47,351 nt of DNA. Source: Candidatus Kaiserbacteria bacterium (GTDB taxonomy: Bacteria; Patescibacteriota; Minisyncoccia; Phycocordibacterales; UBA2100). The notes beneath the pieces were generated by a model that did not search any database, was not told the DNA's origin, and worked only from the letters and a program-made list of their open reading frames with translations. Of this stretch, positions 1-47,351 are shown in pieces. A program made the position numbers and the translations under genes. The first letter of the stretch is position 1; the number at the start of each line of letters is the position of its first letter. The stretch spans positions 80,558 through 127,908 of the forward strand of contig JAQBRI010000006.1 of assembly GCA_028286585.1 (NCBI GenBank), written 5' to 3'.

Positions 1-47
1 TAACATCTCCGATAAAGCACCAACATACAATACTCGAACGTGCCATT

Positions 48-84
48 CCTTAACACACGAATAACGACACAGACAATATACAAA
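48..84 (+). repeat. 3' half of the pre-23S processing stem (inverted copy of 3851-3887)
   Basis: CCTTAACACACGAATAACGACACAGACAATATACAAAC is nearly identical to the reverse complement of 3851-3887; in the 23S transcript the two strands can pair. Confidence 0.8.
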
Positions 85-248
85 CTGGTTATAGAATAGA
101 ACTTTTTTTACGCGTCTCCCAAAACTCCTTTCGAGAGTTCTGTCGATGAATTAGTACGCCTCGGCTCAACACATTACTGTGCTTCCACCTAGCGCCTATC
201 AACGTGATCATCTCTCACGAATCTCAAACGATTCCTAATCTTGGAGTT

Positions 249-281
<33 letters not shown>

Positions 282-422
282 GTTCCCAACATAGCTACGG
301 GGCGATGCACCTGGCGGTACAGCCCCCAGACCAGAGGTTAGTCCAATTCGGTCCTCTCGTACTAGAACCAGATCTCCTCAAGAATCAACGCCTGCAGCAG
401 ATTAAGACCAACCTGTCTCACG

Positions 423-760
423 CATATTACTCACACATTACTGTATGTATTGGACTATAACTTCTTCCTACTGTTTAAAAACAATTGGAAGGCTAACAAT
501 TAGTCTCTACGGGCTCCACGTGAGTGGATTCCCTCGGTATAGCCCTTGCATTACTGCGTAGGATTCCACCGATATAAGTTAGCTTCTCGATATACATTAC
601 TGTATATCGCCGCCGTGAAATGTCGTCTTTTTATTTTTTACATCCACACATATACTGCTCGCATATATGAAGATAATTTGTTTGTATTGGTAACAGTTAA
701 TTTTTCAATGTTTGTCCTCGGGATTCAGACCGTTCAAGAGACCAGTATGTGATCTTCTGA
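423..760 (-). other. Group I-like intron in 23S rRNA at the site equivalent to E. coli L2593 (338 nt, no ORF)
   Basis: Splits the conserved LSU sequence GGGTTCAGACCGT^CGTGAGACAG. Contains R-like GTAGAGACTA and S-like GAAGTTATAGTCC core elements, a P8-like CCTTCC/GGAAG hairpin, and ends in G. Confidence 0.8.
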
Positions 761-806
761 ACGGTCTGAACCCAGCTCGCGTACCTCTTTAATTGGCGAA
801 CAGCCA

Positions 807-837
<31 letters not shown>

Positions 838-1423
838 AGATGAGCCGACATCGAGGTGCCGAACACTGCCGTCGATTTGGACTCTTAGGCAGTACCAGCC
901 TGTTATCCCCAGAGTAACTTTTGTCCGATAATCTTCCGCCGCATCTAATGCGAACGGTCGGTTCACTATGCTCGCGTTTCCGCCCTGCTCGAGATGTACC
1001 TCTCGCAGTCAAGCCAGCTTTTGCCATTGCACTATCGGCACGGTTTCCATTCGCGCCTAGCTGACCATAATAGGCTCCTCCGTTACTTTTTAGGAGGAGA
1101 GCGCCCCACCCAAACTGCCCGCCAGATACTGTCTCAATACGGTTTCTCCGTACTGGTTAGGAATTACAGAAACGAAAGATGGTGTTGCATTGGCGACTCC
1201 ACACATCCCAAAGAATGTGCTTCAAAGTCTCCCATCTACGCTACGTAACGCACCCGTAATCCCAATATCAAGTTGCAGTAAAGCTTCTGGGGTCTTTTCG
1301 TCTAGCTGCAGGAAGGCGGCATCTTCACCGCCCTTGTATTTTCACCGAGCAAGTCCTCGAGACAGTCACCAAGTCGTTATACCATTCGTGCGCGTCGGAA
1401 CTTACCCGACAAGGAATTTCGCT

Positions 1424-1637
1424 CAAGTGTTCCTCAAACTTGGACCATTTCTTAATCCTTTGTCTTACGACAAGTGGGATCCACGGCGTATGGCCTCTCT
1501 TGTGAGCCGCGTGTTTATTTGTACCTTTATTTCTATTGGTTAGGACCATATATACATTACTGTATATGGAAGTAGCTTACGCTCACTCTATTATAATCGT
1601 CCCAGTCCTTCCCGACTCAAATTGCTTTAAGTCGAGA
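1424..1637 (-). other. Group I-like intron in 23S rRNA at the site equivalent to E. coli L1931 (214 nt, no ORF)
   Basis: Splits the conserved CGTCCTAAGGT^AGCGAAATTCC. Contains S-like AAGAAATGGTCC with GGATCC able to pair as P7, a CTTGTC-GTAA-GACAAAG P8-like hairpin, and ends in G. Confidence 0.72.
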
Positions 1638-2474
1638 ACCTTAGGACGATTATAGTTATCGCCGACATTGACCGGGGCTTATATAAGTCAGCACGTACAT
1701 AAATGCACGTACCCCCCATATTTGACCTTCCGGCATTGGTCAGGCATCACCCCCTATACTTCCTCTTACGAGTTTGCAGGGAGCTGTGTTTTTGATAAAC
1801 AGTCGCTTGATGTACTTTCGCTGCGGCCTCCTATAAATAGGAGGCAGGCCATATTCCGAAGTTACGGCCGCTTTTTTGCCGAGTTCCTTGAGGACCTCTC
1901 ACTCGTTCACCTTGGGCTACTCGCCCTGATCACCTGTGTCGGTTTGCGGTACGGTGTACTTATAGTTATGCTTAGAAGTTTTTCTTGGAAGCGTGCTCCT
2001 GTGAATCTGATTCAGCCGAAGCCTCCTCATCTCTGCTCTACTCGGACTAACGCGAAGCGGATTTACCTACCTCACATCCTCATAGCTTAAACCCAAATCC
2101 AATAATGGGCTCACAGTACAACCCTTCGTCCCTCCATCGCACCATACGTACGTCACAGAATATTAACTGTGTATCCATCGCCTGCGGCTATCGCCATCGG
2201 CTTAGGACCGACTAACCCTTCGTTGATCTTCATTGCGAAGGAAACCTTGATCTTTCGGTGTGCATGAATCTCACATGCATTGCGGTTACTCGTGCCAACA
2301 TTTTCACTTCTATACGCTCCACCCTGGGTCACCCCTTGAGCTTTATCGCAGTATAGAACGCTCTCCTACCACGACCTCTATAATAAATTATAAAAATCAT
2401 CCGCATCTTCGGTACTACGCTTAGACCCGATCATTTTTGGCGCAAGGTCTCTAAGTGAGTGAGCTGTTACGCTT

Positions 2475-2509
<35 letters not shown>

Positions 2510-3081
2510 CACTGTCTGAGAAACCTCACCTCCTTAAGTTCACTGAGCGTAGATTTAGGGACCTTAGATGGCGGTCTGGGCTGTTTCCCTTTTGACTGAC
2601 GGAGCTTCGCCCCCGTAGTCTAACTGCCGTGCTGTAATCTCTGGTATTCGGAGTTTGATAGGATTCGCGATCTTTCGACCTGTCGAATCCTTCCAGTGCT
2701 CTACCCCCAGAGGGATCACACGACGCAAGCCCGAAAGCTCTTTCGGAGAGAACCAGCTATTACCAGGTTCGATTAGCTTTTCACTCCAACCCACAAGTCA
2801 TCCAAAGATTTTGCACAATCAACTGGTTCGGGCCTCCCTCCTGATTTCTCAGAAGTTCACCCTGCTCATGGGTAGATCACCTGGCTTCGGGTCTGATACA
2901 TGCGACAAACGCGCTATTCACACTCGCTTTCGCTACGGCTCCATCCGATAGGACTTAGCCAAGCCGCATGCACCAACTCGTTGGCTCATTCTTCAATAGG
3001 CACGCCATGGAGGTCCGATTGCTCGAACCTCTCTGACTCCTTGTAGACATATGGTTTCAGTTCTATTTCACTCCCCTTATC

Positions 3082-3124
<43 letters not shown>

Positions 3125-3850
3125 ATCTGAAAAAGTATGTAGCCTTACCAGTTAGTTCTGGCAAATTCACTCAGGCTATTCGTGTCCTGAGCTACTCAAG
3201 AACTACAACCATAGAGATGCTTTGTTTTCGAGTACGGGACTATTACCCCCTGGGGTCGTGCTTTCCAACACGTTCCTCTAACTCAGCATTTTGTAACTCT
3301 ACCTGTTTCCAGCGTTGTAGCCTTATGACCCCCATCCCCTTAGACAGCACCGAGTTGCCTCGGTCCTATCTAAGTGGTTGAGTTTGGGCTCCTCCCGTTT
3401 CGCTCGCCGCTACTAAGGGAATAACTATTGTTCTCTTTTCCTCCAGGTACTGAGATGTTTCACTTCCCTGGGTATGCTCTCCATATCGTTTAAGTATGAA
3501 GTTATAGAAGTTTGTTCTATAGGGTTTCCCCATTCGGAAATCTCCGGATCAAAGGTTGCTTGGCACCTCCCCGAAGCATATCGCCGCTAAGCCACGTCCT
3601 TCATCGCCTTTTTCAGTCTAGGCATCCACCATACGCCCTTATTCAGAACTCCCGCTAGGAGTTCTGAGAACCGCGTAATTCTATTCACAACATTCTATTA
3701 CTAGAATGCGCGCCTGACACCTTTCGGAGCGTCAGACGACTTCAAGTCCCTTTCGCGTCAAACGCGATTAGGGATTCCTGTGTTGAGTAGGTAGACCATA
3801 CCTCTCAACATTTTATTCTTATTCTATCCGTCATGTTTTACCATGACGGT

Positions 3851-3887
3851 TTTGTATATGTTTGTGTCGTTATTCGTGTGTCAAAGT
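3851..3887 (-). repeat. 5' half of the pre-23S processing stem, including a boxA-like CTTTGACA
   Basis: On minus: CTTTGACACACGAATAACGACACAAACATATACAAA, complementary to the region downstream of 23S. Confidence 0.78.
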
Positions 3888-3918
3888 ACTGCTCAAAAAA
3901 ACATATATATGACTCAAG

Positions 3919-3942
3919 AAAAAAGCCGCTTCGAAGCGGCCA
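3919..3942 (-). terminator. Intrinsic terminator or attenuator in the 23S leader
   Basis: GCCGCTTCGAAGCGGC followed by TTTTTT on the minus strand, between the candidate promoter and 23S. Confidence 0.6.
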
Positions 3943-4009
3943 CGTTGCGCAAAACTGCGCGACTACCGCTTCATTGCTTTGCTAAATTCTCTACTCATAT
4001 ATGCGCGGA

Positions 4010-4038
4010 AGTGTATACGATATATAGATCCTTGTCAA
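4010..4038 (-). promoter_or_regulatory. Candidate promoter upstream of 23S
   Basis: TTGACA-N17-TACACT on the minus strand. Confidence 0.6.
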
Positions 4039-4132
4039 ATTTCTACCCTACCAGCCTTGTCCATATACAATGGCTACATTGCTGGATTTTAGGGTTTTTT
4101 GAAATAGAGCTAAAAAAGCTCGAAATTGTATA

Positions 4133-4167
4133 AAAAATCTGCCCCGACAACATGTGTGCCGGGGCAG
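4133..4167 (-). terminator. Intrinsic terminator
   Basis: CTGCCCCG...CGGGGCAG stem followed by T6 on the minus strand. Confidence 0.8.
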
Positions 4168-4257
4168 ATGAGAACGGCATCAGCCGTCAAAGATCAGTTT
4201 CCTCCCTAGACCCGGGCCGCTCTGATGACAGCCGTTGTGGGCCGTTCAAGCCGCCGA

Positions 4258-4569
4258 TCAGCGCTTGGCGCCGTTCTTCGACAAATACACCTTGTAGCCG
4301 AAGCCTTTCAGCGCGTCGCGCGCCATGATCTCGAATTCGTTCGGTGAGAGTTCGACGACGGCGCCGTTCTCGCCCAGAATGGAGATCTTGTCGGACGCCG
4401 AACCGTACGAGGTCTTGGCGGACTTCACTTCTTCGCCGGCGGCGGTCGTGCCGTGAAATTTCCGCGGCGCTTCCTTGGTGCCGAAGATTTTCTGCATCAT
4501 CGCGATCCGGTCGGCGGAGGTGAGTGCAACTTTACCCTTCGAAGCGGTGGTGTGCGAAGCAGTCTGCAT
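4258..4569 (-). CDS. Small hypothetical protein (103 aa, GC-rich)
   Basis: ORF from ATG (MQTASH...) with upstream AGGGA SD-like motif; terminator downstream; the longer ORF-track version would overlap the mechanosensitive channel gene. Confidence 0.65.
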   Translation of the reverse strand: MQTASHTTASKGKVALTSADRIAMMQKIFGTKEAPRKFHGTTAAGEEVKSAKTSYGSASDKISILGENGAVVELSPNEFEIMARDALKGFGYKVYLSKNGAKR

Positions 4570-4723
4570 TGGAATATTCCCTGTGTTGAAAAGAGCATGC
4601 CCGTCGGTGACGGACACTTGCTCCGTCGTCCCCAATTGGACTCGCGGATAATACCATAGCTTATACAAAAAGCAAGAGCGACGCCTAACGACGTCGCTCG
4701 AGACTATACATGCAAATATTTGG

Positions 4724-5413
4724 TTACTTATCGTGTGACATGTCGTCTTTAACCTTTTCAATAAGCTTTGCTGCCGCATCTCGGCCACCCAATCCAAATG
4801 CGAGACCTGCAGCAAGCGAAGTCGCGAGCACGAAGCCGGCAAAAAGCATTTGAAGAAATTGAGAACCAATGCCAAGCTGAATCAGAGCAGTCATAACTGC
4901 AAAAATCCATATTGCCCACTGCGCAACGGTGCCGGCAAAATTGCCATGGCGCGATCCAGCAGCATTTGCAGAACCCGCAACAAACTTTTTTACAAAGTCT
5001 GCAACAACCGCGGCTAGGATAATAACGAGTACTGCCTGAATCACATGTGGCAGATACAAAAGCACGACCTGTTCAAGTGCAATTGTAACGGCCGTCAACC
5101 CCACCACTTGAAACGCTGCCAAAAGGAACGACAACACCACAAACCACATAACGAGACTTCCAAGGAATTTTCCTATATTGAGTTTGAAACCAAATTCCTT
5201 TGCAGCATCAGAGAGACCTGCACTTTTCATAACCTCATCAAGACGCAGTACTCTGCAAGCAGAATCGACGATGCGATACAAGATGACGCCAAGTATCCAA
5301 CCCACAACCACAAAAATCACGGCCGCAAAGAGTGCTGGCACGTATTGAACGATTACATATCCTAAATCTCCCATCGAACCTTGCAATGCTCCCATTGAAT
5401 CATTAGGTGCCAT
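4724..5413 (-). CDS. Mechanosensitive channel-like conserved TM-helix protein
   Basis: Multiple TM helices, ending in GLAFGLGGRDAAAKLIE, typical of MscS/TM-helix repeat proteins. Confidence 0.8.
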   Translation of the reverse strand: MAPNDSMGALQGSMGDLGYVIVQYVPALFAAVIFVVVGWILGVILYRIVDSACRVLRLDEVMKSAGLSDAAKEFGFKLNIGKFLGSLVMWFVVLSFLLAAFQVVGLTAVTIALEQVVLLYLPHVIQAVLVIILAAVVADFVKKFVAGSANAAGSRHGNFAGTVAQWAIWIFAVMTALIQLGIGSQFLQMLFAGFVLATSLAAGLAFGLGGRDAAAKLIEKVKDDMSHDK

Positions 5414-5520
5414 ATAAATATTTTGTATCGTAACGTCTATTGGTAATGCATTAATAGTATCATCGATATGTTTTTATTATCGATACACTTGTTCGCACAT
5501 GTGGATAGCACGGATTCAAT

Positions 5521-6135
5521 TTATAACAGACTACTTTTGTCCATGAGGATTGTGTGAGGAAAATCAAGTGTGTCACGCAAAAGTCGATCCTGAATAGTCA
5601 TTCGATATCGAAACTCTGCAACCGGAAAAGCCGCATAGCGGATTTCACGTCCAAACAATTGCTCGAGTGAACGCAGCGCTTTGTCGAGTACCCGTTTTTG
5701 CAAATCGTCTACTGCCATCAATACATCAACTGGTCGCGCTGAATCATTTACAAACGAACCTGAGAGTATAATAGTAGACACCTTGCCGGTCTTTTTGAGT
5801 GTGGATGCAACCAGATCAAACTGCGCCGGAGAAACGTCTTGTACAAAATTAGTGATAGCGGCTATATATTCAAATTGAGGATTCAATATCCACGCTCGTT
5901 CTTTTTTTGACTTTTTCTTGGTATCAGGAAATTTGACGGTAATAGTCATACTCTTAATCAGTTTGATCGCCTCGAGTTGCTTGATCTCGTGAACGACAGT
6001 TCCTCTAGTCACACCAGCACGCCGCACGATAGTGTTAAGTGTGTGTGGTTCACTTTGATTAAAAAGAAAAATTCGAAGGAGTCGTGCACGCGCCGCATTG
6101 TCGAGAAAAAGACTGAGAAAATCTACATGTTTCAT
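5521..6135 (-). CDS. Winged-helix transcriptional regulator with nucleotidyltransferase-like C-terminal region
   Basis: HTH segment TLNTIVRRAGVTRGTVVHEIKQLEAIKLI; start chosen at MKHVDF. Confidence 0.65.
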   Translation of the reverse strand: MKHVDFLSLFLDNAARARLLRIFLFNQSEPHTLNTIVRRAGVTRGTVVHEIKQLEAIKLIKSMTITVKFPDTKKKSKKERAWILNPQFEYIAAITNFVQDVSPAQFDLVASTLKKTGKVSTIILSGSFVNDSARPVDVLMAVDDLQKRVLDKALRSLEQLFGREIRYAAFPVAEFRYRMTIQDRLLRDTLDFPHTILMDKSSLL

Positions 6136-6162
6136 TCCTTGGATGATACCACAAAGTTTTAA

Positions 6163-6196
6163 GCAAAAACACCCCATTTTTGGGGTGTTTTTGCTA
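6163..6196. terminator. Bidirectional terminator after rplL
   Basis: AGCAAAAACACCCCATTTTTGGGGTGTTTTTGCT. Confidence 0.85.
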
Positions 6197-6213
6197 TAAA
6201 ATGCAGGAAAAAA

Positions 6214-6606
6214 TTACTTCAATGTTACTTTTCCACCCACTTCTTCGATCTTCTTCTTCAATGCCTCTGCATCTTCTTTCTTCATGCCTTGCTTAAGCAT
6301 TGCTGGAGCTGACTCAACAAGAGTCTTTGCATCAGCAAGACCAAGTGCGAGTACTTCCTTGACGATTTTGATTACTGCGATCTTTTGTTCTCCAAAAGAT
6401 GTAAGTTCAACATCAAATTCTGTCTTCTCTTCGCCTGCTGCAGCTGCTGCTGGGCCTGCTACTGCTACTGCCTGCGCTGATACACCAAACTTGTTTTCGA
6501 GAACCTTGACGAGTTCGTGCAATTCGATAACTGTCATCTCTTCAACTTTTGATACGAGATCCTTAAACTTTGCTGGTACTTCGTGAACGATAGTTTCTTC
6601 TGACAT
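6214..6606 (-). CDS. rplL: 50S ribosomal protein L7/L12
   Basis: C-terminal [71 protein letters not shown]. Confidence 0.97.
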
Positions 6607-6630
6607 AGATAATATGATTAACAATAATAA

Positions 6631-7137
6631 TTATTCTGACTTCTTGGTTGCAATGGCGTTCAATGCAACTACAAATCCTGCGATTGGTGAATTGATCACG
6701 TTGAGGAACATACCCCGCAATACAGGTACTGGCGGAATGGTTGCGATTTCTCGCATCTCAATTGCATTCTTAAGTCCTCCAGTAAAGATTCCCCCAAGAA
6801 TGACAAGCTTGTCGACTCCGAGCTCTTTTGCAAAAGCGTGAATCTTACTTGCTGGCATTGTTGGATCTCCGTCTGGTAATGAACTATATGCAATAGCGAG
6901 CTCTCCTTCAAGTGGCAACTCTTCGTGCTTGAAACCAAGATTGGTCAATGCGATGCGAATGAGTGACTTCTTGGCAACGACATATCCTACACCATCATTT
7001 CGCAATGATCGGCGCATACGTGTCTCGTCTCCAACGTTCACCTTGGTGAAATGTACAAACACCGATGATGCAGCTCCCTTGAGTGCTGCTTCTACCTGCG
7101 CGACAATTGCACGCTTTTGATCTTTGGTTTTTGCCAT
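6631..7137 (-). CDS. rplJ: 50S ribosomal protein L10
   Basis: MAKTKDQKRAIVAQVEAALKGAASSVFVHF..., adjacent to rplL. Confidence 0.95.
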   Translation of the reverse strand: MAKTKDQKRAIVAQVEAALKGAASSVFVHFTKVNVGDETRMRRSLRNDGVGYVVAKKSLIRIALTNLGFKHEELPLEGELAIAYSSLPDGDPTMPASKIHAFAKELGVDKLVILGGIFTGGLKNAIEMREIATIPPVPVLRGMFLNVINSPIAGFVVALNAIATKKSE

Positions 7138-7237
7138 ATAAACTCTTATATAACGAACTAATAATCTGGAGTTGGATTGACCTCGGTAAGTCTGATACCC
7201 TCGTGTTCTGAGAGATGCCCACTGTCTCAAGCCCAGT
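7138..7237 (-). promoter_or_regulatory. L10 leader (ribosomal protein autoregulatory RNA)
   Basis: Reverse complement has GAGACAGTGGGC...TTACCGAGGTC upstream of rplJ, matching the L10-leader layout. Preceded by candidate promoter TTGGAC-N18-TATAGT. Confidence 0.7.
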
Positions 7238-7274
7238 CGATAGACTATATCGTGCAAAGGCTCAAAAGTCCAAT

Positions 7275-7302
7275 TTGACTGACAGTATTTGTATGGTATT
7301 AT
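7275..7302 (+). promoter_or_regulatory. Promoter for the 7322 CDS
   Basis: TTGACT-N16-TATTAT with TGG extended -10. Confidence 0.6.
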
Positions 7303-7321
7303 GATTTTAGGTTAAAAAAAT

Positions 7322-7576
7322 ATGGGAGGCGTCAGACTTATCTTCATACAATGGAGAAAGCTGGTGCACATACTACGAAGGAATGAGCTGGAATTTTTGA
7401 GGCAAATCTGTTGCCTCAAGGACCAGATAGTGTTCAACAGGCTGTTCGATGAAATACTCGAGCATTCGAAGATCACGATACCTGATCCTACTCATTTACC
7501 AGTAGGCGAAAGCCTAGATATGGAGTTTGTCTGCTACTGCGCGAACGAACTCCACATCCCCTACGTCATTCAATAG
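7322..7576 (+). CDS. Hypothetical protein (84 aa)
   Basis: Intact ORF with promoter upstream and strong terminator hairpin downstream. Confidence 0.6.
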   Translation: MGGVRLIFIQWRKLVHILRRNELEFLRQICCLKDQIVFNRLFDEILEHSKITIPDPTHLPVGESLDMEFVCYCANELHIPYVIQ

Positions 7577-7590
7577 AGAATCACACAATT

Positions 7591-7628
7591 AATACGCCGG
7601 ACGTTGTCAAATGACAATCCGGCGTATT
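7591..7628. terminator. Terminator hairpin between convergent genes
   Basis: ATACGCCGGA...TTGTCAAATGACAA...CCGGCGTAT. Confidence 0.75.
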
Positions 7629-7634
7629 TACTTT

Positions 7635-7811
7635 TCATTGTTGCACACTCGGAGAATCGAACATCATAGCTCGCGACGCTGCAGCACGCTGTTCTGCATC
7701 CTGATTGACGCTATATCTACCAACTAGCACGGTCATACTGATACTCAAGCCAATAAAGACCATGAAGCCAAAAAAGAAGTGCATGAAGGATGCAGTCGGT
7801 GTCCGTTTCAT
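7635..7811 (-). CDS. Small single-TM protein (58 aa)
   Basis: MKRTPTASFMHFFFGFMVFIGLSISMTVLVG...; TATACT-N6-ATG start architecture. Confidence 0.55.
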   Translation of the reverse strand: MKRTPTASFMHFFFGFMVFIGLSISMTVLVGRYSVNQDAEQRAAASRAMMFDSPSVQQ

Positions 7812-7854
7812 ACCTACAGTATATAACATGTATACACACTGACCCAGAAGATTG

Positions 7855-8271
7855 TTACTTTCTCTTTCTGCCCAACAAAATTACTGCACCATGTACCACT
7901 ACCCACAAAATAGTTGCGGCTAGGAAAATGGCACCGAGAAACCAAGCTGCTGATATATTATTGAATGGAAATGCATCTGGTGAAACTGTACTGATCATGT
8001 ACGCCGCGATAACGAGGTAGATGCTAGCAAAAATCGCCCATATTTTAGTGATGCGCACTGGAACAAAAAGCATAATGACCCCAACCCCTAAACACCATTT
8101 GCCGAATTCAAAGGTGGGAAATCCGATAATATCCATGCAGTTTCCATAATTTCTCAAAAAGTCACAAGAGTAGTCTCTCAGCGGATCGATAGTTAAAAAA
8201 ATCTCTCCTACTCCCAGTACTATTCCCACTACAACTAAAGGTACCATTCGCCAAATATTTTTAATCAACAT
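7855..8271 (-). CDS. Four-TM membrane protein, hypothetical
   Basis: Hydrophobic 138-aa ORF following the 8273 gene. Confidence 0.65.
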   Translation of the reverse strand: MLIKNIWRMVPLVVVGIVLGVGEIFLTIDPLRDYSCDFLRNYGNCMDIIGFPTFEFGKWCLGVGVIMLFVPVRITKIWAIFASIYLVIAAYMISTVSPDAFPFNNISAAWFLGAIFLAATILWVVVHGAVILLGRKRK

Positions 8272-8272
8272 A

Positions 8273-11098
8273 TTAATAATTTATTTTAATAAATCCTTTC
8301 TCTGTTGTAACCCCAACCACTCTCATACCAGCTAATTGCAATCTCAGCGGTCTCGTGTCACTACCATCATCGTCATCCAAATCGTCCAAATCTATCGGTT
8401 TACTCATGAGAATAGTAACATCTTTTTTTGGCCGATAGTGGGCCTCGGTGCTCGTAGCATTCGTTCTAATATATGTCGCAAACATATCGTAACTACTTTT
8501 CTTTATGTTCCATTTATAAGCCAAGAGTGTGTTTGAAAAGATGGAGGTACTTGTCGCACTGTTATAGCTTATTGAAACTGGAGTGAGAGAAATCCGTCTA
8601 TCTTTTGCAGGCCATTGCTCGCTGTACTTAAAAATCGTTGTATTACCCGACGCATCTTTTGCTGTAATAGTCGTTGTTGCAATACCTTTTGCAACTTTCT
8701 CTCCTTTCTTTAGAATTGGATAACTAGTAGCGACAGAGGTTGTGGCGTACCCACTGTCATCGGTTGCGGTAACCTGTATGCTTTGTGTACTTGTACTAAA
8801 AGTTAATTGTATCTCCGGAGCTACAGTGTCGAATTGCACAACACCTCCTGCATTGAGACTTTTGTCGACTACACCATCTCCGTTTACATCTATTTTAAGT
8901 GGCGAAGCGTCTTTGATACTTCCGGCAATATCCATGGTGATTATGGTTGATGTGGACACAGGAATGTTTACAAATGTGGTCGATGCGGTCACTGTATTCC
9001 CTGTCATCTCATCGATGTCATATGTTACGTATCCACTGGCAAGACCGCGAAGCACAACATGTAGAGGAGTTGCCCCATTTGAATACGCGTATTTTACTTC
9101 GCCAAACTGGTCGTACGTTACACCCGAGGCATCGTTTTGAATGTATTGATGAGTTGATCCGTCAGTAAGTGTTGTTGTGGCTATACCGGTATGATGTCCA
9201 ATAGAGTCATAAAAATCTAATGAAACTGGGGAGTGGATACGGTATACAAGATGTTTATTGTTAGCAAAATTAGGTGGTACGATTGAAATGTATGTTGTTT
9301 GAAGCGTATTATTCTTCCGAATAAGGTCATCAATGATTGCAGTTATAGGATGCGCTCCCATCATTGTCGAATGATCTATTTTAATTTGTGTGTCTTTTTT
9401 ATATTGATCAATATTAAAATAGTACTTCTCTCCAACGCTAGCGTGTGCACTCGCTTCTACCACAGTTCCATCTCCGTCGAGAGTTATATTTGGCTTGTAT
9501 GTAAGATATGACTTGCTGAAGAGGCAGTATATTGAGCAGCTATCTACATAGGTGATGCCGCCAGGGGTATCAATGCCAACTCCTGCTATCTCATATAGTG
9601 TCGAACTTGCTGGAGGCGTCCAGTTATCAAGAATAGTATGTAAAACCTCTGCCCGAGAAAGTAAATCAAAATTTCCCTTGCTTGGTGAGTTTGTATCCTT
9701 TGGATCTGGCTGTATTCTATTGTCACTTGTACCGGTTACAAAATCCTTGAGTACACTATAAGTATTTATTTTTTCGCCGTAATGAGCACGGAGCGTACTT
9801 GCGGTTATAGATTGTGGATCAAATATAACTGTTGGAGTTAAAACTTTGCTAGTATATGCCGCCGAAGGAAGCAGCGTGTAAGCTGCGGGAACGTTTAACG
9901 CCAGAGTACGCGCTGTCGACTGACTGGCAATAACTCCAAGTCCAATAGTTTGGTCATAACCATGCAAGAGCGATGCAATTGCTTTGGGAGTGCCCAGTTG
10001 CGGAACACCTACGAATACAATGTTATCAATGAGATTTTCTTTTCCCATTGCTTTTAACTTATTTATCAAGAGTTTGGCTACTAATCCTCCGTTGGAATGT
10101 GCGATAATCGTAACCTTGCCGCTTTTAGAACTTGAAGCGAGTTGAAGTAGAGTCTGAATCATATACGACGAAGTAGCGGCACCGGTATAAGAAATTTTAC
10201 CGTCTGTTACAACCCCTCTATCGACCACCTGCTGTAAATCAAGTCTCCAGTCATATGGTGCGGCTTTCCATTCTCGTATTGTTCCGGAAGCAACCTCTGC
10301 ATCCATAGTATCCTCAAAAGTTTTATACACATCAGCTCCGGGATATGAGTCAAGAATATCTTTCGTATATATATCGGATCGTACACTTGTGCCATCGGAA
10401 TTCATAAACAAACTTACCAAGTCACTATCGGTATTTGGTTCCCATAGTTGATCCTCGCAATCCGTTATAATACCTGTGCAATTCTGTCCTCGAGGTTTAT
10501 ACAACCTACTTGCTTCGATGCCAGGGATAAACATCACATTGGAATAACAATCTTGCATGCAGGTTGGTGTTGAGGTTGCAACGGATGGGGTCGTAGTGCT
10601 ATAGAGACCGTTCGCTATTGTGAACTGTGTAAAATAGTTTGGTGAGAGATATCCCTCTACCTGCATACGATAAAGCCCGTCGCCAGTAAGTCCAATTGCA
10701 GAAAGACGTGATGAAATGTCACAGTGCATAGGGTCAGCACATTCATACGCTAGTGCCTGAGCATAGGTTGTTCCCCCATTAAAACAAGATGTACCATATG
10801 AACTCTTCCATGTTGAGCCGCTGTCTACAGACTTGAGGTAGGTTATTGAATTGGTAATAGCATACCCGATAGTATTAGGGCCGTACCAATTACTGAGGAG
10901 TGTGCATTGTGTTGCAGGCGTAATGACATCAGAAAGTCCCCAAGGAGAAAAATCTATAATTCCAGCAGCGGTAGTTGGAACATCGAACTGGGTTTGGGTG
11001 TAAGCAAATGTTACCGGGGGGAGAAAATTGATCACACACAAAGCGGTTGCTATTACAACCCGCATGTAGGCACCCGACCCCTGGGTGATATCTGTCAT
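8273..11098 (-). CDS. Large secreted LCAT-like alpha/beta hydrolase
   Basis: Signal peptide; MFIPGIEASRLY, APYDWRLDLQ, nucleophile elbow IIAHSNGGLVAK; EF-hand/dockerin-like DVNGDGVVDKSL; Asp-rich C-terminal segment. Confidence 0.82.
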   Translation of the reverse strand: MTDITQGSGAYMRVVIATALCVINFLPPVTFAYTQTQFDVPTTAAGIIDFSPWGLSDVITPATQCTLLSNWYGPNTIGYAITNSITYLKSVDSGSTWKSSYGTSCFNGGTTYAQALAYECADPMHCDISSRLSAIGLTGDGLYRMQVEGYLSPNYFTQFTIANGLYSTTTPSVATSTPTCMQDCYSNVMFIPGIEASRLYKPRGQNCTGIITDCEDQLWEPNTDSDLVSLFMNSDGTSVRSDIYTKDILDSYPGADVYKTFEDTMDAEVASGTIREWKAAPYDWRLDLQQVVDRGVVTDGKISYTGAATSSYMIQTLLQLASSSKSGKVTIIAHSNGGLVAKLLINKLKAMGKENLIDNIVFVGVPQLGTPKAIASLLHGYDQTIGLGVIASQSTARTLALNVPAAYTLLPSAAYTSKVLTPTVIFDPQSITASTLRAHYGEKINTYSVLKDFVTGTSDNRIQPDPKDTNSPSKGNFDLLSRAEVLHTILDNWTPPASSTLYEIAGVGIDTPGGITYVDSCSIYCLFSKSYLTYKPNITLDGDGTVVEASAHASVGEKYYFNIDQYKKDTQIKIDHSTMMGAHPITAIIDDLIRKNNTLQTTYISIVPPNFANNKHLVYRIHSPVSLDFYDSIGHHTGIATTTLTDGSTHQYIQNDASGVTYDQFGEVKYAYSNGATPLHVVLRGLASGYVTYDIDEMTGNTVTASTTFVNIPVSTSTIITMDIAGSIKDASPLKIDVNGDGVVDKSLNAGGVVQFDTVAPEIQLTFSTSTQSIQVTATDDSGYATTSVATSYPILKKGEKVAKGIATTTITAKDASGNTTIFKYSEQWPAKDRRISLTPVSISYNSATSTSIFSNTLLAYKWNIKKSSYDMFATYIRTNATSTEAHYRPKKDVTILMSKPIDLDDLDDDDGSDTRPLRLQLAGMRVVGVTTEKGFIKINY

Positions 11099-11438
11099 GC
11101 ATTAATTGTAACAGTACTATTGTTGCTGTCTACCAGATTAGACACATGAAAATAGCACCGCCATGGTGCCATTCTCAAAATTATTAGTTTGCTGACAATA
11201 CTGTGACCAAGAAAGTAAGCCGTGCGCTTTAGTAATTCTGTATCCGTGATACCGACTGACTAAAGCGCACACATGACTACTTGACCCCTGAGAATTCATG
11301 TGTGCACGGTGTAATGGTAACCCACCTTTCCTAATTTGTTATTGAACAAATTAAACCCATGTGGATAACTTTGATTTTTATGAAAACTTTTCTACAAAAA
11401 ACCTTAGGTATTGCGAGTTCTAATTTTAACAGGTACGC

Positions 11439-11468
11439 AAAAAGCCCCTCCTTTCGGAGGGGCTTTTT
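11439..11468. terminator. Bidirectional terminator after the S-layer-like gene
   Basis: AAAAAGCCCCTCCTTTCGGAGGGGCTTTTT. Confidence 0.9.
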
Positions 11469-11551
11469 GTTGTTTGCGTTGTCGCCGCAAACGGGATGAC
11501 TTTTATCTTTTGTTCTTAGCAATAGTTCTCTATGCGAGACTAATCCGAAGA

Positions 11552-14500
11552 TTAGTTACGTACTGAGTAAGTATTGGTTGGGAAGTTGTAGATAAGAGTT
11601 GCATCAAGTGGAGTTCCTGTGCCTGTTCCACCTTGGAGGTCGTACCACTGGAATCCTGAGCCACCAACCAACTGTGATGTGATTGCTGACGTACCAGAGT
11701 TACCAAGTGTTCCACCAACTGTAGCAAACAACTGGAATGTCTTTGATGTTCCTGCTGGAATATCATATCCATTAGTTGTTGTACAAGTGACAGTACCTGA
11801 TAGACCAGCTCCAATTGCACCGTTTGAACATGTGAATTGAGTAACTGGATTACCATTGTCCTTCAATGAAGTTGTAGAAGCAGTTACAGTAGCTCCTCCA
11901 GCTGAAGTAACAGTGAAGGTTGTTGTTGTAGCTCGGACTGCACCAGCAGCATCAGCTGTGATAGTGACTGATCCGATCTGAATTTGACCTGCAGTCAATG
12001 TTCCTGGAGTTCCAGAGACAGTAACTACTGGCTTTGTTCCAACAAGCTTATGTGTTGCTGTACTTGCAGTAGCTACGCCACCAGTGACGATGGTTGTGTT
12101 ACTTCCAGCAATGTATTCAACTTCTGCTGTTGTGAGGCCAATGTTTTGGTTCGCATTACCTGTTTGTGCGTTTACACCTGAAAGGTTAACCGCTACAGGG
12201 ATCAATGCGCCCGAAGCTCCAAGAGCTACTGGGATGTTCAATCCATCGACATCGACAGTTGAACCAACAACAGACTTAGTGACGCCACCTACAGTGACAG
12301 CAGAAATTCCGTTTGTTCCAGTAACGTTGAACTTGATTCGCTTGATTACGATGTCAGATCCAGCTGAAGTTGCCTTCAATGGACCAATGTTGACTCCTGT
12401 TACTCCACCGACAACGTATTGTGCGATAGGAGCAGAAGAATCAAGAGAAACCAAAGCTAGAGTTCCTGCATTCATTGTAACTGTAGGACCTGTGATCTGA
12501 GCTGTTGTACTAGATACATTTGAGGTTGTGCCTCGGTATGTAGCTGTAGCAGCAACGATTACAGTACCAGTTGCAGTTGAAGTATCAGCAAATACATCGA
12601 ATGTCTGTGATCCGTTTGCAGGAACAAGAGTATTCAATGAGAAGTTGTTTGAGTTACCACTAGCTGTATTTGGTTGACCAATTGGTGAGTTAGCGCCAGT
12701 GATGGTCAAGTTTGACAAGTTACTTGTGAGAGCAGCTGTTCCAGAAAGGTTAACAGCAACGTTAGTTACGTTTGCACCTTCTGCAGAGCCAGTCTGAAGA
12801 GTAAAGGAACCAATTTTTACAGAAGTTGTATTTGGAGAAACTGTCTTAGAAGTAAATCCAGAAGTGTTACCAAATGTGACGTTTGTAGAACTGATTGTCT
12901 TGTCGTTGGAAGTTACGCTAGATGTGTTTCCAGTTGCCTGAGAAGTTTGTCCTTGGAAAGGAGAAGCTACGATATCTGCGCGAATTGAACCAGCTGTGTA
13001 GTTCACGTTTGCTGCTGACATAATATCTGCCTTAACCTGAACAATTACTGACTGTCCAGCAGGGATAATCAATGATGATCCGAGACTGAAGTTTACAGTA
13101 CCATCTACTTGGTTCCAAGTTGACTTAGATGATCCGATTGCACCGCCGTTAGCATAGAGGGTCAAGTTTCGAAGACCGTTTGCTGCAGGAGATGTAGATG
13201 CACTTGCACCAAGAACTGGAGTTACGTTAAGACTTTGGATCTTAACATCTTCACCATATGCCTGGAACTTAAACGATGCGATAGCAACGTTTGATGCACC
13301 ACCTACTACCTTTGATATTGATCCAAATGCTGGATCAAGAGTAATAGTCAATGTTCCTTGATTTACAGTAATCTTTCCTGCAGACAAGTTTGAAATTGAG
13401 TTGGTACCTCCTTGAGTAGCGCCAACATTGAAACCAGAGACTTGTGAGTCTTCGGCTACGATGTCGCCCGCGTTCTCGATAGAGATTGTAAAGTCACGAT
13501 TTGAACCACCAACAACATCTGCTCGAAGTTCAAGTGTATGACCACCTGTTGTAAGAGAGATAGGAGCTGAAGTCATATCGAAACCGATACGATTTGATCC
13601 AGAAGTGTTTGACCACACTGGAGGAGCAGACTGCTTAACACCATCGATGTAAAGACCGATGTTTGAAAGCGCATCTGTACTTGCTGAACCAATGTACTTG
13701 AAAGTAATTGCCTTCAAGTTCAAAGATCGTGTTCCAACACTGATTGGTCCTGAGAATACAACGAATCCTGTTGTGCCTGCGTTGATCGTTTGCGCAACTG
13801 GATTTTGTACTCCTGCTGTAGTGAAGTTAAGAGTAGCTGGGTTTGCAAGTGACGTAATGACACGCTGCATACCAACAACATTATTAACGTTCATTACTGA
13901 ACCGCCCAATGGTGTAATGGACATAACGTTAACACCAAGAGTGTTTCCTGATGATACGTTTCCACTTGCAACAGTATCGATATCTGCACGAACTGAAATC
14001 ATTGTTGATCCAGATACGTTGAAGAGACCGTTAGTTGAGTTGAAAGTGATGAGGCCATTTACGATTGATGCTGAGTCAGAGATACGAACGTTACCTTGGT
14101 AAAGGTAAACATTCTTAGCTGTTGAGTCAGTTGATACACCAGTTCGCTGCAAGACCAATGTTCTTACTGAACCTGAACCAGTGAAGGTGAGTTCAGCAAG
14201 ATCAGCAGATGCTTGACCTGCAATGATCGTACCTGTTGGTTGTACAGATGAGAGTGATACACCAAGTGGACCTGATGTAGTACCTCCTGTAGTTCCTCCT
14301 GGTGGGACAGTTGTGGATGTACACATACTGTTTGCAGAAGCTCGAGAAAGAGGACCCCAGTATCCTGATACTGGTGTGATACCTTGAGCTGCCTGGAACT
14401 TCATGACTGCACCCTTAGTTGCTGCACCGAAGTAAGATGTTTCATTACCTACGGAACCTGCTCCTGCGGTTGCGACCACTGCGTTGTGACTATTAAGGAA

Positions 14501-14749
14501 CTTCTGGACTGACATGACCTCGCCTCCCTTTGAACCTACTGTGAGGTTCTGAGTGAAGGTGGTGCAAGATGTCACCGTAGACGATGAACCTTGCATTGAA
14601 GAGATCTGCGCGAGCAGGGCCTGAACTTGTGCTTGCAAATCAGAAACAGCGTCAGCCTTTGCAGTAACTGCAAATGTGAACGATGCGATGATTGCTACAA
14701 CAAGAGCGACTCCAGCTGCGACATTTTTTGTTGCTACTGTTGTACTCAT
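11552..14749 (-). CDS. Peptidoglycan-binding domain / S-layer-like surface protein (1065-1066 aa)
   Basis: Signal peptide; PG_binding_1-like segment (VGSKGGEVMSVQKFLNSHN...GAATKGAVMKFQAAQGI...GYWGPLSRASANSMC); long Ser/Thr-rich beta repeats. Start at MSTTVATK. Confidence 0.85.
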   Translation of the reverse strand: MSTTVATKNVAAGVALVVAIIASFTFAVTAKADAVSDLQAQVQALLAQISSMQGSSSTVTSCTTFTQNLTVGSKGGEVMSVQKFLNSHNAVVATAGAGSVGNETSYFGAATKGAVMKFQAAQGITPVSGYWGPLSRASANSMCTSTTVPPGGTTGGTTSGPLGVSLSSVQPTGTIIAGQASADLAELTFTGSGSVRTLVLQRTGVSTDSTAKNVYLYQGNVRISDSASIVNGLITFNSTNGLFNVSGSTMISVRADIDTVASGNVSSGNTLGVNVMSITPLGGSVMNVNNVVGMQRVITSLANPATLNFTTAGVQNPVAQTINAGTTGFVVFSGPISVGTRSLNLKAITFKYIGSASTDALSNIGLYIDGVKQSAPPVWSNTSGSNRIGFDMTSAPISLTTGGHTLELRADVVGGSNRDFTISIENAGDIVAEDSQVSGFNVGATQGGTNSISNLSAGKITVNQGTLTITLDPAFGSISKVVGGASNVAIASFKFQAYGEDVKIQSLNVTPVLGASASTSPAANGLRNLTLYANGGAIGSSKSTWNQVDGTVNFSLGSSLIIPAGQSVIVQVKADIMSAANVNYTAGSIRADIVASPFQGQTSQATGNTSSVTSNDKTISSTNVTFGNTSGFTSKTVSPNTTSVKIGSFTLQTGSAEGANVTNVAVNLSGTAALTSNLSNLTITGANSPIGQPNTASGNSNNFSLNTLVPANGSQTFDVFADTSTATGTVIVAATATYRGTTSNVSSTTAQITGPTVTMNAGTLALVSLDSSAPIAQYVVGGVTGVNIGPLKATSAGSDIVIKRIKFNVTGTNGISAVTVGGVTKSVVGSTVDVDGLNIPVALGASGALIPVAVNLSGVNAQTGNANQNIGLTTAEVEYIAGSNTTIVTGGVATASTATHKLVGTKPVVTVSGTPGTLTAGQIQIGSVTITADAAGAVRATTTTFTVTSAGGATVTASTTSLKDNGNPVTQFTCSNGAIGAGLSGTVTCTTTNGYDIPAGTSKTFQLFATVGGTLGNSGTSAITSQLVGGSGFQWYDLQGGTGTGTPLDATLIYNFPTNTYSVRN

Positions 14750-15487
14750 AATTGAGATAATAAGACTTTTGTCTTCTCTAATAATTAACTTATAACTGAA
14801 GACTCTAATAATGGAGTGTATGGATAAGGGGCGCACCCTTAGAGAACACACACTACAAACATGGCTATCTCTTCTCGAAGTAACAACAACATAAATGCTG
14901 TCATTACATGAGTGAGGTTAGCACCGATATGGGAAGGAGTTTCGGCGTGACTGTCATACTGAACCCGAAGTTTTATACAGCGGGCACCATTGCATTTTGT
15001 GCAACAGAAAATAAACATGTGAATATATGTTCACGCTTTTCTTTCATTATTCGTGTGTCAAAGATCGGGTAGTTACTGAACTACCACTAACACAGAGTTG
15101 CGTCAGTAACGTAATGATACCCTAGTATCGTAAAGCTACTACTACGCTGACTGCTACTTTGTGGATAACCCATATATAGAGAAAGATATGCATCTCGTCT
15201 ATATATAGACTACACGCACAACAATATCGAAGATTAGCCAATAAGTCAACGATAATGCCCTTGATACTCGCCCTCAGGAAAGGAGTCCTTTCCACTGCAA
15301 AAGGTCCTATTTTTAACCGTTATCCATATGGTACTACATATAGATGAATGAGGTTTGTTAAGGAGATCTCTATACAATTGAGTCTATATGCTGATAAACA
15401 TATTAGAGGAGTGAGTTCATGCGGAATTGCACATGGTAGGTCAAACAGAAATGGCCCTTTAAGCATGACGGGTGAACACCCTTTTAC

Positions 15488-16267
15488 TTACTTGACCGAA
15501 TATGTGCTCCAGCGCTTTGAACCAGACTTAACCACTAGACCCTGCGAGACTAGGTTAAATAATTCTCTCTGAATCATCTTTTCGCTGTATTCAGGAATAT
15601 GAATCGCGATGTCTTTAATACCGCTTAATCCTTGTTCCTTTAGGATAGCAAAGATTGCCTCACTTCGATTACCTTTTGATTGAGGCTTAGGCGGAGTATA
15701 AGGGACAGAATTAGACATAACGGACACTTCATCTTTAGTACTGTTTGTGTCCTTTATAATGTCCTTTATGCTTGGTGTTGAGTAGTTTGTGTTTGAACCA
15801 TATCGTACATCAGACAGTTCCTCTCTGGACAGGTGGATACTTTCGGACAGTGTTGATCGTCGGGCGTTCTCAATAAAAGACCCCAGCTCATCAAAGGCAT
15901 CTGAAAGGATGTCGGCATTTTCGAAGGAAACAAATCCCGAGACAGCAAGAATTCGTATCATAGAAATGGTACGTCTGATCTCTGACTCTACCTTTGATAC
16001 GGAGTCTGCTCCGACAGTTCGGAGTGCATCTCTCATATTGAGAATGGAATCAAGAATCAGAATAGTGGACTCCCGCAAAGAGTGGCGTATTGGTTCTTCG
16101 TGGTCAATATGCTTGGTTATGAGATAGGTCGCTGAAACAAGTCTTTCGGCATGAAAATAGGCCCGTTCTGCCATTTTGTTATCACCAAAGGGACTCAATT
16201 TTAATGTCTTTTTGTTAACAAATTGAGATATTTTTTCTGTCTGTGATTTGTCCTTTATGATATTCAT
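15488..16267 (-). CDS. Helical-bundle plus winged-HTH protein
   Basis: N-terminal helices (AERAYFHAERLVSATYLITKHID) and C-terminal HTH (IFAILKEQGLSGIKDIAIHIPEYSEKMIQRELFNLVSQGLV). Confidence 0.6.
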   Translation of the reverse strand: MNIIKDKSQTEKISQFVNKKTLKLSPFGDNKMAERAYFHAERLVSATYLITKHIDHEEPIRHSLRESTILILDSILNMRDALRTVGADSVSKVESEIRRTISMIRILAVSGFVSFENADILSDAFDELGSFIENARRSTLSESIHLSREELSDVRYGSNTNYSTPSIKDIIKDTNSTKDEVSVMSNSVPYTPPKPQSKGNRSEAIFAILKEQGLSGIKDIAIHIPEYSEKMIQRELFNLVSQGLVVKSGSKRWSTYSVK

Positions 16268-16416
16268 GATTTTTTACTCTTGTCTCTAACTTGAGTTAGC
16301 TTAAATGTACATCAATACCTCTGGGGTGTCCAATATATGACAATTTCTGAATATATCCATATATAGCTGTATATATCGGTCACAATATTGTTATTTACAT
16401 GGTAGAATTGCCTGCA

Positions 16417-18681
16417 ATGAAGGAACAAAAAAGAAAGCGCCGCACTCGTGAACAAATGCTCGAAGATCTTGGGCCTGCTCCGCGCAGCATTAGCTCTGAA
16501 GCAACGCGCGGTGTTATTTCTATATTCGTTACTGCAATCGCACTTTTTCTTATCATCGCTGAATTTGGAGGAGGCGGAGTGTTTGGCTCAACGGTCTACA
16601 CATGGCTCAACTGGCTCTTGGGAGTTGGGTACGCCTTACTTCCCCTCTCTTTTATATTGATCGCTATTCTTATATTTAAGTCGTTCGAAAAAAAGGTGGG
16701 CGGCGTGCAATGGGTCAGTCTGTTTATCTTTCTTATGTCAGGACTTAGTTTGATAAGCGTAGCCTTTCGCGGACGTGGAGGTGTGATTGGTGAAAACATT
16801 ACCACGCCACTTCTTGCAAGCGTTGATACCACTACTACGATATTATTTTTGCTCACATTTATTGTCGCTTCACTCGTCGTAGCATTTGATGTGCATTTGG
16901 GAAAGGTGCTCCGCGGAATCCAAAATATGTTTCTTTCATTGTGGACAAAAAGTCCCGAAGAAGAAGGTGTTGAGATTGAGAAGGAACCGGTCATCACTGC
17001 CCCGCTTATGGAAACCGAAGTTTCTATTCAGCAGCACAAAATGTCTCAGGACGATCAAACTGACGAAGATGCTACTCCAAAGAAAACTCGGATGGAAGGT
17101 ATTACAAAAATGTTTACTTCATCAGAAAGTGATGAGGGCTTCCCTATCTCAATGAGCGACGAAGCGTACGAGCCACCGCCACTTTCGATTCTTGCAAAAA
17201 ACAAAGGTAAGCCAGAAGTTGGTGACGTAAAGGCAAACATGAATGTCATCAAGCGGACACTGATGAACTTTGGCATTGATGTTGAAATGGATGAGGCATC
17301 GATTGGACCGACAGTTACCCGATATGCGATCAAGCCTGCCGAAGGAGTCCGTCTTTCAAAAATAGTCGCACTGCAAAGTAACCTCGAACTCGCCCTTGCC
17401 GCAAGTCCAGTTCGTATCGAGGCACCAATACCGGGCAAGTCTCTCGTGGGTATCGAAGTGCCAAACATCGCGCGTACAACCCTTGGCCTTGGTCCTCTCG
17501 TATCAGACGACGGATACACCAAGTCTGACAAACCGCTCCTTATCGCAATGGGCCGCCTTATCAATGGTCAGCCGCTCTATGCAGATCTCGCAAAGATGCC
17601 GCACATGCTGGTGGCTGGAACAACGGGTGCCGGCAAATCGGTAACCATTCATGATTTCGTGGTTTCTCTTTTGTATCGATGCGGACCAAACAAATTGCGA
17701 TTTATTATGGTTGACCCAAAGCGAGTCGAACTTACTTTGTATAACTCGATTCCCCACCTACTTACTCCCGTGATCACTGATGCCAAAAAAGCTATCCTTG
17801 CTTTGAAGTGGCTCGCAAAAGAAATGGATAGACGTTACAACGTGCTTGAGACACACAAAGTGCGTGACATCTCCTCATATCATGAAAACATCGTTAAGAA
17901 GGCGCTTGAAAAAGCAAAGGGTTCCAAGCAGATCGATGGAGAAGAAGCTGCACAGATGCCAGAGGCTATGCCATATATTGTACTCATCATCGACGAGCTC
18001 GCCGATATCATGCAAACATATCCCCGCGAACTTGAAAGCGGTATTGTTCGCCTAGCTCAAATGAGTCGAGCCGTTGGAATTCACCTGATATTGAGTACAC
18101 AGCGCCCGAGCGTTAAAGTCATTACCGGTCTTATCAAGGCCAACATTCCAACTCGTGTCGCATTGCAGGTTGCCTCTCAGATTGATTCTCGAACCATTCT
18201 CGATGTTGGCGGTGCCGAAAAGTTGCTTGGTGCCGGAGACATGCTCTTCCTTTCGGGTGAAATGGGCAAACCGCGCCGCGTCCAGGCTTCGTATATATCA
18301 GAAACTGAAGTTAAAAAAGTCGTGGCTCACCTTGCAAAGAGCGCTGTAGGCGTACTCAATAATGAAATCGACCTAACCGACAATAAGGCAGAACATGGCG
18401 GTGGTATGGATGCGATATTCTCTTCGATGGAAAATAGCGGCGACGATGAGAGCGACGAGCTCTATGCAGAGGCAAAAGCAACGATTCTTCAGGCTGGCAA
18501 GGCGTCGACATCATATCTCCAACGAAAACTGGGCATTGGATACGCTCGCGCGGCACGACTCATGGATATTCTTGAAGAACGAGGCGTCATTGGTGCAGCA
18601 GATGGCGCAAAACCTCGCGATATCATTGGAGCAGGCAATGCTGACGAACTCGTCAAACAGGCAGAGGCACAGGAATTCTAA
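16417..18681 (+). CDS. ftsK: DNA translocase FtsK/SpoIIIE
   Basis: Walker A AGTTGAGKSV, Walker B LIIDELADI, STQRPSVKVITG, C-terminal gamma-like wHTH; N-terminal TMs. Start MKEQKRK preferred (16399 possible). Confidence 0.95.
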   Translation: MKEQKRKRRTREQMLEDLGPAPRSISSEATRGVISIFVTAIALFLIIAEFGGGGVFGSTVYTWLNWLLGVGYALLPLSFILIAILIFKSFEKKVGGVQWVSLFIFLMSGLSLISVAFRGRGGVIGENITTPLLASVDTTTTILFLLTFIVASLVVAFDVHLGKVLRGIQNMFLSLWTKSPEEEGVEIEKEPVITAPLMETEVSIQQHKMSQDDQTDEDATPKKTRMEGITKMFTSSESDEGFPISMSDEAYEPPPLSILAKNKGKPEVGDVKANMNVIKRTLMNFGIDVEMDEASIGPTVTRYAIKPAEGVRLSKIVALQSNLELALAASPVRIEAPIPGKSLVGIEVPNIARTTLGLGPLVSDDGYTKSDKPLLIAMGRLINGQPLYADLAKMPHMLVAGTTGAGKSVTIHDFVVSLLYRCGPNKLRFIMVDPKRVELTLYNSIPHLLTPVITDAKKAILALKWLAKEMDRRYNVLETHKVRDISSYHENIVKKALEKAKGSKQIDGEEAAQMPEAMPYIVLIIDELADIMQTYPRELESGIVRLAQMSRAVGIHLILSTQRPSVKVITGLIKANIPTRVALQVASQIDSRTILDVGGAEKLLGAGDMLFLSGEMGKPRRVQASYISETEVKKVVAHLAKSAVGVLNNEIDLTDNKAEHGGGMDAIFSSMENSGDDESDELYAEAKATILQAGKASTSYLQRKLGIGYARAARLMDILEERGVIGAADGAKPRDIIGAGNADELVKQAEAQEF

Positions 18682-18684
18682 TAT

Positions 18685-19173
18685 ATGTCGAGTAATCAAG
18701 GTAACAGATTCACCCGCCTTGGTATCGTCGTATTTTTTATAGCAGCCGTCGCATACGGACTGTTTGAGGCGCGATGGGTGCTTTTGGGCCCAACCATCAC
18801 CATATTTTCCGACATGAGCCCTACAACCAGCGCCTTTATTCGCATACAAGGACGAGCGGATCATATTAATACAGCATCATTAAATGGTATGCCCTTAACG
18901 GTGACGGAAACTGGCATCTTTGATGAAGGGTACGCGCTTGTTCCGGGGATTAATCAGCTTTATTTTGATGCAACAGACCGATATGGGCATATGGCTCATA
19001 CGCGAGCGGTTATCGTCTACACTCCCCCGCAATCAACGGCTACATTGAATACCGGAACGACAACACATGCTTTTCTTACAATTCCTGTCGCTACCACCTC
19101 GGGTACCACTTCAATTAAAACCGCAACTACCACCCAACCTGCCAATGTTGCGACCACAAGCAAGGCGCAATAA
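18685..19173 (+). CDS. Membrane-anchored Ig-like small protein
   Basis: N-terminal TM plus beta-rich domain (IRIQGRADHINTASLNGMPL...GINQLYFDATDRYGH); directly follows ftsK. Confidence 0.65.
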   Translation: MSSNQGNRFTRLGIVVFFIAAVAYGLFEARWVLLGPTITIFSDMSPTTSAFIRIQGRADHINTASLNGMPLTVTETGIFDEGYALVPGINQLYFDATDRYGHMAHTRAVIVYTPPQSTATLNTGTTTHAFLTIPVATTSGTTSIKTATTTQPANVATTSKAQ

Positions 19174-19207
19174 GAGGGACATTCCTGTTGAAAGTCAGAC
19201 AAAATGA

Positions 19208-19264
19208 TATACTAAAGACTGATAGTTCGACCTCGTTATTATGTAACTCATTGCACAATGAGTT
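19208..19264 (+). promoter_or_regulatory. recA upstream region: -10 TATACT and 20-bp inverted repeat
   Basis: TGATATACT extended -10, then AACTCATTGCACAATGAGTT (9-bp arms). Confidence 0.55.
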
Positions 19265-19283
19265 CTAATTTAAAAATACATGT

Positions 19284-20417
19284 ATGGCATTTGGATCAAA
19301 AAAAGCAAAAAAAGATTTGAAAAGTGTCGGAACTGGTGAAGACAAGGATATCGAACGAGCAATTGCGGATATCAAAGCTAAGTTTGGCGATGAATCGATC
19401 ATGAAACTTGGCGAAGCTCCAAAGGTTCATGTCGATGCAATTCCGACCGGCTCAATCGGTATTGATTGGGCTCTTGGTATTGGCGGACTTCCCCGAGGCC
19501 GTATTATCGAAATATACGGACCTGAATCATCAGGTAAAACCACACTCTCTTTACACGCGATCGCAGAAGCACAAAAGAAAGGCGGCGTCTGTGCATTTAT
19601 CGATGCCGAACATGCGCTCGACCCGGAATACGCAAAAAAACTCGGTGTTGATATTAATTCCCTTCTCATTTCACAACCGGACAATGGCGAACAAGCACTC
19701 GAGATCGTCGAGTCCCTTGTACGCAGTGGCAAAATCGACATTATTGTCGTTGACTCCGTTGCAGCGCTCACTCCCAAGGACGAAATCGAGGGCGACATGG
19801 GTGCACAGCATGTGGGCAAGCAAGCTCGTCTTATGTCTCAGGCATTGCGTAAGCTCACAGCAATTGTTGCAAAGACCAAGACGGTTGTCATCTTCATCAA
19901 CCAGATTCGTATGCAGATTGGTGTGATGTTTGGTAATCCAGAAACTACTCCAGGAGGAAAGGCACTTAAATTTTATACCTCGGTACGTATCGACGTGCGT
20001 CGCATTGCTCAAATCAAAAAAGGCGAAGAAATCATGGGCGGTCGTCACCGCGTCAAAATTGTTAAAAACAAAATTGCTGCTCCATTTCGACAGGTGGAAT
20101 TTGACATGTTATATGGCGAAGGAATTTCTCGTGAGGGCGAACTACTCGCTCTTGGCGAAAAACTCGGCATGGTCTCCAAATCGTCGGGTGGCGTCTACAC
20201 GTACATTCCCGTCGGTGCAACTTCAAAGGAAGAAGCTAAACTTGGACGAGGATATGATGCGGCACGCACATCCCTTCGTGACAACAAAACTCTTTCAAAC
20301 CAACTACTCAAAGACATTAAGAAGGGCCTCGCCGAAGGAGGTGGTGTCATTGGTAAAATAAAAGGCACTGGTACCGGTACCGGTGCCAGTGCCGAAGACG
20401 ATGAAGGCGGAGAATAA
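19284..20417 (+). CDS. recA: Recombinase RecA
   Basis: [56 protein letters not shown]. Confidence 0.98.
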
Positions 20418-20418
20418 G

Positions 20419-20446
20419 TAGACAACAGGTTAAAAATCGTTACAAT
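20419..20446 (+). promoter_or_regulatory. efp promoter
   Basis: TAGACA-N16-TACAAT, -10 ends 6 nt before ATG. Confidence 0.65.
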
Positions 20447-20452
20447 AGCCCA

Positions 20453-21019
20453 ATGTCACTACTTGCCTACAACGACGTGCTTCCAAAAAAGGTCATTATT
20501 ATGGATGGAGAACCATACGAAGTTCTCTCTGCATGGGTATTTCGCAAACAGCAGCGCAAACCAGTTAACCAGGTCAAAATGCGTAACCTTAAGAGTGGTT
20601 CGATGATGGAACATACCTTTCACGTGTCCGACAAAGCCGAAGAGGCAGAAGTCGAATCTCGTGGAGCAAAGTTTATCTACCACAAGCAGGGCGAATGGTG
20701 GTTCCATGAGGCAAACCAACCTTCGAAACGATTTAAGCTTAACGACGATCTCATGAGCGAGGCCGGTGTGTACCTCAAAGACAATACCGACGTCGACGTA
20801 CGATGGTTTGACGGAGAGCCAATACAAATAAAACTTCCTATCAAAATGTCACTCAAGGTTACCGAAGCACCACCAAACAACCGTGGTAATACTTCACAGG
20901 GCGGCAACAAGGTGGTTACGCTTGAAACTGGCAGTAATCTTACTGTTCCTATGTTTGTCGAAGCTGGAGATACTATTGTAGTTAATACTGAATCCGGCGA
21001 GTACGTAGAGCGGGTGTAG
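20453..21019 (+). CDS. efp: Elongation factor P
   Basis: Full-length three-domain EF-P similarity (QVKMRNLKSGSMMEHTF...GDTIVVNTESGEYVERV). Confidence 0.93.
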   Translation: MSLLAYNDVLPKKVIIMDGEPYEVLSAWVFRKQQRKPVNQVKMRNLKSGSMMEHTFHVSDKAEEAEVESRGAKFIYHKQGEWWFHEANQPSKRFKLNDDLMSEAGVYLKDNTDVDVRWFDGEPIQIKLPIKMSLKVTEAPPNNRGNTSQGGNKVVTLETGSNLTVPMFVEAGDTIVVNTESGEYVERV

Positions 21020-21048
21020 TGTTGAGGTTTAGACAATAATATAAAAAC

Positions 21049-21186
21049 TTAGCGCCCGGGAAAATTTCCCGGGCGCTTTAGATATGCAACGCAAGGTCGT
21101 ACATAGTCCGCCCAAAAGTGAAGGGCGAGAACGGTGCCAAAGAGCGCTACTGGAAGAGCAAAAATGAACCAAGGTGCATCGAACAT
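21049..21186 (-). CDS. 45-aa single-TM microprotein (not in ORF track)
   Basis: MFDAPWFIFALPVALFGTVLALHFWADYVRPCVAYLKRPGNFPGR; SD-like AGGGAG 8 nt before ATG; last codons lie in a GC-rich hairpin. Confidence 0.5.
   Translation of the reverse strand: MFDAPWFIFALPVALFGTVLALHFWADYVRPCVAYLKRPGNFPGR
21051..21077. terminator. Hairpin terminator between convergent efp and microprotein
   Basis: AGCGCCCGGGAAAATTTCCCGGGCGCT. Confidence 0.65.
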
Positions 21187-21276
21187 AACGCATACTCCCT
21201 TTCACTTACATGTGTAGCAAAACCAGCTCGTTAGCGCAAGTATTTGTATTTCCTCCTCGCATTCTTGAGGTCAATT

Positions 21277-21377
21277 AAATTGGATGCAGTTCGAGGCGCA
21301 CAAAGAAAATATCTCGAGGCATATCGAGATATGGTGAGAGATATTTTCTGAAGCGCAACGAAGAAATGCGCCAATTT
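21277..21377. repeat. Nested palindromic element (candidate structured RNA or repeat)
   Basis: AAATTGG...CCAATTT outer; AGAAAATATCTC/GAGATATTTTCT 12-bp middle; CATATC-GA-GATATG inner. Confidence 0.6.
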
Positions 21378-21388
21378 TATTGTCCGAC

Positions 21389-21589
21389 CTATTTTTGGAC
21401 GTACGGTAAGAGACCCATAAATCTAGCCCGCTTGATTGCAGTCTCAACCATGCGCTGCTGCTTTGCAGTAAGGTTGGACTTATCGCGACCCATGATGCGA
21501 CCGTGCGGATTGATGAATTGCTTGAGCAAATCAGTATCCTTGTAGTCGATGTGTTGGATATCGTTTTGTGTAAGAATGTTGTTTGACAT
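21389..21589 (-). CDS. rpsR: 30S ribosomal protein S18
   Basis: IDYKDTDLLKQFINPHGRIMGRDKSNLTAKQQRMVETAIKRARFMGLLPYV. Confidence 0.97.
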   Translation of the reverse strand: MSNNILTQNDIQHIDYKDTDLLKQFINPHGRIMGRDKSNLTAKQQRMVETAIKRARFMGLLPYVQK

Positions 21590-21624
21590 AGATAATTTAA
21601 ATTAATTGCTGTTAAAATGACTAT

Positions 21625-22098
21625 TTAGAATGGAATGTCGTCGGGATTGATTTCATCTTTTGGATATTCGATGCCCGGACCACTTGATGAAGAATCATCC
21701 TGCATGTCCGCTGAAGCATCAAACGACTTTCCTCCGCCAGCACTATTCCCTGCAGGTCGGCCGTCGGATGAACCTCCTCGAGGACCAAACTGAACACGTT
21801 CAGCCAATATCTCGGTACGATACTGCTTTTGGCCATCCTTTTCCCAATTACGAGTCTGAAGATGCCCTTCGATAAAAGCACTACTTCCCTTTTTGAGATA
21901 CTGGTTCACTGTATCTGCCTGGCGACCAAAGACGACGATATTATGAAAGTCAGTCTGTTCCTGCTTTTTGCCATCTCGTCCGGTAAACACGCGATTAGTT
22001 GCAATACTAAAATTACATACGTTCATGCCAGATGGCAACGCTTTGAGTTCTGGATCGCGAGTTAGATTACCAAATAGAATGACCTTGTTGATATACAT
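21625..22098 (-). CDS. ssb: Single-stranded DNA-binding protein
   Basis: MYINKVILFGNLTRDPELKALPSGMNVCNFSIATNR...; acidic tail DEINPDDIPF. Confidence 0.97.
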   Translation of the reverse strand: MYINKVILFGNLTRDPELKALPSGMNVCNFSIATNRVFTGRDGKKQEQTDFHNIVVFGRQADTVNQYLKKGSSAFIEGHLQTRNWEKDGQKQYRTEILAERVQFGPRGGSSDGRPAGNSAGGGKSFDASADMQDDSSSSGPGIEYPKDEINPDDIPF

Positions 22099-22104
22099 AC
22101 GCGC

Positions 22105-22611
22105 TTATTCTGTCGTCAATTCCTCGATTGCTTTGTTGATGTCAGCTTCAGATACTGGAGCGGACTCTTCAGTTCGCTGCACAGTTTTGAGAGTGTCGGT
22201 ACGCTTGATGTCTCGAAGTGGAGCAGTTTTGATGTGAGCGCGAGTATCTTCACGAATAGTACGAAATACGATAGATCGCAAAATTTCAGGATCACGATTC
22301 AAGATATCTTCGAGAACACGTGCGGTTTCTGGAAGTGCTTCAAACTTGATCCACCCGAAGTATGATCGGTCGTAATCAACGTTTTTACCACGTTTGTGAA
22401 CACTCATTGGATAACTAAGGCGAATATTAACCGGAGCTCCTTCACTGATGAAAGTGCCTCCAGATCGCTCAATAGAGCCACGGATTGTCGAAACAACAGT
22501 CTCGATATCCTCTTCTTTTACGATTGGGACAATGTGGTAACCAATCTCGTAAATACGAGGCAATGGACCCTCATCGAGGTCTGTATCTTGTGTTGTGACT
22601 GTTTCGTTCAT
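22105..22611 (-). CDS. rpsF: 30S ribosomal protein S6
   Basis: S6 fold (YEIGYHIVPIVKEEDIETVVSTIRGSIERSGG...); rpsF-ssb-rpsR order. Confidence 0.93.
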   Translation of the reverse strand: MNETVTTQDTDLDEGPLPRIYEIGYHIVPIVKEEDIETVVSTIRGSIERSGGTFISEGAPVNIRLSYPMSVHKRGKNVDYDRSYFGWIKFEALPETARVLEDILNRDPEILRSIVFRTIREDTRAHIKTAPLRDIKRTDTLKTVQRTEESAPVSEADINKAIEELTTE

Positions 22612-22691
22612 GTAGGTGCCAATGTATCACGAAATATCCCCAGTTGCAACACCCAGGCCAATAGAATTGGCCTTTTCTTTATCAAACATAT

Positions 22692-22720
22692 AAAAAGCCC
22701 TCGCGCAAAACGCGAGGGCT
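22692..22720 (-). terminator. Intrinsic terminator
   Basis: AGCCCTCGCG-TTTTG-CGCGAGGGCT followed by TTTT on minus. Confidence 0.85.
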
Positions 22721-22744
22721 CAAGGAATGAAGAGAGACAATCTC

Positions 22745-23416
22745 TCAATGGTTTAAAACTCGGAACTTCTGAGCAGCCAAAACTCCCAAATGAGGAACCT
22801 GGCGGTTGCCCCAAGAGTGGCCGACACTGAGACCACCGTTACCGGAACCGCCGACGCTCACGCCGTAACTAATCGATCCGAGACTGGAAGTCCTGACGTA
22901 GAGCTTGTCGAGCAGATAGATGTCGTGAACGGCCTTGTAGGTCGTGAGACCCCAAGTCGCCTCTGCTACGTTGGGGACTATCATCGGGTCGGCGACGAGC
23001 AATTGTTGATCCGACCAAGTCTTGTTGAGCGAGTTCTCAACCGGCTCCTTGCGGAGTGCGATCCAGATCAGGGTCTCAATCTTGTCGTTGTGAGAGAAAT
23101 TCTCGCTGGCTTCGTCGTACCAGCCCGAGTCGCCCTTGTCCGGCCCCTTGGAGTAGAAGTAGTCGGTATTGAGGGCACGGATGTCGAGTATGGACATCGA
23201 CATGGGCGGGCCCGCAGTGAGAAACATACCGGCCGTGGAAAGGCTTGCAAGCATCGCCTTTTCAGGCAAGCTCTTGCCGAGCACGATCAACTGGTCCTCG
23301 GTATAGGTGAGGCCACGTGCCGTCGCAATCTGGTCGGCAGAGATAAAGTCCTTACCGAGAATCGACCGAGCTTCGGTGTAGTCCGAAGAATCAGACATGA
23401 TCGAGTTACTCACCAT
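22745..23416 (-). CDS. Hypothetical protein of a Parcubacteria-type conserved family (GC-rich)
   Basis: YTEARSILGKDFISADQIATARGL...AGPPMSMSILDIRALN...YVRTSSLGSISYGVSVGG...LGVLAAQKF; SD AAAGGA before ATG. Confidence 0.7.
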   Translation of the reverse strand: MVSNSIMSDSSDYTEARSILGKDFISADQIATARGLTYTEDQLIVLGKSLPEKAMLASLSTAGMFLTAGPPMSMSILDIRALNTDYFYSKGPDKGDSGWYDEASENFSHNDKIETLIWIALRKEPVENSLNKTWSDQQLLVADPMIVPNVAEATWGLTTYKAVHDIYLLDKLYVRTSSLGSISYGVSVGGSGNGGLSVGHSWGNRQVPHLGVLAAQKFRVLNH

Positions 23417-23553
23417 TTTCGTGTCCTTTCGTTGACTTACCCGATGCATCGAGCGATGACGGTCTCATTCGAGACTTGAATCTCAAAGAACTATACTTTT
23501 TATTAACATAAAATATGTAATCAGTCAACTTTGAATCGTTCGGGTGTTGTGAG

Positions 23554-24381
23554 TTAAATGCGAAAAACTCTCTTCGCGTTCTCAAGTAACTGACTTGTCA
23601 CAACTTCTTCGTTCTCGCCTCGTATGCCGGCAATGGCATTAACGATATACGGAACATAAGATGGTTCGTTGCGCTTACCTCGAAATGGAACTGGGGTTAC
23701 ATAGGGAGCGTCGGTTTCCGAAAGCAGCATATCAAGCGGAGCGTTCTTGATAACCTCGTCGTAGTCATGGGTAAAAGTAACGACTCCGGTAAACGAAAGT
23801 GTAAAACCAGCGTCCAGAAATTGCTTGGCAATCACCCAATCCCCTGCAAAAAAATGTACGTCTCCCCGCACTTTTGCATGAGCTTTCAATAATTCCAGTG
23901 CGTCGATATATGCGTCTGCAGTTTTAGCAGCAGAGCGAATATGCAGCATCAGCGGCTTTTGAACCAGATTGGCAAGTTCTATCTGCTGAACAAACGCGTC
24001 CTCCTGTTTCTTTTTTGATTCAGCGTCCAAATGATAATAATCGAGTCCGCACTCACCTATCGCTATCACCTTTTTTGAGCGTGCGAGTTCTTCATATTTT
24101 TTGCTATCAAATACTTCGCCGCGCGAAGTAAATTCTTTTCCTCCTTCACCCAATTCTTGTTCGTCGTGATACGACTTACTCGTATGTACTGGATGCAATC
24201 CAATAGTTGCCCATACGTCGTCGTATTTTTCGGCAGCAACAACTCCAGCACTCGAGGTATCGTACTGCGTTCCCACCAAATTCATTCCCACACCGGCTTC
24301 ATGTGCCCGAGCAATCACTTCGTTTGTCTCATCTCCATATGCTGCAAAGTGCACATGCGTATGCGCATCAAAATATTTCAT
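23554..24381 (-). CDS. tatD: TatD family DNase
   Basis: MKYFDAHTHVHF, IGLHPVHT, IGECGLDYY, LHIRSA, LSETDAPYVTP. Confidence 0.93.
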   Translation of the reverse strand: MKYFDAHTHVHFAAYGDETNEVIARAHEAGVGMNLVGTQYDTSSAGVVAAEKYDDVWATIGLHPVHTSKSYHDEQELGEGGKEFTSRGEVFDSKKYEELARSKKVIAIGECGLDYYHLDAESKKKQEDAFVQQIELANLVQKPLMLHIRSAAKTADAYIDALELLKAHAKVRGDVHFFAGDWVIAKQFLDAGFTLSFTGVVTFTHDYDEVIKNAPLDMLLSETDAPYVTPVPFRGKRNEPSYVPYIVNAIAGIRGENEEVVTSQLLENAKRVFRI

Positions 24382-24382
24382 A

Positions 24383-25843
24383 TTATTCCTTTCGCGCAAA
24401 CATGTTGATAGGTTTCGTGTTTGAAACGACTGCCTGCTTGATCAATTCACTTGTCGTTGGCATTACGGGTCCGATCATGTCTGCAATCATATACAACCCT
24501 TGAACAAGATCATGAATCATGCGTTGACCTGCTTCGAGGTCAGTTTTAACTACCTTAAAAGGAGCCGTTTCAGTTATTTTTTGATCAAGTTCCTGAATAT
24601 AGGACCATATCGAGATAAGTGCACGATCAAATTCATAATTATTTAAAGACGAAATGTAATCTGTATACACAGTTGCACGTAAAATACTTGACTGTAATGT
24701 TGATGGAATTTCTTTTACTAAATCAACAGTCAAATGCGTTTGAGCTAGCTGCATGACACGCGCAACAAGATTGCCAAGACCATTTGCAAGATCGGCATTA
24801 TACGCCTCCTTAAATCGCTCGATAGTAAAGTCAGAATCCTCTGTTGGATGAATGTGTCGCAACAAGAAAAAACGTAGCGCATCTATTCCGTATTCCTCAG
24901 CAACCGCTATCGGATCGATAACATTACCGATCGATTTACTCATTTTTTGTCCTCCACTCGTAATAAAACCGTGATACAAAATATGCTGCGTTGTAGGAAT
25001 TCCTGCCGACATAAGCATTCCCTGCCACATGATCGACTGAAAGCGTACCTGATCTTTGCCCGCCATTTGATACGTAACTCCGTCTACCCAATATTTCTTA
25101 AAATTTCCTTCTTCGTTCGGCCAATCAAGAGTAGAAATGTAGTTTGTGAGCGCATCAAACCACACGTACATCACCTGCATATCATCATCCGGGACTGGAA
25201 TTCCCCATGACATCTTTTCTTTTACCCGCGAAATAGAAAAATCCTCCAAACCACTTTCTACAAAGTTAATTGCTTCCTTTCTGCGCCACTCTGGCACAAC
25301 TACGCCAGGCTGCGAAAGGTATTCAAGTAATTTCTTTTGATATTTGCTTAGAAGGAAAAAATAATTTTCTTCTTCAAGCTCTATCAAATCCATGGTCGGA
25401 TGGTTCGGACACTTTCCGTCAACAAGTTCAGATTCTTTTATAAATGCCTCATCTCCAACACAGTACAAACCTTTGTAGACCCTCTTTTCGATATCGCCAT
25501 TTTTTAGACACCTCTTCCACATTTCTTGTGCAGCAACAACGTGATGAGGATCGGTCGTTCGAATAAAATGGAGATTGGCAGATAGGTTAAGTTTTTCTTT
25601 GAGCGAACGAAATTGTTCCGCATACTGATCTACGTATTTCTGCACTTCCATATCAGCCTTTTGCGCTGCTTCAAACAACTTTTGTCCATGCTCATCGGTG
25701 CCTGTATTAAAAAATACGTCGACTCCCTGTAGCGCCCAGTATCGAACCAAACAGTCGGCCTGCACCATTTCGAGCGCAAAGCCAACATGTGGCGAGGCAT
25801 TTACATAGGGAAGAGTCGTGGTGAGATAAAATGGCTTTTTCAT
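24383..25843 (-). CDS. metG: Methionine--tRNA ligase
   Basis: TTLPYVNASPHVGFALE and KMSKSIGNV signatures. Confidence 0.97.
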   Translation of the reverse strand: MKKPFYLTTTLPYVNASPHVGFALEMVQADCLVRYWALQGVDVFFNTGTDEHGQKLFEAAQKADMEVQKYVDQYAEQFRSLKEKLNLSANLHFIRTTDPHHVVAAQEMWKRCLKNGDIEKRVYKGLYCVGDEAFIKESELVDGKCPNHPTMDLIELEEENYFFLLSKYQKKLLEYLSQPGVVVPEWRRKEAINFVESGLEDFSISRVKEKMSWGIPVPDDDMQVMYVWFDALTNYISTLDWPNEEGNFKKYWVDGVTYQMAGKDQVRFQSIMWQGMLMSAGIPTTQHILYHGFITSGGQKMSKSIGNVIDPIAVAEEYGIDALRFFLLRHIHPTEDSDFTIERFKEAYNADLANGLGNLVARVMQLAQTHLTVDLVKEIPSTLQSSILRATVYTDYISSLNNYEFDRALISIWSYIQELDQKITETAPFKVVKTDLEAGQRMIHDLVQGLYMIADMIGPVMPTTSELIKQAVVSNTKPINMFARKE

Positions 25844-25856
25844 ATTGAACAAAATA

Positions 25857-26909
25857 CTATTCTCCTAAACTTAGTCTATTGCGTTCGATGTCGCGCACTA
25901 GTTCTTGAATGGTTGCGGCAATCGGTACCGAGAGGATAATGCCTAGGAATCCCGCAAGCTTGGCTCCTATGATGAGCGCCAATATCACCAATAAGGGTGG
26001 CACTCCTACGACACGCGTCACAACGAGCGGATAGATTAGGTGATTTTCGAGCTGTTGCGCGACCACATACAAGCCTACGGTCAAAAGTCCGAGTGTCGCT
26101 CCCCCATCGGCAAACGCAATTGCAACAGCAGGCACCGCAGAAAGTGTCGGTCCAAAAACAGGAATGATTTCAAAACATGCAGCAATGAGAGCCAACACCA
26201 GCGCATGCGGAACCTGAAGAATACTTAGTCCCATAAATACCAACACTCCCATAATGAGCGCGAGTACCATTTGCCCCTGCATCCAAAGCCCAATTTTATG
26301 CTGCGATCGCCGCCAAAGTCCAAGAATATAAGGCTGGTGCGGACGAGGTACTATGATGCGTAAAAAGTCGTCGACACCTGTCTCGAGTACCGCAAAATAA
26401 AATGAAAACACAATGATGATGATAAGTGACAGTACGCCGCCAAATATTTTACTTGCCGCACCATATGCGGTTGAATAAGCCTCGACACCAAATACGCCCT
26501 GAATGGCAGCTACCATGGAACCCGCAGAAAAGGTCGAGAGTGAAGGAAGTCCAAATACGTGTGTATATTGATCGAGCGAAGTGACCGCATTGAGTTGAGA
26601 AATATATTCAGGCAGCGACTGGGCAAGCGTGATGATATCGCCCAGAACCGTCGGGAGGAAGAAAAATACGATGGAAAAGAATATCGAAAGCAATATGAGA
26701 TACACCAAAATAACCGCAGCAACGCGTGGTACTTTGTGACGGCGAAGCCCTACGACAGCTGGCTCCATGGCCGAGGCTATGACGATAGCGGTAAATACAT
26801 CGAGTACGATGTCTCTAATCGTATAGAGGAAGACTACCAAAAGCCCGACCAACACTGTTTTAAAGACCGTTCCAACTGTTATTGATACGTTTAAATTCCG
26901 GTCGTCCAT
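25857..26909 (-). CDS. AI-2E family transporter (PerM-like)
   Basis: Multiple TMs, FEIIPVFGPTLSAVPAVAIAF, GAKLAGFLGIILSVPIAA. Confidence 0.9.
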   Translation of the reverse strand: MDDRNLNVSITVGTVFKTVLVGLLVVFLYTIRDIVLDVFTAIVIASAMEPAVVGLRRHKVPRVAAVILVYLILLSIFFSIVFFFLPTVLGDIITLAQSLPEYISQLNAVTSLDQYTHVFGLPSLSTFSAGSMVAAIQGVFGVEAYSTAYGAASKIFGGVLSLIIIIVFSFYFAVLETGVDDFLRIIVPRPHQPYILGLWRRSQHKIGLWMQGQMVLALIMGVLVFMGLSILQVPHALVLALIAACFEIIPVFGPTLSAVPAVAIAFADGGATLGLLTVGLYVVAQQLENHLIYPLVVTRVVGVPPLLVILALIIGAKLAGFLGIILSVPIAATIQELVRDIERNRLSLGE

Positions 26910-26953
26910 ATAGGAATCCTATCACAGCAACCATGGTTGGTAAAAATAGGGTG

Positions 26954-28366
26954 CTATTTAAGGAGATTGGTCAGCTCAGAGATATTGACGCGTTTTTGCT
27001 CTCCAGTATCACGATCACGAATAGTGACAGTATCTTTGAGCGATGCGTCTTCGGTACCGAGTGTGCCAAAGTCGATGGTGATACATGCCGGAGTACCAAT
27101 TTCATCTTGTCGGCGATAGCGTTTGCCAATGTTACCGTTGTCGTCCCACATAATTTGTGGAATTTCCTTTTTGAGTGCAACGTAAACTTCGCGTGCTTTT
27201 GCCACAAGTTCGGGCTTGTTTTTAAGAAGCGGAAACACAGCCGCCTTTACTGGTGCAAGATGTTTTGGGAATCTGAGGAATATTCGAGACTCCCCTCCAA
27301 GCTCATCTTCGGTATATGCCTTTGCTATCACTGCAAGAATATGACGCCCAAGTCCGAATGTTGGTTCGAGCACATGAGGTATCAATTTCGTTCCGTCGGG
27401 ATTTAGATATTCCAAAGCAACTTTGCTGTGCTCGATATGATTCTTGAGATCAAAATCGGTTCTATAGGCAAGTCCTCCGATTTCTTTATATCCAAATGGG
27501 TACTTAAAATAAAAATCCATTGTTCGCTTACTGTAGTGCGCCCGATCCCCGTCTCCGACTTCTATTTCTTGTATATCGTCGGATGCAAATCCAAGGGCCT
27601 TAAACCAGGCATGAAATTGTGCTCGCCAATATTCGAATTGTTCCTGCCACATCTCCTCAGAAATAAAATATTCGAACTCCATAATTTCGAGTTCTCGTAC
27701 ACGAAATATAAAATCACGTGGAGCAATTTCATTTCTAAAGGACTTGCCTATTTGTGCAATACCAAATGGCAATTTTGGGTGATATGAGTCGATGATATTT
27801 TTAAAATTAACGAACATGCCTTGCGCTGTTTCGGGACGCAAATACACTGGCATTTCGCCACCTTCGGTAGATCCAACCGATGATTTGAACATCATATTGA
27901 ACTGGCGAGGTAGTCCAAGAGAACCTTTTTTGCCGCACTCCTCGCACACCATGTCTTTTGCAAAAGCGGTAAAATCACGCGTTAAACTCGTGAGATCCTC
28001 GGCAAACTGCTCATGCGCCACCGTAGGATTCTTTTCATAAAAAGCTTCTAGAACATGATCCGCGCGAAAACGATGTTTGCAGTTCGCACACTCGACCATA
28101 GGATCATTAAATCCGCCAACGTGGCCGCTCGCTTCCCACACTTTAGGATTCATTAATATTGCTGAGTCGATTCCATACATATCATCGCGACTATCAACAA
28201 ACATTCTCCACCAGAGATTTTCAATATTCTTTTTGAGTGTAGTGCCGAGAGGTCCGTAATCCCATGTACCGGCTAGGCCTCCGTATATTTCTGAACCTTG
28301 GTAAATAAAACCGCGGCGTTTACAGAGAGAAACAACCTTTTCCATTACCTCGTGTTCTTGTGCCAT
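26954..28366 (-). CDS. glyS: Glycine--tRNA ligase (dimeric type)
   Basis: GFIYQGSEIYGGLAGTWDYGPLG, FRNEIAPRDFIFRVRELEIMEFEYF. Confidence 0.96.
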   Translation of the reverse strand: MAQEHEVMEKVVSLCKRRGFIYQGSEIYGGLAGTWDYGPLGTTLKKNIENLWWRMFVDSRDDMYGIDSAILMNPKVWEASGHVGGFNDPMVECANCKHRFRADHVLEAFYEKNPTVAHEQFAEDLTSLTRDFTAFAKDMVCEECGKKGSLGLPRQFNMMFKSSVGSTEGGEMPVYLRPETAQGMFVNFKNIIDSYHPKLPFGIAQIGKSFRNEIAPRDFIFRVRELEIMEFEYFISEEMWQEQFEYWRAQFHAWFKALGFASDDIQEIEVGDGDRAHYSKRTMDFYFKYPFGYKEIGGLAYRTDFDLKNHIEHSKVALEYLNPDGTKLIPHVLEPTFGLGRHILAVIAKAYTEDELGGESRIFLRFPKHLAPVKAAVFPLLKNKPELVAKAREVYVALKKEIPQIMWDDNGNIGKRYRRQDEIGTPACITIDFGTLGTEDASLKDTVTIRDRDTGEQKRVNISELTNLLK

Positions 28367-28435
28367 TCCCCACAGTATCGCCCATTTAGTCCATGCACAC
28401 AAGGACCCAAAATCCCATAAAACCCCTTTTAGCTT

Positions 28436-30409
28436 TTACTGCGTGACGGCTGGATCGACAGGAGACGGTATCGAATCCCCCTTGAGATCGATCGACACAT
28501 TTGAGACATCGGTCGACGAAGTTGATGAAATATAAATGCTCTGTCCAGTAACTGAGTCGGTACCTGTAAATACGATATCCTGTACAAGAATCGGTTTTTG
28601 GCCTAGCTGACTGATTGATGGTGTAAACCCAACCTCGAAGGCAGCCTGTCGCGGCTGCGAGCCATTGCCGACACCAGCGGCTATATCGCCTACGTCCCAC
28701 GTTACGGCACCATTGGTTTGATTGAAGTGTATCTTTTCATAACTTGGACTGGTTTTCCCTGTTGAGCGAACATACACAGGCATAACCGCAGTAACTTTCG
28801 CGTTTTTGATTGGATTGGTCGTATTAAGAAGTGTGAACACAATTGCATAGGTTGTTTCTACCCCAACTTTTGGCGGCATTGGTCCGGTACTGCCATAAGG
28901 TGATGAATAATACAAGCCGTTCGCTGCAAGGACAACATTGCTCGAAAGTGTAAATTTCTTTTCGGCAGTTGACTGTAATGTTTCAATTGCGCCTACATCC
29001 GAGACGCGTGTTCCGGCAGCAGAAAGCGCAATAGTGAGATTGGGACTTGGTTTACCCGTAAGTTCGTCATTCGTTGGAGCGACAAAACTAAACGTCAAGA
29101 TTCCTGTCGCACCCGGGGCAAGATTGTGAAGCGCGGGAACTGTACTCTTATTCCAAATAATAGTGCCATCGTTTGAGCGATAAAAACCATCGGGTGTGGC
29201 AACTGTCGAACCATTTATTTGGTATCCGCTAAATTGTGCAATGATGGTTGCGTCGTTAATAGCTGTTGGCAAATTGTTGGTATATGCAATTGTTGCGACT
29301 ACTTTTTGCCCTGGCTTTAAGACGATGACAGGCTGGGATGACTGTGTATTGTCCCCAACATTGAGACTGAGTCCCAGAAATGGCTGTGCAACACCAATGG
29401 TGTATGCATTGCTTGCAAGGGGCACATCAAGCGTGGTCGATGTCGCGCTCGCGTACGTTCCTGCAATAAACGTAAATACCCGAGCATCATTGGTTGCTCC
29501 AGTGAGTACCCCATTAATTACAATTTCCTTTTGACTGCCGGGGTTCATGTCCCCAAGTTTTGCTATCGAATTACTGTCGAGTGATGGCTGCGATGACGTG
29601 AGCTTGAAACCAAATGGCAATCGCACTTGTACTAACGCGCCTTTGATAGGCGTAGTTGCGTTTGATGATATGGTTGCGGTCAATTCGATAGGCTGGCCAG
29701 AGACTGTCTGCGTGTTGCCTTTTACAACGACAGATAGCGGTGCAGAACCGTAGGTAAACGCATACTCATTACTTGCAGTAAATACAGCGTTTGATCCATT
29801 GAGCCGATATTGCAGTTCTACCTTGATAGCACCTGGTGAACCCTGTGTACCATTGAGTACCGCATACGCCACACCTCGGCGTGTCTCACCCGGATGAATG
29901 GTGCCGAGGGACTGAGTCCATTGGGGTTGTGCGGTTATAAAATCTGCCGGCGAGCGCGTACCATTTGGATACGTGACGATGAGGCGCGTAAGTTCAAGTG
30001 ATGTGGTATTACCGTTCGTTATGGCAATTTGCAGTTCCGTTTTATTACCACTTGATACTTGAGACGGTCCAGAAATGGCAATATCAATATTTGATGCCGA
30101 AGCACCACTACTCCCACCGCCAAACGTAAAGAAAAACAAAAAGTAACCACTTGCTGCGATGAAAAACAGTACTGCAAGTCCAAGGAGCCACATAAGGAGT
30201 GTCCTCGCCGTATTCATACCCCGAGGAGCAACCATGGTCGAAGCCAGTTTTGGTTCTTCGCGAACCCAATCAGTTTTGACCATATCTGGATCCTGAGAAA
30301 GTGCGCGCCGATCTCGCTCCTTGAGCGTTGGCTCTATTGCACGAGAATACATCGCGCGACGCAGTCTATCGATCTTCTCTGGATTTTCATTACTCCCTTG
30401 CGGTGACAT
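28436..30409 (-). CDS. Membrane-anchored multi-domain beta-sandwich protein
   Basis: N-terminal cytosolic segment, one TM (LLMWLLGLAVLFFIAASGYFLFFF), repeated Ig/DUF11-like segments. Confidence 0.7.
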   Translation of the reverse strand: MSPQGSNENPEKIDRLRRAMYSRAIEPTLKERDRRALSQDPDMVKTDWVREEPKLASTMVAPRGMNTARTLLMWLLGLAVLFFIAASGYFLFFFTFGGGSSGASASNIDIAISGPSQVSSGNKTELQIAITNGNTTSLELTRLIVTYPNGTRSPADFITAQPQWTQSLGTIHPGETRRGVAYAVLNGTQGSPGAIKVELQYRLNGSNAVFTASNEYAFTYGSAPLSVVVKGNTQTVSGQPIELTATISSNATTPIKGALVQVRLPFGFKLTSSQPSLDSNSIAKLGDMNPGSQKEIVINGVLTGATNDARVFTFIAGTYASATSTTLDVPLASNAYTIGVAQPFLGLSLNVGDNTQSSQPVIVLKPGQKVVATIAYTNNLPTAINDATIIAQFSGYQINGSTVATPDGFYRSNDGTIIWNKSTVPALHNLAPGATGILTFSFVAPTNDELTGKPSPNLTIALSAAGTRVSDVGAIETLQSTAEKKFTLSSNVVLAANGLYYSSPYGSTGPMPPKVGVETTYAIVFTLLNTTNPIKNAKVTAVMPVYVRSTGKTSPSYEKIHFNQTNGAVTWDVGDIAAGVGNGSQPRQAAFEVGFTPSISQLGQKPILVQDIVFTGTDSVTGQSIYISSTSSTDVSNVSIDLKGDSIPSPVDPAVTQ

Positions 30410-30455
30410 AGTGAAATAATACCATGAGTCTCATCACGGCTGTTCCTGAAGTGAT

Positions 30456-31028
30456 TTACAAATGTGTTTCCGAGAGCGCCCTGTTAATAGAGTTTAAAAG
30501 TTCATTGCGCGACCGCATTGCCTCATCGAGGGATTCTTCGACGAGCATGGTATGCGTAAAAAGACTCGTTCCTACCGCCTCAGTCGATAAGTAACCGAGT
30601 GTATGCAGTACCCGTGCCACTGTCACCAACTCTACTATTGGTACCGTTGCCACGTCGGTAGTTGCGAGCGTCTCATGTGCATTTTTTAATGTCTGATATA
30701 AATATTCATGTTGTTCCTCGCCAATAACCATGCGGGTTATCAGTGCCGCAGTACGAGCAAAAGCACTTTGCGCCGACATGTTCCCCACAAGAGGAGCGAG
30801 AGCCACCGTACCTGCCAGTCGCCAACCACGCTTGCCTTTGATTAGGGACACTTTTACTCGGCTATAGTGCGTGATCGAATATCGCATCTTTGAATAGCTT
30901 GCGCGAGCAGCTCCTGCGCGCGCCCACACCAATCCAAAGTCTTGTGTATAAAGCGCAACAAGCCGATCGGCTTCTCCTCGCTCGCGACTTCCTAATACGA
31001 TTGCCTCTGTTGAATATTTTTGATACAT
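30456..31028 (-). CDS. recO: DNA repair protein RecO (short)
   Basis: EAIVLGSRERGEADRLVALYTQDFGLVWARAGAARASYSKMRYSI. Confidence 0.85.
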   Translation of the reverse strand: MYQKYSTEAIVLGSRERGEADRLVALYTQDFGLVWARAGAARASYSKMRYSITHYSRVKVSLIKGKRGWRLAGTVALAPLVGNMSAQSAFARTAALITRMVIGEEQHEYLYQTLKNAHETLATTDVATVPIVELVTVARVLHTLGYLSTEAVGTSLFTHTMLVEESLDEAMRSRNELLNSINRALSETHL

Positions 31029-31030
31029 GT

Positions 31031-33898
31031 TTACAGAGCCAATGAGATGACCCCTTTTCCAATAATAGTTACTTCAGTTCCAGCATTTTCCTTTTCTTCG
31101 ATTAACGATATGCTCGCAACTTTTTGCAACTGTTCTTTTGCCTCGCTCACAAAGGCAAGAAAATCGATATCACCACTTATAAAAAGTGTTGTTGCCTCTC
31201 CGGGTTTGAGTCCTGTTTTCTTTCGTTCATCCTGCACCGCACGCAACAATTCGCGGATTTGACCCTCGCGGTTCAGTTCGGGAGTTATGACCGTATCAAG
31301 CATATAGGCATCACCCAGTATTACTTCTCGCACATTCATCTCTTCTTTAATGAGGGCAAGATATTCATCGAGCCGTGCAGGGTGCGATCCGTCGTGCTTT
31401 ACCGTAAAACTGGTGAGCGGCTGTCGTACGGGAATACTTTGTTTGGTACGGTAGCTCAGTCCTTCGGTCACATGAACACGAGTAGCCGACATAACAGCAA
31501 TGACTTCCATTTGCTCCGACGTGAGTCGTGCAGTTTCGCTCCACATGCACAAATGTACACTTTCCGGATCGACTTCTGTACGAGTCGAGAGCCACAACAT
31601 CTCTGCAATAAAAGGCGCAAATGGCGCAATCATTTTTGCAGTTTCCTGAAGGACGTACAAAATAGTCGAGAGTGCCAACTGTTTATCATCACCATCGGTT
31701 TTTACACGCTCACGCGATCGGCGCAAATACCATGTTGAAAAGTCTTCGATAAACAATGCGAGCGGACGAGTCGCGCTCGCCAAGTCATATTGATACATCG
31801 ATTCGGTAATACTGATACGCAGCTGCATCAGGCGAGCAAGTATCCATTGATCCAAAATATGCGTACTGGTATTCGACGCAACGTGTGTCGCATCATTTTT
31901 GTACAGTTCGTAAAATGAGAGTACGTTTTCAAGCCGAGTAAGTACACCTTTCCACTCGCTCACTCCTTTTTCGCTAAAGCTCAGGTTATCGGCTTGCATT
32001 ACTGGCGAAGAAAGTAGATACAGGCGTAAAGCATCTGCACCAAATTTTTCGACAATCTCCATCGGGTCGGGATAGTTTTGGAGTTTTTTCGACATTTTCT
32101 TGCCGTCTTCTGCGAGTACGATGCCATTTACAATCACATTTTGAAACGCGTTCTTTTCGAAAATTGCTCCAGAGAGCACGTGCAGGTAATAAAACCATGC
32201 ACGAGTTTGATCCAATCCTTCAGCAATGAATTGTGCAGGAAATGCTTTTTCAAATTTTTCTTTATTTTCAAACGGATAATGCACTTGTCCGTACGGCATC
32301 GAACCAGAATCAAACCAGGTGTCGAGCACATCTGGAATTCTTTTCATGGTACCCCCGCAATCACACGGCACTGTAATTTCGTCCACTATATGTTTATGTA
32401 GATCATCAACATGCTTTCCACTCGCCTCTTCGAGCTCGCTGGCACTTCCAAACACTCGATATTTTTTGCAGGCTTCGCACTTCCACAACGGAATGACACT
32501 TGCCCAAAAGCGCTGACGAGAAATGGACCAATCTCGCGCTCCTGTAAGCCAATTGCCCCATCGACCTTCTTTGATGTGTTCCGGTGACCAGTTAATATTT
32601 TTTGCACTTTCCAAGAGCTGCGGTTTTATTTTCTCAACATTCACAAACCATGACGTTGTCGCATAGTTAATAAGCGGCGTGTCGCAACGCCAACAATGCG
32701 GGTATGAGTGTTCATATTTTTCCTTTGCAAACAAAAGCCCCTTGCCTGCCAAGTATTTTATAACTTCGACATCAGTCGATTGCGGATCTTCGATTGGTTT
32801 GACCGAAAGGCCAGAAAGTTCTTTTACTTCTGCGTGGATAATTCCGTCCATACCCAAGTGCCTGATAAGCGGCAGACCAATCTGCTTTGCAAGTTCCATA
32901 TCCTCGGCACCAAATGCCGGCGCCTGATGAGCGATGCCGGTGCCGCTTTCTGCAGTAATAAAATCCGCCGCATATACTTTCCATGCATTCTCACGATGTT
33001 TGAGTGTCGTATCATTTACATAAGAATCGAAAGGCGGAGTGTATGATTTTCCAACTAGTTCGCTTCCTTTCATTTCTGAAACAATGGAATATGTTTTTTC
33101 ACCAAATGTTTTTTCTACAACTTCTTTTGCAAGTATGTATTTTTTTCCTTCCGACTCAACCGTAACGTAATCAATGTCATTTCCTACAGCGAGTGCGACG
33201 TTGCCTGGGAGTGTCCACGGCGTCGTTGTCCATGCAAGTATAAATGTATTTGGTTCATCTGTGAGCGGAAACATGGCAGTCACCGCCAAGTCCTTAATAT
33301 CTTTGTAGCCTTCAGAAACCTCCTGCTGACTGAGTGTTGTCTCACAACGCGGACAAATGTGCATCGAGCGGTATGCTTCGTACACCAATCCCTTGTCGTA
33401 AATTTGTTTGAATACCCACCACACGCTTTCCATAAAATCTTTACTCATCGTAAAGTATGGATCATCCATATCAGCCCAACGCCCTATGCGCGGAATGATT
33501 CTTTTCCACTCGTCTGCATAGGTCATAACCTTGGAGCGGCACATCTCGTTGAACCTGGCGACTCCAATTGCCTCGATATCTTTTTTGTGTTTACTGCCTA
33601 TTTCTTTTTCGACAATGTTCTCAATTGGGAGTCCGTGACAATCCCAGCCCCATCGACGCGGTACGCGATATCCCTGCATTGTCCAAAATCGCGGAACAAC
33701 GTCTTTGATGACACTCGCTACAATGTGTCCGTAGTGTGGCAGGCCTGTTGCAAAAGGAGGTCCGTCATAAAAAATATAATCCCCTTTTGGAGCATCGCGT
33801 TGTACCGATTTTTGAAAAATCTCATTTGTACCCCAAAATTCGAGTATTGCTTCTTCTCGCTTAGAAGTATCTGATTTACTTATTTCTTGAGACGACAT
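31031..33898 (-). CDS. ileS: Isoleucine--tRNA ligase
   Basis: PFATGLPHYGHI, GWDCHGLPIE, KMSKKLQNYPDP. Confidence 0.98.
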   Translation of the reverse strand: MSSQEISKSDTSKREEAILEFWGTNEIFQKSVQRDAPKGDYIFYDGPPFATGLPHYGHIVASVIKDVVPRFWTMQGYRVPRRWGWDCHGLPIENIVEKEIGSKHKKDIEAIGVARFNEMCRSKVMTYADEWKRIIPRIGRWADMDDPYFTMSKDFMESVWWVFKQIYDKGLVYEAYRSMHICPRCETTLSQQEVSEGYKDIKDLAVTAMFPLTDEPNTFILAWTTTPWTLPGNVALAVGNDIDYVTVESEGKKYILAKEVVEKTFGEKTYSIVSEMKGSELVGKSYTPPFDSYVNDTTLKHRENAWKVYAADFITAESGTGIAHQAPAFGAEDMELAKQIGLPLIRHLGMDGIIHAEVKELSGLSVKPIEDPQSTDVEVIKYLAGKGLLFAKEKYEHSYPHCWRCDTPLINYATTSWFVNVEKIKPQLLESAKNINWSPEHIKEGRWGNWLTGARDWSISRQRFWASVIPLWKCEACKKYRVFGSASELEEASGKHVDDLHKHIVDEITVPCDCGGTMKRIPDVLDTWFDSGSMPYGQVHYPFENKEKFEKAFPAQFIAEGLDQTRAWFYYLHVLSGAIFEKNAFQNVIVNGIVLAEDGKKMSKKLQNYPDPMEIVEKFGADALRLYLLSSPVMQADNLSFSEKGVSEWKGVLTRLENVLSFYELYKNDATHVASNTSTHILDQWILARLMQLRISITESMYQYDLASATRPLALFIEDFSTWYLRRSRERVKTDGDDKQLALSTILYVLQETAKMIAPFAPFIAEMLWLSTRTEVDPESVHLCMWSETARLTSEQMEVIAVMSATRVHVTEGLSYRTKQSIPVRQPLTSFTVKHDGSHPARLDEYLALIKEEMNVREVILGDAYMLDTVITPELNREGQIRELLRAVQDERKKTGLKPGEATTLFISGDIDFLAFVSEAKEQLQKVASISLIEEKENAGTEVTIIGKGVISLAL

Positions 33899-33966
33899 CC
33901 CCCTATCCTAGCAAAAAAAGTGCCTTTACGCATCGATACTTTTCTTATTGCACATGGATTGATTTG

Positions 33967-34194
33967 CTAGGTTTCAATATAAGTAAATCGTGGGCCGGAA
34001 TAGCCATCACGATCTACAGATTCTAGAAACATTTCTAGTGGTCGCACCCATACATTCTCACCATGCTTGTATACAACAACTTCCTTTGCAGGATCCTCAC
34101 TATCAAGCGCTACATCTAATACCTCAACAATATCTCCCTTAAAATGCCGGTAGTTCCCTCTTTTTAAATCTCTGCCGGTCTGTGACAATTCCAT
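33967..34194 (-). CDS. DUF1653-like protein
   Basis: YRHFKGDIVEVLDVALDSEDPAKEVVVYK...VWVRPLEMFLE. Confidence 0.8.
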   Translation of the reverse strand: MELSQTGRDLKRGNYRHFKGDIVEVLDVALDSEDPAKEVVVYKHGENVWVRPLEMFLESVDRDGYSGPRFTYIET

Positions 34195-34197
34195 AAC

Positions 34198-35871
34198 TTA
34201 CATTTTGTTTGGTGCAGGAATTCCCAACAGATACAAACATCGTTCGAGGGTTTTTGCAGTGGCAGCAACTATTGCAACTTTATGCGGCGCCGCTGGAGTT
34301 TCGTCGAGCACCTGCACTTGTGCATACCAACTATTAAATTCGGCTGCAAGTAACAGTGCATAGTTTGCAATCGTATGAGGTGCGAGATTTTCGACTGTAC
34401 GTTCTGTTATTTCAGGAAATCGATATATAAATCGCGTCAGATGGATTGGTGCCTCGGACTCGTCGAGCTTTGCCACTACCCCGCTTTCGCCAGCCTTTGT
34501 AAGAATTGCGCATGCACGCGCATACGCATATTGAATATATGGTCCCGAGTCTCCTTCGAGAGAGAGCGCCTTTTCACGATCAAAGATAATATCCTTACCA
34601 TTAGCCTGTCGGAGAATCTGATATTTAATAGCACCCACTGCGACTTGTTGCGCCAAAATAGCTGGATCATCTGCTCTGCTTTCGCTTGCGCGTTCGCGTG
34701 CCGCCTCGGCCAAAGCTATAAGCAAAGATTCTCCGGTAATTACATCCCCTGTGCGGGATGACATTTTGCCCGTGGGTAGTCGCAAAAAACCATGCGGAAC
34801 ATGCAACAGTTTCTCAGCAATCTCAGGAAATACAATTTCCATCGCTTTTTTAAGTACTTTAAAATATTCGGCGATTTCGTTTGCGGTAACCACAATAAAC
34901 TGATCACTTTCAGGATACAGATCCTGTTTCAATTTGGTAACTCCCAACTCTTTTGCTTCGTATGTCGGCAATCCCTGACTATTGATAAATACGCGCGTAT
35001 GAAGTCCGTATTCTTCGCCCTTAAATATGCGAGCACCATCTGATTCTACAAAGGTTTGAGGATGCGCAAGTACAATTTCCTTACCTACTGGAGCCGCTTC
35101 GCTTTCAAAAAAGTAATGATCAAATGTTGTTCCGAGCATCGTATAAATTTTTTCGAAGGCAGCGAGAGACTCTTTGCGTCCAGTGTCATAGAGATTGTTT
35201 ATTCCCTCGTCAGAGCGGTCGTACAGTTTTTTGTTTATCGTATCTATTTCACTTTTTGCATCTGTATTTTCCTTATACGCAGTTGCGCCATGCGCGTACG
35301 CGCGACCAAATTCGTCAGCGGATTCTGGATGAATTCCCAGCTGCTGTATTCCCCAAATTGCACACGCAACATGTACACCAAGATCTCCTTGGTAATTCGC
35401 TCGAGTGACATGTGCACCAGCGTTTTCGATAATTCTCGAGAGAGATTCACCGATTGCGTTACTCATTAAGTGTCCGATGTGAAATGCCTTGAAAGGATTT
35501 GGATCTGTATATTCGATGAGAACATTCTTTCCTTTTTGATATACATTTACGCCCCAGTTCTCATATGAGAGAGCAGTTAAAAGTGTGTGTGCAACTGCAT
35601 TTGCCGAAAGCGTGAAGTTAATGAATCCCGGGCCTGCAACCTCGATTTTGGAAACACCTTCTATCGTACCGAGCGCAGTAACAATGTCGTCAGCCAATGC
35701 TTTTGGCGCTTTACCCGTTTGTTTTGCATATTGCAGAGCAATACCTGTCGCATAATCTCCATGCGACATGTCTGCCGGATGATCGAGCTGAATGGAATTT
35801 TTATCGACAACGACTCCATGAGCACCGAGCGCTTGAGACAGAGCTTGCTGGAGAGTTTGTACTATATTCAT
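34198..35871 (-). CDS. argS: Arginine--tRNA ligase
   Basis: EYTDPNPFKAFHIGHLMSNAIGE, MSSRTGDVITGE, DALR-type C-terminus. Confidence 0.97.
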   Translation of the reverse strand: MNIVQTLQQALSQALGAHGVVVDKNSIQLDHPADMSHGDYATGIALQYAKQTGKAPKALADDIVTALGTIEGVSKIEVAGPGFINFTLSANAVAHTLLTALSYENWGVNVYQKGKNVLIEYTDPNPFKAFHIGHLMSNAIGESLSRIIENAGAHVTRANYQGDLGVHVACAIWGIQQLGIHPESADEFGRAYAHGATAYKENTDAKSEIDTINKKLYDRSDEGINNLYDTGRKESLAAFEKIYTMLGTTFDHYFFESEAAPVGKEIVLAHPQTFVESDGARIFKGEEYGLHTRVFINSQGLPTYEAKELGVTKLKQDLYPESDQFIVVTANEIAEYFKVLKKAMEIVFPEIAEKLLHVPHGFLRLPTGKMSSRTGDVITGESLLIALAEAARERASESRADDPAILAQQVAVGAIKYQILRQANGKDIIFDREKALSLEGDSGPYIQYAYARACAILTKAGESGVVAKLDESEAPIHLTRFIYRFPEITERTVENLAPHTIANYALLLAAEFNSWYAQVQVLDETPAAPHKVAIVAATAKTLERCLYLLGIPAPNKM

Positions 35872-35911
35872 TGCCCCATTCTATCCCGTCCCCAGTAATT
35901 ATGAAAATATG

Positions 35912-35939
35912 TTGAATGATCAAAAAATCGTGGTATTGT
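35912..35939 (+). promoter_or_regulatory. Promoter of the 35980 gene
   Basis: TTGAAT-N16-TATTGT with TGG extended -10. Confidence 0.6.
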
Positions 35940-35979
35940 ATTGCGCAGGGCAGAACTGCCCCAACGAGGGAGGATACAG

Positions 35980-36252
35980 ATGACGATGCGGGAAACGAAC
36001 TCACCGACCAAGGTGGCAAACTTCGCTCGGTTCGACCCGAAAAACCATTCCGGTTCCGAAAACTACGGGACTCGATCGCGACATATCGATGCTCGCGAAA
36101 CTTACGAGAAGTTCGCTGTGAAAATTTCTGTGTCTGAGCGGCGTCACATCGAATATGCTGGTCAACTGCCAGTTGGCGCCAGAGACGATTTGCGCGAGGC
36201 GCACCGGCTTTGGCAAGAGGTCCTCGCAGCCTGGGATATGAACAATCCCTGA
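35980..36252 (+). CDS. Small hypothetical protein (90 aa, GC-rich)
   Basis: MTMRETNSPTKVANFARFDPKN...; SD GGGAGG 6 nt before ATG; promoter upstream and terminator downstream. Confidence 0.7.
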   Translation: MTMRETNSPTKVANFARFDPKNHSGSENYGTRSRHIDARETYEKFAVKISVSERRHIEYAGQLPVGARDDLREAHRLWQEVLAAWDMNNP

Positions 36253-36280
36253 TCATTGAGCTCACAAGCTCACAAAAAAA

Positions 36281-36310
36281 AGACGCCCGGAATATAATTC
36301 CCGGACGTCT
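36281..36310. terminator. Bidirectional terminator between convergent genes
   Basis: AGACGcCCGGAATATAATTCCGGaCGTCT-like hairpin with A-run and T-rich flanks. Confidence 0.85.
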
Positions 36311-36329
36311 TCTCTTTTTATATTTTCAA

Positions 36330-36755
36330 CTATTTTTCGATATCGACTCCCATAGATCGTGCAGTCCCCGCCATAATCTTCATTGCATGCTCGATATCAT
36401 TAGCGTTAAGATCTTCCATCTTTTCTTCACTAATTTCACGAAGCTGTGCCTGAGTAAGCTTTCCAATCTTTTGAACCTGAGGTTTTGGTGAACCCTTGTC
36501 TACTCCGACAGCCTTGAGTACGAGTCGTGAAGCTGGTGGCTTTTTGACCACAAAGTCGAACGTACGATCACTGTATACATTCATAACCACAGGCAAGATA
36601 GAGCCCATGAGTGGTCGTGTACGATCGTTGAACTGTTTGACGAATTCAGCTATGTTAACTCCTGCCGGACCAAGCGCAGTACCTACTGGTGGAGCTGGTG
36701 TTGCTGCACCTGCCGCGATCTGAAGTTTGATGATTTTTGTAATTGCTTTTGCCAT
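36330..36755 (-). CDS. rplK: 50S ribosomal protein L11
   Basis: [37 protein letters not shown]. Confidence 0.98.
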
Positions 36756-36771
36756 ATATGTACTTTAATTA

Positions 36772-37317
36772 TTAAATTCGCTGAATCTGATCTGCCTCGA
36801 GTTCGACTGGAGTTTCGCGACCGAACATAGGAACCAATACTTTAACCTTTCCTCGCTCTTCGTCAATCTCCCCAACCTTGCCTTCGAGATCCTTAAATGG
36901 TCCGTCGATAATACTAACAGCATCACCAACAGCAAGATCGATTGCGTGCCGCACAGTGTCGCCCGCGTTTCTTCGGAGGATTTGATCGACTTCACTTTCC
37001 TCGAGCGGAACTGCCTGGTTTGCTGTGCCAACGAAACCGGTTACTTGCTGTGTATTACGCACCACACTCCATGCCTCGTCTGTTGCGATCATTTCAACAA
37101 GAACGTATCCAGGGAAAGTCTTTTCGCGAATTTCGGTCTTACGACCGTTCTTGATCTTGATTTTCTTTTCGATCGGCACCACAACATTAAAAATATTGTT
37201 TTGCATACCAAATGACTCAACGCGCTGCTTGAGGTTGCGCGCTACAGCATCCTCATATCCTGAGTATGTGTGTACCGCGTACCATCGTCGATCATCTCCG
37301 TGTGTTTGTCGTGCCAT
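36772..37317 (-). CDS. nusG: Transcription termination/antitermination protein NusG
   Basis: WYAVHTYSGYEDAVARNLKQRVES, FPGYVLVEM, VGDAVSIIDGPFKDLEGKVGEIDEERGKVKVLV. Confidence 0.97.
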   Translation of the reverse strand: MARQTHGDDRRWYAVHTYSGYEDAVARNLKQRVESFGMQNNIFNVVVPIEKKIKIKNGRKTEIREKTFPGYVLVEMIATDEAWSVVRNTQQVTGFVGTANQAVPLEESEVDQILRRNAGDTVRHAIDLAVGDAVSIIDGPFKDLEGKVGEIDEERGKVKVLVPMFGRETPVELEADQIQRI

Positions 37318-37321
37318 ACAA

Positions 37322-37621
37322 TTATTTGGTGGTTGATGTTGCTGGAGTAATAGTAAAATTTGGTTCGGTTGTTGATGCTGATTGTACTGGGTTTGTTGTT
37401 GTCGAAATTACCTGTGAAGAAGGTGCTGTATTTGTCGTAACTGCTACTAGTCGAGTAAGTGCAGTTGTAAAAAGAAAATCAAAGAAGCCAAGATACACCG
37501 CAATACCCACAGATAGAAGAGCCACAAATATCGTGTACACGATTGTCTGTGTTTGAGTTGGCCACGAGACATGCTCGAGCTCTGTGCGAGTTTCTCTTAG
37601 ATATTGAAAAATTGGTGACAT
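37322..37621 (-). CDS. secE: Preprotein translocase subunit SecE with C-terminal extension
   Basis: YLRETRTELEHVSWPTQTQTIVYTIFVALLSVGIAVYLGFFDFLF; next to nusG. Confidence 0.92.
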   Translation of the reverse strand: MSPIFQYLRETRTELEHVSWPTQTQTIVYTIFVALLSVGIAVYLGFFDFLFTTALTRLVAVTTNTAPSSQVISTTTNPVQSASTTEPNFTITPATSTTK

Positions 37622-37713
37622 ATCGTGCTTCTGCTATGTTTTTTGCATTTTAAAAACCCCTCCCGGGGCTTGTCAATATAGTATCAGAGGTGGAAGAAAT
37701 GTCAATCAACCTC

Positions 37714-38007
37714 TTAACTCAAAACCTGCACTACCTTGAGGGCCTTTTTACCCTGTGGAGTCTTCGCAATATAGTACAATTTTTCCCTTCCGTCTCGGCC
37801 ATTTTCGACAACGCCGCCACGAAACAATGCTCCGAGCATGTGACTTGTAGCCGATGGGCTCATGTCGATACTTTCCGCAATATGTCTGACAGAGAGCGGG
37901 ACGCGTGATTGAGAAAGCATATCAATCACGCGTACCCGCGTCTGATCTGACAAGAGATCACAGATAGTTGCCATCTCGGCAATTTTTGCGCGAGAAAGCT
38001 TACCCAT
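37714..38007 (-). CDS. ArsR-family HTH regulator
   Basis: LLSDQTRVRVIDMLSQSRVPLSVRHIAESIDMSPSATSHMLGALFRGGVV. Confidence 0.88.
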   Translation of the reverse strand: MGKLSRAKIAEMATICDLLSDQTRVRVIDMLSQSRVPLSVRHIAESIDMSPSATSHMLGALFRGGVVENGRDGREKLYYIAKTPQGKKALKVVQVLS

Positions 38008-38009
38008 AC

Positions 38010-38831
38010 TTATTTTATTTCGTAAGTAATCGAGACGTTTGAAGTATATTTATTTTCTCCTGTTGGCACTGCTGGAGCGACGGCTGCTTCTGGAGCCATT
38101 GCGCCCGATGACATTGTCTTATCCATGTATGAGATTGGCCGTGGCTGATTACCATCTTCACTAAATCCAACCACACGCACAATAGATACACCTAACTGAC
38201 TAGCGAGCGCATCTGCTTTTGTCTTTGCGTTTGCAATAGCCTTTTCACGAGCTTGCGACTGCAACGCGGTCTCATCATCAACGGTAAATGTAAGTCCTGA
38301 TACGTATGATGGATTACGAGATCCGATGCCGGCGAGTATATCCCCTGCCTTTGTTGTATCTCGTACCTTTACAGTCACGCTTTGCGATACTTCGTAGCCA
38401 ACGAGAACCTGCTTGCCCGGTGGACAGTATGTTCCGTTTTGCACGCAGACTCCGCCCGTATATTCATAGTTAGGAGTAACACTATAATCTGTTGTTTGAA
38501 TATCCTTATCATCGATTTTTTGATCCTTAAGGTACGCAATGATGTCATTTGTTTTTTTCGTTGCCTGGGTTTGGGCAGTTGCAACATCCTTGGCCTTTTC
38601 GTCTACCGTATATGAGAACGATGCGATTGTTGGTACTGCGGTTACGTCACCCGTACCTGAAACCACAATGGTATTGGTTGCCGTAACTCCAGAGCCAATG
38701 TATTTGCCGCTACGAAATTCATTAACAGTAAGCATAAGGAGATAGAGTCCGAGAGCCGCAAAAGCGAGCGCTACCATTGGACGAACGTATCGTGTTGCGA
38801 AAGTTATTTTATCTGCTGTTTCTGGGTTCAT
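38010..38831 (-). CDS. SIMPL domain (DUF541) protein
   Basis: NTIVVSGTGDVTAVPTIASFSYTVDEKAKDVATAQ... typical SIMPL. Confidence 0.88.
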   Translation of the reverse strand: MNPETADKITFATRYVRPMVALAFAALGLYLLMLTVNEFRSGKYIGSGVTATNTIVVSGTGDVTAVPTIASFSYTVDEKAKDVATAQTQATKKTNDIIAYLKDQKIDDKDIQTTDYSVTPNYEYTGGVCVQNGTYCPPGKQVLVGYEVSQSVTVKVRDTTKAGDILAGIGSRNPSYVSGLTFTVDDETALQSQAREKAIANAKTKADALASQLGVSIVRVVGFSEDGNQPRPISYMDKTMSSGAMAPEAAVAPAVPTGENKYTSNVSITYEIK

Positions 38832-38859
38832 ATAGTATTTAATTAGTATTTAATAATAA

Positions 38860-39141
38860 TTACTGCAGCAAACTCTTAAGTTGATTTGCATAATCAGTCG
38901 CACTTTGCATACTTGCCGGCGGAGCTGTCTGACTTGGCGCATCTCCTGCGGATCCAATTGAACCATATGAGGATAGAAATGATGGAATAACAAATATCAA
39001 TCCGATCAATGGTAATACAAACATTGCCACCGTCACAACGCCAGTCCATATGAATATGGTGTAAAGGCGTTTAGTGTACTTGTGTATCTCATTGATCTTC
39101 TCTTCGAGCAATGAGAGCCGCAGCGCTGTTTCTGGATCCAT
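38860..39141 (-). CDS. Small membrane protein
   Basis: 93-aa ORF with coiled N-terminus and one or two TMs. Confidence 0.6.
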   Translation of the reverse strand: MDPETALRLSLLEEKINEIHKYTKRLYTIFIWTGVVTVAMFVLPLIGLIFVIPSFLSSYGSIGSAGDAPSQTAPPASMQSATDYANQLKSLLQ

Positions 39142-39207
39142 GCACTTAATCGTATCATATAAATACGGGTCGCGGATGTGGAAATGTTATACTAGACTGA
39201 ACATAAT

Positions 39208-39789
39208 ATGGATATTCACGCAATCTTAGCGTTTGTCGATTCATCTAAATACATCCTGCTTTTTCTTGGCTGCTTCTTTGAAGGGACAGGTGCGATGTTG
39301 CTTGGAGGTATTCTCTGGCAGCTTGGTATTGTGCAATTTGCACCCATGTACCTCACGCTTATCGCTGCAGACCTTCTGGCCGACACGTGTTGGTATTTGG
39401 TTGGCTATTATGGTGCTCGATCTTTTATAAATAAATGGGGGCACTATATTGGACTTACACCCGAAAACGTAAGCAAAGTAGAACATCGCTTTCACACATA
39501 TCATGTCTGGATTCTTACAATCTCCAAACTCTCGATGGGTTTTGGGCTTGCGGTTGTAACTCTTACCGTTGCCGGCATGATGCGAATGTCGTATATCCGA
39601 TTTTTAATAATCAATGCCCTTGGAAGCATTGTTTGGATACTCGCAATGGTGATGGTGGGATATTATTTTGGTGATGTTCTTACACTTATTCCTCATCAGT
39701 ATCAGATTGGTTTTGCGGTTATAGTTTTTGCGCTCGCACTCGGAGGTCTGGGCTATTTGAGCAAGCGCATGGCAAAGGCTGACTGGTAA
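39208..39789 (+). CDS. DedA family membrane protein
   Basis: FLGCFFEGTGAMLLGGILWQLG...LADTCWYLVGYYGARSFINKWG. Confidence 0.88.
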   Translation: MDIHAILAFVDSSKYILLFLGCFFEGTGAMLLGGILWQLGIVQFAPMYLTLIAADLLADTCWYLVGYYGARSFINKWGHYIGLTPENVSKVEHRFHTYHVWILTISKLSMGFGLAVVTLTVAGMMRMSYIRFLIINALGSIVWILAMVMVGYYFGDVLTLIPHQYQIGFAVIVFALALGGLGYLSKRMAKADW

Positions 39790-39793
39790 ATAT

Positions 39794-40507
39794 ATGCTGT
39801 CGATCATCATTCCCGCGCGGCAAGAAGAGGAAGCTATTCAAGCAACTATTCAGCAGTTTGATGCGCTCACTATTCCCCACGAAGTGATAGTGTCCGATGG
39901 CAAAAGTATTGATAGTACCGTTGATGTCGCACGTAAATATGCCGACGTTGTCATTACTTTTGAGGGAGAGCGTCACACCGCCGCAAGAGGGCGAAACGAT
40001 GGGGCCCGCGCATCGCACGGCGACATACTTGCCTTTATTGATGCAGACGTGCATATTCTAAATCCAAACGTCTTTTTCACGCATGCACTAAGACATTTTG
40101 AAAATCCAAACGTTGTTGCTGTTACATGCTACCAACAAGCACTACCAGAAATCGAGCGTACGAGCGACCGAATCTCTTTTTGGATCCTTAATTCGCTTGT
40201 GAATTTTATGAATACTGTTTTGCATACGGGCGAAGCGAGCGGAAAATGCATGATTGTGCGCAAAAGTGCATTTGAAGGAATCGGCGGATTTCGCGACGAC
40301 TTGGTAACGCGTGAGGATGCTGATTTATTTTTGCGATTATCAAAAATTGGTAAGACTGTTTGTGATTCAAAACTTACGGTATTTCATGGCGCACGCCGCG
40401 CACACACACTGGGGTGGCCTTACCTGTGGACGCTGTGGCTTATCAATACACTAGCCGTCGCCATTTCAGGCACTGCCCTTTCCAAAGACTGGACACCCGT
40501 GCGCTAG
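39794..40507 (+). CDS. Family 2 glycosyltransferase
   Basis: MLSIIIPARQEEEAIQATIQQFDAL...DADVHI...REDADLFLRLSKIG. Confidence 0.92.
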   Translation: MLSIIIPARQEEEAIQATIQQFDALTIPHEVIVSDGKSIDSTVDVARKYADVVITFEGERHTAARGRNDGARASHGDILAFIDADVHILNPNVFFTHALRHFENPNVVAVTCYQQALPEIERTSDRISFWILNSLVNFMNTVLHTGEASGKCMIVRKSAFEGIGGFRDDLVTREDADLFLRLSKIGKTVCDSKLTVFHGARRAHTLGWPYLWTLWLINTLAVAISGTALSKDWTPVR

Positions 40508-40578
40508 TGTTTTCTTGTACACGTGCTATAAACACGGCAGTTGGCCCGTTGTGGGCGGCACACACGTAGGAGCGATTA

Positions 40579-41190
40579 ATGTCGATTCAAGTATGGATTG
40601 GACTGCTGTGCTTCGCAGGCCTCGGTACATTTATGTATATCGGGCAGATCAACCCGGCAGAAAAAGATGGCTGGCTGTTCGATTCGCAAGCGAGACACCT
40701 TTCCGAAATTAAAGATGGTAAGTTCTTTACCCTCGAGAGACATGCGGGTATTTGGAGCGACTTTTTGTTGCTGAACCCGACCTTCTCTTACGTCGTCTCG
40801 ATGCACCCCGAAATAGGAAGTGCCCAGCTGTTTGTGATCGTATTGCTGATCACGACGATGGCGACGTTTTTCATCGTCCGAATCTGGATTGCAGACCCAG
40901 TGCCTTCGGCCTACACACGCGACGGAAAACCAACACTGCCTGCCATGGGGCACGCATTGTATATGCCTCCCGTATTATCAGTGTTTGTAATGTATTACCT
41001 CTCGGCGGAACCAAAGAACAAGCTCGAGGTTACAATAATTACGTTTGTGCTTATGGTTCATTGGGCCATCGGACTCTGCCAGCCACCGCTTGTAGTACAC
41101 GGAACGATTCATACGCAGGCAAAAATATTAAGCCTGGCTGGAATAATTGTTTTTGTAGCAGTTGGTACAATAAAAATTATAGTTTCTTGA
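40579..41190 (+). CDS. Hypothetical membrane protein (GC-rich, about 5 TM)
   Basis: Hydrophobic 203-aa ORF; SD AGGAG 6 nt upstream. Confidence 0.65.
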   Translation: MSIQVWIGLLCFAGLGTFMYIGQINPAEKDGWLFDSQARHLSEIKDGKFFTLERHAGIWSDFLLLNPTFSYVVSMHPEIGSAQLFVIVLLITTMATFFIVRIWIADPVPSAYTRDGKPTLPAMGHALYMPPVLSVFVMYYLSAEPKNKLEVTIITFVLMVHWAIGLCQPPLVVHGTIHTQAKILSLAGIIVFVAVGTIKIIVS

Positions 41191-41238
41191 AGGTTGTTTT
41201 TTCTTGGACGTTGCCAGTGGGCAGCGTCCATTTTTTAT

Positions 41239-41709
41239 TTATACAAGAGGTGCTAAGAGATACGTAATCACACCAACAGCAGTAAGAATGTAGTAATCTC
41301 GCGGAGCGATGATCCACCAATTCTTTTCGTGCCACCATATTTTTTCTCGCTTAAAATTATGAATACCAAACGCCGGATTAAGCAAAAACCACAAAAAGTC
41401 TTCGACTACCGAAAAAAAACAAAAGAATGAAACTATCTGCAGTTCGACATACCAACTTGGCGGAGTGAATACATAGACCACGTGGAACATGGAAAGCAAA
41501 AAAATCACGAGCCACACATGATACCCAGTAAGCGGGCGCTCGCTAAAAAGAACCTTGTTTATCCAGCTGGTATTGGACATATGCCACGCAGGCAACAACT
41601 CTGCCCAACCGTGAGCTCCTTCGATTTGGATCTCGAGCTTGGCCAAACAATAGGCGCTCCACAAGAGAGCAAGCGTAAATAGAGCCAAATGCATACCATA
41701 TTGTAACAA
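41239..41709 (-). CDS. Hypothetical 4-TM membrane protein
   Basis: ALFTLALLWSAYCLAKLEIQIEGAHGWAELLPAWHM... Confidence 0.65.
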   Translation of the reverse strand: MLQYGMHLALFTLALLWSAYCLAKLEIQIEGAHGWAELLPAWHMSNTSWINKVLFSERPLTGYHVWLVIFLLSMFHVVYVFTPPSWYVELQIVSFFCFFSVVEDFLWFLLNPAFGIHNFKREKIWWHEKNWWIIAPRDYYILTAVGVITYLLAPLV

Positions 41710-41729
41710 ACTTATTGGACGGGTATACT
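41701..41729 (+). promoter_or_regulatory. Promoter of the second GT2 gene
   Basis: TTGTAA-N17-TATACT ending 6 nt before GTG start. Confidence 0.65.
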
Positions 41730-41735
41730 AAACTC

Positions 41736-42476
41736 GTGGACATAAGTTTCGTTATCCCTGCCTACAACGAAGAACTCCGAATCGGAAAGTGTCTCGAATC
41801 CGTACAAGCAGAAATAGCTCGTTATTCATACGATACCGAGATCATTGTGGTCAATAACGCATCAACCGATCGCACTGCAGAAATTGCAGGATCATTTCCT
41901 AGTGTACGCGTTGTAACAGAAGACCGGAAAGGCCTTACACGCGCACGACAAGCCGGCTTTGTCGCTTCTTCTGGCACTCTCGTGGCAAACATTGATTCCG
42001 ATACCATGGTGCCCGAAGGCTGGCTCAAAACGGTAATCGATGCTTTTAAACAAGATGAGAAACTGGTTGTACTATCCGGACCATATATTTATTACGACGC
42101 CCCGCTCATGTATTCAATCTGGATACAGTGCTTTTATGCATTCACCTACATTGCCTACCTATGCACGCGCTTTGTACTGAGAATTGGCTCAGTCGTACAA
42201 GGCGGAAATTTTGTAGTGAGGCGATCTGCACTTGAGGCAATTGGTGGATTTGATACTTCAATTGCATTTTATGGTGAGGATACCGATATTGCCCGCAGAC
42301 TACACAAAGTAGGAAAGGTTAGGTGGACATATTCACTTCCCATGTACACAACAGCGCGACGTCTCGCACATGAAGGGCTTGTTACCACAGGTTGGCGATA
42401 CGCACTTAATTTTGTATGGACTACACTTACCGGAAAGCCGTATACAGAAACCTACGCGGATATTCGAACTAATTAA
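41736..42476 (+). CDS. Family 2 glycosyltransferase (probable leaderless GTG start)
   Basis: VDISFVIPAYNEELRIGKCLESV...NIDSDTMVPEGWL...GEDTDIARRL. Confidence 0.9.
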   Translation: MDISFVIPAYNEELRIGKCLESVQAEIARYSYDTEIIVVNNASTDRTAEIAGSFPSVRVVTEDRKGLTRARQAGFVASSGTLVANIDSDTMVPEGWLKTVIDAFKQDEKLVVLSGPYIYYDAPLMYSIWIQCFYAFTYIAYLCTRFVLRIGSVVQGGNFVVRRSALEAIGGFDTSIAFYGEDTDIARRLHKVGKVRWTYSLPMYTTARRLAHEGLVTTGWRYALNFVWTTLTGKPYTETYADIRTN

Positions 42477-43123
42477 ATAGCCTGTTTTTCTACCGGATCA
42501 TCCTGCAAAAACCATTCGCGGGATTTTGAAAATATATTGAGGGCAATATGGTAAATCGTGTAGGTAATAAAATATGCCGATGCAACATCAATCGAATAGT
42601 GGACATGTCCCAAAAGCACCACGGTTGCAAACACCATTGACCAGAGCAAGAATACTGTTCGAATTGCCTTTTCTCTCCAATAAATAAGGGCGAGTAAAAA
42701 CGGAGCGCCTGTGTGCCCAGAAAAGAAAAAGTCTGATCCGAAAAAGATATGAGTAATCGTTGGACCAAACTGACTACTCATATGAGGCAAAAAAGGTCCT
42801 ACGTGTGTGAGCGAGACAAATACCGATCGTATGACTACAAACAAAGCTACTGCATTCAGAGTAAACGGGATGCGGCGAGGATGTTGAAAACAAAGAAAAG
42901 CTACGAATCCAAGAAACAAAAACATTCCATACACAAAAATGGCATCAACGTTGTACACTGGGATATTTGAAAGAATGATGTCACTGACACCATTACTTGC
43001 AACTTCTGTCGCATAACTTGTGGAAAGTGGCTGAACGATGCCAAGCGCAATAGCAAAAAAAGCACATGCTTGCACCACAGCGATCCACTGTGCCCGATTG
43101 AGTCCGCTTTTTAGCATTGCCAT
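42473..43123 (-). CDS. PAP2-like phosphatase / sphingomyelin-synthase-like membrane protein
   Basis: FFFSGHTGAPFLLAL...GHVHYSIDVASAYFITY. Confidence 0.82.
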   Translation of the reverse strand: MAMLKSGLNRAQWIAVVQACAFFAIALGIVQPLSTSYATEVASNGVSDIILSNIPVYNVDAIFVYGMFLFLGFVAFLCFQHPRRIPFTLNAVALFVVIRSVFVSLTHVGPFLPHMSSQFGPTITHIFFGSDFFFSGHTGAPFLLALIYWREKAIRTVFLLWSMVFATVVLLGHVHYSIDVASAYFITYTIYHIALNIFSKSREWFLQDDPVEKQAI

Positions 43124-43163
43124 GAATTATATAGTAGCACGGTAAAATGCAATTCCCTGTCTA

Positions 43164-44195
43164 TTATGGATATCGCTTCTCTACATCCTTGTAAACGATG
43201 CGAGATATGTCGGCAAGAACTCCTTCAAGGAATTTAATATGGTCTCCCGCCCCCTTTGTCATCACACACAAGCGGTACGGATGATGCGGATAATAAATAA
43301 TTCCACAGTTACTAAGTTGTTTGCCGACTATGGCCCCATTGACTTCAATTTGTGCTTCACCAAACTTTTGCGCAAGCTCCGAGGTGTTTGGTACACCGCT
43401 CGCAATACCTTCTGTAAAATCACTTTGCGTCAGTAACTCAAGCGCGCGCTCAGAATACCGTCGATCAAGATACGATGCGTTATATAAAGCAGAGAGTACC
43501 GTTCCATAACCACCCACGGTCAGCGTATTAACCTGTTGGTCGACAGTTGAGGGATTTATATTAAGGTCGCCAAACACTTGTTGATAGATGTGTGTTTGCT
43601 CATTGGTTAAATTATCCGTCAAAGCGCGGAGTGCATTATTATCGGAATAGCGGATCATGTGCTCAATAAGCTGCTCGACCGTATAGTAGGTGTTGGGAAC
43701 AAGATCTACCGAAGGTTTAATTTCTTCCGGTGCATTATAATCATGCGTTCCCTCGTAATAAATTTTTTTGTTTAAGATATCTGGATTTTCTCCGGCAATA
43801 CGAAAGTACGTAATCATGAGGAACACCTTGTAGAGACTTGCGGGGTAATATTTTTCGGTGGGATTGATAACAAATCCAGTCACCGTATTGATATCACGAA
43901 ATTGCACCGACGCGCTCGACAGACCATTTTCTGTTTGTGAGTTGATATACGACTGTACCTGGTCTTGTAGCGCCGCATATTCAGGTGAGTTTGGTGATGC
44001 GGGCCTGATAGTGATCAGGGGGTCAGAGAGCGTTGCCTGCGAACCATATTGCATACTGCTTTCCCGTACAGGCGCCGGGCAAAGCGCACTCTGTACAGAA
44101 CGAGGAAAGAGAAAAAATCGACAGAGTCCAAATCCTATAATGGCTTCAATAACGCACGCAACCACAACGAAGAGAATGATTTTTTTTCGATTCAT
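43164..44195 (-). CDS. Class A beta-lactamase-like serine hydrolase
   Basis: PASLYKVFLM (SxxK), RYSDNNALRAL (SDN), VMTKGAGDH (KTG-like); N-terminal TM. Confidence 0.82.
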   Translation of the reverse strand: MNRKKIILFVVVACVIEAIIGFGLCRFFLFPRSVQSALCPAPVRESSMQYGSQATLSDPLITIRPASPNSPEYAALQDQVQSYINSQTENGLSSASVQFRDINTVTGFVINPTEKYYPASLYKVFLMITYFRIAGENPDILNKKIYYEGTHDYNAPEEIKPSVDLVPNTYYTVEQLIEHMIRYSDNNALRALTDNLTNEQTHIYQQVFGDLNINPSTVDQQVNTLTVGGYGTVLSALYNASYLDRRYSERALELLTQSDFTEGIASGVPNTSELAQKFGEAQIEVNGAIVGKQLSNCGIIYYPHHPYRLCVMTKGAGDHIKFLEGVLADISRIVYKDVEKRYP

Positions 44196-44286
44196 AATGA
44201 GCGCCTGTGGAGGTGATCTCTTGCTATATAGGCAAATTATATACTTAAAATAATGAAAATATAGCAGTACAAAACAATATAACTTG

Positions 44287-44359
44287 GGTGGTCGATGGGA
44301 CTCGAACCCACAACCGTCGGCACCACAAACCGAAGCTCTACCGTTGAGCTACGACCACC
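44287..44359 (-). tRNA. tRNA-His(GTG)
   Basis: Cloverleaf with GTGGTCG/CGACCAC acceptor, loop TTGTGGT, GGTTCGAGTCC T arm, extra G-1:C73-like pair. Confidence 0.93.
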
Positions 44360-44402
44360 AATCACCAAGTTATAGCAGAATTAATGGTTTAGCGCGAGTT
44401 AT

Positions 44403-45503
44403 TTATTGCGTCTCGGTAACAAGATCGATAGGAGCAGGCACTATAACCGTTGTAAATGAGACTCTCCCAATGAGTCTGCCAGAAGGCGTAAGGACGTTTA
44501 CGCGCCAATCCCCCGCTTCAATATTTTCTCTTGCAGAGTATCCTCGGTAACCGCCATCTCTTCCGCCAAGTATTGAGAAACTGATCTTGCCAACAGTCTC
44601 CCATGACTTCTGTGATTCATCATATTTTTGCCACACATCAACAACTGCCGTTGAAAGCCCCGAAGGTGCAAAAATAGCAGTGTATACATACGCCGTGTCA
44701 CCCTCCACGACATGAAACTCCGTATTGTAGTTAAGAAAACTTTTGTACCACGGTACCGGTTCCTTCGTAAGCGTATAGACGTCCCCCGTTCGAGTAATCG
44801 AGTGGTACACGCCGGCACTTTTAAGCGCGAGCGGGAGCGGCGGAATGAGATTATTAAAATACAGCACGTTGAATACAATAAAAATAACCGCAATTGATCG
44901 AGCAGTCTTGGTACGGTTTTGCTTTTCGATTTTTGGAACGAGCGATCGCAGCAACATCAAAAAGAGTGTGATTACGCCCAGACTTGCAGCCCCACTTATC
45001 AAAAACATTATGTTTCCGATTGAATGGAATATGACAGGCAAGAAGAAAATAAGAAATGAAAATATCGTAGTGAAATACAAAGATATTTGAAACGTGAACT
45101 TATGATAAAAACGCATAAAACGCTCGTTTCCCAATAGTAGCCCTGCAAGTACAAGTACAAAGAGCCAGCTTGCAGCAACGGACGCGCTGCGGCTATAAAG
45201 CGAAAGATACCCGCTAAACAATCCCCCAAAAGCAAATTGCATCACAATAAAAACCACCGGTGCAGAACGCTGCAAGGTCTCGTTTTTGATTTTTCCTCCT
45301 GCAACGAGATTGGTAAAAATAATTCCCAGAGCGCAAATTATTAAATAAAACAAAAGAAGTGCGTTCGATCGAATGAGATCGACTCGACGCAACAAGATTA
45401 AATTATCTGCAAAAAACCCGGCGACGAGTGATACTGGAGAAATATATCGCTCGTACAAATGAACAAACCCTTCCATGTCTTTTGGTAAATATTTTCTTAC
45501 CAT
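44403..45503 (-). CDS. DUF2914 domain membrane protein
   Basis: N-terminal TMs; C-terminal DVWQKYDESQKSWETVGKISFSILGGRDGGYRGYSARENIEAGDWRVNVLTPSGRLIGRVSF. Confidence 0.82.
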   Translation of the reverse strand: MVRKYLPKDMEGFVHLYERYISPVSLVAGFFADNLILLRRVDLIRSNALLLFYLIICALGIIFTNLVAGGKIKNETLQRSAPVVFIVMQFAFGGLFSGYLSLYSRSASVAASWLFVLVLAGLLLGNERFMRFYHKFTFQISLYFTTIFSFLIFFLPVIFHSIGNIMFLISGAASLGVITLFLMLLRSLVPKIEKQNRTKTARSIAVIFIVFNVLYFNNLIPPLPLALKSAGVYHSITRTGDVYTLTKEPVPWYKSFLNYNTEFHVVEGDTAYVYTAIFAPSGLSTAVVDVWQKYDESQKSWETVGKISFSILGGRDGGYRGYSARENIEAGDWRVNVLTPSGRLIGRVSFTTVIVPAPIDLVTETQ

Positions 45504-45505
45504 AC

Positions 45506-46063
45506 TTATGACGTGTAGGTTGGCGGAGTTTCCTCTATACCGGCTACATTATTTTCGAGGCGCGTAAGCGCATACAAGAGCGACGAGAGTCTATTTGCGT
45601 AGGCTCGCGAACCACTCGATACAATACGCTCTCCTGATTCGTGTAGTGTTACAAGTCGCCGTTCTGCGCGGCGCGAGATGGCGCGCGCAATATCAAGACG
45701 CGCTGATAGTTCTGTCCCGCCAGCAATAAGAAAAGAAGTCACCGGAGGAAGCGAGTCCTCGATACGCTTAATTAGTGCGCTCATCTGATCCACATCGTCT
45801 TGTGGGATTGACTTGGGTGCACCTGCGACTTCGGCCTGTATTGTAAAAAGATGGTTTTGTACATCGAGCAGAATTTCGCGTGCAGGCACAGAGTCAACAG
45901 TAAAATCTTCGCACGCTACCTTGCACCACCCAACTACTCCATTGAGTTCATCGAGCTGTCCGAGGCATTCGAAAATTGGCGAAGATTTTGAGACACGTAC
46001 TCCAGATTCTGAATCAAAAAGCTTGGTTGTGCCCACATCTCCTTTACCAGTAAAAAACGTCAT
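45506..46063 (-). CDS. PduO-type cob(I)alamin adenosyltransferase
   Basis: TGKGDVGTTKLF, LGQLDELNGVVGWCK, ARAISRRAERRLV, YANRLSSLLYALTR. Confidence 0.9.
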   Translation of the reverse strand: MTFFTGKGDVGTTKLFDSESGVRVSKSSPIFECLGQLDELNGVVGWCKVACEDFTVDSVPAREILLDVQNHLFTIQAEVAGAPKSIPQDDVDQMSALIKRIEDSLPPVTSFLIAGGTELSARLDIARAISRRAERRLVTLHESGERIVSSGSRAYANRLSSLLYALTRLENNVAGIEETPPTYTS

Positions 46064-46100
46064 CTATCTATTGTAGCAGACCTGTTTACCCGAATAAAAG

Positions 46101-46415
46101 TTAGTCCACTTTTTTCTCTGCCTCTTCTCCCCTTTTCACAATATCGCCTGTTGTAAACAAAATACCCTTGAGGATTGTTCGCCACTCAGGTTTTTCACGA
46201 AGTAGGAACTCGAGGTCCATACCAAAATGTTTAAATTCTTCTTGCTGCGCGTTCGCCATTATAGCTTTTGCGCTCTTATTTTTTTCGACAGACATGCGCT
46301 GCTCGTACCAATCAATAGCCTGTGCCTCTTCTATGAGGCCGAGGATCATTCGTGCAAACGTTCTGACTTTCTGTGAAAGCTCTTCCGGTGGCTCGTGATA
46401 TTGATCAAAAGACAT
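46101..46415 (-). CDS. Encapsulated-ferritin-like (EncFtn) protein
   Basis: YHEPPEELSQKVRTFARMILGLIEEAQAIDWYEQR...NAQQEEFKHFGMDLEFLLREKPEWRTILKGILFT resembles EncFtn. Confidence 0.75.
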   Translation of the reverse strand: MSFDQYHEPPEELSQKVRTFARMILGLIEEAQAIDWYEQRMSVEKNKSAKAIMANAQQEEFKHFGMDLEFLLREKPEWRTILKGILFTTGDIVKRGEEAEKKVD

Positions 46416-46434
46416 ATATTCATTAAATAGACAG

Positions 46435-46516
46435 TGCGCAGGAGAGGACTTGAACCTCCACGCCTTTCGGCACACCCACCTCAAGGGTGCTTGGCTACCA
46501 ATTACAACACCTGCGC
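46435..46516 (-). tRNA. tRNA-Leu(GAG)
   Basis: GCGCAGG/CCTGCGC acceptor, CACCC-TTGAGGT-GGGTG anticodon arm, long variable arm, GGTTCAAGTCC. Confidence 0.94.
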
Positions 46517-46560
46517 ATAGAGCACTTTGGGATTGTACGCTAGATGCGTACTTTTTTCAA

Positions 46561-47046
46561 TTATTCTGTTGCTGTTGTCTCTGGTTCTACAGCAACCTCT
46601 TCAGTCTCGTTTATTTCTGGTGCTGCAATCACTTCGTCATCAACGACGACTGGAACATCTTCTGTAGGAGTTGCGCTGTTTTCTGCACGCATAACATATG
46701 AGCGACGGAGCAAGCGACGAGCCTCGCGAGCAACCTTGTCACGGATAAAGTAAAGCTTTGCACGGCGTACAGCAGCACGCTTAAGGATTTCGACTGAGTC
46801 GATCATTGGAGAATAGAGTGGATATACCTTTTCAACACCAACACCACTAGCTACACGACGAACAGTAAATGTTCCGCCTGCCTCTTTGCCGTGTTTACGA
46901 GCAAGAACCAAGCCTTCAAATGCCTGTAGACGTGTTTTGCCCTTTTCTTCGATTTTTTGCCATACACGAATAGTGTCGCCTGGACGAATGTCCATTGCTT
47001 GGCGAGCTTTCATGTCGACCGGTGATGTAGTAACTCCAGTTATCAT
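46561..47046 (-). CDS. rplS: 50S ribosomal protein L19
   Basis: DIRPGDTIRVWQKIEEKGKTRLQAFEGLVLARKHGKEAGGTFTVRRVASGVGVEKVYPLYSPMIDSVEILKRAAVRRAKLYFIRD. Confidence 0.97.
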   Translation of the reverse strand: MITGVTTSPVDMKARQAMDIRPGDTIRVWQKIEEKGKTRLQAFEGLVLARKHGKEAGGTFTVRRVASGVGVEKVYPLYSPMIDSVEILKRAAVRRAKLYFIRDKVAREARRLLRRSYVMRAENSATPTEDVPVVVDDEVIAAPEINETEEVAVEPETTATE

Positions 47047-47108
47047 GGCCGGACTGTAGCATAAAAAGATTGTACACGCAAACTATTTTAGGCTATACTG
47101 GGCTCACC

Positions 47109-47181
47109 GCGCGCTTAGCTCAGTTGGTAGAGCAATTCATTTACACTGAAAAGGTCGGGGGTTCAAGTCCCTCAGCGCGCA
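47109..47181 (+). tRNA. tRNA-Val(TAC)
   Basis: GCGCGCT/AGCGCGC acceptor, TTTACAC anticodon loop, GGTTCAAGTCC T arm. Confidence 0.93.
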
Positions 47182-47351
47182 CAAATTGGAGAGAAGCGTA
47201 AATTTGGGCACGCTAGCAAAGCGCCTGCGCGCTTTGCGTGAGGACTTGAAAAGCGGAGCGATGTTTTGCGAACACGCAAAACCGCGAGCTAGGGCCGTGC
47301 GGCAAAATGTGTGGCGACACATTTTGAACGCCTGGCCAAGTCCCTCAGCGC
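47164..47351 (+). repeat. 15-bp direct repeat of the tRNA-Val 3' end enclosing three perfect stem-loops
   Basis: CAAGTCCCTCAGCGC at 47164-47178 and 47337-47351; hairpins at 47216-47237, 47264-47281, 47303-47326. Confidence 0.7.

What the first reader, a model, noticed from the sequence alone, without database searches (positions are those of the whole stretch)
47164..47351. tRNA-Val 3'-end duplication enclosing a three-hairpin element
CAAGTCCCTCAGCGC, the 3' end of tRNA-Val, recurs 173 bp downstream at the very end of the window. Between them are three perfect stem-loops: GCAAAGCGC-CTGC-GCGCTTTGC, TTTTGCG-AACA-CGCAAAA and CAAAATGTGT-GGCG-ACACATTTTG. The layout resembles an att-like duplication around a miniature structured element or decayed integrated element, or a tandem tRNA-derived repeat continuing past the window.
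Basis: seen in the sequence. Interest (0 to 1): 0.64.

Follow-up and report, generated by a model that had tools for sequence, protein, structure and literature searches.

The report
Tiny guide-bearing elements beside tRNA genes
What looked like a stray repeat after one tRNA gene is one copy of a large, apparently undescribed family of roughly 170-190-base gene-free DNA elements in Patescibacteria that insert at the ends of tRNA, tmRNA and topoisomerase genes, supply a replacement gene end, and carry a short segment complementary to the insertion site.

Summary
The 15-bp tRNA-Val repeat and all three perfect hairpins are where stated. The contig continues through a 127-bp assembly overlap into another contig, and the repeat is not followed by a second tRNA.

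It is not an isolated decayed element. The same anatomy lies behind 7 of 40 tRNA genes of this genome and in 51 of 60 relatives, up to 19 copies each. Of 107 copies, 83 follow a tRNA on the same strand; others follow tmRNA or sit in topA.

Each copy has a replacement gene 3' end, hairpin 1, a 9-12-nt guide, a conserved core with hairpin 2, a covarying hairpin 3, then the displaced native gene end. The guide is complementary to the site spanning the insertion point (NNC|R). It follows its own tRNA's T-arm in 53 of 73 tested copies. In topA it follows synonymous codon variants (9/9 in all seven intact copies).

topA shows occupied, decayed and empty sites. Best explanation: non-autonomous site-specific mobile elements acting as a folded single strand, recognising targets by base pairing as IS200/IS605 does. 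No recombinase family tested tracks the copies; Rfam, phages, plasmids and viral contigs hold no match. The mobilising enzyme is unknown.

The parts
47109..47182 (+). tRNA-Val(TAC), host gene; insertion point TTC|AAG in its T-loop lies between 47164 and 47165
   Evidence: ARAGORN; Rfam tRNA 70.4 bits
47164..47182 (+). replacement gene 3' end (T-loop to acceptor), left end of the element; its first 9-12 nt pair with the guide
   Evidence: repeat 47164-47178 = 47337-47351; topA cases show the left copy varying together with the guide
47206..47215 (+). segment partly complementary to the acceptor 3' strand (GGGCACGCTA)
   Evidence: sequence; fold; perfect in tmRNA case L087
47216..47237 (+). hairpin 1, GCAAAGCGC-CTGC-GCGCTTTGC
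   Evidence: equivalent hairpin found in 69 of 73 elements
47240..47250 (+). guide, complementary to own T-loop/T-stem 3' strand across the insertion point (TTC|AAGTCC)
47252..47290 (+). core: AGC/GCT helix (P3), GGAGC..GCGA motif, hairpin 2 (47264-47281)
   Evidence: covariation
47293..47337 (+). terminal helix P4 (GGCCG/TGGCC) carrying hairpin 3 (47303-47326); right end of the element
   Evidence: 18 covarying pairs, 91% paired
47337..47351 (+). direct repeat: displaced native tRNA-Val 3' end; continues on C7 as ACCCCGAGG

Best explanation
This is one copy of a family of non-autonomous, ORF-less, site-specific mobile elements of Patescibacteria. Shown by sequence comparison: elements of about 170-190 bp sit after a C in NNC|R, in the T-loop (class 1) or at the 3' terminus (class 2) of tRNA genes, in tmRNA, or at one codon of topA. 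Each restores the 3' end of the gene it interrupts; the native end remains on the far side as the direct repeat. An internal guide pairs with 3 nt left and 6-9 nt right of the insertion point. Inferred: the gene-sense strand folds as single-stranded DNA. The guide, lying 5' of hairpin 2, selects the left cleavage or target site by pairing. The GGTC/GACC base of hairpin 3 marks the right end. A recombinase supplied in trans cuts and joins at C|R, in a logic like IS200/IS605 but with longer target pairing. Carrying the gene end makes insertion harmless to essential genes. How a lineage acquires a new guide and gene end is not known.
For: Family: 7 of 40 own tRNAs; 51 of 60 relatives; 38 of 380 phylum genomes at E <= 1e-4; 83 of 107 copies downstream of a tRNA on the same strand. 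Guide: 50 of 53 class 1 copies pair 11-12 of 12 with their own T-arm, and 46 of 53 rank in the top 5% against 51 distinct T-arms. Class 2 guides have a mean perfect run of 7.35 nt against 4.75 for non-cognate targets. Seven of seven intact topA elements pair 9/9 with their own synonymous codon variants, and the guide follows the left copy rather than the direct repeat. Guides are better preserved than direct repeats (0.60 vs 1.28 mismatches of 9, p = 0.0026). Mobility: topA with empty, full and decayed sites; next gene 33-73 bp away in many empty sites, 254 bp in occupied L156. Structure: 29 of 29 pairs with two-sided changes, covariation 0.611 vs 0.188 shuffled. G.T 64 vs A.C 10 among non-Watson-Crick pairs points to the gene-sense strand as the folded one. 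DNA rather than tRNA-linked RNA: terminator-like hairpins lie between tRNA and guide in 14 of 20 class 2 and 18 of 53 class 1 copies, shuffled expectation near 0. IS608 layout compared with PMC5934647.
Against: No enzyme found: element number does not correlate with Y1, integrase, IS110 or RT counts. Complete or near-complete genomes with up to 12 copies lack Y1/RAYT. No insertion was seen in action, no circle or empty site was compared within one species, and topA comparisons are between species; some empty topA sites also have a distant next gene. IS200/IS605 insertions make no direct repeat; here one exists, explained only by assuming that the element carries the gene end. The G.T/A.C asymmetry does not separate RNA from single-stranded DNA. 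Related copies are not independent data. Most class 1 elements show no terminator before the guide.
Confidence: 0.6

Rival explanations
1. A structured RNA acting at RNA level: an intron-like or ribozyme-like element in the T-loop whose 5' end copies the 3' exon, so that spliced and unspliced transcripts both give a working tRNA or TopA.
For: The minimum-energy fold of tRNA plus element pairs the tRNA 5' half with the downstream repeat and loops the element out of the T-loop. topA downstream copies are in frame and intact in five genomes. The fold lies on the gene-sense strand.
Against: An intron would not need to carry the gene end up to the stop codon or tRNA 3' end. Terminators often separate tRNA and guide. 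topA downstream copies are truncated or lost in L144, L145, L154, L161 although topA is an essential-type gene. Class 2 sits at the tRNA terminus, where splicing has no purpose. No Rfam intron or ribozyme match.
Confidence: 0.12
2. A Campbell-type attachment element: tiny integrative elements moved by the chromosomal Xer or another tyrosine recombinase, with the T-stem arms as core sites and the hairpins as accessory structure.
For: T-loop crossover and gene-3'-end replacement are typical of tyrosine integrases (established knowledge). 57 of 60 genomes have a PF00589 protein.
Against: G007 and G053 have elements but no PF00589 match. Class 2 and topA sites lack the T-stem symmetry. It does not explain a guide that follows the target sequence.
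Confidence: 0.17
3. A host regulatory or RNA-processing element: the guide is an antisense segment controlling tRNA 3' maturation or mRNA stability, spread by gene conversion.
For: Guide complementarity outlasts the direct repeat; structures are conserved widely.
Against: Presence at any one gene varies between relatives; copies decay; some genomes lack confident copies; tRNA folding would be harmed by the pairing; the direct repeats are unexplained.
Confidence: 0.08

Closest known systems
IS200/IS605 insertion sequences (IS608)
   Same: Subterminal hairpins on one strand, guide sequence directly 5' of the hairpin base, insertion exactly 3' of a base-paired target retained on the left flank; engineered IS608 with 12-17-nt pairing becomes site-specific (PMC5934647).
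   Different: No tnpA or tnpB inside; Y1 absent from several carrier genomes; pairing of 9-12 nt runs across the insertion point into the element's own left end; carries a gene 3' end, giving a direct repeat.
REP elements and TnpA-REP/RAYT
   Same: Short non-coding hairpins possibly moved in trans; a tetranucleotide (GGAG here) before a hairpin; CT or CA cleavage sites reported (PMC8266576).
   Different: REPs are 20-40 bp repeats (PMC3733652, abstract); these are about 170-190 bp at fixed gene sites; no RAYT in G004, G020, G045 and others.
tRNA-integrating elements with tyrosine integrases
   Same: Insertion in the T-loop, replacement of the gene 3' end, direct repeat.
   Different: No integrase, no cargo, internal guide; also tmRNA, tRNA terminus and topA targets.
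IS110 bridge RNA and seekRNA elements
   Same: A non-coding guide recognises the target on both sides of the junction (established knowledge).
   Different: IS110 recombinase above cut-off in only 3 of 60 genomes; no donor-binding loop identified.
Integron attC sites
   Same: Imperfect hairpin P4/hp3 with an unpaired spacer and an extra base (resemblance only).
   Different: No RYYYAAC/GTTRRRY core (T-loop is GTTCRAN), no cassettes with genes.

Membership tests
IS200/IS605 | HUH Y1 transposase encoded in the element or at least in the genome | tested here: not met
   No ORF in the element; PF01797 and RAYT profile absent from G004, G020, G040, G045, G047
IS200/IS605 | Guide 5' of hairpin base pairs with left cleavage/target sequence | tested here: met
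   Guide pairing statistics; position directly 5' of P3/hairpin 2. That cleavage occurs there is not shown.
IS200/IS605 | Insertion without target duplication | tested here: inconclusive
   A direct repeat exists, but it looks like an element-carried gene end (class 2 repeats only 3-5 nt)
REP/RAYT | 20-40 bp palindrome with GTAG or CGTC tag, RAYT in genome | tested here: not met
   Length and sites differ; RAYT absent in many carriers
Tyrosine-integrase integrative element | Integrase gene in the element | tested here: not met
   Element about 170-190 bp, no room for a gene; no longer island with a 15-nt repeat within the flanks held
Tyrosine-integrase integrative element | Gene 3' end restored, direct repeat | tested here: met
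IS110/IS1111 | DEDD recombinase gene | tested here: not met
   3 of 60 genomes above cut-off, none in own genome
Integron cassette (attC) | R'/R'' core sites RYYYAAC and GTTRRRY | tested here: not met
   Junction is TTC|RA, GAC|AA or GC|ACA in sequence
Known structured RNA (Rfam 15) | Match to a covariance model above gathering score | tested here: not met
   only tRNA and tmRNA
Group I or II introns | Splicing of host transcript | not testable with these tools
   No RNA data; no Rfam match

The most novel reading that the evidence does not exclude
A natural programmable, guide-directed DNA insertion system in which a roughly 170-190-bp gene-free element pairs 9-12 nt of its own strand with the target across the insertion point and brings a replacement gene end, moved by an enzyme not yet recognised, with guides rewritten when the element changes target.
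Probability: 0.35. Interest if true: 0.92.

Novelty: new variant of a known kind. Interest (0 to 1): 0.8.

Why it matters
Patescibacteria are a large part of bacterial diversity, with tiny genomes and few well-described mobile elements. A widespread element that occupies essential RNA genes without breaking them, appears to choose sites by base pairing, and leaves a readable record of guide, target and displaced end gives a natural experiment in site-specific DNA insertion. It resembles what was engineered into IS608 to obtain 12-17-nt specificity. It also shows that tRNA 3' flanks in these genomes are under element turnover, which affects annotation and contig breaks.

Tried and rejected
Second tRNA or tandem tRNA repeat: rejected, contig C7 continues with unrelated sequence. 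Assembly artefact: rejected, the same anatomy occurs inside contigs and in 51 of 60 relatives. Known RNA family: none. Phage or plasmid origin: no match in phages, plasmids or viral contigs. Exact own core in other species' contigs: none; a looser pattern gave 44 loci, all in records titled as Patescibacteria-type lineages or as unnamed bacterium MAGs. Mobiliser search: Y1, integrase, IS110 and RT counts do not correlate; serine recombinases are common but not found in G020, which has 12 copies. Larger autonomous version with cargo: none found in flanks of up to about 8 kb. Intron reading of topA: first favoured because both copies are coding-intact, then weakened by decayed downstream copies. 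Literature: searches in the open-access library found no description; two queries were malformed. Subscription papers and preprints were not searchable.

Full report
What is there. The window is G000:C5:80558-127908 and ends where contig C5 ends. tRNA-Val(TAC) lies at 47109-47182. The 15-nt repeat and three perfect hairpins are exact. C7 begins with the last 127 bases of C5, the mark of a k=127 assembly graph, so the two can be read together; after the second CAAGTCCCTCAGCGC comes ACCCCGAGGG, not a tRNA.

The same anatomy in the genome. A DNA search of the own genome returned partial matches beside other tRNAs. Reading the 3' flanks of 40 tRNAs shows the same order of parts behind tRNA-Val, Leu-CAA, Leu-TAG, Lys-TTT, Cys and Arg-TCT, plus a degenerate copy behind Lys-CTT. 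The order is: gene 3' end, small hairpin(s), a segment matching the complement of the acceptor strand, hairpin 1, the complement of that tRNA's own T-loop and T-stem, a core AAGCGGAGCGATG-hairpin 2-ACCGCGAGCT, hairpin 3 on a short helix, then a repeat of the gene end from the T-loop on. In the intact copies the inverted match is, with one exception (Val), better for the cognate tRNA than for any other tRNA of the genome, and the direct match likewise with one exception (Leu-CAA).

Distribution. A covariance model from six own copies finds matches in 51 of 60 relatives and 38 of 380 genomes drawn evenly from the phylum at a strict cut-off. Named records include Kaiserbacteria, Nomurabacteria, Adlerbacteria, Taylorbacteria and Moraniibacteriota. 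Among 107 copies, 83 lie within 250 bp downstream of a tRNA on the same strand. The rest include tmRNA, a tRNA-Thr with an intron, contig ends, some copies with no recognisable gene upstream, and topA. None of the 24 without an upstream tRNA has one facing it within 250 bp.

The guide. In 53 of 73 copies with a close tRNA the segment before the core pairs at 9 or more of 12 positions with TTC|RANNCCNNN; 50 of these pair at 11-12. Mismatches concentrate at the two outermost positions. The other 20 are a second class whose guide spans the tRNA 3' terminus, for example GGC|ACAAAAG, with perfect runs averaging 7.35 nt against 4.75 for non-cognate targets. The direct repeat has more mismatches than the guide (p = 0.0026), so complementarity appears to be kept after insertion. 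In topA the insertion point is GAC|AAAAACG or CAC|AAAAACG; seven intact elements pair 9/9 with their own gene although the codons differ synonymously between species, and in five of the seven the guide fits the left copy better than the downstream copy. The guide therefore belongs with the left, element-carried gene end.

Mobility. topA, followed in many genomes by the same HD-type gene (RelA/SpoT-like, my reading), has empty sites in many genomes of the genus, complete insertions with a coding-intact displaced end in five, a complete insertion with a truncated displaced end in L161, and decayed insertions in L144, L145, L154, L170 and L171. In the two youngest-looking cases (L143, L156) the two gene ends are identical for 32-33 nt and then diverge, as expected if an element bearing another strain's gene end joined next to the native one; this last step is inference.

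Structure and level of action. On 110 distinct copies all 29 model pairs show two-sided changes and the covariation score is three times that of shuffles; sliding the pairing destroys it. Helix 5 (P4/hairpin 3) is the strongest; hairpin 2 is poorly captured by this model (52-60% paired). Non-Watson-Crick pairs are G.T far more often than A.C (64 to 10), so the gene-sense strand is the one that folds; RNA and single-stranded DNA are not separated by this. Terminator-like hairpins between tRNA and guide in 14 of 20 class 2 and 18 of 53 class 1 copies, and the fact that guide pairing would unfold the tRNA in a joint transcript, favour DNA.

Mechanism. The arrangement of guide next to hairpin, junction after NNC, and a second hairpin whose base ends at the right junction (GACC|) parallels IS608, where guides 5' of each hairpin pair with cleavage sites and insertion occurs 3' of the paired target (PMC5934647). 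IS608 was engineered to longer pairing for higher specificity; this family appears to have long pairing naturally. Differences are the pairing across the junction and the carried gene end. No resident enzyme class tracks the elements: Y1 or RAYT are missing from complete or near-complete genomes with up to 12 copies, and integrase, IS110 and RT counts show no correlation. The enzyme is therefore either supplied from outside, a conserved host recombinase, or unrecognised.

Limits. Copies are related, so counts overstate independence. Family detection near the model's threshold is incomplete. E-values of the home-made model are rough. The genomes are mostly metagenome bins. Novelty was checked only in open-access papers, Rfam and the named collections.

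Noticed in passing
L009:123-260 (C7 just after the window) and 3' flanks of Ile-GAT, Ile-TAT, Ser-CGA, Ser-ACT, Tyr and Val-GAC in the own genome: A second hairpin-rich repeat family next to tRNA genes (TACTTCTATTTT..., GAAGTGCAGTCATGTACTCATGAGCTGCCGC), unrelated in sequence to the element described.
   Followed up: no
L170 (topA of G072), after the first stop codon: A different insertion of about 125 bp at the same topA point, also with a second gene-end copy, upstream of a truncated copy of the family; suggests other mini-elements use the same site.
   Followed up: partly
L079, L089, L137, L138, L091, L123: Two or three elements close together or in tandem, in several cases behind one gene, where the later copy appears to use the previous repeat as its target.
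   Followed up: partly
own tRNA-Thr-TGT 3' flank (L028): An inverted copy of the tRNA end (CACCTCCCAGAC) about 20 nt after the tRNA, followed by a GC-rich stretch without the core; possibly another element type.
   Followed up: no
L062, L068, L073, L106, L119: Complete elements with serine-tRNA-type or similar guides and repeats but no recognisable tRNA directly upstream.
   Followed up: partly
G000 contigs C15 end and C18 end (L050, L051): A tRNA-Ser sits near both contig ends with the same score, possibly another 127-bp assembly overlap.
   Followed up: no
L126 (G027): tRNA-Thr(TGT) predicted with an intron of about 205 nt, carrying an element behind it.
   Followed up: no
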